Notes under the pieces: generated by a model
Told to the model about the DNA's origin: nothing
What the model saw: only the letters and a program-made list of their open reading frames with translations
Database searches by the model: none
Made by a program: the position numbers and the translations under genes
Shown: positions 1-64,000 of the stretch, one piece after another
Layout: each line of letters starts with the position of its first letter
Position numbering within the stretch: the stretch's first letter is position 1
Origin: Peptococcaceae bacterium BICA1-7
GTDB taxonomy: Bacteria; Bacillota; Desulfotomaculia; Desulfotomaculales; Desulfocucumaceae
Length of the DNA: 64,000 bases
NCBI GenBank assembly: GCA_000802095.1
Contig: JUEB01000017.1
Location: forward strand, 62,001-126,000
Direction of reading: 5' to 3'

Positions 1-1135
1 ACATGCTCTCCACGGCGTACCTGGCGCCATAATGGGGCATCTCGTGCATTATGGTGGTGGCTATGCGGGCGCCGGTGCAGCCCAGAGGGTGCCCCAGGGC
101 TATTCCGCTTCCTCTGGGATTGAGGAGCGGGTGATTCCTGATGCCCAATTGCTCAACGCAATATATAGCCTGGGAGGCAAAGGCTTCATTTATCTCCCAC
201 AGATCAATCTGATCAATGGTCAGACCGGCCTGCTTCAGTGCCCTGGGAATGGCAACCGCCGGTCCGATACCCATTATTTGCGGATCAACACCCACAACTG
301 CGTAGGTTACCAGCTTCATTTTGGGCTTTAAGCCCAGCTCTTTTACTTTTTCCTTGCTGGCCACCAGCACCGCAGCCGCGGCGTCGTTGGTCTGACTGGA
401 GTTGCCGGCGGTGACCGTGGCCTTTTCATCCTGCATAAAGACTGGCTTTAGCCTGGCCAGTGACTCCATGCTGGTGCCGGGCCTGATGCCCTGGTCCCGG
501 TTGACCACCATTTTCTCAGTGCCCCCGTCATCGGTGGGAATATCTGCCTCTATGGGCAGTATTTCTTCCCTAAAAAGCCCTTCCTCGGTGGCTTTGTGGG
601 CCTTGGCGTGACTTTCCACGGCAAACCGGTCCTGTTTTTCCCTGGAGATGTTAAACTTGCGGGCTACCATCTCAGCGGTATAGCCCATGGAACCCATATT
701 GGGGTCACAGAACTCCCCCAGCCTGGGGTTGGGGCTTGAGCCGGTGCCCATGGGAACATGGGTCATGTGCTGCACACCGCCGGCAATAATCAGATCAGCC
801 CAGCCCATGGCAATGGTGGAAACTGCAAAAGCTATGGTCTGCAGCCCTGAGGAACAAAAGCGGTCCACCGTGCAGCCCGGCACACTGTAGGGCATTCCGG
901 CCATGATGGCTGCGTAGCGGCCGATATTGGAGCCCATTTCCCCCATCAGGGCGGTGCCGCCCAATAAAATATCGTCTACCTGCTCTCTTTTCGATCCTGT
1001 TATTTCTGCCCTCTCCAGAACGCCATTAATCACCCTGGCCGCCAGGTCATCGGCTCTTACATTTGCAAACCAGGATTTTTTCCCTGCCTTGGCTATTGCG
1101 GTGCGCACACCTTCAACCAGATATACTTCTCTCAT
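1..1135 (-). CDS. Acetyl-CoA acyltransferase (thiolase), 3' end cut by window edge
   Basis: Thiolase for the last step of beta-oxidation (3-ketoacyl-CoA + CoA to acetyl-CoA + shortened acyl-CoA), in the cytosol. Read from the minus strand, starting at an ATG with a GAAAGGGG ribosome binding site. It begins MREVYLVEGVRTAIAKAGKK. The nucleophilic cysteine lies in DRFCSSGLQ; the other active-site blocks are NEAFASQ and GHPLGCTGARI near the window edge. About 378 residues are visible; the family has about 390-400, so only the C-terminal end with the second catalytic cysteine is missing. It is last in the visible operon acyl-CoA dehydrogenase, hydroxyacyl-CoA dehydrogenase, thiolase, 35 bp after the preceding gene. 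Family assignment is firm; chain-length preference cannot be read. Confidence 0.93.
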   Translation of the reverse strand, partial: MREVYLVEGVRTAIAKAGKKSWFANVRADDLAARVINGVLERAEITGSKREQVDDILLGGTALMGEMGSNIGRYAAIMAGMPYSVPGCTVDRFCSSGLQTIAFAVSTIAMGWADLIIAGGVQHMTHVPMGTGSSPNPRLGEFCDPNMGSMGYTAEMVARKFNISREKQDRFAVESHAKAHKATEEGLFREEILPIEADIPTDDGGTEKMVVNRDQGIRPGTSMESLARLKPVFMQDEKATVTAGNSSQTNDAAAAVLVASKEKVKELGLKPKMKLVTYAVVGVDPQIMGIGPAVAIPRALKQAGLTIDQIDLWEINEAFASQAIYCVEQLGIRNHPLLNPRGSGIALGHPLGCTGARIATTIMHEMPHYGARYAVESM

Positions 1136-1170
1136 ACTGATTATTGGCCCCTTTCTTCAGATATGCCGGA

Positions 1171-2040
1171 TTATTTGCAGTAATCGTAAAAGCCCTTGCC
1201 TGTTTTACGTCCCCATTCCTTTTTCACGAACTTCTCCACAATGATGGGAGATGGCTTGTACCTGGGATCACCGGTTTCCTGGTAGCGCTCGGTGCCGACA
1301 TAATAAGTCAGGTCAATACCGGTGAGATCAAGGAGCCTGAAGGGGCCCATCGGGTGACCCAGAGCATGCACCACAGCAGTGTCGATGTCCTGTGGAGTTG
1401 CCACACCCATATCATAAATATACAAAGCTTCTGTTTTAATGGCTGATACAATCCGGTTAACCAGGAAGCCGTATATTTCTTTTTGCAGCATAACAGGTAT
1501 CTTGCCCAGCTTTTTGCATACATCCATCACTATTTCCACTGTATCTTCGGATACATGCGGTCCCTTGACCACTTCCACCAGTTTCATCACCAGCGCCGGG
1601 TTGAAGAAGTGCATATTGCACACCTTTTCCGGGCGGCCGGTAACATCGGCAATTTTGGAACTGACGATATAAGAGCTGTTGGTGGCCAAAATAGCATGGG
1701 GAGGGCAGATTTTGTCCAGATCGGCAAATATTTTGCGCTTAAGCTCCAGCTTTTCGATAGCGGCCTCGATGACCAGGTCGGCGTCCTTTGCTGCTTCTGT
1801 CAAATCACCGGTAAAGGATACCCTGGCCCGGGCTGCTTTAGCCTGGTCCCCGGTAAGCTTGCCCTTGGCCACCCGCTCCGGGAGGTAAGTGTCCGCGAAT
1901 TTTTCCGCCTTTTGTAAAATCTCTTCATTAATATCTGTACATACCACTTTGTAACCTGCCAGGGCTGCGGAAAGGGATATCTGGTGCCCCATATTGCCCG
2001 CGCCAATTACACAAATATTTTTAACCTCAAAACTGGCCAT
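1171..2040 (-). CDS. 3-hydroxyacyl-CoA (3-hydroxybutyryl-CoA) dehydrogenase
   Basis: NAD-dependent oxidation of L-3-hydroxyacyl-CoA to 3-ketoacyl-CoA. 289 residues, the usual size of the stand-alone short enzyme. The N-terminal Rossmann motif is VIGAGNMGHQ (residues about 12-21), followed by the family block NSSYIVSSKIA and the signature HFFNPALVMKLVEVVKG, with a helical C-terminal dimer domain ending GKGFYDYCK. Second gene of the minus-strand operon, 59 bp after the acyl-CoA dehydrogenase and 35 bp before the thiolase. It has a close paralogue at 4359-5234 in the divergent operon; much of the two sequences is nearly identical, which suggests duplication of the gene pair. Direction in vivo (oxidation or butyrate-type synthesis) is not shown by sequence. 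Confidence 0.95.
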   Translation of the reverse strand: MASFEVKNICVIGAGNMGHQISLSAALAGYKVVCTDINEEILQKAEKFADTYLPERVAKGKLTGDQAKAARARVSFTGDLTEAAKDADLVIEAAIEKLELKRKIFADLDKICPPHAILATNSSYIVSSKIADVTGRPEKVCNMHFFNPALVMKLVEVVKGPHVSEDTVEIVMDVCKKLGKIPVMLQKEIYGFLVNRIVSAIKTEALYIYDMGVATPQDIDTAVVHALGHPMGPFRLLDLTGIDLTYYVGTERYQETGDPRYKPSPIIVEKFVKKEWGRKTGKGFYDYCK

Positions 2041-2099
2041 TCTTTATACACCCCTTTTAAATTTTTTCATTTCCGACAGGACATTTGCACAGGTACACT

Positions 2100-3938
2100 C
2101 TAACCAACAACCAGCGCCTCTTCCGGGCACTCAATGGCCGATTGATCGGCATTCTTGATTAATTCGGCAAGCATAGCCACGTTGGGCAGTATGTTATTGG
2201 CAAAATACCGGGCCGCCGCAATCTTTCCCGCATAATAGGTATAATCATGGTGCCCGGCGCCAAATTCACTAATCTTGCGTGCAGCCACCAGCGCCTGGTC
2301 CAAAAGAGCCTCTCCGGAGAACAGCTGAGCGCAGCAGGTGAGCACCCTGGGGGCGTAAAGAGGTATCAATTGTCCCTTGTTGGCCTTATCAGCATAGTAG
2401 GAGGCATAAATATCCCTTATTTCGGCCACACTCCGGCAGACCCTGGCCAGGTTATTAAACTCAGCTGCGAATCCTTCGGCATCTTTATTCTTTTCAATAA
2501 ATTCTTCCCTGTCTTTCATCCAGTTGTCAAAGGGCCGGCCATCCTGCATCCTCATTTTTCTGCCCACCAGGTCCATGGCGTGGATAAAGGATGTCCCCTC
2601 CCATATGGAAAGTATCTTTACATCCCGGGCGTACTGGGAAACCGGGTACTCCTCGGTATAGCCCACACCCCCATATACCTGAATGGCCTGGCCGGTCATC
2701 GCCCAGGCTGTCTCGCTGGAATAAGTCTTGATCAAAGGGGTGAGTATTTCGGCCAGCCCCTGGCACCGGGCGGCTTTTTCCCTGTCGCTGCCGTGCTCGG
2801 CAATATCCAGGTAATAAAAGCCCTTGAAAATCATGGCCCGCACAGCCTCAACCTGGGCCTTCATTTCCAACAGCATTCTCTTTACATCCTCGTGCCTGAT
2901 TATAGGCACCCGGCCCTCCCTTGGGTTGGTAAACGGGCGTCCCTGGATACGCCCGGTGGCGTAGCGGCCGGCAAAGTAATAGGCTGCGGCCATCTGGGCC
3001 AGGGCATTGTGTCCCGTGCCGATGCGGGATTCATTCATCATATTGAACATCATGGCCAGTCCCTGGGAAGCCCCTTCGCCGTCCGCCGGGCTGCCCACCA
3101 GTATGCCACGGCAGTTATCATTTTCACCAAAATTGAGCATAGCTGTGGCCGACGCCCTGAGCCCCATTTTGTGCTCCACGCCAATACAGGTCACGTCGTT
3201 GGGCTCACCCAGGCTGCCGTCATCATTAACCCATATTTTAGGCACTATATAAAGGCCCAGCCCTTTGGAGCCGGGAGCGCCGCCCTCGGGACGGGCCAGC
3301 ACCATGTGGATTATATTTTGGCTTAAATCCACTTCACCGCCGGTAATAAACATCTTGGCGCCTTTAATCCTGTATATCCTGGGATCATCAGTGGGATAAG
3401 CCCTGGTGGTGGAGTCACCCACATCGGAACCGGCATTGGGCTCGGTCAGGCACATGGTGCCGCTCCACCGGCCATCCAGCATTTTTTCAATAAACAGCTC
3501 CCGGTCCCTGTCTGTGCCAAACCTGTAGATCAGGTTGGACGCCCCGGTGGTCAGCTTGATGTAGGATGACAGCGCCGGGCAGGCTGCCATAAGCATCTCG
3601 TTGTACGCTCTGTAAAGGGTTAGAGGCATAAGGGTGTCTGAGCCCAGCGACTCGTTGGCAGAGCCCCAGCCATTTTCCTGCAGAAACTTATAGGCCTCTA
3701 TGTATGAGGGCGGCAATTTTACCACACCATTTTCATACCTGACTCCGATCTCGTCCCCCTCTTTATTAATAGGAAAAACCACTTCTTTGGCGATCTTGTA
3801 AACTTCATTGAGAATGAATTCCACATCGTCCATTTGGTAGTTTTCTTTGAATTTGTCCAGGCTAAAAACCTCTTCCATATCCAGCCATTCATTCAATATA
3901 AATTTAAGATCCCGGACATCGTATGCAAAATCGGCCAT
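2100..3938 (-). CDS. Acyl-CoA dehydrogenase, long form (~610 aa)
   Basis: FAD enzyme making trans-2-enoyl-CoA from acyl-CoA, the first oxidation of beta-oxidation; electrons normally pass to an electron transfer flavoprotein. 612 residues, longer than the 380-residue classic enzymes because of a C-terminal extension (after about residue 470), as in the large dehydrogenases of sulfate reducers and syntrophs. Motifs: MCLTEPNAGSDVGD (FAD/substrate loop), YGGVGYTEEYPV, and IWEGTSFIHAMDL, whose glutamate matches the catalytic base of the IYEGT motif. First gene of a three-gene operon behind a sigma-54 type promoter at 4010-4025. Homologous to the 5362-7185 product. Substrate chain length is not evident. 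Confidence 0.93.
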   Translation of the reverse strand: MADFAYDVRDLKFILNEWLDMEEVFSLDKFKENYQMDDVEFILNEVYKIAKEVVFPINKEGDEIGVRYENGVVKLPPSYIEAYKFLQENGWGSANESLGSDTLMPLTLYRAYNEMLMAACPALSSYIKLTTGASNLIYRFGTDRDRELFIEKMLDGRWSGTMCLTEPNAGSDVGDSTTRAYPTDDPRIYRIKGAKMFITGGEVDLSQNIIHMVLARPEGGAPGSKGLGLYIVPKIWVNDDGSLGEPNDVTCIGVEHKMGLRASATAMLNFGENDNCRGILVGSPADGEGASQGLAMMFNMMNESRIGTGHNALAQMAAAYYFAGRYATGRIQGRPFTNPREGRVPIIRHEDVKRMLLEMKAQVEAVRAMIFKGFYYLDIAEHGSDREKAARCQGLAEILTPLIKTYSSETAWAMTGQAIQVYGGVGYTEEYPVSQYARDVKILSIWEGTSFIHAMDLVGRKMRMQDGRPFDNWMKDREEFIEKNKDAEGFAAEFNNLARVCRSVAEIRDIYASYYADKANKGQLIPLYAPRVLTCCAQLFSGEALLDQALVAARKISEFGAGHHDYTYYAGKIAAARYFANNILPNVAMLAELIKNADQSAIECPEEALVVG

Positions 3939-4009
3939 TAAATCAAACCTCCCCGCTTGGCAAATTGTTTAACAATCTCTTTCATGATCAATTTCTGCAG
4001 GTATAACAG

Positions 4010-4025
4010 AGCAAAAGACATGCCA
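4010..4025 (-). promoter_or_regulatory. Sigma-54 (-24/-12) promoter of the minus-strand beta-oxidation operon
   Basis: Minus strand reads TGGCAT-GTCTT-TTGCT, matching the sigma-54 consensus TGGCAC-N5-TTGCW at all but one position with exact spacing. Transcription would start near 3998, about 60 bp before the dehydrogenase ATG at 3938. Two more copies occur in the window (4265-4280 and 11961-11976), each before a fatty-acid gene, and a sigma-54 activator is encoded at 7335-9257. Confidence 0.85.
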
Positions 4026-4264
4026 TTACTTCAGGTTTCAAACAAACGTAGAAAAGGCCCCCATTAAACGGGATTAATTTTGTCGCTATGAAGCACAGCT
4101 TATTGCCGGCCCAAGTTAATGTTTCATTATGTTACCTCTTGGTTCCTTATTTGAACAAATAGAAATATACCTCACTAAAAAAGAATAACTCCTTGCAGGG
4201 GTCAGACTGTCGGTGATATGGCGGACCGCCGGAGTTGTGGAACATCTTTTATAAATATTATTTT
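4026..4264. promoter_or_regulatory. Divergent control region with candidate activator-binding palindromes
   Basis: About 240 bp between the two back-to-back sigma-54 promoters, with no gene. It holds the palindromes TATTTG-AA-CAAATA at 4148-4161 and GGCGG-A-CCGCC at 4220-4230. A sigma-54 activator needs upstream sites and one shared region could serve both promoters. Neither palindrome recurs upstream of the ligase promoter, so which is the true site is not settled. Confidence 0.4.
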
Positions 4265-4280
4265 TGGCACAGGGCTTGCA
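4265..4280 (+). promoter_or_regulatory. Sigma-54 (-24/-12) promoter of the plus-strand beta-oxidation operon
   Basis: TGGCAC-AGGGC-TTGCA, a perfect match to the sigma-54 consensus TGGCAC-N5-TTGCW. The start of transcription would be near 4291, about 68 bp before the ATG at 4359. It lies back to back with the minus-strand promoter at 4010-4025. Confidence 0.9.
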
Positions 4281-4358
4281 GTATTATGACATTTAACAGA
4301 TACATAAACTTTGCGGCATCCCCAATATTTTCAATATAACAAAAGGAGAGGTGTAAAA

Positions 4359-5234
4359 ATGACAGTAGCAGGTATTAATAAAATTTGCGTGGTTGGCGCA
4401 GGCAACATGGGGCACCAAATCGCCCTATGCTGTGCTGTGGCTGGCTATCAGGTAAAGTGCACCGACATCAACGAAGAAATCTTAAAAAAAGCCGAGAACT
4501 TTGCCGATACTTACCTGCCGCAGCGGGTGGCCAAGGGGAAAATGACCGAGGAAACTGCCCGGCAGACCAGGGCTAACATTTCTTTTACCTCCAGCATGAA
4601 TGAAGCAGCCGGAGACGCCGATGTGGTAATTGAAGCGGTACTGGAAAATCTGAACCTAAAATTAAAACTTTTTGCCCAACTGGATGAAATATGCCCGCCC
4701 CACACCATCCTGGCCACCAACAGCTCTTTTATTGTCAGCTCAAAAATAGCTCCGGCCACCAAACGCCCGGATAAAGTCTGCAATATGCACTTCTTTAACC
4801 CCGCCATGGTTATGAAGCTTGTAGAAGTGGTCAAGGGGCCGCACACTTCGGAAGAAACCGCCCAGAAAATTTTTGACCTTTCCAAAGATATTGGCAAAAT
4901 TCCGGTATTGCTCAAAAAAGAGATATCCGGTTTTTTGGCAAACCGCATTGTCTCAGCTATTAATAAGGAAGCCATGTATATCTTCGATATGGGCGTTGCC
5001 TCTTATGAAGATATTGACACCGCTGTGGTAAACGCCCTGGGTCATCCCATGGGCCCCTTCCGCATGATGGACCTCACCGGAGTGGACCTGGCCTATTACA
5101 TTGGCATGGAGCGCTACCAGGAGACCGGAGACCCGACCAGCAAGCCGTCACCCATCGTTGTTGAAAAATTTATCAAAAAAGAGTGGGGTCAAAAGGTTGG
5201 CAAGGGCTTTTATGACTACACTCAAAAGAAATAG
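4359..5234 (+). CDS. 3-hydroxyacyl-CoA dehydrogenase (second copy)
   Basis: NAD-dependent 3-hydroxyacyl-CoA dehydrogenase, 291 residues. The ATG at 4359 is chosen because AAAGGAGAGG lies just upstream; the open frame continues 48 bp further back to a TTG with no such site. Rossmann motif VVGAGNMGHQ, then NSSFIVSSKIA and HFFNPAMVMKLVEVVKG. Ends VGKGFYDYTQKK. Closely similar to the 1171-2040 product over its full length. First gene of the plus-strand operon with the acyl-CoA dehydrogenase at 5362. The gene order is the reverse of the minus-strand operon, so the duplication was not a simple inversion of the whole unit. Confidence 0.95.
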   Translation: MTVAGINKICVVGAGNMGHQIALCCAVAGYQVKCTDINEEILKKAENFADTYLPQRVAKGKMTEETARQTRANISFTSSMNEAAGDADVVIEAVLENLNLKLKLFAQLDEICPPHTILATNSSFIVSSKIAPATKRPDKVCNMHFFNPAMVMKLVEVVKGPHTSEETAQKIFDLSKDIGKIPVLLKKEISGFLANRIVSAINKEAMYIFDMGVASYEDIDTAVVNALGHPMGPFRMMDLTGVDLAYYIGMERYQETGDPTSKPSPIVVEKFIKKEWGQKVGKGFYDYTQKK

Positions 5235-5361
5235 CTCCTGGGGCTTAATGGGGCTAACCCCACAACCCCCCTGCCAATGCCAAAGAGGGCGGCATGGCCT
5301 TTTTCCAAAAGCAGCCGCCTAATTTCCAGGGGAAATAAACTACAATAAAGGAGAGCTGCAC

Positions 5362-7185
5362 ATGTCAAGTAACTTTATCTATTCCAACCGCGAGCATAAA
5401 TTTATCCTTAAAGAATGGTTAAACACCGAAAAAGTATTGGGCTTTGACGCCTTTAAGGACAATTACGAGATGGATGACATCGATATGCTCCTGGACGAGG
5501 CGCTGAAGGTGGCCAAAGAGATCATTGCCCCTACCAACGCCGACGGCGACCGCATCGGCGCCAGGCTTGTAGACGGCAAAGTGGTTACCCCTCCCTCCTT
5601 TCATAAACTGTATCAGTTTATGCAGGAAAACGGATACGGCAATTCCCAGTACGACCCCGATGAAGAAGGCAAGCTGCCGACATCGCTGCACTTGCCGGTG
5701 GGAGAATTCTTCAATGCCGCCAACCCGGCCTTCCACCCCTATATAGGACTGGCGGGAGGCTCTACCAATCTAATCAATTCTTTTGGCTCAGAAGAGGACA
5801 AAAAACGGTTTCTGCCTAAAATGTTCAGCGGCCAGTGGGCGGGCACCATGTGCCTGACCGAGCCCTGCTGCGGCTCCGATGTGGGTGATATTACCACCAG
5901 GGCCTTTGCCACAGAGGACCCCCGGGTATACAAAATAAAGGGCGCCAAGTGCTTTATTACCGCCGGGGATCATGACCTTACCGAAAACATCGTACATTTA
6001 TTGCTGGCTAAATGTGAAGGTTCAGCACCGGGCACCAAGGGCATCTCCCTGTTCATTGTGCCTAAAGTGTGGGTTAACGAAGACGGCAGCCTGGGTGAGC
6101 CGAACGATGTCACCACAGTGGCCCTGGAACACAAAATGGGCATTAGAGGTTCTGCAACGGCTATGTTAAGTTTTGGTGACGAAGGCGTCTGCCGTGGCAT
6201 TCTTCTGGGCAGCCCGCCGGATGAAAACGGAAAGGCCGAAGGCATGGCCCAGATGTTCGTGATGATGAACGGAGCCAGGCAGGGCACCGGCATTACCGCT
6301 ATGTCCATTGCCCAGGCAGCCTACAATTATTCTCTGCAGTATGCCAAAGAACGCGTTCAGGGCAAGTCCTTAACCAACCCCAAGGGTGAGCGGGTAAGAA
6401 TTATCGATCACGAAGATATAAGAAGAATGCTGTTATTCCAAAAATCAGTCATTGAGGCCTGCCGGGCCATGCTCATGAAGAGTGCTTATTACCTGGACCT
6501 CCAGCGCTATAGCAATGACTCTGAAGAAAGAGAAATGGCCGGAAGAAGAATTGAGGTCAACAACCCGCTGATTAAGGCCTATCCCTCTGATATGGTATGG
6601 CAGACCACCGCAGAAGCTATTCAGGTGCATGGCGGCTACGGGTTTACAGAAGAGTACCCGGTGGCCCAGTGCGCCCGGGATTCAAAAATACTTTCCATCT
6701 GGGAAGGCACCAATTTTATTCAGTCACTGGACCTGGTCTTCAGAAAATGGACTTTGGATAAAGGGAAAATATTTAGCGAGTGGTTTAAAGAGATCATAGA
6801 ATCTATTGAAAGCAATAAGGACCTTGATGGCTTTACCAGGGAGTATGAAATAATGATTAAAGCGGTGGGGGCCTACAGGGAAATTCAGGGCTTTATCGCC
6901 TCAAGCCTGGCCAAGAATATAAAAGTGATTCCACTTTATACCACCAGAATACTTCATGCCACCTCCATGCTTTGGGGCGGATCCCTGCTGCTTGAACAGG
7001 CTGCCATAGCCTCCAAAAGAATGCAGGAGCTGGGCGCGGATCATTTTGATTACCCGTTCTATCAGGGCAAAGTCCAGACGGCCAAATTTTATATCAGAAA
7101 TATAGTGCCTGAAATACTGAAAACAGCTGAGGTTATTAAAGATTGTGATACCTCGGCCATCGACATCCTGGAAGAAGGTCTGTAA
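5362..7185 (+). CDS. Acyl-CoA dehydrogenase, long form (second copy)
   Basis: FAD acyl-CoA dehydrogenase of 607 residues with the same C-terminal extension as the product of 2100-3938. ATG follows AAAGGAGAG. Visible blocks are MCLTEPCCGSDVGD (two cysteines replace Asn-Ala of the other copy), GGYGFTEEYPVAQ, and IWEGTNFIQSLDLV with the catalytic glutamate. It follows the hydroxyacyl-CoA dehydrogenase by about 127 bp with no terminator between, so the two are probably cotranscribed from the sigma-54 promoter at 4265. Divergence around the FAD/substrate loop suggests the two dehydrogenases differ in acyl chain preference; that is inference. Confidence 0.93.
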   Translation: MSSNFIYSNREHKFILKEWLNTEKVLGFDAFKDNYEMDDIDMLLDEALKVAKEIIAPTNADGDRIGARLVDGKVVTPPSFHKLYQFMQENGYGNSQYDPDEEGKLPTSLHLPVGEFFNAANPAFHPYIGLAGGSTNLINSFGSEEDKKRFLPKMFSGQWAGTMCLTEPCCGSDVGDITTRAFATEDPRVYKIKGAKCFITAGDHDLTENIVHLLLAKCEGSAPGTKGISLFIVPKVWVNEDGSLGEPNDVTTVALEHKMGIRGSATAMLSFGDEGVCRGILLGSPPDENGKAEGMAQMFVMMNGARQGTGITAMSIAQAAYNYSLQYAKERVQGKSLTNPKGERVRIIDHEDIRRMLLFQKSVIEACRAMLMKSAYYLDLQRYSNDSEEREMAGRRIEVNNPLIKAYPSDMVWQTTAEAIQVHGGYGFTEEYPVAQCARDSKILSIWEGTNFIQSLDLVFRKWTLDKGKIFSEWFKEIIESIESNKDLDGFTREYEIMIKAVGAYREIQGFIASSLAKNIKVIPLYTTRILHATSMLWGGSLLLEQAAIASKRMQELGADHFDYPFYQGKVQTAKFYIRNIVPEILKTAEVIKDCDTSAIDILEEGL

Positions 7186-7294
7186 GACAAAGCTATAATT
7201 TAACCATAGGACCTGGCCACACTATGCGGCGGTTTTGGCAACGCCAATGCCTCTCTTTGGGAAAGAGTGGGCAAGTAAAACCACAGCAACAAAG

Positions 7295-7330
7295 AACTAC
7301 CCCGGGATCTTTATCCCGGGGTAGTTTTTT
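7295..7330. terminator. Bidirectional rho-independent terminator
   Basis: Perfect 14-bp stem (AACTACCCCGGGAT, loop CTTT) followed by TTTT on the plus strand. It lies between the convergent acyl-CoA dehydrogenase (ends 7185) and sigma-54 regulator (ends 7335) and can serve both. Confidence 0.93.
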
Positions 7331-7334
7331 GTTA

Positions 7335-9257
7335 TCAAAACATGGTCCCATCCAGATCCTTTAGCTTTCTCCATAAAGTAGTGCGGCTTGTGCCGGTAAT
7401 CTGGGAAATTTCCTTTATGCTGGCGCCGGTGGAAAGGAGGTATTCAATAATCTCCAGCTCCATGTCTTCCATTTTGCCAACTTTTATATTTATTCTACTT
7501 TCATCTCCAGAGGAAGCCGAGTATGATTTTTTAATTTTTTCATTAATCAGCCTGGTGATTAATTCTGCCACATCCCGGCCCTCTTCAATTAAAAGAACGT
7601 ATTTTTGTATAACGTTCTGCAATTCCCTGACATTGCCCGGCCAATCATATTTCTTTAATTTTTCCAGGGCCTCCTCAGTTAAAGGAGGCACCTTTTTTTT
7701 CTCCTCCAGGCTAAATTTGTTTACCAGAAATTCCGTCAGCAACTCTATATCCTCTCTTCTTTTACGCAAAGGAGGGATATCCAGATTGAGCACTTCCAGG
7801 CGGTGAAAAAGGTCGTTGCGGAAATTACCCTCTTTAACGGCCACGCTCAGCTCATGGTTGGTAGCAGAAATTATCCTTACATCCACCGGTAGTATCCTGT
7901 CACTGCCCAGTTTCATAATTTCCCGTTCCTGTAAAACACGCAGCAGGCGGGCCTGCACCGGCAGGGTCATTTCTCCAATTTCATCAAGGAAGATTGTTCC
8001 CCCGTGGGCCATTTCAAATAACCCGGTTTTGCCGCCTTTTTTCGCTCCTGTAAAAGCGCCTTCCTCATAGCCAAACAGTTCGCTTTCCAGCAAATTTTCC
8101 GGTAGGGCGGCACAATTGATGGCCACAAAAGGACCCTCACGCCTTAGGCTTTCATTATGAATACTCTGGGCAAATAACTCCTTCCCGGTACCGCTCTCGC
8201 CGTAAATCAACACGGTGGCGCTGGCTGCAGCATACTTTCTGGCCCTGACAATAGTGTCCATAAGCAGATCGCTGCTGCCAATAATATCGTTAAAGGTGTG
8301 CCTGGCAAAAAGTCCTTTTTTAAACAGCTGTCTACGCAAGTTCTGCTCCAAAACCTGAATCCTGTCCACACTCTGGAACATGGTGACTATTCCATTTCTT
8401 CTATTGCCAAGGAAAATAGGCATGGTGTTTATCCAGAACTGCTTGCGCCCCACCTCTTTAAAAGTCTCTGTGCCCACTCCGCCGGAGTTTATTATAGCCC
8501 CTACCATAGAGGACTCCCGTAAGCCATCAAGATTTCTCCCCACCAGACTACGGGCTTCCATTTCCAGAAGACTTTCCGCCGCTTTATTCATAAAGGTAAT
8601 CTGCTGGTGCTCATCGATGGTCACAATTCCGTCATTGGACGATTCCAATACAGCTTTATATTTATTGAAACGGTCCTGTTCTCTTCTGATTCCCCGCATC
8701 AATTCCAAGGCCTGTTTTATAGAACCATGAATGGAATCATTCCCCGATTGCACCAGCACAGCATTGGCGCCTGAATTTTTCGCCATCTCATAAACACAAA
8801 GCCCGGTACTTACAATAACTTCCCAATCCGCTCTGATTATTCTGGCTATCTGTTGCTCCATCTGGTATATATTGGTATATGGGTAGCATTCAACTTCTAT
8901 GCCCAATATATCAATGATAGTCTGAAATTCCGAGCTAAAATCTTTAGTTTCATGCCCCAGAAATGCAATTCTGCGCCCCATGCCCCCGGCTATATGCAAC
9001 GATTTTATAATATCAAAAGAAGTAATTTCAATTAAAACAACTGGAAGAGAAACGGCTTTCTTAATTTTTTTACCGGTTATCCCCCGGCTGATGATTATGT
9101 CCACTCCCTCCTGTTCAAACTGGCACGCTAAGGATACCCCTTCCTCCAATACCCCTTCCTTTACTTCCAGGTTAAGCTTCATTTCATCGGCTATTGTCAT
9201 GACCAGCCTGGTCATTTCCGGGTAAGTGGATACAACCCCTATTTTGATATTTTCCAT
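7335..9257 (-). CDS. Sigma-54 dependent activator with PrpR-type sensor, PAS, AAA+ and Fis HTH
   Basis: Enhancer-binding transcription factor, 640 residues. Order: an N-terminal PrpR_N-like domain (about 1-190, a periplasmic-binding-protein-like fold thought to sense small acids or CoA esters), a PAS domain (about 200-300, [19 protein letters not shown]), an AAA+ domain with Walker [11 protein letters not shown], the sigma-54 contact loop GAFTGA and Walker [13 protein letters not shown], then a Fis-type helix-turn-helix at the C-terminus ([19 protein letters not shown]). It sits between the beta-oxidation operons and the ligase operon, all of which carry -24/-12 promoters, so it is the obvious activator of the set. 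No sigma-54 promoter was seen before the gene itself. The ligand is unknown; an acyl-CoA or free fatty acid is a guess. Confidence 0.92.
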
Positions 9258-9664
9258 GTTAGTTAATACTTACCCCCTATTATGCTGAAATAAGCAGTAC
9301 TATGACTAACAACATTAAATAGCTAGCTTAATATAATCTTTTATTTTAAAATCATAGTTGCCATTTAGTTTAACATTGTGCAAATATTTATACAACAACA
9401 GAAATGTTTACCAGCAGGGTTCCCCTTAAATCTATTATCTCTGTAATTCCTACCGGGTTGCAAGTAATTTATCATAAATTTTTCATGATCACAATACTTA
9501 TAATGCATGGTTTATTGTGAATTTTGCCAACATTTTTCTTGTTGCGCAAGTACATGTAATTGGCAGATTAAAGATAAACACTGAGGAGTTATGGTAAATA
9601 ACCATAACTCCTTTATATAGATCAAAAGTAATAATATTGAGTTATCCCAAATACAGAAATATTT
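9258..9664. other. Intergenic region; 12-bp inverted repeat
   Basis: No gene seen. A perfect inverted repeat with arms AGGAGTTATGGT (9584-9595) and ACCATAACTCCT (9601-9612) lies about 50 bp past the membrane-protein stop at 9665. It may end the ligase/membrane-protein transcript, although its U-tract is poor on either strand. The rest is AT-rich and probably holds the promoter of the regulator gene. Confidence 0.5.
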
Positions 9665-10189
9665 TTAATGAGCACTTCTCTGCGCACCCATAATCGACGC
9701 AACAATTTTCTGAATCCCAACCACGCCCAGCACCAATGCGGTGCCGCCAACCAACTGAATGGCCATCCACTGCACCGGCTGGGGCCCCGGAGGAACTTTA
9801 GCGGCAACGGCTGCTATAAAGAAAAGCATAAAAGCATTGGTATTAAATACCCAGGGTATATGATCCTTCAATAATACGATAGCACCCACAAACACACCTA
9901 TGTATGCAAGCTGGGCAGGAAAGACTCCAATTGTCGGGGCTAAAGCTTTAATGACTATCATAATGATGGGATATTGCAAGATACCAAAAAATGAGCCAAT
10001 AATTATATGGGGTATTTGTTTTGCATCCATATGGTAATAGAAAAATATAATCATACACGCAAATGCCGGCCAGGTGGCTAAATGGTTTAAATGCAATACT
10101 ATTTCACCAATTAGTGTCAGGCTAACCAGCAGTGTGGCAAAAATAATTCTGCCTTTGGAAAAAATAGGAGATATTTGTTGTTGTTCCAT
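9665..10189 (-). CDS. Small integral membrane protein, DUF1097-like
   Basis: 174 residues from the ATG at 10189, which has GAAAGGGGAAC upstream; the frame could begin nine codons earlier. About five hydrophobic segments (for example near residues 17-34, 44-58, 64-85, 92-108 and 139-160) indicate a polytopic membrane protein. Length and layout recall the DUF1097/YcdZ group, but the match is from general appearance only. It lies 72 bp after the acyl-CoA ligase on the same strand and probably shares its sigma-54 promoter. That context suggests a link to fatty-acid uptake or metabolism; no function can be read from the sequence. Confidence 0.75.
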   Translation of the reverse strand: MEQQQISPIFSKGRIIFATLLVSLTLIGEIVLHLNHLATWPAFACMIIFFYYHMDAKQIPHIIIGSFFGILQYPIIMIVIKALAPTIGVFPAQLAYIGVFVGAIVLLKDHIPWVFNTNAFMLFFIAAVAAKVPPGPQPVQWMAIQLVGGTALVLGVVGIQKIVASIMGAQRSAH

Positions 10190-10261
10190 GGTTCGTTCCC
10201 CTTTCTGCTTTAACACTGTTGATAATTTTCATATTGAACTGATAACTGTTCATTAAAGAAA

Positions 10262-11902
10262 TTATTTAACCCCTAGCTTCTCTTTTTCCTCATCAACCAA
10301 CCTCCTTTTCAATAATTTCCCTACAGAAGTTTTGGGCAATTCCAGCCTAAACTCAAACAGTTTGGGCACCTTGTAAGGAGCCAGCCTTTCTTTGCAAAAG
10401 GCGATTATCTCTTCCTCAGTGGCGCTATGCCCCTGTTTTAAAACTATATAAGCCTTTACCGTTTCGCCGCGGTATTGGTGAGGTATGCCCGCCACAATGG
10501 TCTCCTGCACCTTGGGATGTTGATAAATAACCTCTTCTACCTCGCGGGGGTAAATGTTATAGCCGCCGGCAATGATGATATCCTTTTTCCTGTCCACTAT
10601 ATAAAAATACCCGTCCTCATCCATCCTGGCCATATCGCCTGTATACAGCCAGCCATTCCTCAGAGCTTTTTTAGTTTCATCAGGGCGGTTCCAGTAGCCT
10701 TTCATAACCTGTGGGCCCATTATAATAAGCTCTCCCACCTCACCTGGAGGCAAAGGCCTGTCGCCCGTTTCCATATCCACAACCGCCGCGTGGGTGCCCG
10801 GGTAAGGGATGCCAATGCTTCCCCTTCTGTATTTTAAATCAAAGGGTGGGCAGCTGATCACTGTCGGCGAAGCTTCGGAAAGCCCATAACCTTCATTAAT
10901 GATGGAGTTTGTCCCCTCCAGTTTGGCCTTCATAGCCTGCATCAATTCATCGGGGATTGGGCCTGACCCGCTTTTATAAAACGGAACCTTGCCATAGTCA
11001 TTAAAATCCTTCAGCTCAGGGCTATTTAACAAAGCTGTGTACATAGTCGGCACGCCATTAAAAAACGTGGGTTCATATTTGCTGATTATCCCGGCCACAT
11101 CGGCAGGCAAAAATTTTGCCACCGGAATCATCGTAGTCCCCGCCGCTATGCAAATATTCATACAGGAAGTCATACCGGCAACATGAAAGAAAGGCAGCAC
11201 GCCAATAATGCGTTGTTTCCAGGACCCACCTGAGAAAAAGTGGTCGGACTGGCAGACGTTTGCATAAAGGTTGAAATGAGTCAACATGGCCGCCTTGGGC
11301 ACACCGGTGGTGCCTCCGGTATACTGGAGCAAAGCTATATCCTCAACAGGATCGATATCCGCCTGGGGCGCTTCCGGGAGGTCACCGGCATACAGATCCG
11401 GGAGCCATAGGGTGTCATCCGGCATTTCACCCGACTTACCTCCAAGACTGGTGAGAATAACCTTTTCAAGGCCGGTATTGGGCCTGATATTTTTTATCCT
11501 GAAGTACAGGTCGGCCAGTGTTATGATCATCTTTGAGCCGGAATCGTTTACCTGATATTCTATTTCCCTTTCCACATACATGGGATTAGTGTTTACCACT
11601 ACGCCGCCCATACTTAAAATGGCATAATAAGAGATTACAAAATCCGGACAGTTGGGCAGCATCAGTGAAACCCTGTCTCCTTTACGCAAGCCCAATTCGT
11701 AAAGGGCAGAGGCTACCCTTTTAACACAACCGGCTAATTGCCCATAAGTAATCTTGCGGTCGTAAAAAATTATCGCCGTATTGTCCGGGTTATTTTTCGC
11801 GGAATCAAAAAGCAGACTATGCAGCGTCTTTGGCTCTACTCTGATATCCCAGGCCACCCCTCCGGCCTTATAGATATCTAAATATGGTTTAGTAAAATCC
11901 AA
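10262..11902 (-). CDS. Long-chain fatty acid--CoA ligase (AMP-forming)
   Basis: Activates a fatty acid to acyl-CoA through an acyl-adenylate, feeding the adjacent beta-oxidation enzymes. ANL-superfamily motifs in order: YTGGTTGVPKAAMLTH (phosphate loop), NEGYGLSEASP, YTGDMARMDEDGYFYIVDR, the hinge DRKKDIIIAGGYNIYP, and the catalytic C-terminal lysine in VGKLLKRRLV. The start is placed at TTG 11902, preceded by GGGAGGGGG at about 8 nt, giving 546 residues. The longest open frame (to 11965) would run into the sigma-54 promoter and upstream of the likely transcript start, so it is rejected. First gene of a two-gene unit. Confidence 0.93.
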   Translation of the reverse strand: MDFTKPYLDIYKAGGVAWDIRVEPKTLHSLLFDSAKNNPDNTAIIFYDRKITYGQLAGCVKRVASALYELGLRKGDRVSLMLPNCPDFVISYYAILSMGGVVVNTNPMYVEREIEYQVNDSGSKMIITLADLYFRIKNIRPNTGLEKVILTSLGGKSGEMPDDTLWLPDLYAGDLPEAPQADIDPVEDIALLQYTGGTTGVPKAAMLTHFNLYANVCQSDHFFSGGSWKQRIIGVLPFFHVAGMTSCMNICIAAGTTMIPVAKFLPADVAGIISKYEPTFFNGVPTMYTALLNSPELKDFNDYGKVPFYKSGSGPIPDELMQAMKAKLEGTNSIINEGYGLSEASPTVISCPPFDLKYRRGSIGIPYPGTHAAVVDMETGDRPLPPGEVGELIIMGPQVMKGYWNRPDETKKALRNGWLYTGDMARMDEDGYFYIVDRKKDIIIAGGYNIYPREVEEVIYQHPKVQETIVAGIPHQYRGETVKAYIVLKQGHSATEEEIIAFCKERLAPYKVPKLFEFRLELPKTSVGKLLKRRLVDEEKEKLGVK

Positions 11903-11960
11903 CCCCAAAGCCCCCTCCCATAAACTACAATTTTTTTTACTTTGCGACAATTTAAAATAC

Positions 11961-11976
11961 AGCAAATCTTATGCCA
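11961..11976 (-). promoter_or_regulatory. Sigma-54 (-24/-12) promoter of the acyl-CoA ligase
   Basis: Minus strand TGGCAT-AAGAT-TTGCT, the same form as the promoter at 4010-4025. Predicted start near 11950, about 48 bp before the TTG at 11902. The palindrome AAACAGC-C-GCTGTTT at 12029-12043 lies about 55 bp upstream and is a candidate activator site. Confidence 0.87.
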
Positions 11977-12116
11977 TTCCAAAAGGCCCTTCCCGGCCAA
12001 GAGAATTCCGGGGATTGGTTTCTTTTATAAACAGCCGCTGTTTCAATATGAATTCCCCACGGAATGCATCATCTCTTTTTCCAAAGCCCTGTCAATTAGT
12101 GGATCTCTAAACACAG

Positions 12117-12138
12117 AAAAACCGCCCGAAGGCGGTTT
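12117..12138 (-). terminator. Rho-independent terminator after the prkA 3' part
   Basis: Minus strand AAACCGCC-TTCG-GGCGGTTTTT: an 8-bp stem with a stable TTCG loop and a U run. It is the natural end of the prkA transcript and marks the host side of the element junction. Confidence 0.9.
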
Positions 12139-12159
12139 CCCACTAACTATAAATTTAGC

Positions 12160-12660
12160 TTAACGGTTTAACAGGCTCCCCACGTACTTCATCAGCTCAT
12201 TGGCGCAGATATGGCAATAGCCGTACTCGTCGATCAGCTTGGCACTCACCTCATTAATACGCTTAAGCTGCTCGGCGTCCGGGGTCTTGGTGGATGTAGT
12301 GATCTTCACTACATCCTTCAAGTCGGCAAAGAGCTTTTTCTCCACCGCCTCCCGGAGGCGCTCGTGGGACCGGTAGTCAAATTTCCTGTTCTTGCGGGCA
12401 AAGGAGGAAAGCCTGATCAGTATTTCCTCCCGGAAACTCTTTTTGGCGTTTTCAGAAATGCCTATCTGCTCCTCTATGGACCTCATCAACTTCTCATCCG
12501 GGTCCATCTCCTCATCGGTGATGGGGTCCTTTATCTTGACCCCGTTGCAGTAGGCCTCCACATTATCGAGGTAATTGTCAAAGAGTACCTTGGCAGACTC
12601 CTCATACGAGTAGACAAAGGCCTTCTGGATCTCCTTTTTGGCCAGCTCGTCATATTCCTT
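12160..12660 (-). pseudogene. prkA: prkA, C-terminal fragment (split serine protein kinase)
   Basis: Codes for the last ~166 residues of PrkA, a conserved AAA+-linked serine protein kinase expressed in the mother cell during Bacillus sporulation. It starts at the KEYDELAKKEIQKAF block and runs through DEKLMRSIEEQIGISENAKK, RFDYRSHERLREA-like and KKLFADLKDVVKITTSTKTP blocks to YVGSLLNR, the normal PrkA C-terminus. The upstream part of the protein lies 17.9 kb away at 30571-31212, and the two pieces abut exactly at ARK|EYDEL. A GTG nine bases upstream gives a spurious open frame beginning in element DNA. The reading frame is intact and the terminator is in place, so this looks like a host gene half rather than decayed sequence. 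Confidence 0.93.
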
Positions 12661-12674
12661 GGGCGACACACTGG
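12639..12674. other. attL-like junction of the prkA element
   Basis: Boundary between prkA (left) and the element (right). The 5-bp core TCCTT (AAGGA on the coding strand) at 12656-12660 recurs at 30569-30573. Combined with the other end, the element arms form an imperfect dyad (12 of 17 positions) centred on the dinucleotide GA at 12656-12657, the structure expected for the attP of a serine integrase. Confidence 0.82.
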
Positions 12675-14212
12675 AGATAAAAATTGTCCTTTGCGTTATC
12701 CATTATTCCGTAAACCGGTATGACGGCAAAAATCCTCATATTTCCATTGGCGTATATTTCAATCTTCGGGAACAGAGCCTGAATTAGCTTTCTCTGCTGC
12801 TGCCGGGACATCTCCTTTTCGATGGTTGATAAAACTGCAAAACAGTTGAAAATATATTCTATATCAAGCTTTTGGTCTCCCAACTGTGCTAATTGGCCTG
12901 AAATATCCCTCTGCTCATTTTTCACGTTTTGAATTTCTGCTTCTATTGCTTTTTTCTTCTTCTTTAGGGTAGCCTTATCCCAATCTCCATCAAGATATAT
13001 GGACAGCAGCTTTTCTTTTTTTAAGCTCAGCTGTGTTTCAGCCTTACTAAGGGTATCCAGCCGCGCCTTAAGAAGACTTTTTTCCTTATCAGAGTTATTC
13101 ACCTTGATCAGCTGTTGCGCGACTAATGGACTGGAGCCTATAAGTTTTATTGCGCCAATTAACCTCGCATCAACCTGGTCCACCCGGTGAACCGCTTTAC
13201 AGGATGGTTTGATAGTATGCCCATATTTATTTCTGGCCCTGTGCCGGTAATAATAATAACTGTATTTTTTATTTCCGTACCGGCTATTTATTGGAGACAC
13301 CTGAAACTTTGCGTTGCATTCCCCACATAACAAAGCCCCGGCAGCCAGACTTGTGACAGTGTTGTTCCTTTGCCATGCCCTTTCTTCGCTTCGCTGACGA
13401 AGTATTTTCTGGCAGCGGTCAAATAGCTCTATAGGCACCGTGGGATCAAAGGCGGCCTCCACATATATGTCTTTACCGTTTTCGCACCTTTTAAGATCTC
13501 CCCGGTGTATGGGCTGGGTTATTACTCTTAACACTGACCAGGTATCCCATGTACTGCCCTCAGGTGATGGTATGCCAATCTTATTCAATTCGACTGCTAT
13601 TGTACGAGAGCCATACCCTTCCAAGTACAATTGGAACATCTTTTGCACAGTTGGACCGGTTTCAGGATCAACTATAACGGTATCCTTGCCTTTATTATTC
13701 TTAACTTTTTTTCTTCCATAGGGTGGCTTCCCAAACCAGTTGCCATTTTCAGCAGCTTCAGCTCTGCCCCTCTTCATTGCCTTTTTTAGCTTTCTTCTCT
13801 GGTGGCGGGCAAACAGATTAAAAACATCACTGACAAGTTCATCATCTTCGTCCGTGAAGTCAATCTCCTGAACAGGAGTTACCAGACGAACTCCGGCTTC
13901 ACGCATCTCTTTTTTTAGCAATTCCCAGTCAATGGTCTCCATCCGGGATAATCTGTCCTGATCAACCACAAGAATTACATCAAATTTACCGGCGGCCATA
14001 TCATCACGCAGCTGGTCCAGTCCCGGGCGCCTGGAACTGGAACCTGTAATGGAGTCCTCATAGATTTTATATATTCTATAATTCCGGAGTTTGGCGAAAT
14101 TTTTCAATTCCTTCTCTTGCCCGCCGAGACTCCATTTTTGCAAATCTTCATCTGTGCTTATCCTTTTATATAGAGCAGCTATTAGTTCATCCTGTGACCT
14201 CTTTATCTCCAA
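12650..14212 (-). CDS. Large serine recombinase of the prkA element
   Basis: Site-specific recombinase that probably integrates and excises the element. About 520 residues from TTG 14212 (GGGAGGAG upstream; another TTG lies at 14236). Resolvase domain with the nucleophilic serine in LYKRISTDED, then DQDRLSR; a recombinase domain (GKPPYGRKKV, YGSRTIAVELNKIGIPSP); a zinc ribbon beginning LCGECNAKF with a later cysteine in KPSCKAVH; a coiled coil (about 380-460) and a C-terminal tail. The gene lies at the extreme end of the element and its last two codons and stop (GGA ATA TGA) lie in prkA DNA. In the excised circle the frame would read on for 23 residues to a stop at 30497-30499, so integration trims the C-terminus. 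Confidence 0.92.
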   Translation of the reverse strand: MEIKRSQDELIAALYKRISTDEDLQKWSLGGQEKELKNFAKLRNYRIYKIYEDSITGSSSRRPGLDQLRDDMAAGKFDVILVVDQDRLSRMETIDWELLKKEMREAGVRLVTPVQEIDFTDEDDELVSDVFNLFARHQRRKLKKAMKRGRAEAAENGNWFGKPPYGRKKVKNNKGKDTVIVDPETGPTVQKMFQLYLEGYGSRTIAVELNKIGIPSPEGSTWDTWSVLRVITQPIHRGDLKRCENGKDIYVEAAFDPTVPIELFDRCQKILRQRSEERAWQRNNTVTSLAAGALLCGECNAKFQVSPINSRYGNKKYSYYYYRHRARNKYGHTIKPSCKAVHRVDQVDARLIGAIKLIGSSPLVAQQLIKVNNSDKEKSLLKARLDTLSKAETQLSLKKEKLLSIYLDGDWDKATLKKKKKAIEAEIQNVKNEQRDISGQLAQLGDQKLDIEYIFNCFAVLSTIEKEMSRQQQRKLIQALFPKIEIYANGNMRIFAVIPVYGIMDNAKDNFYLQCVAQGI

Positions 14213-14474
14213 CAGGCTCCACTCCTCCCACGACAATATCCTTCTTTGTCATGGTTAAAAATTCCTCCCAGAGATCCTCCACAGGTCTCGCGCCTGTCCC
14301 CCAGGCGATTATTCCTTCCAGGGCCTCTTCCTTAAATCCCGCAATGGCCACATCTGCAAGCAGCCTGGGTAAATTGGCGCGCTTATAAACCTGATTGGAT
14401 ATAATCCCTATAGCTATTGATAAGCCCTCTTCAGTTTTCTCATCCCCGGCATATTCAAGAGTTGTTTCCGGCAT
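14187..14474 (-). CDS. Small acidic protein upstream of the recombinase
   Basis: 95 residues from ATG 14474, chosen because GGAGGTGAAC lies just upstream; the frame extends back to 14507. No recognised domain. Composition is acidic with a helical middle (LPRLLADVAIAGFKEEALEG). The 3' end overlaps the recombinase start by about 26 bp, so the two are translationally coupled. Serine integrases of mobile elements often need a small recombination directionality factor, and position makes this a candidate; that is inference only. Confidence 0.65.
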   Translation of the reverse strand: MPETTLEYAGDEKTEEGLSIAIGIISNQVYKRANLPRLLADVAIAGFKEEALEGIIAWGTGARPVEDLWEEFLTMTKKDIVVGGVEPVGDKEVTG

Positions 14475-14554
14475 ATCAGAGTTCACCTCCCTGACTCTTG
14501 CGCCCAAAGGCTCTTTAAAGAGACGGTATGTCTTAAACGGATTGTCCTATTACA

Positions 14555-14580
14555 AAAGAAAAAGAGCCTTGCGCGGCTCC
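14555..14580 (-). terminator. Rho-independent terminator
   Basis: Minus strand GAGCC-GCGCAA-GGCTC followed by TTTTTCTTTT. It ends a short transcript from the small open frames at 14586-14883 before the recombinase unit. Confidence 0.8.
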
Positions 14581-14585
14581 CTATA

Positions 14586-14678
14586 CTATGATCCGGAGTT
14601 ACCTCCTCCCCCTGAACTGGCGGCAGCCCTCCCGGGACCAGCCTGCCCCCCGCCCCTTCCGGTTCTCCCCTTAGGCAT
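14586..14678 (-). CDS. Gly-rich 30-aa peptide, overlapping start
   Basis: Sequence begins MPKGRTGRGGG and ends SSGGGGNSGS. Its ATG overlaps the end of the 14671-14883 frame (GAGGATGCCTAA), which supplies a GGAGG-like site and suggests translational coupling. A terminator follows 6 bp after the stop. Not recognised; a low-complexity peptide could be chance, but the coupled start and terminator favour a real short gene. Confidence 0.4.
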   Translation of the reverse strand: MPKGRTGRGGGQAGPGRAAASSGGGGNSGS

Positions 14679-14883
14679 CCTCCGTCACCTCGCCTTTGAT
14701 GTCCAGATAACACTTCGTATATTCAGAGACGTTCAATAAAAAAAAGGCATCAAAATCAATGCCTTCAACATCCTTGCGGGAACAATATTCCTCTCCTTTC
14801 CGAAGGAACTTCCGGCCAGTCCTGCCTGCATAAACACCTTCGCGCCGGGACGCCGCGGGCAGATATACCCGCATATACCGCAA
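14671..14883 (-). CDS. Small hypothetical protein of the element
   Basis: Up to 70 residues with the block GRKFLRKGEEYCSRKDVEGI, the kind of short basic-acidic protein common in phage-derived regions. The start is uncertain (ATG at 14883 or the internal ATG at 14874). A second frame over the same DNA (to 14957) encodes a cysteine-rich stretch CPGCGVVWKKGKCNCGICGY resembling a zinc ribbon, so a frameshift may have split one protein that ran through both frames. Function unknown. Confidence 0.4.
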   Translation of the reverse strand: MRYMRVYLPAASRREGVYAGRTGRKFLRKGEEYCSRKDVEGIDFDAFFLLNVSEYTKCYLDIKGEVTEDA

Positions 14884-15067
14884 TTACATTTACCCTTTTT
14901 CCACACAACCCCGCACCCTGGGCAGCCGTAGTTATTACCTCTACGGTCATTACGCAATATCTTTAGAATACAGTAAAGGCGGAGTAGTTCCGCCTTAGTT
15001 TATGCCACTAAATATAAATGATTTGTCTTAACTAAAACCACAGATTTTGCTCATAATGCAGCAATTG

Positions 15068-15502
15068 TTAATTATCCCTTTTTTCTTCCCAGAGTCGTGT
15101 GCGTTCTTCAAAACTCACTTCTTTGTGTATTTGATGCAGCATCCATAGATACCCGAAAGGATCGCTGAATATGCCGTTTGATACTCCGTAATCAGGCAAT
15201 TCTGTCACAGGCTGCACCTCAGTACAGCCCGCGCTGATCGCCTTCGAAAATGTTTCCTTGATGTCAGGGACGAGGATGTTAAACCAAATTGATTTGGGTT
15301 CATCTGGGTTTGGTGCCTTCAACTGGAATTTCGGGTTTTCATCCAACATGTGAAAGCGTACTCCGTATAGGGTAAAAATGACTTCATTTTCACCTTTAGG
15401 AAAATCTGAAACCTCAACACGTTCGATATCAAATACTTTTTCATATAATTCCAATGCCTTCAAGCTGTCTGTAATAACCATATCAATTTCTACTCCGACC
15501 AT
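15068..15502 (-). CDS. VOC-family (glyoxalase/bleomycin-resistance-like) protein
   Basis: 144 residues. ATG 15502 has AAAGGAG upstream; the open frame runs further back but only through the preceding gene. Two beta-alpha-beta-beta-beta modules are suggested by VGVEIDMVITDSLKALELYEKVFDIE and SIWFNILVPDIKETFSKAISAG, ending in the typical SDPFGYLWMLHQ block. Such proteins bind a metal or small substrate; many are annotated as PhnB-like or glyoxalase-like. It follows the 15519-15998 gene by 16 bp, so the two form an operon. Substrate unknown. Confidence 0.85.
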   Translation of the reverse strand: MVGVEIDMVITDSLKALELYEKVFDIERVEVSDFPKGENEVIFTLYGVRFHMLDENPKFQLKAPNPDEPKSIWFNILVPDIKETFSKAISAGCTEVQPVTELPDYGVSNGIFSDPFGYLWMLHQIHKEVSFEERTRLWEEKRDN

Positions 15503-15518
15503 TTTGAAAACACTCCTT

Positions 15519-15998
15519 TTATAGATTAACTGAATATTTTGCTTCATTTTGCAGGAGCCGCCGTATGCCTTCCACGTCCTCTGACGTAATGTCTGCAAAT
15601 AGAAAAAAGTGTCTGCACTTGGAATATGATTTGCCGTTAATTGTGAATGAAATTGGTCCAGCGCAGCCGCCGCCATGATTTTCACAATCCTTGGATGCGG
15701 AAAGCAATGAAGCTTTACAATGCTCCGTGCAGTTTTCTAAAACATCGTAGTACCCTGCTATGTGAAACAATTTTGCGCGGATAGAAAACCGCTCCCCGGT
15801 TATACGCAAAATGTAAAGTACACGTTTTGGCTTTGTGGCGATATACTCACATTTCCAGTCGTCAGGCTTCTTTCCGACAGGTGAAATCTTTGCCATATAT
15901 CCAAGGGCAAGTGCTGTTTCATGCAGGCTGTTTACAATAGACTTACCCTCTGTCGGTAATGAAGAAATTATTTGAGATAAAACATTCTTTGACTCCAT
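15519..15998 (-). CDS. Conserved hypothetical protein with Cys motif
   Basis: 159 residues, not recognised. The second half has five cysteines and two adjacent glycine turns (ENCTEHCKASL, KDCENHGGGCAGPI, YSKCRHFF), suggesting a metal site or disulphides, with a mixed alpha/beta N-terminal half. It is the first gene of a two-gene unit with the VOC protein 16 bp downstream. No signal peptide or membrane segment is visible, so it is probably cytosolic. Confidence 0.7.
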   Translation of the reverse strand: MESKNVLSQIISSLPTEGKSIVNSLHETALALGYMAKISPVGKKPDDWKCEYIATKPKRVLYILRITGERFSIRAKLFHIAGYYDVLENCTEHCKASLLSASKDCENHGGGCAGPISFTINGKSYSKCRHFFLFADITSEDVEGIRRLLQNEAKYSVNL

Positions 15999-16186
15999 AA
16001 AGTCCTCGCTTACTCTGGTTCATGTCTTTTTCGGGCGGGGCGGCAAACCGAGCCTCTTATATCTTTGGTTGATATTTTTCATTCAGAAATAAAAGCATAC
16101 TGCCGATTATATAAATAATCTTTGCTGCACATTATTCTACTACTATTCATTATAGCTTATTCCTCAGTTGCTGCACGAAATTACCA

Positions 16187-16279
16187 TTATGCGCAACAGG
16201 CACCGGTCTCTATCGCCGTGGTGGTCTTGGCGCAGCCGCCCTTTTGGTTGCATATAGCGATTATCAATGCTTTACTCAT
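16187..16279 (-). pseudogene. ParA/Soj N-terminal remnant
   Basis: A 30-residue frame with a good GGAGGTAAATT ribosome binding site that begins MSKALIIAICNQKGGCAKTT, the deviant Walker A motif of ParA-type partition ATPases, then stops after AIETGACCA. The other ~220 residues are absent. It shows that a plasmid or ICE-type partition gene once stood here. Confidence 0.75.
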
Positions 16280-16311
16280 AATTTACCTCCATTCATTTTG
16301 GGTAATAAAAA

Positions 16312-16331
16312 AAGAGCCCCTTAAAGCTCTT
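16312..16331 (-). terminator. Rho-independent terminator
   Basis: Minus strand stem AAGAGC...GCTCTT followed by seven T. It lies just past the toxin remnant (ends 16401) and before the parA remnant. Confidence 0.75.
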
Positions 16332-16400
16332 CTATGCTTGCAGTTTAATTAAACCTGGAAAAAGTGCCGGTATTTTTACCCGGCACTACTTTTCAATCAA

Positions 16401-16825
16401 TCAACTAGTTCTTAATACTTTTCTTAATTGAGCCTCTATAACTGCGCTGACTGTATTCTCCATTTCAATATATGCCATTATATTAAGGTCCAGTAAAGCA
16501 CTGTCCTCTTCATCAAGATATTCTACTCCGTCTGCGTCAATCAAATCTCTCCGGTCAAACGTTAATATTTGGTCTGTTTTTATATAAGATGGTCTCCTTA
16601 GAAATTGTATTTTCTGCAATCAAGAGAGACATGGTATGATTCAAGTTGTTTGGGTGAACCATCATCATTAACCGCTGAACTTATGGGAACTAAAGTTATT
16701 GTTTGATTCGGCACTAGGTAAGTATGAAGAACCACTGCTCTATGTCTACCATTAATTACGTGTCCAGATTCAGGTGGAAAGGAAAAAAAAATAACATCAC
16801 CTTTATTAAAGGTCACTGGAGGCAT
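16401..16825 (-). pseudogene. PemK/MazF-family toxin, frameshifted
   Basis: The first frame (16598-16825) gives the N-terminal half of a MazF/PemK RNase: KGDVIFFSFPP, RHRAVVLHTYL, TITLVPISSA. It stops after CRKYNF, while the -1 frame continues with RRPSYIKTDQILTFDRRDL, the usual C-terminal half. One extra T in the run AATTTC would join them as YNFLRRPSYIKTDQ. It is therefore a single-base deletion pseudogene or a sequencing error. The gene 7 bp upstream may be the antitoxin. Confidence 0.8.
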
Positions 16826-16831
16826 ATTAAC

Positions 16832-17134
16832 TTATTCCTCTTCTATTAATTTTCTTTGCAGTTTTGAAGCTTTATTGAGAAGCTCATTATCTCCGTGATC
16901 CCGTATATCTCCACCATAACGCATAAACCTTGCTTTCATGGCCGGTTCTCTTAGGGATGTAAAACTAAAACCATTTTTTGATTCGAAAGCTTCTATAGCC
17001 CTTTCAACAGGAGTTAATTGTTTTTCTTTCAGTGCGGGCAACATACGCTTAACCCCCCGCCTTTTAACAATAATTTTCTTGCTTGTCCTCATTTTATTCC
17101 ATCTCTGCCTTTTTTTCCAGGTATTTATCTCCAA
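16832..17134 (-). CDS. Possible antitoxin partner of the MazF-like toxin
   Basis: Up to 100 residues; starts at 17134, 17092 (ATG) or 17044 (ATG after GGCGGGGGG) are all possible. Charged, probably helical, with no motif I recognise (LTPVERAIEAFESKNGF, KASKLQRKLIEEE). It ends 6 bp before the toxin start, the normal order and spacing for an antitoxin gene. The assignment rests on position alone. Confidence 0.5.
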   Translation of the reverse strand: MEINTWKKRQRWNKMRTSKKIIVKRRGVKRMLPALKEKQLTPVERAIEAFESKNGFSFTSLREPAMKARFMRYGGDIRDHGDNELLNKASKLQRKLIEEE

Positions 17135-17234
17135 TTATATGTTTTCTGGTATTAATTTGGCAGGGGTTATAAATTAATTTTTCTGTTGAATGTTGACGCA
17201 TAACCTCCTTAAGATAGTGTTTCCCTTTTTTGTT

Positions 17235-17537
17235 TTATTCGTACCCCTGGTTTCCCAGCAATGAGAAACACAGAACCCTTGCTTGATTCTTTTCTTGCAA
17301 CGGGAATATTCTCAAGTAAATATGCAGCAGTAATACCATCCAGCCTATTCCCACGAAAAACAATATTGATATATAGGACACTATTATCTCATAGGTTCCT
17401 ATCTGGGCCGCCCTTAAGAAATGATGCATTATTTCAAAGAATATCAATAAGACAGCCCATAAAGCCATCGTAGCGAAACCTGAATAAGCGCACAATTTTT
17501 GACCTTTATTAACCCTGTTATCCTTTTCCATATGCAC
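17235..17537 (-). CDS. Small membrane protein
   Basis: 100 residues (98 from the second ATG at 17531, which follows GGGAGGGAAG). Two hydrophobic segments, AYSGFATMALWAVLLIFF and IIVSYISILFFVGIGWMVLL, predict a two-span membrane protein with charged ends. Not recognised. It lies among small element genes on the same strand. Confidence 0.6.
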   Translation of the reverse strand: MHMEKDNRVNKGQKLCAYSGFATMALWAVLLIFFEIMHHFLRAAQIGTYEIIVSYISILFFVGIGWMVLLLHIYLRIFPLQEKNQARVLCFSLLGNQGYE

Positions 17538-17573
17538 TTCCCTCCCTTAAACATTAAAGAGCCCTCTCAGGCC

Positions 17574-17753
17574 CTATTGTTCTAACCTTTTTATATTCAG
17601 CTTCGCCAAATCATCTGCCAGCCTTTTTATCAAACCTGCGCAAGCGCCATACTTGGCAGCGTACCTGGTTGCCGGATCTGCACATTTCTCCCCGGCCTGG
17701 TCAGCCTCTTTAATTATTTCCAGCAATCTGTGGGCTATATCCCTATAATCCAT
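17574..17753 (-). CDS. Small hypothetical protein
   Basis: 59 residues from ATG 17753, preceded by AGGAGGGG. Predicted helical, with a central CADPATRYAAKYGACAGLI segment and a basic C-terminus. Not recognised. It follows the frameshifted gene at 17773-18088 and may share its transcript. Confidence 0.55.
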   Translation of the reverse strand: MDYRDIAHRLLEIIKEADQAGEKCADPATRYAAKYGACAGLIKRLADDLAKLNIKRLEQ

Positions 17754-17772
17754 GCCAGCCCCTCCTGAAATA

Positions 17773-18088
17773 TTAATGATCCTCACAGGCAAAATAACTG
17801 GGAACCTCAGATACCTCCTCCAGAAACTCCCGGATTGTCTTCTTCACCTTTGTTCCATCATCATTATGGAGTGTAAACTCCCCGTCAATTTCCTCCTCTT
17901 TCACTAAATAGTCAATAAAATCCTCAAAACTGCTGCCAGGTATGTCCCGCAGGTAATACTGGTAATCTTCCTCAACACATTTTTCCCCCACCAGATCCTT
18001 GTAAAATTCAAGCCTGCTCTCTGCTCTCAGCCACAACCCACTCGGAAACGCCGTCCTCATTGAAACAGAACATTTTTTTATCGGGCAT
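17773..18088 (-). pseudogene. Small acidic protein gene with internal frameshift
   Basis: Translation from ATG 18088 (AAAGGATG upstream) reads MPDKKMFCFNEDGVSEWVVA and reaches TGA at 18008. The next frame carries on with EFYKDLVGEKCVEEDYQYY to a natural C-terminus at 17773. The two parts join smoothly if two bases are restored after GAGCAGGCTTG, so this is one ~100-residue gene with a 2-bp deletion. Family unknown to me. A related, more decayed copy with a similar 5' end lies at 18991-19207. Confidence 0.65.
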
Positions 18089-18238
18089 TATCAGCCATCC
18101 TTTTTTTAAAATTCGACGCAATCATACGTTAAAACAAACAGTATATACACATGGTTTAATGATTCGGGATACTTAATTGAATAAAAAGTATAATCTGTCT
18201 TACACTAAGATTGGCTTATTTATGGAGGGAAAACAGAT

Positions 18239-18868
18239 ATGAAAAAAGAATACCCATTATTTGGCATACTTGCTCCTTTGGTATATATACTTGCAGTGAT
18301 ATTAGGAGGTATGCTGAGAAATGACTATAGTCACATTACCCATGCAATAAGCGAATTGACAATCCAAGGTGCACCCAACAAAAATTTGTTGGATTTCATC
18401 TTCACTGTTTATAACCTTATGATGTTTTTATTTGGTTTTTTTGCTTTTATATACCTCAAACAATTCAGTCCTAAGAGTGTTCGAATAGTAATGATTATGT
18501 TGGCAGTCATAGGATTTTTAGGTATGCTTATGTATTTCTTTCCTATGGACGCAAGGAAAGCAGAAATCACATCCCGAGGTATCATCCATTTTACTATTGC
18601 AGGTCTAATGTCTCTTTTAACCATATTGTCTACAATTATGGCAGGAATCGGCTTTAGACATATGGATGGATTTGAAAGATATTCGAATTATTCTATTGCA
18701 ACAGCAATTTTTATATTTTTCACCGGAGGAATAGCTGCCTTTAGTGCAGCAAATAAACTCTTTTTTATGGGTTTATTTGAAAGACTAACAATAGTGACTT
18801 TCATGCTGTGGGTATTAGTCATATCAATCAAGCTGTACAATACCCATCAAAAGGAATTTCCATTGTAA
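18239..18868 (+). CDS. DUF998-like membrane protein
   Basis: 209 residues, ATG after GGAGGGAAAACAG. Six hydrophobic segments give a polytopic membrane protein. The early HITHAISEL block, with conserved Ser-Glu-Leu after the first span, and FPMDAR after the third fit the DUF998 family. Function unknown. It is the only plus-strand gene in this part of the element and stands alone. Confidence 0.8.
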   Translation: MKKEYPLFGILAPLVYILAVILGGMLRNDYSHITHAISELTIQGAPNKNLLDFIFTVYNLMMFLFGFFAFIYLKQFSPKSVRIVMIMLAVIGFLGMLMYFFPMDARKAEITSRGIIHFTIAGLMSLLTILSTIMAGIGFRHMDGFERYSNYSIATAIFIFFTGGIAAFSAANKLFFMGLFERLTIVTFMLWVLVISIKLYNTHQKEFPL

Positions 18869-18990
18869 ATTGAAGCCATAATGTTGATGCATATTTTTAC
18901 CATGAAGTTCAGCAAAACCTATATTGGCTTTTCGGAAAATAACAAACTGCTAAAATGCGCAGGGACTAATACCCGGCGCTTCAACTATTT

Positions 18991-19207
18991 CTACCGTAAA
19001 ACCCCCGAGCGGATTTCACTGTCCAGGTCAAAGACCTCATTTTTCACCGAGATGGTTAACCTGCCCCTGTTATCCGGAGGGTAAATGTCCACCGGCCCCT
19101 CCGGCCAGGCCTCGGCGTCGATGTGGTACGTCCCCGGCCTGGCCGGGTGAGCCCATGGCTGTAAATAAAATCCGTCTTCATTTATACAAACATTTTTTAT
19201 CAGCCAT
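18991..19207 (-). pseudogene. Decayed paralogue of the 17773-18088 gene family
   Basis: ATG GCT GAT AAA AAA at 19207 resembles the start of the 18088 gene (GATAAAAAAATGTT...GAAGACGG), but the frame breaks within ten codons. The continuing frame reads NEDGFYLQPWAHPARPG and ends VLR-stop at 18991. It has several indels and no clean start. Probably the remains of a duplicated gene whose 3' half came from elsewhere. Confidence 0.45.
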
Positions 19208-19552
19208 CATTGACCATCCTCTCTTAGTGTAATATTTTTACGTTCCTTTCATTATTATTTGTCAGGTGGAGATTTGACGTGGTTGTTACAGTAAAACACT
19301 GTTATAATAGAAAAAAGTCCCTATAGGACTTTCTACGGTAACAGTAATCATATTTTCAAGATAATATTTGGCTTATCCATAGTAGAATTTATTTATAGTA
19401 GGTGCTTACCTGAAGTAATAAAATAAACAGTAATCCAACCACAAGTAGAAGAGAAATACTTATGGTAGTCCTTCCACCTTCTGAAGAACAGCGTGAAACA
19501 GAGTTTAACTTATTTCCATTCCCTTTAAAAATAATTGTAGAGGAAGATTCTA
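19208..19552. other. Intergenic region with a hairpin
   Basis: No gene seen. The stem AAAGTCC-CTATA-GGACTTT at 19314-19332 is followed on the minus strand by TTTTTTC, so it can act as a minus-strand terminator; just before it lies TATAAT (19303-19308) on the plus strand. The rest is AT-rich. Confidence 0.4.
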
Positions 19553-19738
19553 ATGAATGCTAAAGAACGTATACTGGCGGCTATTGAAAAGGCCAACGGT
19601 CCGGTATGCGATGATTGCATGGTTAAACAGGCAGAACTAAGCACCCGGTGCTCTTTGGCGGCTACAGCCAGCTTCCTTAAGAAAAGCTCGATAAAGTCCC
19701 ATAAGACCTCCGAGAATTGGCCACAGCAAATACGTTAA
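19553..19738 (+). CDS. Short protein, probably truncated regulator fragment
   Basis: 61 residues; ATG after AGAGGAAGATT. The N-terminal half (KERILAAIEKANGPVCDDCM) looks like the start of a small winged-helix protein with a CxxC pair, but after about residue 44 the sequence loses this character and ends at once. It may be a 3'-truncated gene. Function unknown. Confidence 0.4.
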   Translation: MNAKERILAAIEKANGPVCDDCMVKQAELSTRCSLAATASFLKKSSIKSHKTSENWPQQIR

Positions 19739-19772
19739 TGTAACCCCCTAGTCGGTTCCATTTTTCCAATAT

Positions 19773-19886
19773 GGGGTACCGCCAACATTTTAACAAAATA
19801 TACACTAAGACAAATATTACCAGCTAATCAGCTGGTTTCTTTACTAAGACGGATTATACCAATGGCCAGTACCATTTAGGTAAACC
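19773..19886 (+). repeat. Direct repeat copy A flanking the rph-like region
   Basis: About 114 bp, closely similar to 23169-23284, starting GGGGTACCGCCAACATTTTA and ending CCATTTAGGTAAAC. Each copy contains the hairpin CCAGCT-AATC-AGCTGG followed by TTTCTTT. The two copies are in the same orientation and 3.4 kb apart on either side of the rph-like gene. Confidence 0.85.
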
Positions 19887-20071
19887 CCAACTTGATTTCC
19901 TTGTTGCTCAGGAATTTGCAGATTCTGAAGGACTAATCTTTAGCTATTGAACATTATGAAATTGACTCATGTAATTACTTTTTTCCGTCTGAAAAAGCGA
20001 CCCTGATTGGGCCGCCTTCCTAGCTTTCATCTTTTATTTAATTCCCCAGGAGGAAGACAACATCTTCCCCA

Positions 20072-22882
<2,811 letters not shown>

Positions 22883-22977
22883 TTAAGCAAATTCAAATAT
22901 TCTTCAAATTATTTGAATTATAAATAGTAAATCTGATTAGGGTAATTCCTTTAAATAACCGGTAGAAAAGGTCTCCT

Positions 22978-23040
22978 CTAAGGCTTTTTTACTGCATTTA
23001 GTTGTGCTTCTTGAATCATATTAATTCCTTTGGATTCCAT
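22978..23040 (-). CDS. Possible 20-aa leader peptide upstream of the rph-like gene
   Basis: MESKGINMIQEAQLNAVKKP, preceded at 7 nt by a near-perfect GGAGGGG and, further up, by a TATAAT -10 box near 23090. About 245 bp of AT-rich leader separates it from the enzyme start. Short leader frames before antibiotic-resistance genes commonly control them by ribosome stalling or attenuation. No obvious terminator/antiterminator pair was resolved, so the role is inference. Confidence 0.5.
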   Translation of the reverse strand: MESKGINMIQEAQLNAVKKP

Positions 23041-23168
23041 AATAATACCCCTCCAACAAATCGCATTAACGTGCTATTGCATTATAGCAGTAGCAAATGG
23101 GAACAAATAGTCTACATTTACAATTTTTTATATGTTATAATTAAAGTAGGAAGAATTCAATTTTCAAA

Positions 23169-23284
23169 GGGGTACCGCCAACATTTTAACGAAAATAGCT
23201 AAGGCAAATAGTACCAGCTAATCAGCTGGTTTCTTTACTCTAAGACAGATTATACCAAAAATGGGCAGTTCCATTTAGGTAAAC
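23169..23284 (+). repeat. Direct repeat copy B flanking the rph-like region
   Basis: Partner of copy A at 19773-19886. Its TTACTCTAAGACAG also appears inverted at about 23757 (CTGTCTTAGAGTAA), and GGTACCG recurs inverted near 23783, so 23169-23790 may itself be a degenerate inverted-repeat element. Confidence 0.85.
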
Positions 23285-23336
23285 TACCCATTACATAAGC
23301 TTCGAGAGCAACTCCCGGGGGTGCTCACTCCTTTAT

Positions 23337-23497
23337 TCATTTATAAACATCTCCGCGAGACCCGATAACTTCAATATAGATGACTTTCTCCTGTTGGTCG
23401 ATCCGGAAGAGAAGCCGAAATGTTTCTAACCTTAAACGGTAAAAACCAGCGCAACCTTTCATTGGTTTGATGTCACCTATTGGTGGACTTCAAGAAG
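23337..23497 (-). pseudogene. RelE/ParE-type toxin, 3' remnant
   Basis: A frame without a start reads PPIGDIKPMKGCAGFYRLRL, then FRLLFRIDQQEKVIYIEVI and SRGDVYK-stop, the C-terminal two thirds of a RelE-family ribosome-dependent RNase. The N-terminal part is missing and a stop precedes it. Inactive remnant; no antitoxin gene is left. Confidence 0.8.
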
Positions 23498-23522
23498 TCC
23501 CCGGAGTCCTATCGCAATTCGT

Positions 23523-23711
23523 ATGGAACCTGATTGCATTAGATTATTGGAAAATACCTTACAATCATGGAATGGTATTTATCAATTTGATAATAATGAA
23601 GATAGTATTAATATTTTCTTTAACCCCGATTTAGTAGAACATAATAACATTATTGATATTGTTATTGAAATAGGTTGTAAAGTGAACATGTTTTATATCA
23701 GAGAATTCTAA
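23523..23711 (+). CDS. Small hypothetical protein
   Basis: 62 residues, acidic, AT-rich codon use, no recognised motif. The ribosome binding site is weak. It may be a gene fragment in this remnant-rich stretch. Confidence 0.3.
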   Translation: MEPDCIRLLENTLQSWNGIYQFDNNEDSINIFFNPDLVEHNNIIDIVIEIGCKVNMFYIREF

Positions 23712-23787
23712 AATAGCCGGTTCCCTTAAACATAAGGAACTGGTTATTTTTTATTTACTGTCTTAGAGTAACTTAGTTAACCGGTAC

Positions 23788-23828
23788 CGAATGATCACTG
23801 CCGGAATAATTCCGGCAGTGATCATTCG
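23788..23828. repeat. 19-bp perfect inverted repeat
   Basis: Arms CGAATGATCACTGCCGGAA and its exact complement, separated by TAA. It lies 54 bp beyond the chemoreceptor stop. No U run follows on either strand, so it is either an atypical terminator or a leftover recombination/IS end. Confidence 0.85.
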
Positions 23829-23881
23829 GCCGAAGGCCCCTGGGCTGTGGCCCGGGTCATGATCACGGTCTTTTTAGCTGT

Positions 23882-25729
23882 TTACAGCTTGAACTTTTTG
23901 GCTGTTTTGTTAAGCTCTGCGGCCATTCTTACAAATTCATCGGTTGCAGCTGCCACCTCTTCCATGGCCGCAGTCTGCTCCTCAGTGGTGGCTGAAACGT
24001 CCTGGACTCCGGCGGAAACCTGCTGGGCCGACGAGGCAACCCCCTGGATTTCCCGGGCAAGGCCGCCCACAGTGTCCAGAATGGCTGTGAATTTTTGTCC
24101 CACCTCCCGGGTGACTTCCTCGCTTTCTTTTATCCGGCTGTTGCCCTCGGCCATGACTGCAACGGCTTTTACGGATTCGGACTGTACCTCTTCGATCATC
24201 TGGGTGATCTTTTTGGCAGCATCCGAGGACTGCTCGGCAAGCTTGCGAACCTCCTCGGCCACCACCGCGAACCCCCTGCCCTGTTCTCCCGCCCTTGCGG
24301 CTTCAATGGCAGCGTTCAGGGCAAGCAGATTAGTCTGGCCCGCTATATTGTTTATAAGGTCAACAATCTGGTTGATGTGGTTCAGGGTGCCGGTTAGGGA
24401 ATCAATGACAGCAGAGGCCTCTCTGCTGGAAATGGTAACCGTTTCCATCTGGCCTCTCAGTTTATCCACGCCCAGTGCGCCGTCCCGGGCCTCCCTGGTG
24501 GCCGCCTCCGAGGCTGTGGCTACTTCCTGCAGGCTGTTTGAAACATGTTCCACCGTAGCTGCTATCTCAGCCACGGTGGCCGCAGCCTGAGAGGCCCCCT
24601 CCGATGTCTGGCGGGCCTGATCCGAGAGACCGCCGGCCGAGTCGTAAAGCTGCCGGCCTGTATCCACAAGCCTGGTCACTATTTCCCTCAGGTTGTCCCT
24701 GGTCCGGGAGACCGAGTCGGCCAGGTCGCCTATCTCGTCATTGCTCTTTATATCGATCCTTCCGGCCAGGTTGCCCCCGGCAATGTCGAGCACCCCGTCC
24801 TTCAGCAGGATTATCGGGCTGACAATCTTCTTACTCAGGAACATGCCGGCCAGCATAGCCAGGAGCGCTCCCAGGACAAGGACAATCAAGGTGTTCCTGA
24901 CCATGTAGCCTGCAGCGGCGGTTGCCTCGGATACGGGCTGCTGGGTCACCACCACCCACTTCAGCATGGGCGACTGGGTATAACTGGCCAGCCAGTCCCG
25001 GCCACCTTCCTTAAATTCAAGGTGCCCTGTTTTTCCCGACAGGCCCACCTTAACCGCCGGAAGTTCATTCATGTCCTTTTGCTCCTCGCTGTACTCCTGG
25101 ACCGGGTGGGCAATAACCTTCCCCATTCCGTCCACTATGTACGAGTACCCGGTCTTTCCCGTCTTTGATATACCAACCATCTCGTTGATGGTGTCCAGCT
25201 TCAGGGTCAGGTGAATAACGCCCTTAATCGCTCCATTTTCCTTGATAGGTGCGGCTACTATCACGGTGGGCTTTTTTGTCGTCTTGGACAGCAGCACCTC
25301 GCTTACGAAATAGTCCTTTCCGGCCATGCTTTCCTTGAAATACGACCTGTCCCCCAGGTTTAAAAGATTGTTTTCGTCGGACCGGGCCACCTGCATCCCC
25401 GAGGTGCCTATAACTCCGACCACGTCTATGTCCGGGTTCTTTTCTTTTACGCTACTTATTGCCGGCTTTAGTTCACTGGGATTCATCCTTATTATTTGCG
25501 GCATGTTGGCCAGGGTTACCACCATCTCCACCTTGCTCCTGATGATCTGCTCGGTCTTTTCGGTCAGGTGGGTGGTCATCAGTCCGTCCCCGGCATAAAT
25601 GTTTTCAACCAACTGCTTCTTGATCGCCGTAAAGGTCCACAGCGCAGCCATCAAGGCCGGCAGCACGGCGATCACCAGGAAAAACAATACCAGTTTAAAC
25701 TGCAGGCCAGTCCTTTTTTTCAATCCCAT
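23882..25729 (-). CDS. Methyl-accepting chemotaxis protein (dCache sensor)
   Basis: Membrane chemoreceptor of 615 residues. First membrane span about 13-33, an extracellular double-Cache domain (about 40-275; [19 protein letters not shown] is typical of the distal module), second span about 277-298, a HAMP domain, then the cytoplasmic signalling rod with the conserved tip [20 protein letters not shown] and a following [13 protein letters not shown]. The C-terminus ([11 protein letters not shown]) lacks the NWETF pentapeptide, as in most such receptors. The gene is intact and GC-rich compared with nearby element DNA, suggesting separate acquisition. Ligand unknown; dCache domains often bind amino acids or organic acids. 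No other chemotaxis gene is in the window. Confidence 0.93.
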
Positions 25730-26065
25730 TTCAGATACCCCCGTTTTGCTCAGTATATTATGTACTGACAGGCCTCCACCTGCCCCCTCCGGTATATTTA
25801 CACAGATTCATCCCCTCCTCAGATCATATTGGTACTACCTCATACCATATATTCGTTAAAAATTGATAAAATCCTACACAATACCATAGTTTTCTTGTAC
25901 ATGCTTAATTTTATAATTATTGCAAAAAAACCCGTTTCAGACAAAAAAACCAGGTTTTTAAGGCCGGGTTTTCTGCTTTCAGGCAATAATGCCCCTTAAT
26001 TTCCATCGTATTTTTAAAAAAATTTTTTAATGTATAGGAGTCAAATGGTACCCGTTAAAAAGATA
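25730..26065. other. Intergenic region upstream of the chemoreceptor
   Basis: No gene seen. It holds the chemoreceptor promoter region and an imperfect hairpin (AAAACCCG ... CGGGTTTT, 25926-25974), possibly terminating the recA fragment transcript on the minus strand. Confidence 0.45.
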
Positions 26066-26620
26066 TTAACTCAACTTGCTGGCCACCGCAGTCAGCTTCC
26101 TCATGGCCTGGGACATTAGGCAGGCCTGAAGTCCGGCGTGGGCGTCGCCCATCTCCCCGTCAATATCTGCCCGGGGCACCAGGGCGGCCACACTGTCCAC
26201 AACCACCACGCCGACTGCCCCGCTGCCGATGAGGGTGTCCGCAATCTCCAGGGCCTGCTCTCCAGAGTCTGGCTGGGAGACAAGCAAGTCGTCAATGTTT
26301 ACCCCCAACCTTCTGGCATATAGGGGGTCCAGGGCGTGCTCGGCGTCTATGAAGGCGGCAATGCCGCCGGCGTTCTGCACCGAGGCGATAACATGCAGGG
26401 CCACGGTGGTTTTCCCGGACGACTCCGGGCCATATACCTCAACGATCCGGCCGCAGGGCATGCCCCCCACCCCCAGGGCCACATCCAGGAGCAATATGCC
26501 GGTGGAAACTGCCTCAACGTTAGCCGCCGCCCCCTTCTCCCCCAACCGCATAAGCGCCCCTTTGCCGAATTTCTTTTCGATCTCAGTACTGGATTCTTCG
26601 GCAGAAACGCACACAGACAT
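26066..26620 (-). pseudogene. recA: recA 5' fragment fused to a repeat
   Basis: Encodes RecA residues from about the first helix ([16 protein letters not shown]) through the Walker A motif GPESSGKTT, Walker [16 protein letters not shown] and [15 protein letters not shown], then stops: about 180 of ~345 residues, lacking the L2 loop and C-terminal domain. The usual RecA N-terminus is replaced by MSVCVS, which comes from the repeat at 26587-26675. It cannot make an active recombinase. GC-rich codon use suggests it came from a host-like recA. Confidence 0.88.
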
Positions 26621-26675
26621 CCTGACAACAATAGTAAATACAACTATACCCTGGCATTGCCAGGGTACAATTTTA
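26587..26675. repeat. Dispersed repeat copy 1 with 21-bp palindrome
   Basis: Shares TACTGGA-TCT-CGGC, GAAACGCACACAGACATCCT and the palindrome TACCCTGGCA-T-TGCCAGGGTA (26647-26667) plus ACAATTTT with 29010-29118. The inner spacer differs in length. The repeat carries the start codon and first codons (MSVCVS) of the recA fragment. Confidence 0.85.
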
Positions 26676-26705
26676 ATCAAGGCTTTTTAATTGTCCGTAT
26701 GTATA

Positions 26706-27011
26706 CTACAGCTTAACGTATAGAGCGTTTTCGTCAGCATTATATTCCGCCTCTAATTTACCTCTTTTGGTGATTCCGAATGCATTAAAAAAACCTTTGC
26801 CAAAAATTTTGGTTTTCTTTAATTCTATGCCGCCTTCGGTCACACCTTTAACTCTAATTACATCGCTCTGCTTATCGTATGCAAGCTCCACCCGGCTGGA
26901 GCCAAGTTTTTCCCTGGCAACGTTATTTAAGACTATGGATGTTGTTGAAAGTGATACGATAGGTTTTTTCTCTGCCCTTTCTCCACGTGGCCTATAAACT
27001 TCAAATGACAC
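26706..27011 (-). CDS. Conserved small hypothetical protein
   Basis: 101 residues, starting at a GTG after TGGAGGGGAC. Mostly beta and charged: EVYRPRGERAEKKPIVSL, LNNVAREKLG, KIFGKGFFNAFGI, LEAEYNADENALYVKL. The block layout looks like a single-domain protein that could bind DNA or a partner, but I do not recognise it with certainty. It stands alone on the minus strand, upstream of the recA fragment. No signal peptide or membrane span. Confidence 0.7.
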   Translation of the reverse strand: MSFEVYRPRGERAEKKPIVSLSTTSIVLNNVAREKLGSSRVELAYDKQSDVIRVKGVTEGGIELKKTKIFGKGFFNAFGITKRGKLEAEYNADENALYVKL

Positions 27012-27357
27012 GTACAGTCCCCTCCATATTTAAACAATATCTATTAAAGCTATAAAATTTTAACTTGATAAGTTGAGTTTGTCAAACTAGTTCTTATAAA
27101 ATAATAAATAGATTTTTGAAATTACCTCTTATCAAAAAGAACAATACCCCTTATCAACTTTAAAATCGAATACTCCCAACTGGACGAAGAGCTCAGTTTT
27201 GTGAGTTTTCTATAAGAGACGATTTTCTGCTCATTATATTTTCAGACATGATTCTAAGTTTTTTAGACAGTGTAATTACTTTTTTAGCCATTTTTGGTAG
27301 GATTTATTAATTTTTTACAGAATTAATCATACCATGATTTGGAAAGGAGGAGAAGTA
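27012..27357. other. AT-rich intergenic region
   Basis: No gene seen. Divergent promoter DNA between the 26706-27011 gene and the plus-strand small frame at 27358. Confidence 0.5.
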
Positions 27358-27414
27358 ATGATGCTTCTATGTCAACCCCGAGATCCCCCTAAAAAAGTAA
27401 TAGTGATTTGGTAG
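27358..27414 (+). CDS. Candidate 18-aa peptide with strong ribosome binding site
   Basis: MMLLCQPRDPPKKVIVIW follows AAAGGAGGAGAAGTA, an excellent Shine-Dalgarno sequence. The inverted repeat GTAATAGTG (27397-27405) / CACTATTAC (27470-27478) overlaps the end of the frame, so translation could affect an RNA fold upstream of the 27542 gene. Too short to judge by sequence alone. Confidence 0.35.
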   Translation: MMLLCQPRDPPKKVIVIW

Positions 27415-27541
27415 GCAAACCGGGGTACAGACCTTGCAATCTCGTCACCCATAATATGCCACCCATAACCACTATTACAATTCTATTTAACCATTTTTCT
27501 CGTTAGTTTTCAACTTCAAAAAAGAATTAGGAGGAGTAAAA

Positions 27542-28170
27542 ATGTTATCTAATGTAGTGTTGATTTCCAATAAGATTACAAGAGTTATATTAATGGCAGT
27601 CCTAGTATGTCTTGTATCTTTTGCAACAACTTCAAATTCTATTGCTTATGCGGCTGACAAATCTTATGATGACATCTCAAAAGAATACAATTTAAAAACC
27701 GTACTGAAGTTCCGAAAAATGTTATTCCAATTAAAGTAAACAGTGAAAAAGAATTACTTACTATATTACAAAAAATAGATAATGATTTGGCTAACTTTAA
27801 CAAAAAAGCAAAAAAAACCATAGTAATTACACCGGAAAATCCGACTAATGGGATTGCGGCAGCTTCTACAACTCAAACATATGAGGCTGACTATTACGTA
27901 GTTGGTGGAACTGCAAAAATTAAATTAATGGCCAGAGTTACGTCCGAATACGAACAAATCACAAATGTAGATGAATATACTACGTTTACCGGCTTTACTT
28001 ACGGTTTTGATTGGGTAGAGTCAGCGATAGGGCATGATATCTCATCTGACAAAAAGGATGTAGAGGTTTGGTGTTCTGGTCAGGTAGATTGTTATTTGCT
28101 TATTAATGGGCTCATAAAATATTATAGCGTACCTGTTGATTTGCGTGGATATCTGATGATTTTCCATTAA
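27542..28170 (+). pseudogene. Secreted protein gene with frameshift in an A-run
   Basis: ATG after AGGAGGAGTAAAA. The first frame has a signal peptide (ITRVILMAVLVCLVSF... SIAYA, cleavage before ADKS) and stops at 27739. The next frame carries on as EVPKNVIPIKVNSEKEL, NFNKKAKKTIVITPENP and ends GYLMIFH at 28170. The break falls in TTTAAAAACC and one A explains it. The mature part (~170 residues, beta-rich) is not recognised. A strong terminator follows. Frameshift in a homopolymer could be phase variation, decay or a sequencing error. Confidence 0.7.
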
Positions 28171-28213
28171 AAATTAACATTTAGCATTGGGCAAAATAAT
28201 ATTTTGATAGGAA

Positions 28214-28254
28214 AAGAGAAACTCGCGGGGTGTTAACCCGAGAGTTTCTCTTTT
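28214..28254 (+). terminator. Rho-independent terminator
   Basis: Long stem AGAGAAACTCgCGGG ... CCCGaGAGTTTCTCT followed by TTT, 45 bp after the secreted-protein stop. Confidence 0.9.
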
Positions 28255-28417
28255 GAATAATTAATTTTTATAATTTCATAGTTAATTTGGAACATGTTAA
28301 CATATATTTTATCAACATATTGCAAAACATTTTTACTCAGGGAAAAGAATTTTAAAGTACTGGCTAGAAATATTTAAAATTACAGGCAATCAAAATCTAA
28401 AAAAGGAGGATAATTCA

Positions 28418-28621
28418 TTGGAATATATCAATGCTACACTTCTTGCACAAATATTTAATCTAGGGGTGTTTTTAGCGATAATATACTTTATATATCGTGT
28501 ATATAAAAATTCAGTCGCCAAAGAAGAAATTAGACGCAAGCATGAAGAATTAGTTATAAGTAAATTAGACACCTTGATAGAATCAAATAAAAAGCTGGCA
28601 GATTATTTAATGAAAAAATAA
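28418..28621 (+). CDS. Small membrane-anchored protein
   Basis: 67 residues; TTG start after AAAGGAGGATAATTCA. One membrane span (LLAQIFNLGVFLAIIYFIY) followed by a charged helix (EEIRRKHEELVISKLDTLIE). The layout recalls short phage holin-like or BhlA-like proteins. Function unknown; stands alone. Confidence 0.6.
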   Translation: MEYINATLLAQIFNLGVFLAIIYFIYRVYKNSVAKEEIRRKHEELVISKLDTLIESNKKLADYLMKK

Positions 28622-28769
28622 TATTTAAATATTACTGGATTAAGGATGGTATTGAAATGGAAGACCTTAGACGATAATATTCCTTTAGCATGAGTTGGGG
28701 ATTACATAATGTGCAAAATGCAAAATGACCAATGGGGTCTAGCGGTACCGAGAACCTAACATACTATAA

Positions 28770-28975
28770 AAACGGCAAATCAACCGGCCGGCTACACCTA
28801 CGACGGGAATGGGCAACGTGCTGACCGTAACCGGCCCGGGGCCCCATTAAACTACCTTACCTCATATACCTAACAGTCAACAGCCCCACCAGGGTTGTGG
28901 ACCCCGCGAGATACGTCACCGACTACACCTACGACGAAAAAGGCAACCTCCTGGCCCAGGAGCTTGGAAGGGTTT
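28770..28975 (+). pseudogene. Rhs/YD-repeat protein remnant
   Basis: Frames broken by stops encode scraps of YD repeats: GYTYDGNGQ near 28790 and RYVTDYTYDEKGNLLAQELG near 28910-28970. These are typical of Rhs or wall-associated polymorphic toxins. No start, no long frame; the repeat copy 2 begins just after. Confidence 0.7.
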
Positions 28976-29009
28976 TTCTTGAGGAGAACCAAAAGGCCCT
29001 AAGCTTTCA

Positions 29010-29118
29010 TACTGGACTCTGCGGCCTGAAACGCACACAGACATCCTGATGACACTAGATCTATTTATGTTTCTATAATACCGAAAGCAATACCCTGGCA
29101 TTGCCAGGGTACAATTTT
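29010..29118. repeat. Dispersed repeat copy 2 with 21-bp palindrome
   Basis: Second copy of the repeat at 26587-26675. The palindrome TACCCTGGCA-T-TGCCAGGGTA is at 29091-29111. It directly follows the Rhs remnant, in the same orientation as copy 1. Confidence 0.85.
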
Positions 29119-29352
29119 CCCTCTGAAGTACCATGAGGTCTTATCTCTGGTCAAATCATATACTCCCCCGCTGTGGGCTTTTACCTCTATATATCTCAGA
29201 GGGAACACGCTTCCAGAAACTTCTTCACCGGTTTACCACAGTAACGCTTTCTCTTTCGGCCACCTCCCGTTCCTTAGAAATGCAATAAACGTGTCATCCT
29301 GCATTTGGACCTAAACGGATTTCTTGTAAAGCTTTATAATGCTCCCATAGAG

Positions 29353-29449
29353 TGAGACACAAAATTAAAAAAGTAAGTTATACTGGAAACATGAAAAAGA
29401 GAAACAATTATTCAGCCGAATTTAAAAGCAAGGTAGTCCTGGAGGTGCT
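29353..29449 (+). mobile_element. IS3-family left end and orfA remnant
   Basis: TGAGACACAAAATT at 29353 resembles the terminal inverted repeat of many IS3-family elements. The ATG at 29391 gives MKKRNNYSAEFKSKVVLEVL, the canonical beginning of the IS3 OrfA helix-turn-helix protein, then similarity stops. The remainder of the element, including the DDE transposase, is absent. Confidence 0.75.
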
Positions 29450-29705
29450 ACAGGTAGTCCGGCTACTATTTTTAAGCTACTCGGGTATTCCTTGCCATTA
29501 CTTCATCTTGCTGCAATTTTTTTTGTTCGTCGCGGTATACGATGGGTAGCGATGCTGCTTTTACTACCTCATTTAACCACTGTACTATTCTTAGGTGTGG
29601 CGGAGCTAATGCAAAGCCGCTAGATTCTGACATTTATTTTACCTATGCCCCTTTTGTTGGATTCTTTTCGGGCGGTGTATTTATCATCTTGGCTTCCCAG
29701 CTTGA

Positions 29706-30290
29706 CTATCTTTTTTTAATTTCTACCGGATTTGATTTTAATTCTGTAAAACTTATATGCAATGCTGCTATTAAGGAACCAATCAAGTCTGAAATCATAT
29801 CTAAATTTATATCAATTAACCCCTCTTGATTATGCACAGATGGTTTCATGGTTATGTCTACAATAAACTCTAGGAGCTCAAAAATTGCACCACTGCCAAT
29901 ACCTAAAAGAGTTATATACAAGAATCTGCTTGTTTTTGAAGCAAACGAAATGCCCATAATGTTTCTGGTAACTGCATAAAGAAAAAGCACAACAGCATAA
30001 GCACCAAACATATGCAAGTAGCTATCGAAATTGGCTAACCTAAAATAAAGGTTTAAGTATTTACCGCCTAAACTATGTGCAATTACAACTAGTGCGAGGC
30101 AAATGTGTGTGTAATTACTAATATTAAAAGAGTACTTTTCCCCCAGGAAAATATAACCAATAAATAGAATAGTGACAAATACTACCTCACCGACATTATT
30201 CATTTTATTGTCTATCGCTAAGGCAGTAATAGTTATAAATTGTATTAATATAAAAATATAATTTGTAAAATTCCTGATTACTGTTACCAT
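29706..30290 (-). CDS. YjdF/DUF2238-like membrane protein
   Basis: 194 residues with about five to six membrane spans. FDSYLHMFGAYAVVLFLY and GAIFELLEFIVDITMKP, followed by DLIGSLIAAL, match the pattern of the DUF2238 (YjdF) membrane family. Function unknown. Last gene of the element before the right junction; its codon use is AT-rich like other small element genes. Confidence 0.65.
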   Translation of the reverse strand: MVTVIRNFTNYIFILIQFITITALAIDNKMNNVGEVVFVTILFIGYIFLGEKYSFNISNYTHICLALVVIAHSLGGKYLNLYFRLANFDSYLHMFGAYAVVLFLYAVTRNIMGISFASKTSRFLYITLLGIGSGAIFELLEFIVDITMKPSVHNQEGLIDINLDMISDLIGSLIAALHISFTELKSNPVEIKKR

Positions 30291-30551
30291 AACAGTTTCC
30301 TCCGACCGTCTTTTTGCCAGGCATTATAAATCTATTATGTGCATTATCTGGGACGCCATTATAAATAGAAAAACTTGTTAAACTTTGTGTTAAAATATTA
30401 CCAAAATCAACGTCCTCAAGGATTAGGATAGTGTTTAACCTTAAATTGAGCAATCCAAAAAAGAAAAGCCCTTGGGGAACTTGAGTTTTCATATTCTTAT
30501 ATAGCCAACATTATTTCAAAGGATATATACTTGGGCTTGTCCTCTTCATTG

Positions 30552-30587
30552 CCAGAGTTGCGCTCATGTCCTTTCTGGCCATGGATA
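30552..30587. other. attR-like junction of the prkA element
   Basis: Right boundary: element DNA to the left, prkA to the right. Core TCCTT at 30569-30573 in the same orientation as at 12656-12660. The element arm GCCAGAGTTGCGCTCATG is the partner of the left arm CCAGTGTGTCGCCC in the reconstructed attP dyad. Confidence 0.82.
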
Positions 30588-31212
30588 TGAAATTAAGAAG
30601 CCTCTCCTTTTCCTCCTTGGTTATGGAGGCGTGCTGATCCAGGCCGTCCTTTAAGCCTCTCAGCACATCCAGCGGGTTGATGCACTTGGTGGAGGTACGA
30701 ATAAGGGCCGAGGAAAGGCGATTGATCACATACCTGGGGTCAACGCCGCTCATCCCCTCGTCGGAAAACTCATTGTGCAGCTCGGTAACATCCTTTTGCT
30801 TGAACCCTTCCACATCTTCTCCATCGTACAGCTTGAGCTTTTTCAGCAGGTCCATGCCCTGCTTCTTGCTTTCCTTGAGGCGGGACAGGGTTGAGAATAT
30901 GCTGGCCACCCGGAGGGAGTGCGGGGCGATGTGAATATCCCTCAGGTCGCTCTGCTTAATGAGTTTTTCATAAATCTTGACCTCGTCACTCACCTTCACG
31001 TTGTACGGTATCTTCATTACTATGATGCGGGACTGCAGGGCCTCATTTTTCTTATTGCTGATAAAGGACTTGTATTCATTCTCGTTGGTGTGGGCCACGA
31101 TAAGCTCGTCAGCATAAATAAGAGCAAAGCGGCCGGCCTTGAAGTTACCCTCCTGGGAAAGGGACAACAGGTTCCACAGGAATTTTTCGTCGCACTTGAG
31201 CATCTCCTGAAA
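30571..31212 (-). pseudogene. prkA: prkA, middle fragment
   Basis: About 214 residues of PrkA, from FQEMLKCDEKFLWNLLSL, through ALIYADELIVAHTNENEY, SNKKNEALQSRIIVM, DEGMSGVDPRYVINRLSSAL, LRGLKDGLDQHASITKEE to NFISMARK, where it meets the element. Read into the element the frame adds 19 chimeric residues and stops at 30511. On the 5' side it breaks off at FQEM with TAA GCG immediately before, so about 250 N-terminal residues, including the P-loop, are absent here and nowhere else in the window. Nothing inside the fragment is damaged. It is the partner of the 12160-12660 fragment. Confidence 0.93.
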
Positions 31213-31332
31213 CGCTTAAAGCGAAACCACAATTAGCTTATGGGTAATATCTCCGGTCGGAGGGCTTATGAGTAGTTACCTCCTGCCGGAGATAATTAGG
31301 GAATGCACCTACAGAGTCAGACTTGCAATAAA

Positions 31333-31369
31333 AGACCCCACCATACGTCATATGGTGAGGCCTTTTTAT
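31333..31369. terminator. Bidirectional rho-independent terminator
   Basis: Stem CCCCACCATA ... TATGGTGAGG with TTTTTATTT on the plus strand and TCTTTTATT on the minus strand. It lies 9 bp after the DUF2680 stop and serves that minus-strand gene. Confidence 0.85.
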
Positions 31370-31377
31370 TTCCTTAT

Positions 31378-31998
31378 TTAATTATTGGCATCAGCAGGAG
31401 CCTGGTTATCGTTATTGTGGGGGCGCGGTCCCATATGCTGTGACATTTTATTGGCCTGTTCCTGAGTTATCTTTCCATCCGCCACCGCTTTGGAGATTTC
31501 TTCTTTCCTGAGCTCCTCCATCTTTTGCTGGAACTGATCCATGGTCATACCCTGGGCGGTAACTATATCTTCAAGCTTTGTGCCTGCTTCAAACTGGGCC
31601 TTGAGCTCGTCCGCGGTTATGCCCAGAATACCAGCCATGGCATCAGTGTTGCCGCCAGGGCCGCCGGGTCCATGTCCCCTGCCGGGACCAAACCCAAGGA
31701 ATCCAAAACCTTCACCGGACTTCATTTTGTCAGCCTGTTCCTGGGTCAGTTTGCCCTGTTCAACAGCCTCAGCAAGCATTTGTTCATTGGTGGCGGTAAG
31801 TGCTTCCTTTACCTTGTCATCGCTGACACCAAGATTAGCCGCGAATTTGGATATGAAGTTTTCATACATGGCAGCCATATCCGGTTTACCGTTTTGGTCC
31901 TGATCCGTACTGGCATAGGCCATCCCTGATATTGCCCCGGCAAGAATAAACATTGCCAAGACAACCGCTCCAAGTCTCCATTTTTTCGTTTTCACCAA
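31378..31998 (-). CDS. DUF2680 secreted protein
   Basis: 206 residues with a signal peptide (KKWRLGAVVLAMFILAGAISG, cleavage near AYA|STDQ). The mature protein carries two TQEQADK/TQEQANK helical blocks around a Gly/His-rich linker (GFGPGRGHGPGGPGG) and a third helical pair (ILGITADELKAQFEAGTKL), the pattern of DUF2680 proteins found in spore-forming Firmicutes. Function is unknown. A paralogue with the same architecture and promoter type lies at 44525-45145. Probably released or bound outside the membrane. Confidence 0.85.
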   Translation of the reverse strand: MVKTKKWRLGAVVLAMFILAGAISGMAYASTDQDQNGKPDMAAMYENFISKFAANLGVSDDKVKEALTATNEQMLAEAVEQGKLTQEQADKMKSGEGFGFLGFGPGRGHGPGGPGGNTDAMAGILGITADELKAQFEAGTKLEDIVTAQGMTMDQFQQKMEELRKEEISKAVADGKITQEQANKMSQHMGPRPHNNDNQAPADANN

Positions 31999-32031
31999 AA
32001 TTAAACCTCCTGTACCTCTATTTTTTAAGGC

Positions 32032-32039
32032 GGTGCACC
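32032..32039. promoter_or_regulatory. GGTGCACC palindrome before the DUF2680 gene
   Basis: Palindrome just downstream of a TATAAT -10 box on the minus strand. The same arrangement (TTTATAATACA then GGTGCACC) precedes the paralogue at 45170-45179, so a shared regulator is likely. Confidence 0.55.
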
Positions 32040-32088
32040 TATTGATTGTATTATAAAGAGCCTTTATGAAAACAAATTGAAAGACAGC

Positions 32089-32235
32089 TTAAAGTAAGCT
32101 GAGAATTATAGATTTCTCACAAAAGGGGTTGACCTGTGCCTGGCCTGGACCGCACAGATCCGACCCGCACCAGTAGCAGCGGATGAAGTCCGGATCATTC
32201 CCGGCCCCGCAGTTGGGGCAGGTATTACTTAACAT
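32089..32235 (-). CDS. Small zinc-ribbon protein
   Basis: 48 residues. The ATG overlaps the stop of the upstream gene (GATGTTAAGTAA), suggesting translational coupling. CPNCGAGNDPDFIRCYWCG is a treble CxxC zinc ribbon with a fifth cysteine in DLCGPG. Very short; perhaps a DNA- or protein-binding accessory of the upstream gene pair. Confidence 0.65.
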   Translation of the reverse strand: MLSNTCPNCGAGNDPDFIRCYWCGSDLCGPGQAQVNPFCEKSIILSLL

Positions 32236-32446
32236 CCCCGGTCACTCCCAAAGCTTCATTTAACTCTGCCAGGCACTCCCGAACGGCCTTCTCCCCCACC
32301 TCCCCTGACGCCAGCCCAACCTCCAGCAAGTCCTTCACCCTTTGCATGGAGGCCCGGAGGTATTCTTTCTCCCTGAGGATAGTATTTGATTTTTGGTAGA
32401 TATCCTGCGCCTGCTGGAGTGACAGTTTAATGGTCATGTGCATCAT
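32225..32446 (-). CDS. Small helical protein of the Xre cluster
   Basis: 73 residues or slightly fewer (several ATGs at the start; AAAGGATG upstream). Coiled-coil character: LQQAQDIYQKSNTILREKEYL, VRECLAELNEALG. Placed 3 bp after the Xre gene and overlapping the zinc-ribbon gene, so three genes form one transcript. Not recognised. Confidence 0.6.
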   Translation of the reverse strand: MMHMTIKLSLQQAQDIYQKSNTILREKEYLRASMQRVKDLLEVGLASGEVGEKAVRECLAELNEALGVTGDVK

Positions 32447-32449
32447 CCT

Positions 32450-32728
32450 TTACTCGTTAAGACTTTTGCCGCTGGGAATATTCATGGTTTTCTTCTGGCT
32501 GGTGTTGCTGTTAATTCTTTTAATCAATATTGACTCTCTGCAAACCCTATAAGCACATAAAACCTCCTCAAGTCCTACTCCATAAACCTCCCCAAGTTTT
32601 TCCGCTATTTCCAAGTACATTCTGCGTTTTCCTTTTTCAAGCAACGATAAATAGCTTTTTGATATTCCAAGCATTTTAGCCGCTTTGTTCTGTGGCAAAT
32701 TACCCCGTAAATCTTCGAGGGTTTTCAT
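32450..32728 (-). CDS. Xre-family transcriptional regulator
   Basis: 92 residues with a Cro/CI-type helix-turn-helix (LPQNKAAKMLGISKSYLSLLEKGKR-type) at residues about 10-35. ATG after AGGTGGTGAACGG. Transcribed divergently from the Xre gene at 32888; the operator between them (32780-32835) is probably shared. It leads a small operon with the 32225 and 32089 genes. Confidence 0.88.
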   Translation of the reverse strand: MKTLEDLRGNLPQNKAAKMLGISKSYLSLLEKGKRRMYLEIAEKLGEVYGVGLEEVLCAYRVCRESILIKRINSNTSQKKTMNIPSGKSLNE

Positions 32729-32779
32729 TTCCGTTCACCACCTTGCTTGCAATATGCCAATAATTTACAACAATTATAG

Positions 32780-32835
32780 TTTGCATATTGTCAACTGTCA
32801 ATGCCTTTAGAATGGATTTATTGACATTATGCAAA
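32780..32835. promoter_or_regulatory. Divergent operator for the Xre pair
   Basis: Inverted repeat with arms TTTGCATATTGTCAA (32780-32794) and TTGACATTATGCAAA (32821-32835), matching at 14 of 15 positions. Each arm contains TTGACA, a -35 element, one on each strand, so a bound repressor would block both promoters. Confidence 0.78.
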
Positions 32836-32887
32836 CATCGTTGTGTTTACAAATGGTCAACAATATAATGTGTTTGAGGTGCAGGTT

Positions 32888-33250
32888 ATGAAAAATTTTC
32901 CTATAAGGTTAAAGGAATTAAGAACGGAAAAAGATATTTCCCAGGAAGAACTTGGCTTAATCATGAGTCTGAGTAAATCAACTATTTCTTTATATGAATC
33001 CGGTAAAAGAGAACCTGATTACGAGACATTAAAAAAACTTGCAGATTATTTTGGCTGCAGCACTGATTATCTTCTGGGCAAAACAAATATTAAGGATGCA
33101 GTCAAACAAAACTCTACAGTAGAAGAACAAATTTTAGCCATGCTTGGAATGGATGATGATTTGACAAAGGAAGAAAAGAAGATTCTGGCGGAAGATATTG
33201 CAGATTATTTTGAGTACCGACGAGCAAAGCTAAGAGGCGCGCGCCCTTAG
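32888..33250 (+). CDS. Xre-family repressor (ImmR-like)
   Basis: 120 residues from ATG 32888 (GAGGTG upstream); the open frame starts 45 bp earlier without a good site. The N-terminal helix-turn-helix spans ISQEELGLIMSLSKSTISLY; DYFGCSTDYLLGKT is the usual end of this domain. The C-terminal acidic helix (DDDLTKEEKKILAEDIADYF) is typical of SinR/ImmR-like repressors of mobile elements. Divergent from the 32450 gene across a palindromic operator. Confidence 0.9.
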   Translation: MKNFPIRLKELRTEKDISQEELGLIMSLSKSTISLYESGKREPDYETLKKLADYFGCSTDYLLGKTNIKDAVKQNSTVEEQILAMLGMDDDLTKEEKKILAEDIADYFEYRRAKLRGARP

Positions 33251-33314
33251 CGTGATTGCACCTGCGCCTTATGAATTCAGAAATGAAACATGGGCCAACT
33301 ACTTAATATACAAT

Positions 33315-33557
33315 TCAACGTTCTCCTATCTCCCGGGCAGTCTTCTCCCACACCAATCTGCCCCGGGTCTCCCCCAACAGATCGGTAATCCCGACATCCA
33401 GCGCGGCAGCCATTTTTACCGCCTCACCGATGTCCGGCAGCAGCTTGCCGGTTTCCCAATCGGAAATGGTTGTTTGGGGTTTATTAATAATCTGCCCCAG
33501 CCCCTGCTGAGATAGCTTCCGTCTCTTACGGTAGTTTCTAAGCCTATTTCCAAACAT
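33315..33557 (-). CDS. Xre-family transcriptional regulator
   Basis: 80 residues from ATG 33557 (GGGGGTGCTTGC upstream). A start at 33575 is disfavoured because it would overlap the operator at 33574-33609. Helix-turn-helix in LSQQGLGQIINKPQTTISDW. Divergent from the Xre gene at 33686. Confidence 0.85.
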   Translation of the reverse strand: MFGNRLRNYRKRRKLSQQGLGQIINKPQTTISDWETGKLLPDIGEAVKMAAALDVGITDLLGETRGRLVWEKTAREIGER

Positions 33558-33573
33558 TGCAAGCACCCCCATC

Positions 33574-33609
33574 AAACCATTTTAAACGGTATTACGTTTA
33601 AAATGGTTT
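33574..33609. promoter_or_regulatory. 15-bp perfect operator palindrome
   Basis: Arms AAACCATTTTAAACG and CGTTTAAAATGGTTT around GTATTA, placed between two divergent Xre genes. A further AAAATGGATTAAAAT half-like copy lies toward 33650. Confidence 0.82.
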
Positions 33610-33685
33610 ATAGTTGGTTTGTCCAAGAAAAAATAGTATAAAATGGATTAAAATAACGATATTTCGTTAAAAGGAAATTATAACT

Positions 33686-34024
33686 ATGAAAATTGGAGAA
33701 CACATTACAAAACTCCGCAAAGAAAAAGGTTATAGCACAACAAGACTTGCCAAGCTGGCAGGAATCGCTCAATCAACATTACGTGAAATTGAACTGGGAA
33801 ACACCTCGCCCACCTGGGACACATTAAGAAAATTGGGCAATGCCCTGGAGGTTTCCCCAATCATTTTTGCCTTAGACCCGGAAAACCAACCCCCGGAAAT
33901 ATCGGAAAACATATTAACAAGCACTCCTGAAATTCGCCGTATTTTGGCCAAACTAATTAATTTGCCGCCGGACAAGCTTAAAATACTTGAATCTGTGCTG
34001 GATAGTTGGGTTGAGAGGGATTAG
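33686..34024 (+). CDS. Xre-family transcriptional regulator
   Basis: 112 residues; ATG after AAAGGAAATTATA. Helix-turn-helix in YSTTRLAKLAGIAQSTLREI at the N-terminus, then a proline-rich linker and a C-terminal helix with LINLPPDKLKILESVLDSW, a motif common in small Xre regulators of Firmicutes that mediates oligomerisation. Likely binds the palindrome at 33574-33609. Confidence 0.88.
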   Translation: MKIGEHITKLRKEKGYSTTRLAKLAGIAQSTLREIELGNTSPTWDTLRKLGNALEVSPIIFALDPENQPPEISENILTSTPEIRRILAKLINLPPDKLKILESVLDSWVERD

Positions 34025-34069
34025 AAACGCTATCGAATTTCACAACATAGTTTTTTAGAGGATGTAAAA

Positions 34070-34330
34070 ATGAGCTGTGAGCATTATTTCTATAACTGTT
34101 CAAAAGAATTTGTTGATTGTGTCGATCCCACCCTATACCAAGAACTCACCGATATCATTAACAGCCTTCCTATATCAGAAACCCAGTCGGAAATCCTGCG
34201 GTACTTCCACTCCTTCTTTCCCTCGGGCCAACATTTTGAATATTGCAGATTCAGTAATACCGAACGCTTCTGCCCGCTTATCTCTTCCTCTTCTTCCCCA
34301 GCAAATATATTACTTTTCATGGTCAATTAA
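34070..34330 (+). CDS. Small hypothetical protein
   Basis: 86 residues; ATG after GAGGATGTAAAA, 45 bp after the Xre gene on the same strand. CEHYFYNCSKEFVDCVDP and LPISETQSEILRYFHSFF are its only distinct segments. The Ser-rich C-terminus (LISSSSSPAN) looks like run-on sequence, so the gene may be 3'-truncated. Not recognised. Confidence 0.4.
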   Translation: MSCEHYFYNCSKEFVDCVDPTLYQELTDIINSLPISETQSEILRYFHSFFPSGQHFEYCRFSNTERFCPLISSSSSPANILLFMVN

Positions 34331-34450
34331 TAGGCCTGACCCCTTTTGTCCCTCCCAGCTGGCCATTTTCGGCGGACTCGGCCGGTAGGTTTGCCAGGTT
34401 GCGGGCGGCCAACTACACGGTCAGGTATTCTTCCAATCACACACATTCAA

Positions 34451-34786
34451 TCAGCGTCGAATCTGTTTATGTGTCTCAATATAAGAGCTCAATACAGCAC
34501 CTATAAACCCCACGCTAATATTTCCCATGCTGTTGACTATATTTAATAATTGTAATAATTCGGAAGGCAGTCCTTTGACAGATGAGTCAACCAGTAGTAC
34601 ATGAGGCTCAACATCAAGGACTGCTGCAACTTTTTCAATGAGTTCCAGAGAGGGGTTTTTCTGACCCCTCTCAAGGTATCCCCAGTAAGACTGGGTAAAA
34701 CCAGCGCGAAGGGCCGCCTCGTTTTGAGAAAAACCCTTTAATTTTCTGATTGAGCGTATGTTTCTTCCCATAATTTCATTTAACAT
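34451..34786 (-). CDS. Xre-family transcriptional regulator
   Basis: 111 residues from ATG 34786 (GGTGGAAATAT upstream). Helix-turn-helix in FSQNEAALRAGFTQSYWGYL, then EPHVLLVDSSVKGLPSELLQLL as the C-terminal part. Fifth Xre-like gene within 2.5 kb. Lies just upstream of, and divergent from, the riboswitch-controlled c-di-GMP genes. Confidence 0.87.
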   Translation of the reverse strand: MLNEIMGRNIRSIRKLKGFSQNEAALRAGFTQSYWGYLERGQKNPSLELIEKVAAVLDVEPHVLLVDSSVKGLPSELLQLLNIVNSMGNISVGFIGAVLSSYIETHKQIRR

Positions 34787-34904
34787 ATATTTCCACCCAG
34801 CGACCAAAAGTAATATTTTTAGACAATTATGTATAGCATTGGTTTTTATATGTTGTAATTTGTATACTTATAGTTTTATAATATTTGATGTACCATTTTT
34901 AATT

Positions 34905-35079
34905 TGATTAACAAAGGCAAACTACCATCGAAAGAGTAGGGCGCAAAGCCATGGGTCTAAAGCGGTTTTAATAGCACACCATTATTTGCCGCTATGATTG
35001 CCAGGTTGCGGTAAAAGCAGTGTTTTACGCCAGCACACTCCTCTACTTTCGATGATCTCGCCTAAAAAGTAGGGGTAAA
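34905..35079 (+). ncRNA. c-di-GMP-I (GEMM) riboswitch and expression platform
   Basis: Aptamer at about 34905-35015 with the hallmarks AGGCAAAC, the GAAA tetraloop, GGGCGCAAAGCC, GGTCTAA and the receptor side GCCAGGTTGCGG. In the platform, CCTCTAC (35040-35046) can pair with the ribosome binding site GTAGGGG (35069-35075), while CTACTTTCGATG can instead pair with CATCGAAAGAGTAG in the aptamer. Ligand binding would free or mask the HD-GYP start, giving feedback of c-di-GMP on its own hydrolase. Control looks translational; no terminator is seen. Confidence 0.88.
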
Positions 35080-35745
35080 ATGAAAATAAATTTTGAAGTA
35101 GCAAAAAGTATCGTGGATATTTTCCCCAGCGACTTGCTGGAGCATTCATATAATGTATGTTATTTGTCTACGAGGCTGGCCGCACATTTGGGCTACAAAA
35201 ATGAAAAATTACAAAACCTGGCTATCGGAGCTTTACTGCATGACATCGGCAAGACCAGAATAGGTCAAGAGGTATTAAACAAGCCTGGTAGATTGACAGA
35301 TGAAGAATTTGCCTTTGTAAAAAAACATACGGTCATAGGTTCTGATCTAATAAGATGTTTTAGAAACCATCAAAGCATACTGCCAGTGGTTCTCTATCAC
35401 CATGAGCGATGGGACGGGAATGGTTATGATCGTCTGAAAGAAAATGAAATACCGGAACCGGCACAGATTGTGACTATAGCTGACGCCTTTGACGCTATGA
35501 CCACTAACAGGCCATACCAAAAGACCAAATCACTTGTTGAAACTCTGCATGAATTGAATAAAAATAAAGGCCTTCAGTTCTCTCCCACGCTGGTTGAAAG
35601 ATTCGAATCATGTATCATCGAAAATACCAAAGGCATACATCCATTTACATCTGATTTCCCTTTTGTAAAAGTACTAAAAAGGCAGGTTACGCCAGTATGG
35701 AAGAAAGCAACAAAAAATATACCCGTAAAAGAAAAGCCGAAATGA
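35080..35745 (+). CDS. HD-GYP domain phosphodiesterase (c-di-GMP hydrolase)
   Basis: 221 residues, essentially a lone HD-GYP domain. The HD pair is in LLHDIGKTRIG (His54-Asp55); then HTVIGSDLIR, YHHERWDGNGYD and VTIADAFDAMTTNRPYQ, the metal- and GYP-loop motifs. The GYP motif reads GYD here, one change from the canonical GYP. Such enzymes hydrolyse c-di-GMP to GMP. The gene is preceded by a c-di-GMP-I riboswitch and followed, with overlap, by a small protein and a CBS-GGDEF protein, forming a c-di-GMP operon. ATG 35080 follows GTAGGGG. Confidence 0.93.
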   Translation: MKINFEVAKSIVDIFPSDLLEHSYNVCYLSTRLAAHLGYKNEKLQNLAIGALLHDIGKTRIGQEVLNKPGRLTDEEFAFVKKHTVIGSDLIRCFRNHQSILPVVLYHHERWDGNGYDRLKENEIPEPAQIVTIADAFDAMTTNRPYQKTKSLVETLHELNKNKGLQFSPTLVERFESCIIENTKGIHPFTSDFPFVKVLKRQVTPVWKKATKNIPVKEKPK

Positions 35746-36056
35746 ATATTCGCTTTTCCGAATTTGAACTGCCACCAATGCAAGACATTCTGGTGATTGG
35801 CAGAAGGGCTCCCATTGGTCCGGAAGCTGTAAGGAGAATGGTAGATGCCCTCGCTCCTGAGCAATATGAATTAATTGAATTTGAAGAAGGCCCGGTTGAG
35901 GCAGTAGCCGTAAAAACCTCTTTATTTAATTGGATGGCCAGAGACATACTGCTGGACGTTTTGCTGGAGGAAGCGCTCAAAATAAACATAGAAAAAACCC
36001 TGCTAAAGGTAAAACTGGACCTGACAATTTCCGTTTTCAAAGAAGTTGATATTTAA
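35742..36056 (+). CDS. Small protein between HD-GYP and GGDEF genes
   Basis: 104 residues from the ATG that overlaps the HD-GYP stop (AAATGA); an ATG at 35697 would add 15 residues. PPMQDILVIGRRAPIGPEAV looks like a small alpha/beta domain and the C-terminal part is amphipathic helix (LLDVLLEEALKINIEKTLL). Not recognised. Its place in the operon suggests a role in c-di-GMP signalling or in a partner pathway. Confidence 0.65.
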   Translation: MNIRFSEFELPPMQDILVIGRRAPIGPEAVRRMVDALAPEQYELIEFEEGPVEAVAVKTSLFNWMARDILLDVLLEEALKINIEKTLLKVKLDLTISVFKEVDI

Positions 36057-36079
36057 ATAATGGAAGATGGTTGTTTGTA

Positions 36080-36916
36080 ATGTTGGAAATCAAAGATATA
36101 ATGATAAAACCCGTATTTACCATTAGCCCTGATAAAAGTGTCCGATACGCCGCCGAATACATGCATGAAAAAAATATTGGCGGTCTGCCTGTAGTTGAAA
36201 AAAACAGGCTGTCAGGCATAATCACCTCAAGAGATATCCGGCTTAATCATCCCAATAGAATAGTTGCTGACGCCATGAGCAAGAATGTTATTTACTGCTC
36301 TCCAATAGACACAACCTGGGCTGTGGCCGAATTAATGAATTTGCACAACATAGAGCGCCTGCCCGTTGCGGAAAATGACAAACTCTTGGGAATGGTAACT
36401 AAAAAGCAGATTATTAAGTATATAAGCCAGCTATATGACCACCTTACTGGCATTTACAACTCTACATTTATTTACATGATAGCTGGTAAGCTTTTAGAGG
36501 AAGGTAACGAACTCAGTGTAATTCTGTTCGATATAAATGATTTTGGAGAACTCAATAAAAAATATGGGCATGTCAACGGGGATAACTGCCTTAAAACTAT
36601 AGCCGACATTCTCATAAAATATATTGATGACAATAATGATTATGTTTGCAGGTACGGAGGTGACGAATTTGTTTTTGTCACCTCAAAGAAAATCAGGCAG
36701 GCAGAAGAATTAGCCCAAAAAATTATCGACAACATAGCAGACTGTACGCCCGAAGCCGGATTTCCGGTCACAGTCGCTGCAGGTATAAGCGGCGGAAAGC
36801 GTAAGTACTCCAGAAATATAGTAAAGCAAAAAAATGTTGTGGAAAACCTGATTAATAAAGCCAGTCTGGCATCGACCAGGGCGAAGTCTCAGGGTCTCAA
36901 GTACCTCAGCGTCTAA
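36080..36916 (+). CDS. CBS-pair GGDEF protein (diguanylate cyclase)
   Basis: 278 residues from ATG 36080 (a TTG at 36071 is the alternative). Two CBS domains (about 1-115; IMIKPVFTISPDKSVRYAAEY and DAMSKNVIYCSPIDTTWAVAE) sense an adenine-type ligand; a GGDEF domain follows with YDHLTGIYN, FDINDFGELNKKYGH and the intact active-site motif RYGGDEF, so diguanylate cyclase activity is expected. Third gene of the HD-GYP operon; the riboswitch may thus control both synthesis and breakdown. No membrane span, so it is cytosolic. Confidence 0.92.
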   Translation: MLEIKDIMIKPVFTISPDKSVRYAAEYMHEKNIGGLPVVEKNRLSGIITSRDIRLNHPNRIVADAMSKNVIYCSPIDTTWAVAELMNLHNIERLPVAENDKLLGMVTKKQIIKYISQLYDHLTGIYNSTFIYMIAGKLLEEGNELSVILFDINDFGELNKKYGHVNGDNCLKTIADILIKYIDDNNDYVCRYGGDEFVFVTSKKIRQAEELAQKIIDNIADCTPEAGFPVTVAAGISGGKRKYSRNIVKQKNVVENLINKASLASTRAKSQGLKYLSV

Positions 36917-37451
36917 AATTCTTCAAGACTCCATTTCTGCAAAATCTTACTTCTACTTTCAAGGGTTTGACCGGTCCCCGGTACTCAAGTTTTAAATTAT
37001 TGGGGTGAACCGGTACCGGGTACTCAAGTTTTTATATCCTACAGGCCTCCCCAGATAAGAACGTTTCCGCTCATGCACCCGCCCAAGTATACTGCCTAGC
37101 GCCTTGGGTGGCTTTAGACTTCGTTGGGGGACCCATAGGGGGTCAGGCCTGCCCCCTTTTGTCCCTCAGAAAAAATAAGCGACCGCAACTGCGGTCGTTT
37201 CTTTTATAACCATTATTAAACAGTTTTATTATACCTGGGGTGATCAACAATCATAGTCTTAAATAACGGCATGGCAGGCGTTAGCGTGCCGGCTTTGCCA
37301 TGGTCAGACTAAATTTGAGGCAAATGATTGTTATTATTACTGCGATAATGATATCCTTGTAATATAAGAAGACTACCTAATGTCCCCAAAAGGATAACCA
37401 ATTTATCCACCTGACAGTAAAACCCTGCTGAAGTACTGGAGGAATACTCTC
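36917..37451. other. Intergenic region with direct repeats and a terminator-like hairpin
   Basis: No gene seen. Near 36970 and 37010 lie two copies of CCGGTAcCGGTACTCAAGTTTT-like sequence about 40 bp apart. The hairpin CGACCGC-AACT-GCGGTCG followed by TTTCTTTT at 37180-37205 can end the upstream operon. An inverted repeat CATGGCA ... TGCCATG lies at about 37270-37303. The AGGCCTG-CCCCTTTTGTCCCTC motif near 37147 also occurs at 34331, a dispersed repeat. Confidence 0.6.
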
Positions 37452-38393
37452 ATGATCCCTGAAAATAATAGGATAATGAATTATCCAAGGAAAATTACAG
37501 AAGGTGTCTATTTGGTTGGAAATCACTTTTTTCGATCCTATCTGGTACGCGGTGAGATCTGTGCTTTGGTTGAGGCTGGAGTTACCTGGTCTGTACCCCA
37601 GGTAGTCAAGCAGTTGGAGGAACTGGGGATGGCACCGGAAGAACTGCAGTACCTGATTGTATCACATGCCCATTTTGACCATGTCTGTGGTATTCCGGGT
37701 CTCAAAAGGGCTTTTCCCAACCTGCAGATACTGGCATCTGAGGCTGCTGCCAGGGTATTGGTGAAAACAAAGGTGGTCACAGGTTTTTTCAGTGAGGATG
37801 TTGCCCTGGCAAAAAACCTGGGGGACAAAGGACAGGTCATGCAAGCAGTGCCCATACCTGACCCTCCGGTAACCATCAATGTGGACATGGTGATAAATGA
37901 AGGCGACAAGTTGGACCTGGGTAGAGGAGCTATTCTGCATTTTAACCTGTTACCCGGTCATAGTCCTTGCAGTATGGCTGCTTATCTACCATTGGAACAG
38001 GTGTTGTTTGCCGCTGACTGTGGAGGTTACCCAATTAGTGAAGACACTATTTTCCCTATGTATTTTTCAGGGTATGAGGATTATGTAACCGGCTTAAAAA
38101 AGCTACAGAATATGGAATCCTCTGTATTGGCGGCCCCCCATGAATTGCTGCTGTCAGGAAGCAGGGAGATTAGTCGGTTTTTCCGCCAGTCCCTGGCCAG
38201 CACAGTGCAATTGTATGAGGTTATTCTTGAGAACTACAAAATTGGCAGGAGCCAGGATGAAATTAGTCAAGGGCTGTTTCAGAGGTTCTACCGGGGAGGA
38301 CTGGCCAACTACTCAACGGGTAATATCAGGGTGTGCACTGATCTCCTGGTGCGAAGAACCATTGGGGCAGAAAATTTTTGTCAACATGAATAA
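37452..38393 (+). CDS. Metallo-beta-lactamase fold hydrolase
   Basis: 313 residues; ATG after CTGGAGGAATACTC. MBL-fold metal ligands: HAHFDHVCG, GHSPCSMAAY and FAADCGGYP. The second half is an extra C-terminal helical domain (about 225-313) seen in members acting on organic or acyl substrates. Substrate unknown. Flanked by an upstream 500-bp gene-free region and the convergent GNAT gene, so it is monocistronic. Confidence 0.88.
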   Translation: MIPENNRIMNYPRKITEGVYLVGNHFFRSYLVRGEICALVEAGVTWSVPQVVKQLEELGMAPEELQYLIVSHAHFDHVCGIPGLKRAFPNLQILASEAAARVLVKTKVVTGFFSEDVALAKNLGDKGQVMQAVPIPDPPVTINVDMVINEGDKLDLGRGAILHFNLLPGHSPCSMAAYLPLEQVLFAADCGGYPISEDTIFPMYFSGYEDYVTGLKKLQNMESSVLAAPHELLLSGSREISRFFRQSLASTVQLYEVILENYKIGRSQDEISQGLFQRFYRGGLANYSTGNIRVCTDLLVRRTIGAENFCQHE

Positions 38394-38395
38394 GT

Positions 38396-38893
38396 TTATA
38401 TAGAAATACAATAATAGCACTCGCCATCACTTATATGACTTAATAATCCACCATTACCCTCAATCACTTTTCTTGACAAGGTATTATCTTCTGTAGTAGT
38501 CATTAATACTTTATATATATCCTTTTCTTTTGCCTTAAGCAGTAGTTCCTTTAAAATTAACTTTCCATATCCTTTGCCCCGTTCAGATGGTCTTATAGCG
38601 TAGCCTATATGCCCACCTATTTTTCTTAGACTGTCATTTAGATGATGTCTTAATTTTCCATAACCTACCGGCTTATTATCTACATACAGCCAGTACAATG
38701 TTTGTGCAACCTGATTATTTGCCAGGTTGATACCAAGGGACATATTGACATAATTTTGTAAAAAAACGGGGAAACCACTAAACTCTACGTTGCCATCATT
38801 TAAAAATCCATTTTCACCGGGGCCAATTTCTCTGAGCATGTTATATATATCGGCTCCATCAGTTAAAGAGACTTCCTTTAAAATGCAATTCAC
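38396..38893 (-). CDS. GNAT-family N-acetyltransferase
   Basis: 165 residues from GTG 38893 (AAGGGAG upstream). The longer open frame to 39028 is unlikely because it would cross the end of the DUF488 gene. Acetyl-CoA binding motif A is IGYAIRPSERGKGYGKLIL (Q/RxxGxG/A type). Substrate is unknown. 65 bp downstream of the DUF488 gene on the same strand, and convergent with the MBL gene. Confidence 0.87.
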   Translation of the reverse strand: MNCILKEVSLTDGADIYNMLREIGPGENGFLNDGNVEFSGFPVFLQNYVNMSLGINLANNQVAQTLYWLYVDNKPVGYGKLRHHLNDSLRKIGGHIGYAIRPSERGKGYGKLILKELLLKAKEKDIYKVLMTTTEDNTLSRKVIEGNGGLLSHISDGECYYCISI

Positions 38894-38958
38894 GTCCGGC
38901 ACTCCCTTATAAAAATATAGGGCTATTCTATATATACAACAACCCGCCCAGGGCCAGA

Positions 38959-39390
38959 TTAAAGGTGTTGAATAGCCGCCCCATTGATTTGTCTGCCAAG
39001 ATATTCCGCCAGGAGCCTCCTGTGGCAATACTGAGGTGAGTCTTCACTACAGAGCAGGCATATTTTTTCGCCTTCCCTCATACTGACCAGAGCATCAGGA
39101 TCACTCCCGGCCAGCAGTTTGGAGTATATTTCAACATACTGCTCCCAGTTTATTTCCCTGCCTTTGAATGCTTTCATCAGCTCCTCTGCAGGCGCAAGGG
39201 CCGGTATATGCTGATACTGAATATTTACAAGCTCCAGCACATACTCAAGATCCTCTTTCTTTGAATATCCGGCCAGTTGGGAAGTATTGTTCAGACGAAT
39301 ATCCACCACCCTTGAAACACCTGCTGACTGCAGTCGTCTAATAAACTCCCGCAGGCTCTTTTTGGCGAATCCTATAGTATTTATTTCCAT
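38959..39390 (-). CDS. DUF488 family protein
   Basis: 143 residues from ATG 39390; a TTG 9 bp upstream gives three more. Family blocks: TIGFAKKSLREFIRRLQ, VVDIRLNNTSQLAGYSK, and the C-terminal CLLCSEDSPQYCHRRLL with the Cys-x-x-Cys and CHR motif typical of DUF488. Function is unclear; some members are linked to RNA or uracil chemistry. Likely coexpressed with the GNAT gene. Confidence 0.88.
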   Translation of the reverse strand: MEINTIGFAKKSLREFIRRLQSAGVSRVVDIRLNNTSQLAGYSKKEDLEYVLELVNIQYQHIPALAPAEELMKAFKGREINWEQYVEIYSKLLAGSDPDALVSMREGEKICLLCSEDSPQYCHRRLLAEYLGRQINGAAIQHL

Positions 39391-39567
39391 AACAGTCAAC
39401 CGCCTTGTCCATTATTTTTTTTTCACTTAAAAGTTATATAAGGCCTTTAAGAATTCTATAAAAGGGTACTATTCCCTTTAAGGATGCCGGACATAATAGA
39501 CCCTCCACCTGAGGATGGAAAGTCAAAAAATGGGCTAAATGATGTAAGCCGAATATTCTGGTTATAA

Positions 39568-40080
39568 ATGGAGAAGATTATAATTAAAACTTTGGGGATG
39601 ATTTTTTTGGAACATATAGCTTGGGCTGCAACAACATGGTCACTCTTGTTCATATTTGTACCCATTGAAAGGATAAAAAAGATCTGGGTTATTGGATTAG
39701 TTTCATTAATCTGGTTTTTTATCGTAAATTATGTCTTTATCCAGTTGGGTTACTTTAAATATTCTCATATGATTGTGTCAATTGGCGGAGTCCCCCTTAT
39801 ACATTTAATCGGCAGTGCTGCCGGTGGAATGTTGTTATTAAACTGGATGACAAGGGACGCAATTTATAAGCCACTAATTACAGCTTTTTTTAGCGGCATA
39901 TTAACTCTATCAGACTACTTACACGTGATTTATGGTGGGATTATACACTCTGGCAAATTCACTTTTCTTTTTGATTATGTCTTAAATTTTGCAGGTTTGT
40001 CAGCATTGGTCTGGATATGCATAGCGTTAGTGGGTGAGGAAGTTATCTACCAGGGTAATAAAACAAGATTTTTGAAATAG
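39568..40080 (+). CDS. CBO0543-like membrane protein
   Basis: 170 residues with four to five membrane spans (for example 17-33, 40-58, 66-88, 100-118, 128-150). The spacing resembles the CBO0543 family of clostridial/Bacillus membrane proteins, whose function is unknown. The ribosome binding site is weak. It stands alone on the plus strand, convergent with the short gene at 40184. Confidence 0.75.
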   Translation: MEKIIIKTLGMIFLEHIAWAATTWSLLFIFVPIERIKKIWVIGLVSLIWFFIVNYVFIQLGYFKYSHMIVSIGGVPLIHLIGSAAGGMLLLNWMTRDAIYKPLITAFFSGILTLSDYLHVIYGGIIHSGKFTFLFDYVLNFAGLSALVWICIALVGEEVIYQGNKTRFLK

Positions 40081-40183
40081 TTAAAACACCAAATACTATA
40101 TATTGGTATCAATTAACTGAAGGTGCAATTCGGGACAGTTCTTTTGGGCAAGCTACTTGGTAGCCTTAAACGCCTGGCAGGCC

Positions 40184-40273
40184 TTAGTGTGTTATCCATA
40201 CTCCAATAATTATTAAAATTAAAGCTAAACTAATGATAAATATTAAGGCCCCGCTCCTTGCAATATTAAACAT
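40184..40273 (-). CDS. YjcZ-like short hydrophobic protein
   Basis: 29 residues: MFNIARSGALIFIISLALI then LIIIGVWITH, essentially one membrane span. The ATG has GAGGTGATGGC upstream. It resembles YjcZ/SscA-type small sporulation-associated membrane peptides of spore formers, which fits the spore-forming host, but the similarity is by composition only. Confidence 0.6.
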   Translation of the reverse strand: MFNIARSGALIFIISLALILIIIGVWITH

Positions 40274-40348
40274 GCCATCACCTCGTCTGTAGGATATCCC
40301 TGGCATGCCCGATTATACCCGGGCGCGGTTCCCCCGCCACTAAGGACA

Positions 40349-40381
40349 AAAAGGGCATGTCATATAAGCATGCCCCTTTTC
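40349..40381 (-). terminator. Rho-independent terminator
   Basis: Stem AAGGGGCATG ... CATGCCCTT with a U run on the minus strand, 27 bp after the C_GCAxxG_C_C gene stop. The plus strand also has TTTT, so it may be bidirectional. Confidence 0.85.
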
Positions 40382-40407
40382 CATGAGGGTGGTTTCGCCC
40401 AATCCGC

Positions 40408-40842
40408 TTACCAGAGTTCCTCCACTGTCTCTATAGTGTCCCTTATTACATTGAAGCAGACCTTTTCCGCTATATTCCGCTCCTCATACTGCCTGATTCC
40501 TTCAGGAAACGTAAAATCTACTCCTGTCAAATCCCTGCACGTATAGCAGCCATGTTTAACCTTTATTTTTTCAATTAATTCCTGGGTGAGGAAAAAGGTT
40601 TTATTTCGGGAGTCGGCGCCGGTACTTTGGTCATGGCCATGCTTTAGACCAATGGCCATTATGCCGCCGCTTATGGCCCCGCAGATTTCTCCCCTGCCGG
40701 AAATTCCGGCTCCCATTCCGGTGGCCAGTTTAATCGCCTGGCTGCGGTCTATTCCAAGCTGTTCCCCCAGGGTGGAAAAAACCGCCTGGCTGCACAAGAA
40801 GCCTCTCTTCATCATGTCCGCTGCTTTATCGGAATTGTTCAT
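40408..40842 (-). CDS. C_GCAxxG_C_C family protein
   Basis: 144 residues with the family signature: an N-terminal FLCSQAVFSTL cysteine, GAGISGRGEICGAISGG and a C-terminal CYTCRDLTGVDF plus KVCFNVIRDTIE. Conserved cysteines suggest redox or metal chemistry, but no activity is established. A paralogue sits in the ars operon at 53344. Its upstream region has a TGAACGCGTTCA palindrome (40928) that matches an operator at the tetR gene, so TetR may control it. Confidence 0.88.
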   Translation of the reverse strand: MNNSDKAADMMKRGFLCSQAVFSTLGEQLGIDRSQAIKLATGMGAGISGRGEICGAISGGIMAIGLKHGHDQSTGADSRNKTFFLTQELIEKIKVKHGCYTCRDLTGVDFTFPEGIRQYEERNIAEKVCFNVIRDTIETVEELW

Positions 40843-40927
40843 ATTAAGTTGTCCCCCTAAGTCCTCAAATACATATTCAATTTTGACCGGTAAAAAACAG
40901 TAACCCCTTAAGTGACTACAACAAATA

Positions 40928-40939
40928 TGAACGCGTTCA
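40928..40939. promoter_or_regulatory. Candidate TetR operator
   Basis: Perfect 12-bp palindrome TGAACGCGTTCA about 85 bp before the C_GCAxxG gene start. Matches the TGAAYGNGTTCA pattern also found at 40979-41008 and 41710-41723. Confidence 0.6.
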
Positions 40940-40978
40940 CTTTATTATATTAAGAACAATTCTAACTGTCAACAAAAA

Positions 40979-41008
40979 GTGAACACATTCATTCTTGAAT
41001 GTGTTCAC
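40979..41008. promoter_or_regulatory. 13-bp inverted repeat between C_GCAxxG and tetR genes
   Basis: Arms GTGAACACATTCA and TGAATGTGTTCAC around TTCT. Each arm is one copy of the TGAAYGNGTTCA-like operator half, so this can be a TetR site or a terminator without U run. Confidence 0.6.
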
Positions 41009-41068
41009 GATTTAATCCTGGCTTGACAACGCCAATTTCTGCTTCTTTGTAGCGACAAAGACCAGGCG

Positions 41069-41680
41069 TCAGACCTTATTGCTGCCGGTGTCGCTTTCAA
41101 TGCTTTTTACAGCAAGCCCTTCCAGGAATATATTAAGCTTGTGCATAAGATTATCCATAAATGGTGTTTCCAGGCTGCTGGTAATGGTTGATTGAAGAAG
41201 GCCCATGAACATTTCGATAATAATTGCCGTGGGGATATCTTTGCGGAATTCACCTTTTTCCTGCCCTTCAACCACTACGCCCACCAGTATCTCTTTAAAA
41301 ATGGGGCCATGAGGAGACTGCCGCCGGGCATGATTTTGGCGGTGAAATTGCATGTACAGGTTTATCAGCTGCCGATTGTCTTCAAAATTTTTACCGGCGG
41401 CTAAAAGTATCTCAGACAGTTTTTGGGAGGGGCCCCGGTGCGATTGCTGTATTGCTTCCAATATATGCCTGGCTTCATTAATCTTTTCAGCCAGGCAATA
41501 TTTAAGAACATCTTCTTTTGACTGAAAATAGTTATAAAAGGTGCCGGTTCCCAGGTCCGCCTCCTCCATTATTTCCGCCACCGTAGTGTCTGTAAAACCT
41601 TTTGTCAAAAAGAGCTTCAAGGCTATATCGGATATATTTTTTTTCACCTGTATTTTTTTGCGTTCCCGCCTGCTGTTCAT
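41069..41680 (-). CDS. TetR-family transcriptional regulator
   Basis: 203 residues from ATG 41680 (ATG 41689 is also possible). N-terminal helix-turn-helix: IALKLFLTKGFTDTTVAEIM then GTGTFYNYFQSKEDVL, the TetR signature. The rest is the ligand/dimer domain. It probably represses its own gene: the palindrome ATGAATGAGTTCAT lies 30 bp upstream (41710-41723), and two like sites lie before the C_GCAxxG gene downstream. Ligand unknown. Confidence 0.9.
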   Translation of the reverse strand: MNSRRERKKIQVKKNISDIALKLFLTKGFTDTTVAEIMEEADLGTGTFYNYFQSKEDVLKYCLAEKINEARHILEAIQQSHRGPSQKLSEILLAAGKNFEDNRQLINLYMQFHRQNHARRQSPHGPIFKEILVGVVVEGQEKGEFRKDIPTAIIIEMFMGLLQSTITSSLETPFMDNLMHKLNIFLEGLAVKSIESDTGSNKV

Positions 41681-41709
41681 ACTGCCCATGGCTTACCCCG
41701 CATTCATAT

Positions 41710-41723
41710 ATGAATGAGTTCAT
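41710..41723. promoter_or_regulatory. Candidate TetR autoregulatory operator
   Basis: Palindrome ATGAATGAGTTCAT upstream of the tetR start. Same pattern as 40928-40939. Confidence 0.65.
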
Positions 41724-41924
41724 TCTACCATCCCGTAATTTACAATACAAGAGAGCTCATCATCTTAACCAGTCAGGATCTCTCCCATGGAAGATATAAT
41801 ACAATGCCCCACATGCGAAAGGCAGACAGGGGACTATATTCCTCAACCTGAAGCTATTTTTGCAGGAATATAAAAAACAAAAATGAAAATAGATTTGAGT
41901 ATTAAGAGAGCGGGGGTAATATTT

Positions 41925-42668
41925 ATGACCAGGGGCCAGGCCTGGAAAACACCTGAGTTGGCGAATAAATATTTGTCCGGGGTGCGGGGGGCAATTCCTT
42001 TAGCCAATGAGCAAATAGAAGTTATGATGAGGCTTATTAAGGCCACAGGTATAAACGTTGGCAGTTTTTTAGACCTGGGATCCGGGGACGGTATACTTTC
42101 CGCGGCAATTCTTGATAACTTCCCCGATGCAAAGGCGGTGCTGCTGGATTTTTCCGAGCCAATGATCGAAGCGGCAAAAAATAAATTAAGGGCTTATAAT
42201 AATATTGATTTTATTGTTTATGATTATGGGGATAGTAGTTGGATAAAGAAGGTTGCCTATAGTTTCCCTTTCGACATTGTGGTATCAGGCTTTTCTATAC
42301 ACCATCAGACGGATTCCAGAAAATATGAATTATACAAAGAAATTTTTGATTTACTAAGCGCTGATGGATTGTTTATTAATATTGAGCATGTGCTGTCACC
42401 TACCAAATGGATTGGATCAATATTTGCTGAATACTTTATTGATTCTTTATACCGGCTGCAGCTTAAGCAGGGAGGGAAAATGTCCCTCCAGGAGGTGGCC
42501 GGTGAATTTTATAACCGACCTGACAAAGAAGCCAATATACTTGCGCCGGTGGAAAAGCAGTGTGAGTGGCTGCGCCGGATTGGCTATAAAGACGTGGACT
42601 GTTATTTTAAGATATTTGAATTGGCTGTTTTTGGAGGCCGGAGAGTCAATGGGGATAATGGAGTGTAG
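41925..42668 (+). CDS. Class I SAM-dependent methyltransferase
   Basis: 247 residues from ATG 41925 (GGGGGTAATATTT upstream); ATG 41883 would add 14. SAM-binding motif I is FLDLGSGDGILSAAIL, motif II LLDFSEPMIEAAKNKL, and a VVSGFSIHH segment is motif IV. The all-helical insert near the C-terminal half (YKEIFDLLSADGLFINIEHV) is typical. Substrate unknown. The pseudouridine synthase gene follows at once, so a role in RNA or protein modification is possible. Confidence 0.88.
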   Translation: MTRGQAWKTPELANKYLSGVRGAIPLANEQIEVMMRLIKATGINVGSFLDLGSGDGILSAAILDNFPDAKAVLLDFSEPMIEAAKNKLRAYNNIDFIVYDYGDSSWIKKVAYSFPFDIVVSGFSIHHQTDSRKYELYKEIFDLLSADGLFINIEHVLSPTKWIGSIFAEYFIDSLYRLQLKQGGKMSLQEVAGEFYNRPDKEANILAPVEKQCEWLRRIGYKDVDCYFKIFELAVFGGRRVNGDNGV

Positions 42669-42672
42669 TAAC

Positions 42673-43560
42673 ATGCACATCGAATACAGGGTGCCAGACA
42701 ATTATGATAATCAGAAGGTCTCCCAGATACTCAATAACCACCTGAAATTTTCCAGGGGTGAAATACGAAAGATTAAACGTTGTGGCGGACTTGTGGTGAA
42801 CGATCAGCCAGTTCGTTTAAATTGGCTGGTAAAAGAAGGCGATTTAATACGGGTAGATTTTCAGGAGGAGGATGACCAGCCGGTAATACCCCAGGACATG
42901 CCCTTAAATATTATCTTTGAGGATGAACATATACTGGTGGTGAACAAACCCGCCAATATGCTGGTACACCCTCTTTCCTATCATGTCCTGAACACCCTGG
43001 CCAACGGAGTTATTTTCCATTGGCAGCTACAGGGACATAACAGTAAATTCAGAGCGGTCAGCCGTTTGGATAAAGATACTTCCGGAATTATCCTAATCGC
43101 CAAAAGCAGTTACATCTGTCATCAACTTACCGGGCAAATGAAAAGTGGCCTGTGCCGGAGGGAATACCTGGCAGTTGCGCATAACCGGATGGCTATGGAT
43201 TCAGGAATAATTGATTTCCCTATTGGCCGGCCCCATGATCACTCACTTATCTTTGGAGTAACGCCCCGGGGTAAAGCAGCCATCACTCATTATACGTTAT
43301 TGCAGCGCTTCGCCAGCGGCAGTCTGGTCAAGTTGCGGCTGGAAACAGGACGTACCCACCAAATAAGAGTTCATATGAAACATTTAGGCCATCCCTTAAT
43401 GGGAGATGATCTGTACGGGGGCAGTTTAGAACTGATCGGACGCCAGGCTTTGCATAGCTGGCGTCTGGAGTTTAGCCATCCTGTCACAAAGGAAAATATC
43501 CGACTGGAGGCCCCTCTGCCGGCAGATATGACATCTTTAATTCATAAGTTGGAAAAATAA
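42673..43560 (+). CDS. RluD-family pseudouridine synthase
   Basis: Uridine-to-pseudouridine conversion in rRNA or tRNA. 295 residues from ATG 42673 (GGAGTGTAGT upstream), with ATG 42658 as the alternative overlapping the methyltransferase stop. An N-terminal S4 RNA-binding domain (VSQILNNHLKFSRGEIRKIK), then the catalytic domain with the aspartate motif AVSRLDKDTSGIIL, and the conserved LETGRTHQIRVHMKHLGHPL. Exact target among RluC, RluD or YlyB types cannot be told. Cotranscribed with the methyltransferase. Confidence 0.93.
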   Translation: MHIEYRVPDNYDNQKVSQILNNHLKFSRGEIRKIKRCGGLVVNDQPVRLNWLVKEGDLIRVDFQEEDDQPVIPQDMPLNIIFEDEHILVVNKPANMLVHPLSYHVLNTLANGVIFHWQLQGHNSKFRAVSRLDKDTSGIILIAKSSYICHQLTGQMKSGLCRREYLAVAHNRMAMDSGIIDFPIGRPHDHSLIFGVTPRGKAAITHYTLLQRFASGSLVKLRLETGRTHQIRVHMKHLGHPLMGDDLYGGSLELIGRQALHSWRLEFSHPVTKENIRLEAPLPADMTSLIHKLEK

Positions 43561-43602
43561 ATTCTGGAGTCAATGGAGACGGCTTTAAACGCCTGGCAGG
43601 AA

Positions 43603-44085
43603 TCAATCGAAATATATTATCTTGCCGTCAATCCGGTCATTCAAAAACAGCAGCCCGTATGAGCACCTGGGCTGCCTTCTTTTGTCCGTAGGAGATCCGG
43701 GATTAAACATCAGTACCTCGCCGCGCTTTCCAAGGAACGGCGCGTGGCTATGGCCAAAAACAATACAGTCAGCGCCGGAAAAGGCTCTGAAAGCTCTTTC
43801 TTCAGTGGTTCCGCCCCTGCCGTGCCCGTGAAATACTCCAATGGCTTTACCTTCCAGTTCCAATAGCTTTTTATACCCCAGGGCGTCAGCAACTTCGGGC
43901 CCATCAATATTGCCGGCCACAGCAGTAACCGGGGCCAGCTGTGATAGTTTTTCCAATACCCACATTTCTGTAATATCCCCGGCATGGATGATCATATCTA
44001 CTCTTTCAAGTCCGGAAACAAGTGCCGCGGGAAGTTCCTTTCCCCTCCCGGGCAAATGCGTATCGGAGACAACGCCGATAATCAT
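43603..44085 (-). CDS. YfcE/MJ0936-type metallophosphoesterase
   Basis: 160 residues. Metal-binding motifs of the calcineurin-like fold: VVSDTHLP, IIHAGDIT, VAGNIDG, FHGHGRGG, and FGHSHAP, plus MFNPGSP. Such enzymes hydrolyse phosphodiesters in vitro; the physiological substrate is not known. ATG after GCAGGAGGTGTC. Stands alone, convergent with the RluD-like gene. Confidence 0.92.
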   Translation of the reverse strand: MIIGVVSDTHLPGRGKELPAALVSGLERVDMIIHAGDITEMWVLEKLSQLAPVTAVAGNIDGPEVADALGYKKLLELEGKAIGVFHGHGRGGTTEERAFRAFSGADCIVFGHSHAPFLGKRGEVLMFNPGSPTDKRRQPRCSYGLLFLNDRIDGKIIYFD

Positions 44086-44288
44086 TTTGACACCTCCTGC
44101 ATTCCCGTTTCAGACACTATCTTTCCCCCTGCAGAAATTTATAAAAAACGTGGCTCCACAGCTGCAGTACTGCCCCCCCGCCAGTTAAAGGGCGGCTGTT
44201 AAACCGCCGACAAAGAAATGTAACATTGCTGTGAAATTTTCGAAAAAGTTTGGTGGTAAGCTATACAAAAGAGAAAGGGGGACCTGCA

Positions 44289-44426
44289 ATGATGTATAGT
44301 TATGGAATGGGCCTGTGGGGGTTTGTAATGATGCTGATACCCATGGCTGTTTTGGGTCTTATAGTCTACTGGGCTTTGTATTCCGGAGTAAAAAAAGCAA
44401 TGAATCAGAAACCGCCGAATCAATAA
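44289..44426 (+). CDS. Short membrane protein
   Basis: 45 residues; ATG after AAAGGGGGACC. MMYSYGMGLWGFVMMLIPMA then VLGLIVYWALYSG is one membrane segment after a Met/Gly-rich start, ending in a charged tail. It resembles the N-terminal part of SHOCT-like small membrane proteins. Function unknown; too short for most gene finders. Confidence 0.65.
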   Translation: MMYSYGMGLWGFVMMLIPMAVLGLIVYWALYSGVKKAMNQKPPNQ

Positions 44427-44474
44427 AGTCTATGGGGCATAATGGGGCCAGGCCCCTGCCTGAATGATGAATGA

Positions 44475-44503
44475 GGCCCTGCCGGTTGGCAGGGCCCCTT
44501 TAT
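44475..44503. terminator. Rho-independent terminator (likely bidirectional)
   Basis: Stem GGCCCTGCC-GGTT-GGCAGGGCC followed by CCTTTATT. It separates the plus-strand short gene from the minus-strand DUF2680 gene. Confidence 0.85.
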
Positions 44504-44524
44504 TGAATCTCCGGGAATGCTTAT

Positions 44525-45145
44525 TTAATTATTTGCCTCGACATCCTGTTTATCTTTAAAGATATGGATTTGATCCATTTTCTTCAGCATATTGTCGGCC
44601 TGTTCCTGGGTCAATTTTCCCTCCGATACTGCCTTGGAGATTCCATCCTTTTTCATTTCCAGCATTTTCTGACTGAATTGCTCCATGGTCATGCCCTGAT
44701 CAGCAACTATGTTTTTAATATTTTTGCCTGCCTTTAGCTCTGTATTAAGCTGATCGGCGGTCATTCCCAGCGCAGTTGCCATGCCGTCAAGGTTACGTCC
44801 CATCACTTTAAAGTTGCCGTCCCCGCCACGGCCAAAAACAAATTTGTGGAAACCTAAACCCTCCTTGGACTGAATCTTATCGGCCTGTTCCTGGGTGAGT
44901 TCGCCCTGCTGCACTGCCTCATCGATAATCTGCTTTTGGGTGGCGTCAAAGGCTTTAGTCACCTGGTCCTCAGTAACACCGAGATTGGCCGCAAACTTGG
45001 CTATAAAGCTCTGATGCATGGCGGTGAAATCCGGTTTACCTGTCTGGTCGGTATTGGCAAAGGCCATCCCTGTCAGTGACCCGGCCAGAATAACTGCTGC
45101 CAAGAGAACCCCTCCGAGACGCCATTTTTTTGATTTCAAAATCAA
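44525..45145 (-). CDS. DUF2680 secreted protein (second copy)
   Basis: 206 residues, with a signal peptide (KKWRLGGVLLAAVILAGSLTG, cleavage near AFA|NTDQ) and paired TQEQADKIQSK / TQEQADNMLKK helices separated by a shorter Gly-poor linker than in the 31378 copy. The two proteins are the same length and clearly homologous throughout. No function is known. Its promoter region shares TTTATAATACA and GGTGCACC with the other copy, so the two are probably coregulated. Confidence 0.85.
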   Translation of the reverse strand: MILKSKKWRLGGVLLAAVILAGSLTGMAFANTDQTGKPDFTAMHQSFIAKFAANLGVTEDQVTKAFDATQKQIIDEAVQQGELTQEQADKIQSKEGLGFHKFVFGRGGDGNFKVMGRNLDGMATALGMTADQLNTELKAGKNIKNIVADQGMTMEQFSQKMLEMKKDGISKAVSEGKLTQEQADNMLKKMDQIHIFKDKQDVEANN

Positions 45146-45169
45146 ACCTCCCTGAAAAATATTTTATAC

Positions 45170-45179
45170 GGTGCACCGT
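45170..45179. promoter_or_regulatory. CGGTGCACCG palindrome before the second DUF2680 gene
   Basis: Same motif and same position relative to a TTTATAAT -10 box as at 32032-32039. Confidence 0.55.
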
Positions 45180-45264
45180 TATCTGTATTATAAACAGCGT
45201 TCCTTAAAGCATAGTGAAAATAAACTTAAAATAACCTTAGCTTTTATGGAAAAAAAATGCGAAT

Positions 45265-45300
45265 AGCAGTCAGCCATCAGAAAACTGATGGCTGACTGCT
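45265..45300 (-). terminator. 16-bp hairpin after the 45318 gene
   Basis: Perfect stem AGCAGTCAGCCATCAG with a 4-nt loop. It lies 17 bp after the stop of the 45318-45581 gene; the U-tract is weak, so termination efficiency is uncertain. Confidence 0.75.
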
Positions 45301-45317
45301 TATTAGATAGGATACTG

Positions 45318-45581
45318 TCAGATCCTTTGTCTGATTTCCATTAGATCAATTCCCTGCGCGGTTATTCTGTAGCCTATATCTTTACCCTGCTCTTCTGCCA
45401 GTCCAGGCGGATCTATCTGAATACAGCCCTTTTCTGATAAATATTTATATGCCAAAAAATATTCGTCGTCCTTTAGCTCTTCCGCAGTAACGACCTTTAC
45501 TGTTCCTGAAAAAGAAAAATGGTGCTCATAAAGGTTTTTTAATAACTGTTGGCGCAAAAACACTCTTTCGTCCGGACTCAT
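45318..45581 (-). CDS. Small winged-helix-like protein
   Basis: 87 residues from ATG 45581 (GAAAGGTGGTC upstream). SPDERVFLRQQLLKNLYEHH, then EELKDDEYFLAYKYLSEKGCI and YRITAQGIDLMEIRQR give the helix-helix-wing pattern of a winged-helix DNA-binding domain. No specific family recognised. Probably a regulator; target unknown. Confidence 0.7.
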   Translation of the reverse strand: MSPDERVFLRQQLLKNLYEHHFSFSGTVKVVTAEELKDDEYFLAYKYLSEKGCIQIDPPGLAEEQGKDIGYRITAQGIDLMEIRQRI

Positions 45582-45712
45582 AATGACCACCTTTCATTAT
45601 TATTTTAATATTCATAATATTCTGTCTCCTTATATAAATTACCTCTTTTTTCCGTTTGTCCTTTTGAGAATCTTAAAGAGCTGCTATAATTTTTTTGGGG
45701 GGGTTTTTGTTT

Positions 45713-45847
45713 ATGAAAAAGATTAAATTGAGGGGAGAGTGGCTTAGAAAGCCGCAAACCCAGGTAGTTCCCAATAAAAAGGCCCTGGATAGAAAATACT
45801 CCTGCAGAAGGAGCAAAAGCTCCGGAAGCAGTGAAAAAACACAGTAA
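45713..45847 (+). CDS. Small basic protein
   Basis: 44 residues, strongly basic (MKKIKLRGEWLRKPQ, KKALDRKYSCRRSKSSGSSE). A TATAAT box at about 45685 and GGGGGGG before the ATG. The hairpin ATGACCGCC ... GGCGGTCAT just after the stop may end it. May bind nucleic acid. Unknown family. Confidence 0.5.
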   Translation: MKKIKLRGEWLRKPQTQVVPNKKALDRKYSCRRSKSSGSSEKTQ

Positions 45848-45971
45848 GATGACCGCCGTTAGAGGCGGTCATACTGTTGAAGCGATACATAGCTATACAT
45901 ATAGTTGAATGACTATAATACAGCCAATTAAAGCGCAATGCCGACTGGGTTTACCCTTATCTATGGGACGG

Positions 45972-46430
45972 CTATTTAATGGGGATAAGTATCCTGGTCT
46001 GAAGTTCTGTCTCCGGTGTCTGGGCGGGGTCGTTCAGATAAAACTCATAGGCAACACCAGTAGGAGTAAGGCTCTTTTCCTTGAGCCATTCGGTCAGGGC
46101 GTCGTAAGCGGGCTCGCATTCGGAATAGGGCCCGGTATAAAGGCAGGAGGCATATTCTCCCCCGGGGATTTCACCAGGCTTAATACTGTCTTTGCCGGGA
46201 AGGGCCTTTGTCACGGGAAAGCCTGCCTCCACGTCAAGGTCCTGCATATCAAGGTTATAATACGCAGCAAAGGGGGGGCCCGCGGGATACTCCCCTATTT
46301 CATTCAGATAATTAATTATTGCGCCGTAAGCCTGGCCAAATACCTGCGGCAGATTCTCCACCGCCGCTCTTGTCCGGATTGAAAGCACCTTTTGGGCGGG
46401 CTGTTCCGCCAGTTCACAATGATAACTCAT
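45972..46430 (-). CDS. GyrI-like / effector-binding domain protein
   Basis: 152 residues covering a single effector-binding (GyrI-like/SOUL) domain: YLNEIGEYPAGPPFAAYYNL, GFPVTKALPG, then YTGPYSECEPAYDALTEWLK and YEFYLNDPAQTPETELQT. Members bind small molecules and are found alone or fused to MerR regulators, as at 53840 in this window. ATG is 12 bp after an AGGGAGGTTAAC site. A 14-bp inverted repeat lies upstream (46443-46474). Confidence 0.87.
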   Translation of the reverse strand: MSYHCELAEQPAQKVLSIRTRAAVENLPQVFGQAYGAIINYLNEIGEYPAGPPFAAYYNLDMQDLDVEAGFPVTKALPGKDSIKPGEIPGGEYASCLYTGPYSECEPAYDALTEWLKEKSLTPTGVAYEFYLNDPAQTPETELQTRILIPIK

Positions 46431-46442
46431 CTGTTAACCTCC

Positions 46443-46474
46443 CTATAATATGGAACGTATGTTCTATATTATAG
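46443..46474. promoter_or_regulatory. Operator-like inverted repeat
   Basis: Arms CTATAATATGGAAC and GTTCTATATTATAG around GTAT, 13 of 14 matching. It covers the likely promoter (TATAAT) of the GyrI-like gene and may bind a repressor. Confidence 0.65.
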
Positions 46475-46600
46475 CATCACTTGCCCCTCAAGGCAATAGA
46501 TTGACAGACCATAAAAACCCCCAGTCCCGGGTTTTTCCTTTTTTATGGTAACTGATTCCATGCCTTCTTCATAAATTATAGTCAAAAGGAGGTATTTAAA

Positions 46601-46969
46601 ATGTGCACAGATAATAATTTATTTAAGAAAAAGGAGAAAGTCCGGGAGAATGCGGGAGATACCTTTACTCTTCATGTGCATGACTACACCGGCATAACCA
46701 CCTGTAATGACGGTCACTGTCACATACACCCGGGAGTAACCAGCATACCCATCTCCTACGGAGGTTCCCATATTCACCAGATTGCCGGGGCAACAACATA
46801 CCAGGATGGGCACTATCACATGTACAATGCCTATACCAGCACCGCAGTCGGCCTGCCCAACGGCTACCACACCCATTACAATTCCTTTTCCACCAATTTT
46901 GTTGACGGCCATATCCACAATATTATGGGCTATGTGATGGCTACAGAAGAAAAAGAAAAAGAGGATTAA
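46601..46969 (+). CDS. YmaF-family protein
   Basis: 122 residues of histidine/aspartate repeats: HVHDYTGITTCNDGHCHIH, HIHQIAGATTYQDGHYHMY, HTHYNSFSTNFVDGHIHNI, the DGHxH pattern of the YmaF family in Bacillus and clostridia. The repeats probably form a beta-rich, perhaps metal-binding protein. ATG after AAAGGAGGTATTT. Convergent with the recombinase, whose stop is 8 bp away. Confidence 0.9.
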   Translation: MCTDNNLFKKKEKVRENAGDTFTLHVHDYTGITTCNDGHCHIHPGVTSIPISYGGSHIHQIAGATTYQDGHYHMYNAYTSTAVGLPNGYHTHYNSFSTNFVDGHIHNIMGYVMATEEKEKED

Positions 46970-46977
46970 ACCTCCGG

Positions 46978-48489
46978 TCAAGGCTCCTTAAACCTGTAAT
47001 AAACCGAAACATGGCAATCCCCTTCATTCATGGGGCCCTTGGCTGTTACCACAACCCTTTCTGCCAAAAGTTTTATTATATCCCCCCGGGGTTCTGTGCG
47101 CTCCATCATGAGGGCTATTTTTTTCATGAGCAGGGGTGCGCTTTCAGGGGTTACCCTGTTTTCTTCCAGCCGGGATTTATAGTCCAGCAGTCCATCCCTT
47201 CTCCGTATTAATAGGTCCAGATCTCCGGCCAGGCTTTGCAGTTCCCTCTCGGCCTCCTCCTCACTGACGAGGGACCTGGCCGCCAGAGACAGCACCTTTG
47301 ACCTGGCCGACCTTTTGGCGGCAATGGCCCTTTCCAGGTCCCCAACCTCTTCATTCTCCGGACTGACCTTCTTTTTTTGATCCTCCAGCCGCTGCACAAC
47401 TTTCTGGGAATAGTTGCCGGGGTTTTTTATAAATTCCTTTATATCTTCCCAAATGACCCTTTCCAGGTCCCCGGCCCGTACCTGCCCGGATGAGCACTCT
47501 CTGCCCCGGCCCCGGTTGACTGTGCCGCTGCACCTGTAGTAGCGCCTGCCGCTCCCCCCACTGTTTCCCACCATGGCCCGGCCGCACAGCCCGCAGTATA
47601 TCAGCCCACCCAGTGGATAGGCCCTACCCCTGAGCCTCCTGGACAGGTCCCCGTTTTGGGCCATCAGGGCGGCCGCCCGGTCAAACTCCTCCCCGGTAAC
47701 AATAGCGGGAACCTTTATTACAGTCCCACCCCTGCCCTTTTTTGAGCGCCTCATGGTGAAGTACTCCCCCCTGTATACAGTTGACCTTAGAATAATGCTT
47801 ATATGTCCAGCCTGCCAGGTTCCGGCTGCCGCCCGTTTCCACTCCTTGGAAACATTGGGAGTGGGAATATCTCTGGCATTAAGATATTCCGCCAGAGGGA
47901 CCATGGTCATTCCCCCGCTGTAAAGCCGAAAAATAAGACGCACTGTTTCCGCCTCGGGGCAATAGACCGACAGCCTCTTGTCCGGGCCGATTCTGTAGCC
48001 GAAGGGAGGGGGGCCGGAGGTCCAGCAGCCTTCCCGGGCCTTTCTTTCTTTTCCCATCTGGGTTCTCTCCAGTATGGTGTCACGCTCCAGCGCCGCGATA
48101 CTGGCCAGCAGTGTCATAAAAAACTTGCCCACCGGTGTGCCGGTGTCAAAGCTCTCGGTCATTGACTTAATGCTTACATTTAGATTTTCCAGCTCTTTAT
48201 ATGTATCAAGCACTACCCGGGTGGACCTGGCCAGTCTGTCCAGGCGGTAAAAATAAACCGCCCCTACCTTCCCTGACCGGGCATCAGCCATAAGCGCGGC
48301 GCCGCCGGGCCGGGCGTCCAGGGGCAGAGTCCCGGACACCCCCTCATCGAGGTATATGCCGTACCCCTCCACCTTCTCCTCCCCGCCATGAAGGCTGAAA
48401 TACTTCCGGGCAAAATCTACCTGGCCGGCAATATTGCCGCGGTCAGCCTGCTCCTCGGTGCTTACCCTGCCATAAAATGCCACGTACAA
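46978..48489 (-). CDS. Large serine recombinase (orphan)
   Basis: 503 residues. Resolvase domain with the catalytic serine in AFYGRVSTEEQ (residue 10), YRLDRLARS and SIAALERDTILERT, a recombinase domain (GPPPFGYRI, LAEYLNARDIPTP), a zinc ribbon with CGLCGRAM, and a coiled-coil C-terminus (about 385-460). Same protein class as the element recombinase at 12650 but not closely similar. It lies between ymaF and a metallo-hydrolase without an evident element or a split gene beside it. Either its element was lost, or it acts on an att site elsewhere in the chromosome. Confidence 0.92.
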   Translation of the reverse strand: MYVAFYGRVSTEEQADRGNIAGQVDFARKYFSLHGGEEKVEGYGIYLDEGVSGTLPLDARPGGAALMADARSGKVGAVYFYRLDRLARSTRVVLDTYKELENLNVSIKSMTESFDTGTPVGKFFMTLLASIAALERDTILERTQMGKERKAREGCWTSGPPPFGYRIGPDKRLSVYCPEAETVRLIFRLYSGGMTMVPLAEYLNARDIPTPNVSKEWKRAAAGTWQAGHISIILRSTVYRGEYFTMRRSKKGRGGTVIKVPAIVTGEEFDRAAALMAQNGDLSRRLRGRAYPLGGLIYCGLCGRAMVGNSGGSGRRYYRCSGTVNRGRGRECSSGQVRAGDLERVIWEDIKEFIKNPGNYSQKVVQRLEDQKKKVSPENEEVGDLERAIAAKRSARSKVLSLAARSLVSEEEAERELQSLAGDLDLLIRRRDGLLDYKSRLEENRVTPESAPLLMKKIALMMERTEPRGDIIKLLAERVVVTAKGPMNEGDCHVSVYYRFKEP

Positions 48490-48559
48490 AAGATGAAACC
48501 CCTTTCTTACAGCCTAATATATATTCTTTAAAAGAAATTTCTTTAAATGAGGGCTGCCC

Positions 48560-48658
48560 ATGATTATAGAGCGGCGCTACAGCAGCCGGCCCGAAGACGA
48601 AGAGCTGGTGATAGGGGCTTTTTTATTGCTTATAGAGCTTCTGGCCGCCCAAAACTAG
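48560..48658 (+). CDS. Small protein, 32 aa
   Basis: MIIERRYSSRPEDEELVIGA then FLLLIELLAAQN: an acidic/basic start followed by a short hydrophobic helix. GAGGG upstream. Divergent from the recombinase gene. Such short hydrophobic-tail proteins are common in spore formers but function is unknown. Confidence 0.5.
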   Translation: MIIERRYSSRPEDEELVIGAFLLLIELLAAQN

Positions 48659-48873
48659 TTTTTTATAAATAATATTTTCCACCCCACCCTGATATACCCC
48701 GACTGGCTGCCCTGGCAGGACAGGCTTAGTATCCGGCAATAAATTTCCATACCCGGCAGGACTTTTACCGGCTCATCAATAAATTATCAATTGTTAAAGT
48801 GATCTGGTAAAATATTTCAGAATAGCGAATAGCATTAACCGGTTTTACCAACACTTAAATAAGGAGGGATACC

Positions 48874-49512
48874 ATGAAAATCCAGTGGCTTGGACATTCA
48901 TGCTTTGCTATTACGCTTACAAACGGCAAAATGATCATCACAGACCCCTTTGGAAGCGAGGTGGGCTACCCTCCCCCGAAGCTTCACGCCGACATTGTGA
49001 CAGTGAGCCACCAGCATTTTGACCACAGCGCGGTAAAAATTATACCAGGAAAGCCTTTAACGGTGGAAACTGAGGGAAGGCACGAACTGGAGGGGCTGGT
49101 TTTCACAGGAGTTCCATCCTTTCACGATGAGGCAGGGGGCAGCAAAAGGGGCAGTAATATAATTTTTATAATAGAGGCTGAAGGGATTAGGGTATGCCAC
49201 CTTGGAGATTTGGGGCATTTACTGGAGCCCGGGCAGATTGAGAAAATAGGCTCGGTGGATGTTCTGCTGATTCCGGTGGGGGGATTCTACACCATAGGGC
49301 CTGACGAGGCGGTAAAGGTGGTGGAACAGCTAAAGCCCCGCTATGTTTTACCCATGCATTATAAAACAGACTATCTTGATTTTCCCATCGAAACAGCCGA
49401 CCCGTTCCTGAAGAACTTCCCCGGCTATAAAAAAGATGCAATGCTTGAGGTAACCAGGGAGAGCCTGCCGGAAAAAACCAGGGCAGTGCTGCTGGAGCTG
49501 AAGAACGGCTAA
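48874..49512 (+). CDS. UlaG-like metallo-beta-lactamase fold protein
   Basis: 212 residues; ATG after AAGGAGGGATACC. MBL motifs of the UlaG/YtkL branch: WLGHSCFAIT, VTVSHQHFDHSAV, CHLGDLGHLLEPG, and VLPMHYKTDYLDFP. These are Zn or Mn hydrolases of the lactonase/RNase-like fold with diverse substrates. Ends before the terminator at 49546. Monocistronic. Confidence 0.92.
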   Translation: MKIQWLGHSCFAITLTNGKMIITDPFGSEVGYPPPKLHADIVTVSHQHFDHSAVKIIPGKPLTVETEGRHELEGLVFTGVPSFHDEAGGSKRGSNIIFIIEAEGIRVCHLGDLGHLLEPGQIEKIGSVDVLLIPVGGFYTIGPDEAVKVVEQLKPRYVLPMHYKTDYLDFPIETADPFLKNFPGYKKDAMLEVTRESLPEKTRAVLLELKNG

Positions 49513-49545
49513 CAGGAATTACTTTACGGCACCACAGATAATATC

Positions 49546-49575
49546 ACTGCCGGGCTTTTTAGCCCGGCAGTTTTA
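49546..49575. terminator. Rho-independent terminator (bidirectional)
   Basis: Stem ACTGCCGGGCT-TTTT-AGCCCGGCAGT then TTTT, between the convergent MBL gene and the antiporter gene. Confidence 0.9.
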
Positions 49576-49580
49576 CGTGC

Positions 49581-50573
49581 TCAGTAAATAATCAGAGTCA
49601 CCGCCACAAAGGCCAGGTACAGAGAGCCGTTGGCGGCCAAAAGTAAAGGGCGTATCCTGTTCTTTAACAGCAGGGCGCAATATACCGCAGAAGCACCGGC
49701 CAGGGCCAGAAGCGTGCTTATTAGAGCAATATCGGACAGCACCCAGGGAGTATAGACGATGCCGAAGGCCGGTATCATTGAGCTCTGAAAAACCATGGCT
49801 CCGGTTATATTACCCATGGCCAGGGTGTCTTTTCCCTTGCGCACCCATATAATGCTGTTAAATTTCTCGGGCAGCTCAGTGGCCACCGGTGCTATGAAAA
49901 GGGCCAGCACCAGCGGAGATATATGCAGCACCCCGGCAATATGCTCTATACCGTTTACGAAGAAGTGAGCCCCCAGCACAATTCCACCCAGAGAAACAAC
50001 CAGCTGAATAATAACCAGGTAAAGGGGCGGCTCTTCCTTATTTCTGCACAGGTGCAGGGGGAGCAGGTCCAGGCAGTCAACCTCCTTGCCGTCTTTAATG
50101 GTCCGGTAAGCGTAATAAATGTAGGAAAGGACCAGCACAACCGCCATCGGAATCCTGAAGGAGGCGGGCATAAAGGCAGTCAGCACCGCCAAAGAATAAA
50201 GTCCCAGGAAGTAGCCCAGATCTCTTTTCAATATGGAGGTGTCCACCAGCATATGCTTTCTGTGCTTCCCGTTAACCCTGCACAGCAGGGCGGTGATCCC
50301 GGTAATGGACAGCGCCAGGGTAGCCAGCATAAAGGGCGCTCCCAGTATAGCCCCCACGCCTATCTGCTCCGAGACCTCTCCAGCCCCGTACAGAATAGCC
50401 ACAATTGGTATTATTGTTTCCGGAAGTGCGGTCCCTACCGCAGCCAGAACGCTGCCCACCGCGCCCTCGGAAAGTTTCAACCTTTTGCCCAGCCACTCCA
50501 CCCCGTTGGTGAATAACTCGGCGCCGGCCAGTATAAAAATAAGTCCTCCGATAAGATAAAGAAAAGTAATCAT
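49581..50573 (-). CDS. CaCA-family cation antiporter
   Basis: 330 residues from ATG 50573 (GGGGGTACAGGT upstream); the open frame extends 21 bp more. Two inverted alpha repeats, GAELFTNGVEWLG with GSVLAAVGTALPETIIP, and GAHFFVNGIEHIA with LALFIAPVATELPEKFNS, place it in the Ca2+/cation antiporter superfamily. About ten membrane spans. It is preceded by a yybP-ykoY type riboswitch (50603-50740), which senses Mn2+, so export of Mn2+ or a similar divalent ion is likely; calcium remains possible. Confidence 0.92.
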   Translation of the reverse strand: MITFLYLIGGLIFILAGAELFTNGVEWLGKRLKLSEGAVGSVLAAVGTALPETIIPIVAILYGAGEVSEQIGVGAILGAPFMLATLALSITGITALLCRVNGKHRKHMLVDTSILKRDLGYFLGLYSLAVLTAFMPASFRIPMAVVLVLSYIYYAYRTIKDGKEVDCLDLLPLHLCRNKEEPPLYLVIIQLVVSLGGIVLGAHFFVNGIEHIAGVLHISPLVLALFIAPVATELPEKFNSIIWVRKGKDTLAMGNITGAMVFQSSMIPAFGIVYTPWVLSDIALISTLLALAGASAVYCALLLKNRIRPLLLAANGSLYLAFVAVTLIIY

Positions 50574-50602
50574 ACCTGTACCCCCAAATAGCATTCTTTT
50601 TT

Positions 50603-50740
50603 AAAAAAAAAGCGAGACCTTCACTGATGTGAAGGTCTCGCCTTAGTCCCAAAAATAAATAAGACTATTGGCAGACCGGGCCCGTGGCCGTACTGACGAC
50701 CTGCCAAGCCGGCTAAACCGGCGGCTACTCCCCTTTGACG
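50603..50740 (-). ncRNA. yybP-ykoY (Mn2+) riboswitch with terminator
   Basis: Minus strand shows CAAAGGGGAGTAGCC (near 50737-50723), GTCGTCA with ACG, and the closing GGCGAGACC, the conserved features of the yybP-ykoY aptamer. The 3' side GCGAGACCTTCAC (50612-50624) also forms a perfect 13-bp terminator stem with GTGAAGGTCTCGC, followed by a U9 run. Ligand binding would favour the aptamer over the terminator and turn on the antiporter gene at 50573. Confidence 0.85.
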
Positions 50741-50852
50741 TCTGTTATTCTACCCCAGGCCGGACAAGCTGTCAATGATAAAAAAGTGTTTTTATACAAA
50801 TAAATAGACTATAATATAGCCTGTAAATTAAAAAACGGTGGTGAGCGCTGAA

Positions 50853-52022
50853 TTGACAGAAAATGCACATAAACTCTGGACAAAAAACTTTATACTGGTA
50901 TGTATAGCCAACCTTTTTATTTTCACCAGCTTTTATTTCCTTCTCCCCACCCTTCCTGTTTTTGTAGTGCGGGTATTAAAGGGTGATGAGGCCAATGTGG
51001 GCTATATAATTGGAGTGCTTTCACTTACTGCGGTTCTGGTAAGGCCGCTGTCGGGCTTTTTACTGGACACAGTGGGAAGGAAAAAAATACTTCTGATTGC
51101 CCTGGCAGCCTTTTCACTGGCTATGCTGTCCTATAATCTGGTAACCAGCCTGGCGCTGCTGTTCGCGCTAAGAGCGCTGCACGGCTTCGCCTGGGGCTTC
51201 ACCACTACCGGCGCCGGGACAATAGCGGCCGACGTGGTTCCGCCACCCCGAAGAGGAGAGGGACTGGGCTACTATGGCCTCTCCAACACCCTGGCCATGG
51301 CGGTGGGCCCCAGCCTGGGCCTATACATAATTAACCTGGCCGGCTTTAACCAGCTCTTCAATGCCAGTTTCGTCATAGCGGTGGCCGGCCTCCTATGCAT
51401 TCTGGCAGTCTCATACCGGGAGGTCAGGCCCGAAAAGAAACCCCGGATAAATTTTGAGAGTTTTTTTGAGCCTAAAGTCTTCTCTCTTTCCTTTATTATG
51501 TTTTTCACGGCCCTGGTATACGGGGGAATTGTTTCCTTCATAACCCTTTACGGAGACCATATAGGTGTTAAAAACGCCGGCTCCTACTTTCTGGCCTACG
51601 CAATAACCTTATTGTTCATTAGGCCCCTGGCAGGCAGGTATTTTGACAAAAACGGCCCGGTAAAAATAATGGCGCTGGGTTTTGTGGCAATTGCTGCTTC
51701 CTTTGTAATCCTTTTTGCGGCCAGGGGAATGATTATGTTTTTGCTGTCGGCGGCAGCCATGGGAATAGGCTTCGGCATAGTGCAGCCCACCGCCATGGCC
51801 ATGGCCATAAACCGTGTGGCCCCTTTCCGCAGGGGGGCGGCCAACGGCACCATATTCAGCGCCTTCGATCTGGGCATAGGCCTTGGCTCCATACTGCTGG
51901 GCTTCCTTTCAAAGGTGGTGGGGCTCTCCTACATGTATCTTTCCTGCGCCCTGATAGCACTGATACCCATGGTTCTTTTTTACTTAAAAGACGCCCGGGC
52001 TGTCCAGCCCGAGAATCAATAG
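50853..52022 (+). CDS. Major facilitator superfamily transporter
   Basis: About 389 residues from TTG 50853, which has GGTGGTGAGC upstream; GTG 50838 or 50841 are alternatives. Twelve membrane spans in two halves, with the MFS motif between spans 2 and 3 (GFLLDTVGRKKIL) and the matching motif in the second half (AGRYFDKNGPVKIM). Looks like an exporter of the drug/metabolite H+-antiporter type. Substrate unknown. Sits between the antiporter riboswitch and the ars genes but is not coregulated by any visible site. Confidence 0.87.
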   Translation: MTENAHKLWTKNFILVCIANLFIFTSFYFLLPTLPVFVVRVLKGDEANVGYIIGVLSLTAVLVRPLSGFLLDTVGRKKILLIALAAFSLAMLSYNLVTSLALLFALRALHGFAWGFTTTGAGTIAADVVPPPRRGEGLGYYGLSNTLAMAVGPSLGLYIINLAGFNQLFNASFVIAVAGLLCILAVSYREVRPEKKPRINFESFFEPKVFSLSFIMFFTALVYGGIVSFITLYGDHIGVKNAGSYFLAYAITLLFIRPLAGRYFDKNGPVKIMALGFVAIAASFVILFAARGMIMFLLSAAAMGIGFGIVQPTAMAMAINRVAPFRRGAANGTIFSAFDLGIGLGSILLGFLSKVVGLSYMYLSCALIALIPMVLFYLKDARAVQPENQ

Positions 52023-52079
52023 CAAATTAGTCTATACTATAAGCCTATTTTTTCCAGCCCCTAAAGTTTCATAACTGTC

Positions 52080-52107
52080 TTGACATATCAAAAATATTTG
52101 ATATTAT
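52080..52107 (+). promoter_or_regulatory. arsR promoter with embedded ArsR operator
   Basis: TTGACA (52080-52085), 16-bp spacer, TATTAT (52102-52107). The palindrome ATATCAAA-AATA-TTTGATAT (52085-52104) fills the spacer, so bound repressor would block polymerase. Consistent with ArsR-type autoregulation. Confidence 0.82.
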
Positions 52108-52113
52108 GGATAT

Positions 52114-52428
52114 ATGGTTGACACAGTAAAAATTGCCAGGGCGCTAAGCGACCCCATACGCTATAAAATAATGACCATGCTGGCCCAGAGTGATCTTGGC
52201 TGCTGCCCCATCCCCGGGGAAAAGGACCTCCGTCCGGGGCTCTGCAACTGTGAATTGATGAGTGAGCTGGGTCTTATACAGTCCCGGGTATCCTATCACA
52301 TGAAGGAGCTTTACGAGGCCGGGCTGGTTACCGAGGAGCCCCGGGGAAAGTGGAAGGTGTACTTCATCAACACCAAAACACTACGGGACTTTATCCAAGA
52401 GATAAATAAAGATTTTGCCTTAAAATAA
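52114..52428 (+). CDS. arsR: ArsR-family transcriptional repressor
   Basis: 104 residues. Winged helix with the recognition helix in LGLIQSRVSYHMKELYEAGL and the wing GKWKVYFIN. Cysteines in DLGCCPIPGE and GLCNCELMSE, near the winged domain's start, can bind As(III), as in the Cys-based ArsR sites. It sits 6 bp past its own -10 box, over an ArsR operator, and a second operator precedes arsM. De-repression by arsenite is the expected mode. Confidence 0.9.
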   Translation: MVDTVKIARALSDPIRYKIMTMLAQSDLGCCPIPGEKDLRPGLCNCELMSELGLIQSRVSYHMKELYEAGLVTEEPRGKWKVYFINTKTLRDFIQEINKDFALK

Positions 52429-52442
52429 TTTTTTGCAAAACA

Positions 52443-52460
52443 TATCAAATAATTTTGATA
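52443..52460 (+). promoter_or_regulatory. ArsR operator before arsM
   Basis: TATCAAA-TAATT-TTGATA, same half-sites as at 52085-52104. Lies 14 bp after the arsR stop and just before the arsM ribosome binding site. Confidence 0.75.
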
Positions 52461-52473
52461 GGAGGAGTTATCT

Positions 52474-53322
52474 GTGACAGATCAGATAAGAGAGCAGGTA
52501 AAAAAAAGGTATGCCCAGGCCATAACGCTCAAGACCGGGTGCTGCGGCCCCGGGGGAGGCTGCTGCGGGAGCCCGCTGGACAATGCCTCCAGCATTATAA
52601 CCGGAAACCTGTACCAGAAAGGTGAAGTTGAGGGACTGCCCCCGGGGGCGCTGGAGGCCTCCTTCGGCTGCGGCAACCCCACTGCCCTGGCTGAACTTCA
52701 CCCTGGTGAGGTGGTGCTGGACCTGGGCAGCGGAGCCGGGCTGGATGTGCTTCTGTCAGCCCGCAGGGTGGGCCCGGAGGGAAAGGCCTACGGGCTGGAC
52801 ATGACTGATGAAATGCTGGCTGAGGCAAGAAAAAACCAGTCGGCGGCGGGCATAGCCAACGCTGAGTTTTTAAGGGGACATATAGAGGATATACCTCTCC
52901 CTGAAAACAGCACCGATGTAATTATTTCCAACTGCGTGATCAATCTTTCATCCAACAAGGACAGGGTGCTTTCCGAGGTCTTTAGGGTACTAAAGCCCGG
53001 TGGGCGCTTTGCAGTCTCGGATATAGTTCTTAAAAGGCCTCTTCCGGAAAAGCTGCAAAAGGACATGGCCGCCTGGACCGGCTGCGTGGCCGGGGCGCTG
53101 CTGGAGGAAGAATACAGGAAAAAACTGGCTGAGGCAGGCTTCACGGGAATAGATGTTGAGGTCACCAGGATCTATGATCTCTGTGACCCCTCGCTGGAAT
53201 CACTGATCCCCTCCCTTTCGGAGGGCGAGCGGCGTGATTTAAGCGGAGCAGTGGTAAGTGCCTTTATAAGGGCGATAAAACCGGCCCCTGCCCTGTCTCC
53301 GGAATCAAAGCCCGGCAACTAA
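52474..53322 (+). CDS. arsM: Arsenite methyltransferase (ArsM)
   Basis: S-adenosylmethionine-dependent methylation of As(III), giving volatile or less toxic methylarsenicals. 282 residues; starts 13 bp after GGAGGAG. SAM motif [14 protein letters not shown]; the ArsM cysteines are FGCGNP (Cys near residue 65), SNCVINL and WTGCVAGAL, the three that bind As(III). The N-terminus has an extra [10 protein letters not shown] cysteine/glycine stretch. It is cotranscribed with the C_GCAxxG protein. Confidence 0.92.
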
Positions 53323-53343
53323 TATTAATAAGGAGGCATTGCC

Positions 53344-53784
53344 ATGAGCAAGGCTGAAATAGCCATCTCCCGCTTTGAAGAGGGCGCTCTGTGCTCCCAG
53401 TCGGTATTTACCGCCTTCAGCGAGGAACTGGGGCTGGACAGGGAAACAGCCTCAAAGATAGCCACACCCTTCGGAGGAGGAATGTCCCTTATGGGGGAAG
53501 TCTGCGGTGCGGTTACCGGCGCCCTCATGGCCATAGGTCTTAAGCACGGCAACCAGTCCAACTGGAGGGCTGAGGACAGTCAGAAGGAAAAGACCTATGC
53601 AGTAAGCGCCAGTTTCGTGCAGGAGTTTAGAAAAAGAAACGGGTCGATAAAGTGCCGGGATCTGCTGGGACTGGACATAAGCACACCGGAGGGGAGGCAG
53701 GCCGCCAGGGAAGGAAACCTTTACCTCAAGCTATGCCCCAATTTTGTCCGGGATGCCGCTGAAATACTTGAAGAATCCTGCTAA
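53344..53784 (+). CDS. C_GCAxxG_C_C family protein (ars operon)
   Basis: 146 residues with the family layout GALCSQSVFTAF, GGGMSLMGEVCGAVTGALMA, CRDLLGLDIST and LCPNFVRDAAEI. Homologue of the 40408-40842 product. ATG after AAGGAGGC, 21 bp after the arsM stop, so it belongs to the ars operon; a role in arsenic or thiol chemistry is plausible but unproven. Confidence 0.88.
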   Translation: MSKAEIAISRFEEGALCSQSVFTAFSEELGLDRETASKIATPFGGGMSLMGEVCGAVTGALMAIGLKHGNQSNWRAEDSQKEKTYAVSASFVQEFRKRNGSIKCRDLLGLDISTPEGRQAAREGNLYLKLCPNFVRDAAEILEESC

Positions 53785-53791
53785 AAGGAAT

Positions 53792-53825
53792 AAGGAGCCC
53801 CGTACATGGGGCTCCTTTATTTTGA
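53792..53825. terminator. Rho-independent terminator (bidirectional)
   Basis: Stem AAGGAGCCCC-GTACAT-GGGGCTCCTT followed by TATTTT. Ends the ars operon and, in reverse, the MerR gene at 53840. Confidence 0.92.
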
Positions 53826-53839
53826 AGGAACTGATTATT

Positions 53840-54640
53840 TTAATCCCTGACCACCGGCACTATAATCTCGGTAACCAGCTGCTCGGCGGGAGTGGTCCGG
53901 GGATCGTTGTGGGAAATCTCTCTTACGGGAAATACTGCCCGGTAGCCGTTTTTATTAATCCACTCAAATATGGCCCCATAAGCTTTCTCCAGTCCGTCGT
54001 AGGGGCCTGTATGCATGCAGGTGGCGGCCTGAACCGGGGGAAGCTGGCCGGTGGCCAACGCCTGGTCAGCCACCGGCCAGCACACTTCCAGGTCAGCCTC
54101 TTTTGGGCTGAACTCCTCATCATAGCTGAGCAGTACCGGGGGACCTGCACACACCCCACCCAGAGAGATAATCTCTTCCAAAACAGACCCCATCAGGGGG
54201 ACTATATTTTGGGGAGTGGCTTCAATTTTCTTTCTTACCGAGCGGACCAATACCTCCTGAATCTCTCTTATTCTTACATCGTAGTATCTTAACTGGCTCA
54301 TTTCTTTTACCTCCGGTGCTTTCTGCCATCTGGTCAGTCTCACCAGCCTGCTGTTGAACAGGTCCAGCTGCTTTATGAGGTACTGCCTGTGATCCTCCAG
54401 GAACTTATCCACCTCTCCCCTGCTGCTTTTTTCGATGATCCTTTTTACAACCTTAAGGGGTATACCGAGGTCCTTCATCAGGCAGATTCTTTCAATAAGA
54501 TGGATCTGTTCACGGGTGAAATACCTGTAATTATTAGAGTGATCCACCCTGGCCGGGGAAATCAGGCCTATTTTTTCATAATGCCTCAGGGCCTTGGTGG
54601 TTACCCTGCAGATTTTGGAGAACTGACCAATGGTGTACAT
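53840..54640 (-). CDS. MerR-family regulator with GyrI-like effector domain
   Basis: 266 residues. N-terminal MerR winged helix (MYTIGQFSKICRVTTKALRH, YEKIGLISPARVDHSNNYRYF), a coiled-coil linker (about 80-120) and a C-terminal GyrI-like/effector-binding domain (PVQAATCMHTGPYDGLEKAY, GYRAVFPVREISHNDP). This is the BmrR-type layout in which a bound small molecule activates transcription. The C-terminal domain is related to the stand-alone protein at 45972. ATG is at 54640. Target genes are not evident; its own upstream region holds a TGCACCGGTGCA palindrome. Confidence 0.93.
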   Translation of the reverse strand: MYTIGQFSKICRVTTKALRHYEKIGLISPARVDHSNNYRYFTREQIHLIERICLMKDLGIPLKVVKRIIEKSSRGEVDKFLEDHRQYLIKQLDLFNSRLVRLTRWQKAPEVKEMSQLRYYDVRIREIQEVLVRSVRKKIEATPQNIVPLMGSVLEEIISLGGVCAGPPVLLSYDEEFSPKEADLEVCWPVADQALATGQLPPVQAATCMHTGPYDGLEKAYGAIFEWINKNGYRAVFPVREISHNDPRTTPAEQLVTEIIVPVVRD

Positions 54641-54652
54641 TTTTGGCTCCTT

Positions 54653-54664
54653 TGCACCGGTGCA
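54653..54664. promoter_or_regulatory. TGCACCGGTGCA palindrome before the MerR gene
   Basis: Perfect 12-bp palindrome, close to the start of the MerR gene. GGTGCACC palindromes also precede the two DUF2680 genes, which may hint at a shared regulator; the orientation of the half-sites differs. Confidence 0.45.
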
Positions 54665-54925
54665 TTTTTAAGTTTAAGGCTTGCCCCTGGGTCAATGTCA
54701 ACCTTCATTCAAAAAGTTTTAAAGATTTCTTTAGTCGGTATAAATATTAGATCATTTTGAAGGGAAAAAAGATTACCAGAGAGAAAAATGTCTTATCAGA
54801 ATAGAATGAGTACTTTATATAATGGTTTTTCATCTATAAATTCTTCAAACAGAGCATATTAACCTGTAACCATTGAGACGAGTATTGTAATAACCAGTAC
54901 AGGGGGTATTGTTATCAGGCTCCGA

Positions 54926-55354
54926 TTGTTTATTATCATTATAACGGCCTTTATAATCTCAGGCTGCAGTTCCTCCATGGCGGAGGCGGCAGCCCCCAGG
55001 GTAATGCTGAACAACAGGCCTATTAACTTCGAGGTCGATCCGTTTATAATGGAAGACCGTGTGATGGTTCCCATGAGAGCCATATTTGAAGCCCTGGGCG
55101 CCGAGGTGGAGTGGGACCCGCAGATCAGCAGCGTAACTGCCAGATCCGGAAGCGATATGGTGGTACTGACCATAGGGTCCAGGACTGCCTTCGTGTTCAA
55201 CAGCCAGAGCAGCGGCGCAGAGGCTGTGGATCTGGATGCCCCCCCAGTTATAGTTCAGGACAGAACCATGGTGCCGCTGAGGTTTGTGGGAGAGTCGCTG
55301 AATGCAGATGTAAGCTGGGATGGGAACCAGAGAATTGTTTATATTACTAAATAA
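54926..55354 (+). CDS. Lipoprotein with copper-amine-oxidase N-like domain
   Basis: At least 142 residues. The lipobox FIISGCSSS follows a hydrophobic stretch (about 2-13), so it is a lipid-anchored extracellular protein. Two copies of the Cu_amine_oxidN1-like motif: MEDRVMVPMRAIFEALGAEV and VQDRTMVPLRFVGESLNADV, common in Firmicute cell-surface proteins. The start is unsure: TTG 54926 is the first conventional codon, but the frame runs upstream through IRLRL, which would supply the positive charges of the signal peptide, to a stop at 54860 without ATG/GTG. Confidence 0.8.
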   Translation: MFIIIITAFIISGCSSSMAEAAAPRVMLNNRPINFEVDPFIMEDRVMVPMRAIFEALGAEVEWDPQISSVTARSGSDMVVLTIGSRTAFVFNSQSSGAEAVDLDAPPVIVQDRTMVPLRFVGESLNADVSWDGNQRIVYITK

Positions 55355-55448
55355 AAGCCTTTCTAAAGGCATAAACATAATAAGACCCGGGGCTGCCCGG
55401 GAGAAACATTCCAGTTGGGCGGTGTTGTAAATATTTAACATAAAAAGC

Positions 55449-56573
55449 GTGGTACATAGTCTTATAAATCAACAGGATGTTATGGAAAAGCTGGCCTGGT
55501 CCCTCCTGGCGGTGGCCGCCACACTGCTGGCCGTAAAAATAATCAATTATGGGCTTAGCCGGCTTATCGAAAAAAAACAGCAGGAAGAGGAGCCTGATAG
55601 TCCTGTATCCAGGGACCTGATTATATCTTTAGGCACCCTGATTAAAACAGTGGTCTTTTACAGCGGAGCTTTCGCCGCGGTGTTAATAGTCTTAAAAATA
55701 TTCAACATAAGTCTGATTACGGCGGCTGACGCCAAAATAATGGGGATTATGGCCTTAAAGGTTATCGGTATTGTTGTGGCCGCCAGGCTGGCCATAAAGC
55801 TGGGACGGGCTACTGTAACGCAGATTTTCAACAAAAAGCTGATGAAGGGCGGCCTTATTGATGATCGCCGGGCCAGTACACTGGCCTCTCTTTTAAAGAA
55901 TCTGATCACCTACGGAGTTTTTTTCCTGGCCGGGCTGATGATACTGCAGGCATTCGGAGTAAATACCAGCGCTATTCTGGCCAGCGCCGGAATACTGGGG
56001 CTAGCTGTGGGCTTCGGGGCACAAAGCCTGGTCAGGGATATAATAAGCGGCTTTTTCATATTATTTGAGGACCAGTTCGCCGTGGGCGACTACGTTGAGA
56101 TCGGCGGCATAGAGGGAGTAGTGGAGGAAAACGGCCTGAGGATCTGCAAGATACGCAGCTGGACCGGTCAGCTGCACATTATACCCAACGGAGAGATAAA
56201 AAAGGTTACAAACTTTAACCGTGGCCATATGATGGCGGTGGTCACCGTGGGCATAGCCTACGAGGAGGATGTAGACCGCACCCTGGAAGTTTTGAAAAAA
56301 GAGTGTGAAGCCGCCAAGGGAGATATTCCGGCGCTGCTGGAGGTTCCAGTGGTACAGGGGGTCACCGCCCTGGCTGACTTTTCGGTCAACATAAGAACGG
56401 TGGCCCGGACGGTGCCCGGCGAGCAGTGGGCCACCCAGAGAGAACTCCTGAGGAGATTTAAAAATGTCCTGGACCGGGAGGGCATAGAGATACCCTATCC
56501 CCGAAGGGTGATTACCTACCGGGAGGAGTACACCGGAGAGGATGCCCCACAGGCCGCAAAACCGCAAGAGTGA
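55449..56573 (+). CDS. MscS-family mechanosensitive channel
   Basis: 374 residues (363 from ATG 55482, an alternative start). Several membrane spans, then the pore-lining TM3 of the MscS type, ILASAGILGLAVGFGAQSLV, and the beta domain beginning DIISGFFILFEDQFAVGDYV. The C-terminal part ends in the usual alpha/beta vestibule (ALADFSVNIRTVARTVPGEQ). Opens under membrane tension. A terminator follows 8 bp after the stop; monocistronic. Confidence 0.92.
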   Translation: MVHSLINQQDVMEKLAWSLLAVAATLLAVKIINYGLSRLIEKKQQEEEPDSPVSRDLIISLGTLIKTVVFYSGAFAAVLIVLKIFNISLITAADAKIMGIMALKVIGIVVAARLAIKLGRATVTQIFNKKLMKGGLIDDRRASTLASLLKNLITYGVFFLAGLMILQAFGVNTSAILASAGILGLAVGFGAQSLVRDIISGFFILFEDQFAVGDYVEIGGIEGVVEENGLRICKIRSWTGQLHIIPNGEIKKVTNFNRGHMMAVVTVGIAYEEDVDRTLEVLKKECEAAKGDIPALLEVPVVQGVTALADFSVNIRTVARTVPGEQWATQRELLRRFKNVLDREGIEIPYPRRVITYREEYTGEDAPQAAKPQE

Positions 56574-56579
56574 CCACTG

Positions 56580-56617
56580 AAGGGGCCGGTATATTTTATA
56601 AGCCGTCCCCTTTTTTA
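56580..56617 (+). terminator. Rho-independent terminator
   Basis: Stem GGGGCCGG ... CCGTCCCC (one mismatch) followed by TTTTTT, just after the MscS stop. Confidence 0.85.
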
Positions 56618-56647
56618 TTGACAATATCAGGTATAAGTATTATCTTA

Positions 56648-56679
56648 TTGTTAACCTCCTGATTGATTATGGTTAACAA
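56648..56679 (+). promoter_or_regulatory. BirA box (biotin operator) of bioDAB
   Basis: TTGTTAACC-N14-GGTTAACAA, a perfect Firmicute BirA operator. It overlaps the promoter (TATACT follows at 56681). A matching box with the same 14-bp spacer precedes bioF at 61110-61141. Confidence 0.95.
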
Positions 56680-56750
56680 ATATACTGCAGGTTTCCTGCC
56701 CTATTAAACCAATCAGGACCGAACTCTTTATAAACAAGGGTGTTGCCAAA

Positions 56751-57473
56751 TTGGGAACTGGAATTTTTATTACCGGAACCGGCACGGGAGTGGGGAAAAC
56801 GGTAGTAACCGCTGGACTGCTGGCTGCACTGAGAAAGGCCGGCATCAACGCCTCGGCCTTTAAGCCCGTGCAGAGCGGCGCCCTGCCTTCCCGCAGAGGA
56901 CTGATATCCCAGGATGCGGCCTTTTATATCAAGGTCTCCGGAATTTACGGCAGAATTTCCGACTATAATCTATACTGTTTCAGGGAGCCCCTTTCACCTC
57001 ACCTTGCCTCAGAGATGAGCGGGGAAACCATAGACCGGGAGGCTATACTGGCCAGATGCCGGGAACTTCTGGTCAACCACAGGGTACTGCTGGTTGAAGG
57101 GGCCGGAGGGATCTGTGTGCCACTGACAAGATCCTGCTACACGGTGGCCGATCTGGCCGGGGACTTGGGCTATCCCCTGCTGGTTGTGGCCAGCCCAACC
57201 CTGGGAACCATTAACCACACTGTTCTGACTATAAAATATGCCCAGACTGCCGGGCTTAAGGTAGCCGGGTTTATTTTTAACGGCCTGCAGGAAACGGCGG
57301 GAGTGCCTGAAAGAGATAACGCCGGGATTATTGAGTCCATGACCGGGGTGCCCCTGCTGGGGACACTGCCTCTTATTCCCGGGCTGGATGTGGACGCCGG
57401 GCTTTCCGGAAAGCTGGCCCAGGCAGCTGAGCAATATTTGCCCTGGCGGGAGATAGGAGGTATGGCTTATTAA
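56751..57473 (+). CDS. bioD: Dethiobiotin synthetase BioD
   Basis: Converts DAPA, CO2 and ATP to dethiobiotin. 240 residues; TTG start after AAGGGTG. P-loop ITGTGTGVGKTVVTAGLL at the N-terminus, then VKPVQSGALP-like KPVQSG, the VEGAGGICVP substrate loop and GFIFNGLQET. First gene of the bioD-bioA-bioB operon behind a BirA box; bioA starts within its stop codon region. Missing from the window are bioC/bioH or bioW for pimelate, which are presumably elsewhere. Confidence 0.94.
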   Translation: MGTGIFITGTGTGVGKTVVTAGLLAALRKAGINASAFKPVQSGALPSRRGLISQDAAFYIKVSGIYGRISDYNLYCFREPLSPHLASEMSGETIDREAILARCRELLVNHRVLLVEGAGGICVPLTRSCYTVADLAGDLGYPLLVVASPTLGTINHTVLTIKYAQTAGLKVAGFIFNGLQETAGVPERDNAGIIESMTGVPLLGTLPLIPGLDVDAGLSGKLAQAAEQYLPWREIGGMAY

Positions 57474-58848
57474 AAAGGTAAACGCTAACCAACTGGAAAT
57501 ATGGGACAAGCAATATGTCTGGCACCCTTTTACCCAGATGAGGGGATACCTCGTGGAAAAGCCATTAATAGTGGACCGGGGGGAGGGGAGCTATCTCTAT
57601 GACGTTGAAGGAAACCGTTATCTTGACGGTACATCCTCTCTGTGGGTAAACGTCCACGGACATGTAAGAGAAGAAATAAACCGGGCCATCAGGGAGCAGT
57701 TGGACAGGGTGGCCCACAGCACACTGCTGGGGCTGGCCAACGTCCCCTCGGTGCTGCTGGCCAAAAAACTGGTGGAAATCACTCCCCCCGGATTGAACAA
57801 GGTATTTTATTCAGACAGCGGGGCAACCTCGGTGGAAATAGCCCTGAAGATAGCCTACCAGTACTGGCAGCAGCAGGAACGGGAGGAGTACCGGGCCAGG
57901 AGAAAATTTATCTCACTTACCGAAGCTTATCATGGTGACACCATAGGCTCGGTCAGTGTGGGCGGGATGGATCTGTTCCACAGTAAATTTAAACCCCTCC
58001 TGTTTGAGACCATACACGCCCCGGCCCCATACTGCTACCGCTGTCCCCTGGGAAAAAACAAAGATAACTGTTCCATGGACTGCCTGAAAGAAGTTGAAAA
58101 CATACTTGATCGTCACCACCGGGAGGTGGCCGCCTTTTTAATCGAGCCCCTGGTGCAGGGCGCAGCCGGAATGGTGGTCGCCCCGGAGGGATACCTGGCT
58201 GCAGTAAGTAAATTATGCAAGCGGTACAATATTCTGCTTATTGCCGACGAGGTGGCGGTGGGATTCGGAAGAACGGGAAAGATGTTCGCCTGTGATCACG
58301 AAGGGGTGAGACCCGACCTGATGTGCCTGGCCAAAGGCATTACCGGAGGCTACCTGCCCCTTGCAGCCACCCTGGCCACTGATGTTATTTTCGATGCTTT
58401 CATGGGGGAAATTGAGGATTTCAAAACCTTTTATCACGGCCACACCTATACCGGCAACCCCCTGGCGTGCTCTGCGGCCCTGGCCAACCTTGATTTAATG
58501 GAGAAAACAGATTTTATAGGCGGCCTGCAGGAAAAGACTGCTTTCCTTGCAAACGGGCTGAAGAGGTTCCTTAACCTTGAACATGTGGGGGATATCCGCC
58601 ACCTGGGAATGATGGCAGGCATCGAGCTGGTGGAGGACCGGACAGGGAAAAGCCCTTACCCTCCGGGGGCCAACATAGGACACCGGGTAATACTGGAGGC
58701 CAGAAAAAAAGGCCTCATCATCAGACCCCTGGGCAACATAATTGTGCTCATGCCTGTTTTATCCATGAGCCTGCCCCAACTGGAGGAGCTTTTGAGTATT
58801 ACCTTTGACGCTATCCAAACAGTAACCGAAAGGACGGACCTGACATAA
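57469..58848 (+). CDS. bioA: Adenosylmethionine-8-amino-7-oxononanoate transaminase BioA, probable ATT start
   Basis: PLP transaminase making DAPA from KAPA. The family N-terminus IWDKQYVWHPFTQMRGYL is in frame upstream of the first ATG (57538), so that ATG lies inside the protein. No ATG, GTG or TTG exists between the upstream stop (57454) and 57538. ATT 57469 has AGGAGG at 57455-57460 with good spacing and overlaps the bioD stop, so it is the best start, giving about 459 residues. Motifs: FYSDSGATSVEIALKIAYQ, YHGDTIGSVSVGGM, and the PLP lysine in LAKGITGGYLPLA, after LLIADEVAVGFGRTG. Confidence 0.92.
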   Translation: MKKVNANQLEIWDKQYVWHPFTQMRGYLVEKPLIVDRGEGSYLYDVEGNRYLDGTSSLWVNVHGHVREEINRAIREQLDRVAHSTLLGLANVPSVLLAKKLVEITPPGLNKVFYSDSGATSVEIALKIAYQYWQQQEREEYRARRKFISLTEAYHGDTIGSVSVGGMDLFHSKFKPLLFETIHAPAPYCYRCPLGKNKDNCSMDCLKEVENILDRHHREVAAFLIEPLVQGAAGMVVAPEGYLAAVSKLCKRYNILLIADEVAVGFGRTGKMFACDHEGVRPDLMCLAKGITGGYLPLAATLATDVIFDAFMGEIEDFKTFYHGHTYTGNPLACSAALANLDLMEKTDFIGGLQEKTAFLANGLKRFLNLEHVGDIRHLGMMAGIELVEDRTGKSPYPPGANIGHRVILEARKKGLIIRPLGNIIVLMPVLSMSLPQLEELLSITFDAIQTVTERTDLT

Positions 58849-58866
58849 TGGACTGGAGGCGCAGAA

Positions 58867-59835
58867 ATGCTTAATCAAATAGAGAATAGACTACTGGGAG
58901 GAGGCGACCTCACAGAGGAGGAGGCCCTCCTTTTAACCCGTTTAAAAAGCATGGAAATACTGGATTTGATTTCTGTGGGCAACAGAGTTACCAGACATTT
59001 CAGAGGAAACCGGCTGGAGATCTGCTCCATAATCAACGCCAGGTCCGGCAACTGCAGTGAGGACTGCGTATTTTGCGCCCAGTCCTCCCGCCACAAAACC
59101 GGGGCCAGGGTTTATCCCATGGCGTCACCCGGGGATGTTCTAAAACAGGCCAGGGCCATGGAGAGATCCGGGGCCAAAAAGTTTTCACTGGTGGCAAGCG
59201 GGAGGGGAATTTCCGACCGTGACCTGGAAAAGGCTCTTTTGGCCTTTGAGCTTATAAAGAGGGAGACAGGGCTGGAGCTTTGCGCGTCTTTCGGGATAAT
59301 AGACGAAAACAAAGCTATGCTCCTCAAAGAGGCGGGGGTAACCATGTACCATCACAACCTGGAAACGGCCCCCAGCCACTTTTCCAGGATATGCTCCACC
59401 CATACCTACCAGGACCGTGTGAATACCATAAAAGCGGCTCAAAAGGCCGGACTGAGGGTGTGCTCCGGAGGGATTATCGGTTTGGGGGAGACGCCGGCCC
59501 AGAGGGTGGAGCTTGCTTTTGAAATTAAGAGGCTGGGAGTGGACTCAGTGCCAATTAATTTCTTAAATCCCATCGGGGGAACCCCGCTGGAAGGCTTCGC
59601 TCCCCCTGTTCCTCTGGAGTCCTTACAAACACTGGCCATTTTCCGCCTTATCGCCCCGCGGTCAGTGATCCGCCTGTGCGGGGGCCGGAAAGAGGGCTTA
59701 AGCGGACTTCAGGCCCTGGCCTTTATGGCGGGGGCCGATGGGGTCATGATAGGTGACTACCTTACCACCAGGGGGGAAGAACTGAATAATGACTTTAAAA
59801 TGTTTGCCGATCTCGGCCTGGAAATAGCTACTTAA
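58867..59835 (+). CDS. bioB: Biotin synthase BioB
   Basis: Radical SAM enzyme that inserts sulfur into dethiobiotin. 322 residues; ATG after GGAGGCGCAG. The radical-SAM cysteines are in GNCSEDCVFCAQSS (CxxxCxxC). MYHHNLETAPSHF and CSGGIIGLGET are further BioB blocks, and the second [2Fe-2S] ligands lie in SLVASGRGISD-type and RICSTHTY regions. Third gene of the operon. The gene ends before bioF on the opposite strand. Confidence 0.95.
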   Translation: MLNQIENRLLGGGDLTEEEALLLTRLKSMEILDLISVGNRVTRHFRGNRLEICSIINARSGNCSEDCVFCAQSSRHKTGARVYPMASPGDVLKQARAMERSGAKKFSLVASGRGISDRDLEKALLAFELIKRETGLELCASFGIIDENKAMLLKEAGVTMYHHNLETAPSHFSRICSTHTYQDRVNTIKAAQKAGLRVCSGGIIGLGETPAQRVELAFEIKRLGVDSVPINFLNPIGGTPLEGFAPPVPLESLQTLAIFRLIAPRSVIRLCGGRKEGLSGLQALAFMAGADGVMIGDYLTTRGEELNNDFKMFADLGLEIAT

Positions 59836-59897
59836 CTTATCTCCCGGACTATACCGCCGGGTTATCAAAACCCCTTTTTCTATGCCACTGCGCTGTT

Positions 59898-61064
59898 TTA
59901 TATAACCCCGGCCTTCTTGCCGGCCCTGGCAAAGGCGGAAAGAGCCCAGTCCAGGTCTTCCCGGGTATGTGTGGACATGAGGGTAATCCTGATCCTGCCC
60001 GTTCCCGGGGGGACGGTGGGAGGCCTGATGCCCGGAGCGTAAACACCTTCTTCCAGCAGCGACCCGGCCATTTTCATGGTGCTGTCGTTATCCCCCACTA
60101 TTACCGGAATGATGGGTGAATCCTCTTCGGGCACCTGGTAGCCCATTTTTTTTAGCCCCTTGCGGAAAAAAAGGGCATTTTCCCATAGCCTCTCCCTTAT
60201 TTCCGGCTGTTCCTGCAGCAAACGGAGTGCGGCCAGGGCTGCGCCCACTGCCGCCGGTGCAGGCGCTGTGGAAAAAACAAAGCTTCTGGCCCTGTTGACC
60301 AGATAGTCAATAAGCCGGGCGGACCCGGCCACGTAAGCTCCAGCACTGCCCAAAGCCTTGCTGAGGGTGCCCATCTGAACCATAATTTGGCCATCAAGGC
60401 CGAAGTGATCGGCGGTGCCCGCGCCCCGTTTACCATAAACACCGGTGGCGTGGGCGTCATCCACCATCACAAAGGCGTTATAACGTTCGGCCAGCACCGC
60501 TATATCCGGCAGCGGAGCCATATCGCCATCCATGCTGAAAACACCGTCGGTGACTATCAGTCTACGGCGATACCCCTGTGACTCCTTCAAAAGCTTTTCC
60601 AGGTGCTCCATGTCCCGGTGGCGGTAGACCAAAAAATGAGCCCTGGAGAGCCGGCACCCGTCTATAATGCTGGCATGATTCAGAAAGTCTCCCAGGACCA
60701 CATCTTCCTTTCCGGTCAGGGCCTGGATGACGCCTGTGTTGGCAGCGTAGCCGGACCCGAAGGTTATGGCCCGCTCTGTCCCCTTAAACCGGGCAATTTC
60801 CCGTTCCAGATCCTCGTGCAGTGACAGGTTGCCCGTTGTCAGCCGGGATCCCCCGGAGCCTGCTCCCCATTCATTTATTGCTGCCCTGGCCCCTCGCATT
60901 ACCTCCGGGTGATGGGTAAGTCCCAGGTAGTTATTGGAGGAAAGTATCAGGCATTCCTTTCCCCCGATCAAGGACCGGGTCCCCCGGGTGGCAGTCATGG
61001 ACACTAAACGCCGGTAAAGCCCCTTTTTACATAAGTCTTCCAGTTCATCCGCCAGGAAATCCAT
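59898..61064 (-). CDS. bioF: 8-amino-7-oxononanoate synthase BioF
   Basis: PLP enzyme joining pimeloyl thioester and L-alanine to make KAPA. 388 residues from ATG 61064 (GGAGGATGTTT upstream; ATG 61085 is possible). Blocks: SSNNYLGLTHHPEV, GSGGSRLTTGNLSLH, MVDDAHATGVYGKRG, and the PLP lysine in MGTLSKALGSAGAY. Convergent with bioB but separately regulated, with its own BirA box at 61110-61141. Confidence 0.95.
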   Translation of the reverse strand: MDFLADELEDLCKKGLYRRLVSMTATRGTRSLIGGKECLILSSNNYLGLTHHPEVMRGARAAINEWGAGSGGSRLTTGNLSLHEDLEREIARFKGTERAITFGSGYAANTGVIQALTGKEDVVLGDFLNHASIIDGCRLSRAHFLVYRHRDMEHLEKLLKESQGYRRRLIVTDGVFSMDGDMAPLPDIAVLAERYNAFVMVDDAHATGVYGKRGAGTADHFGLDGQIMVQMGTLSKALGSAGAYVAGSARLIDYLVNRARSFVFSTAPAPAAVGAALAALRLLQEQPEIRERLWENALFFRKGLKKMGYQVPEEDSPIIPVIVGDNDSTMKMAGSLLEEGVYAPGIRPPTVPPGTGRIRITLMSTHTREDLDWALSAFARAGKKAGVI

Positions 61065-61109
61065 TAAAACATCCTCCATAAACAATACATTTTATCTGAT
61101 CCGGGGATA

Positions 61110-61141
61110 TTGTTAACCAATTAATTTCAAATGGTTAACAA
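61110..61141 (-). promoter_or_regulatory. BirA box (biotin operator) of bioF
   Basis: TTGTTAACC-N14-GGTTAACAA, identical arms to the box at 56648-56679. Lies just upstream of the bioF start. With the other box it puts all bio genes of the window under BirA-biotin control. Confidence 0.95.
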
Positions 61142-61341
61142 TCTGGATAAAAAAATTGCTCCCAAGAATATTTTAGCAAAACGGCCCTGGATGTCCAGAA
61201 AAAATATTGTCTATGCTCAGGCTCACGGCATTATCCTGGGAAACAAAATATAGGTTTTCAACGTCATTATATATGGGAAAAAATACAAACATTTCTCAAT
61301 CATATCAGAATTTATTGGATGTTTAGGAGGACGCACAGTTT

Positions 61342-62832
61342 ATGGACATAACTGAAGAGCAGGAAAGAGAAAAACAATTGCTGGCAGTTCTTTCACTTAT
61401 TTTGGCTGTTTTCTTCAACTATCTTTTTTACTCCAAACAGATTGGTATTTCATATTTTGTTTATACAGTGTCTTTTCTTGCCCTGTTTTACTGGTACCGC
61501 AATTTTGACCTGGACTTCAAAACACCCTTTGGCTGGTACATGGTCATTCCGGCCCTGCTTCTATCCTCGGCTTTTTTTATTCATTCAAATCCTGTTTTAA
61601 CCATCATAAACCTTTTTGCCATACCGGTTTTAATCACATGGCATACACTTTTAGTAACGGGCTGCTCCCTTGCTTCAGCCTATCCCAGCCTGATAGGCAT
61701 AATTATCCGGAAAATGATCATAGCACTGACCAATTTCTGTGAGCCTTATAAAATGCTGATAAAATGTTTTAAAAAAAGTAAAAGTGATTCCCGCCGGGAA
61801 ACCAATAAGAAAATATTTATCGGGCTATTAGTGTCAACACCGATACTGATAATAGTAGTATCCCTTCTCTCCTCTGCGGATATGGTTTTTTCTTACTACC
61901 TCTCCAACATATCAAAGATTACCGATCATATTAATCTCTCCCGGGCAATATCCCGGCTTATTCTCATACTAATAGTATTTTCATATACTTTCGGGTTTTT
62001 ATGGAGCTTCAACCTTAAAAGGTCTATAGACCCGTCCAGCCCCCGGGAAAATTTCGACCCGGTGATATTTATTACTGTTTTGGTTGTGTTGAATATTGTC
62101 TACACCCTTTTCTCACTGATACAGTTCTCTTATCTGTACGGAGGTCAGGATAACAGCCTGCCCGCAAGCTTTACCTACGCCCAGTATGCCAGAAAGGGCT
62201 TTTTCGAGCTTGTGGCCGTAACAATAATCAATCTTTCAATCTTTCTGGCAGGAATAAGGCACACACGTTATGACAACAAGACAACCGACACTTTGATGAA
62301 GGTATTTTTAAGCCTTCTCATCATGTTTACTATAAACATGCTATTTTCCGCCCATTTTAAAATGTCCCTTTACGAGGACGCATATGGGCTCACCTATTTA
62401 AGAGTTTTCGTCCATGCCTTTATATTGCTGCTTTTCCTGCTGCTGGCAGTTGGGCTTATTAAAATATGGAGAAGGGATATACCTCTTGTTAAGCTGTATA
62501 TTGCTATTGCCGTCACTTTTTATACAGCTCTGAATTTTATCAATGTAGACCGTCTAATAATAAAAAGTAATATACAGCTTTATCAAAAGACAGGTCATAT
62601 TGATATGGATTATCTGTCAGGCCTGTCCTATGACGCGGTCCCTGAGCTGACCCAATTCTTACGGCAAAACCCGGGGCTTTCCGATACAGGCTACGAGCCG
62701 GTTGATGATACTCTGGCCCGCAAATACGATGAGCTTCAAAAACAAAGCCTGCACTGGCAATCCTTTAATTACTCAAAACTAAAGGCCAGACAGGGGCTTG
62801 AGTCTTATTTAGGTTTAACGGGGACATCTTAA
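61342..62832 (+). CDS. DUF4173/DUF4153-like membrane protein
   Basis: 496 residues with about twelve hydrophobic segments across the first 400 residues and an end of about 90 residues that is soluble (YDAVPELTQFLRQNPG, SYLGLTGTS). The pattern, with LSSADMVFSYYLSNI and NVDRLIIKSNI, fits the DUF4173/DUF4153 family. Function unknown. ATG after TTTAGGAGGACG. Monocistronic, followed by a terminator-like hairpin. Confidence 0.85.
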   Translation: MDITEEQEREKQLLAVLSLILAVFFNYLFYSKQIGISYFVYTVSFLALFYWYRNFDLDFKTPFGWYMVIPALLLSSAFFIHSNPVLTIINLFAIPVLITWHTLLVTGCSLASAYPSLIGIIIRKMIIALTNFCEPYKMLIKCFKKSKSDSRRETNKKIFIGLLVSTPILIIVVSLLSSADMVFSYYLSNISKITDHINLSRAISRLILILIVFSYTFGFLWSFNLKRSIDPSSPRENFDPVIFITVLVVLNIVYTLFSLIQFSYLYGGQDNSLPASFTYAQYARKGFFELVAVTIINLSIFLAGIRHTRYDNKTTDTLMKVFLSLLIMFTINMLFSAHFKMSLYEDAYGLTYLRVFVHAFILLLFLLLAVGLIKIWRRDIPLVKLYIAIAVTFYTALNFINVDRLIIKSNIQLYQKTGHIDMDYLSGLSYDAVPELTQFLRQNPGLSDTGYEPVDDTLARKYDELQKQSLHWQSFNYSKLKARQGLESYLGLTGTS

Positions 62833-62860
62833 ACTGAATTACCGTGTTACCTTTTACTTT

Positions 62861-62892
62861 AAAAAGCTTCCATAACTGAAGGCTTTTTTGTC
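62861..62892 (+). terminator. Rho-independent terminator
   Basis: AAAAAGC-TTC, loop, GAAGGCTTTTTT: a stem with one bulge followed by a T run, about 30 bp after the DUF4173-like stop. Confidence 0.75.
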
Positions 62893-63057
62893 TTAAAAAA
62901 ATAACAGGTGACTGTATTTTGCTTTCATATTTCAATCCCATTTCATTTCGGGGAAAAAGTGTTTATACTCTCTGTGAGGGAGGTTTGCCTCGGCCTTTCA
63001 AAAGGCCAACGGCTCATGCCCCTCAAAATATAGGGAACAGATAAGGGGGCCGGGTAT

Positions 63058-63585
63058 TTGAAAGAGAAACCTGTAATCATATATCATTGGTCGGTGAAGT
63101 ATAATAACTGGACCTTTGGGCTGGCAGCCACCGGCCAGGGGCTTTGCCGTGTGCTGCAGCCCCATGAGCCGCTGCAGGTGCTGGAGCATTGGGCGGCCAG
63201 GAACTTTCCCGCCTCTTTGCTGGTCCGGGATGAACACCGCCTAACCCCGTATGCCGCCCAGTTTGAAGAGTATTTTACCGGCTCCCGGAAAATATTTGAC
63301 CTGCCGCTGGACCTCCACGGCACCGCCTTTCAGCTATCAGTGTGGAAGGCTCTCCTGCAAATACCCTACGGTATTACAAAGACCTATTCTGAAATTGCCT
63401 CTCAAATCAGCCGCCCGGCAGCCGTCCGCGCCGTAGGAGCGGCCAATGGGGCCAACCCAATACCTATAGTGGCGCCCTGTCACCGGGTGATAGGCAAAAA
63501 CGGTCTCTTAACCGGCTACCGGGGTGGGCTGGAAGTAAAAAAAGAGCTGCTTGCCCTGGAAGGCATAACCGGAATCAGCTCCTAG
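63058..63585 (+). CDS. ogt: Methylated-DNA--protein-cysteine methyltransferase (Ogt type)
   Basis: Repairs O6-alkylguanine in DNA by moving the alkyl group to its own cysteine. 175 residues; TTG start after AAGGGGGCCGGG. The active-site block is IVAPCHRVIGKNG with the acceptor cysteine; the helix-turn-helix-type region YSEIASQISRPAAVRAVGAA precedes it. An N-terminal ribonuclease-like domain is present. Its stop overlaps the end of the convergent permease gene by 4 bp. Confidence 0.93.
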   Translation: MKEKPVIIYHWSVKYNNWTFGLAATGQGLCRVLQPHEPLQVLEHWAARNFPASLLVRDEHRLTPYAAQFEEYFTGSRKIFDLPLDLHGTAFQLSVWKALLQIPYGITKTYSEIASQISRPAAVRAVGAANGANPIPIVAPCHRVIGKNGLLTGYRGGLEVKKELLALEGITGISS

Positions 63586-64000
63586 AGCAGTCCCATAGCC
63601 TTCCAGAAAGGAAACGAGACGCACACTGCAATAAGGCATATGACGACATAGATAAATGACCCTTTAATGACCTGATCGTGCCGGAACAACCTTTCTTCAG
63701 TACCGTTAAGAATGGTTAAATACATTATATTCTGGTGGGGAAAAAACCAGGAATTGCTTGAGAGCAGGGCAACCAGGCCCACAGCAAAGGGGTTTATGCC
63801 TATTGCCGAGGAAAAGGGCGCAATTGACAGCATGGTCACCAAAAGCGCCGGTGTGATTGGTAAAAAGAGTCTCAGCACCACCACAAACAGCACCACCATC
63901 AAAAGGAAAATGAGCCTGCTGTTCATAAAATACTGCAGGTAGGGAGCTATTTGATCCGATACGGCGGCGGTCAGTCCGCTGGAGGAAAGGGCATTCCCAA
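63582..64000 (-). CDS. SLC13-type anion permease, C-terminal part, cut by window edge
   Basis: The frame is open through to the window end (it reads LGNALSSSGLTAAVS before the first ATG at 63926), so only the last ~139 residues are visible. Hydrophobic segments plus GINPFAVGLVALLSSNSWFFPH fit the divalent anion:Na+ symporter (DASS/SLC13) or a related ion transporter family. Substrate cannot be told. The real start lies beyond the window. Confidence 0.8.
   Translation of the reverse strand, partial: GNALSSSGLTAAVSDQIAPYLQYFMNSRLIFLLMVVLFVVVLRLFLPITPALLVTMLSIAPFSSAIGINPFAVGLVALLSSNSWFFPHQNIMYLTILNGTEERLFRHDQVIKGSFIYVVICLIAVCVSFPFWKAMGLL

Follow-up and report, generated by a model that had tools for sequence, protein, structure and literature searches.

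Aptamer and operon at the locus

A c-di-GMP-I riboswitch aptamer precedes an operon that encodes an HD-GYP protein, a small conserved protein, and a predicted CBS-GGDEF diguanylate cyclase, with an XRE-family gene diverging upstream (Table 1). Within the whole stretch of DNA analyzed (64 kb, hereafter the window), the aptamer is the only Rfam match above the gathering score. Its score of 66.1 bits (RF01051, E 1e-10) bears out the riboswitch class proposed in a preliminary description of this DNA.

Table 1. Coordinates of the features at the riboswitch locus, in window positions
Feature	Position	Strand	Basis or remark
Divergent XRE-family (helix-turn-helix) gene	34451-34807	-	ORF; conserved neighbor
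Promoter-like TTGTAA-18-TATAAT, directly 5' of the aptamer	34853-34882	+	10/12 consensus matches; pattern match only
c-di-GMP-I (GEMM-I) aptamer	34906-35013	+	RF01051, 66.1 bits vs gathering 35, E 1e-10
P2 hairpin of the aptamer	34922-34939	+	GAAA tetraloop at 34930-34933
Invader target CATCGAAAG (P2 5' strand and tetraloop)	34926-34934	+	Sequence and folds
Anti-Shine-Dalgarno strand CCTCTACTTT	35040-35049	+	Covarying helix with SD, 23 leaders
P2 invader CTTTCGATG, overlapping the anti-SD	35046-35054	+	Perfect 9-nt complement of CATCGAAAG
GCC, can pair with aptamer GGC 34916-34918 and extend the invading helix	35060-35062	+	Duplex prediction
Shine-Dalgarno region AAAGTAGGGG	35066-35075	+	GGGG 35072-35075, four bases before ATG 35080
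HD-GYP protein, 221 aa, HHERWDGNGYD	35080-35745	+	Pfam HD_5 1.2e-29
Small conserved protein, 104 aa	35742-36056	+	ATG 35742 overlaps HD-GYP stop as ATGA; alternative ATG 35697
CBS-CBS-GGDEF diguanylate cyclase (predicted)	36080-36916, or from TTG 36071	+	Pfam CBS 1.1e-29, GGDEF 5.9e-24
Terminator-like hairpin 3' of the operon	37177-37200	both	

The P2 hairpin with its GNRA tetraloop, P3, and the conserved junction are all present, and the CM alignment is without marked mispairs. The P1 closing helix is nearly lost. In most relatives its strands are CTGTTTC/GAAACAG, and the corresponding positions in the window read TTGATTA/AAAAGCAG, which can form at most about three weak pairs, compared with 7 bp in the relative L009. 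The 3' flank of the aptamer forms a 6-bp hairpin (GTAAAA/TTTTAC) instead. The Rfam model does not count P1 in its paired columns, and membership in RF01051 rests on the model score. Because P1 is degenerate, the affinity of the window aptamer for c-di-GMP is in doubt; loss of this helix may weaken binding or push the switch toward the ON state. No transcription terminator was found in the platform between positions 35013 and 35080. The folding energy of the whole leader is not lower than that of shuffled sequences (z -0.32), so overall stability provides no evidence and specific pairings alone count.

The order HD-GYP, small gene, CBS-GGDEF is kept in relatives and in a less closely related family of the same taxonomic order. 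Among named relatives, Desulfocucumis palustris and Peptococcaceae bacterium BRH_c4b are the nearest, with Desulfoscipio, Desulfotruncus, and Desulfallas further out. In several families the operon recurs together with the divergent XRE gene and, usually, with a c-di-GMP-I aptamer 5' of the HD-GYP gene. The operon copies that were examined have XRE homologs (∼37–70% identity) diverging from them in the same way, and this gene possibly regulates the operon or the shared intergenic region. The small gene and the CBS-GGDEF gene are also found without the HD-GYP gene and without this aptamer; examples come from Paenibacillus (L078–L081) and from further families within the order. The fact that this two-gene unit occurs alone suggests that the riboswitch and HD-GYP portion was added to an older unit. 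The preliminary description, which had recognized the aptamer and the two enzyme genes, overlooked the near absence of P1, the small gene between the enzymes, and the divergent XRE gene.

Of 113 genomes of the order, 52 encode homologs of the small protein, and homologs also lie beside CBS-GGDEF in Paenibacillus. Profile searches of Pfam, NCBIfam, and PDB gave no match. An AlphaFold model of the protein has a mixed alpha/beta fold with a mean pLDDT of 72, and a Foldseek search with this model returned no significant match.

The genome from which the window derives (∼4.7 Mb) carries five more c-di-GMP-I aptamers. As judged by reading, other platforms in this genome are unlike that of the window: those of L003 and L006 are terminator-like, and that of L005 is a simple SD hairpin. 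By eye, the small proteins encoded after the L002 and L005 aptamers resemble response-regulator receivers. A second aptamer type, at L001 (1500-1583), has the GGC variant RF03167 as its best match and may bind a different ligand; it lies 5' of a gene whose product is PilZ-like by eye. In another genome of the same family (G007), a GGC-variant aptamer (L051, 2551-2635) replaces RF01051 before the small gene.

Alternative pairings of the platform

Two pairings had been proposed for the platform from its letters, one between CCTCTAC and GTAGGGG that masks the ribosome binding site and one that masks part of the aptamer. Both find backing among the relatives. A C-rich strand able to pair with the HD-GYP SD is present in the leaders compared, and 95.8% of the cells in the anti-SD/SD alignment form standard pairs, compared with a shuffled mean of 75.1%. 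The set of 23 leaders comprises 16 distinct six-pair cores, and two-sided changes are seen at six of the six core pairs tested. The register was picked by hand, which favors the structure, but the two-sided changes stand regardless; sliding the register destroys the signal, with slid registers being far worse. Even within the family the helix differs in sequence, being CCTCTAC/GTAGGGG in the window versus CCTACTC/GAGTAGG in L008. The anti-SD/SD helix is thus supported by covariation.

The second pairing joins CTTTCGATG in the platform to CATCGAAAG in P2, and it is mutually exclusive with the covarying SD-masking helix, an arrangement characteristic of a translational platform. None of 400 dinucleotide shuffles reached a 9-nt Watson–Crick match between the aptamer 5' half and the platform. 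The best duplex between these two regions was equaled by 8 of 300 shuffles in the window. In most of 16 related leaders the best duplex beats nearly all shuffles, and in four leaders none of the 300 matched it. Most close relatives have TCGATG, or a variant capable of the same pairing, next to the anti-SD. Many leaders also have a more 3' TGCC or TGTC that can pair with aptamer GGCA and lengthen the helix. The sequence of this exclusive helix is conserved, with few pair-preserving changes; examples are an aptamer C to U in L016 and a platform A to G in L020, both yielding U-G pairs. There are exceptions: L022 has a mismatch, and the element is absent from L015. P2 is interrupted by bulged bases in the operon-leader aptamers, as though its sequence might have to serve two partners.

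The base-pair probabilities set these leaders apart from other riboswitches of their class. In 16 operon leaders a median of 13.2 nt of P2 is predicted to pair with downstream sequence, compared with 1.35 nt in 32 other riboswitches of the c-di-GMP-I class from the order (Mann–Whitney p 2e-4), although the 16 leaders share descent and the statistics therefore overstate independence. The comparison omitted the control loci L114 and L136, which end early and have wrong coordinates, and L118, itself one of the operon leaders. Predicted pairing of more than 10 P2 bases with downstream sequence also occurs in 3 of the 32 controls (L121, L128, and L131) and hence is not unique to the operon leaders.

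Folding calculations treat the RNA at equilibrium, without ligand, magnesium, or tertiary contacts, and so serve as a guide only. In these calculations the free window leader prefers the invaded state, with an aptamer–platform pairing probability of 0.90–0.98. The SD is unpaired with a probability of 0.54 when the aptamer is available as a partner versus 0.01 when the aptamer is kept apart, and a difference this large was seen in 2 of 150 shuffles. Even so, the SD of the predicted apo state is merely partly free (0.27 to 0.54 unpaired). When the invader is changed in silico, the unpaired probability falls from 0.27 to 0.01 and the SD is closed; a change to the anti-SD barely alters the free state (0.30 unpaired). 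As the transcript lengthens, P2 is the earlier helix and gives way once position 35054 has been made, which leaves ∼40 nt past completion of the aptamer for ligand binding. By energy, the leaders of L012, L015, L016, and L022 are without the apo rearrangement.

Direction of switching

The ligand-compatible fold leaves the anti-SD strand free to pair with the SD, which argues that the leader is a c-di-GMP-I translational OFF switch that would shut the operon at high c-di-GMP concentrations. We assign this explanation a probability of about 0.68. With c-di-GMP bound, P2 and the GAAA tetraloop would be retained in the folded aptamer, and the anti-SD, once freed, would pair with the SD and block initiation of HD-GYP translation. 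Without ligand, the platform (35040-35054) would invade and dissolve P2 (34926-34940), thereby sequestering the anti-SD so that at least part of the SD becomes accessible. The small protein, through its ATGA overlap, and the CBS-GGDEF protein would probably follow via translational coupling or polarity. The predicted phosphodiesterase and the predicted cyclase, which lacks an I-site, would then both be set by the c-di-GMP level, as in the feedback on turnover that the preliminary description proposed. The preliminary description had given the platform its two pairings without a sign for the switch; the anatomy now points to OFF.

Alternatively, the leader could be a c-di-GMP-I translational OFF switch of the ordinary kind, whose platform only masks the SD and which switches through P1, the complementarity to P2 being incidental. 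In Cd1, pilM, and Vc2, it is the P1 strands that switch (PMC9262584). Several relatives have P1 together with a competing anti-P1 hairpin (GAAAC/GTTTC), and representatives of distant families (L023, L024, and L027) have an SD hairpin and no P2 invader. However, the window keeps the invader despite having lost P1, most of its close relatives keep it as well, and the other riboswitches of the order show far weaker predicted P2 invasion. We consider an ordinary switch of this kind improbable.

Slightly less probable is that the window copy is a decaying riboswitch that has lost P1, no longer binds physiological levels of c-di-GMP, and is stuck in the invaded, ON state. The near absence of P1 and the dominance of the invaded fold in the predicted free ensemble (pairing 0.90–0.98) are what such decay would leave behind. 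In contrast, the remaining aptamer features score well at 66.1 bits, both platform helices are intact, and the match to the invader is among the longest perfect ones in the group.

It is very unlikely that ligand exposes the SD and so turns expression on. The class does contain ON switches (PMC9262584), but here the fold compatible with ligand is the one that frees the anti-SD to pair with the SD. The G at 34916 agrees with the aptamer consensus. We take this position to be G20 of Vc2, where a change to A is linked to cGAMP binding. Although some class I aptamers sense cGAMP (PMC6456294) and the genome holds one GGC-variant aptamer (L001, best match RF03167), sensing of 3',3'-cGAMP in place of c-di-GMP is very unlikely and was rejected on the family match (RF01051, not RF03167) and on the cyclase residue, which is the c-di-GMP-type aspartate (GHVNGD) and not the Hypr serine.

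Predicted enzymes and comparison with known systems

Homologs of the HD-GYP protein are up to 71% identical to it. The HD motif and the metal ligands are present (H22, H54/D55, H83, H107/H108, and D135, with the carboxylate D18 and with K58), and H22, H54, D55, K58, H83, H107, H108, and D135 are invariant among 19 homologs. The motif HHERWDGNGYD confirms that GYD replaces GYP, as had been pointed out, but this is normal for the subfamily and no oddity, since proline follows GY in none of the 19 aligned homologs. In PmGH (4MCW), replacement of the proline (P286A) does not substantially lower activity (PMC4159591), and GYD was rejected on this ground as proof of a dead enzyme. By analogy, the proline would not be decisive, and GYD need not abolish HD-GYP activity. 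All metal ligands of PmGH that could be mapped by alignment are present in the window protein, with PmGH E185 corresponding to Asp18. The differences are GYD or GYE for GYP, the absence of a GAF domain, and, by ungapped spacing from H22, Pro16 at the position of D183. Changing D183 of PmGH to alanine abolishes activity (PMC4159591), and because of Pro16 the predicted phosphodiesterase activity of the window protein is uncertain.

The cyclase resembles GGDEF diguanylate cyclases in its intact RYGGDEF signature and in the guanine-site Asn and Asp (GHVNGD), and differs in having a CBS pair in front and no I-site Arg. The RxxD I-site, which is optional in the family, reads DNND here, and the Arg is missing in 19 of 19 homologs. 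Since this Arg is missing, product inhibition at the protein is presumably absent, and it may have been replaced by control of the mRNA. These features together could represent a c-di-GMP-I platform specific to a lineage of Desulfotomaculum-like bacteria, in which P2 with its tetraloop, and not P1, is taken apart in the apo RNA. This platform would control an operon of opposing enzymes with an I-site-less cyclase, with turnover control moved from the product-inhibition site of the protein to the mRNA. We regard this broader proposal as tentative, with somewhat less than even odds.

If the OFF-switch reading is right, one RNA sets the amounts of both c-di-GMP-degrading and c-di-GMP-making enzymes through the level of the messenger. 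A rise in c-di-GMP would be opposed by repression of the cyclase (negative feedback) and reinforced by repression of the phosphodiesterase (positive feedback). Depending on the relative activities of the two enzymes, the circuit could either stabilize the c-di-GMP level or be bistable. The small uncharacterized protein would be placed in c-di-GMP signaling, and the leader would exemplify switching through P2 by a c-di-GMP-I platform. A limited literature search found no description of P2-based switching in this class.

The proposed P2-switching platform is unusual, and the riboswitch is otherwise of a known type. Class I aptamers located before diguanylate cyclase and phosphodiesterase genes have already been reported (review PMC3971182), and OFF switches are known in the c-di-GMP-I class (PMC9262584). 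The leader shares with RF01051 the aptamer sequence, the P2 tetraloop hairpin, P3, and the junction. It differs in that P1 is nearly absent and in that the platform is predicted to invade P2 from the aptamer 5' half and to mask the SD. The transcriptional OFF switch Cd1 of Clostridioides difficile is similar in that an invading fold competes with its aptamer and repressing hairpin, which coexist (PMC9262584). In Cd1, however, the parts involved are a terminator and the P1 strands, whereas in the window leader they would be SD masking and P2.
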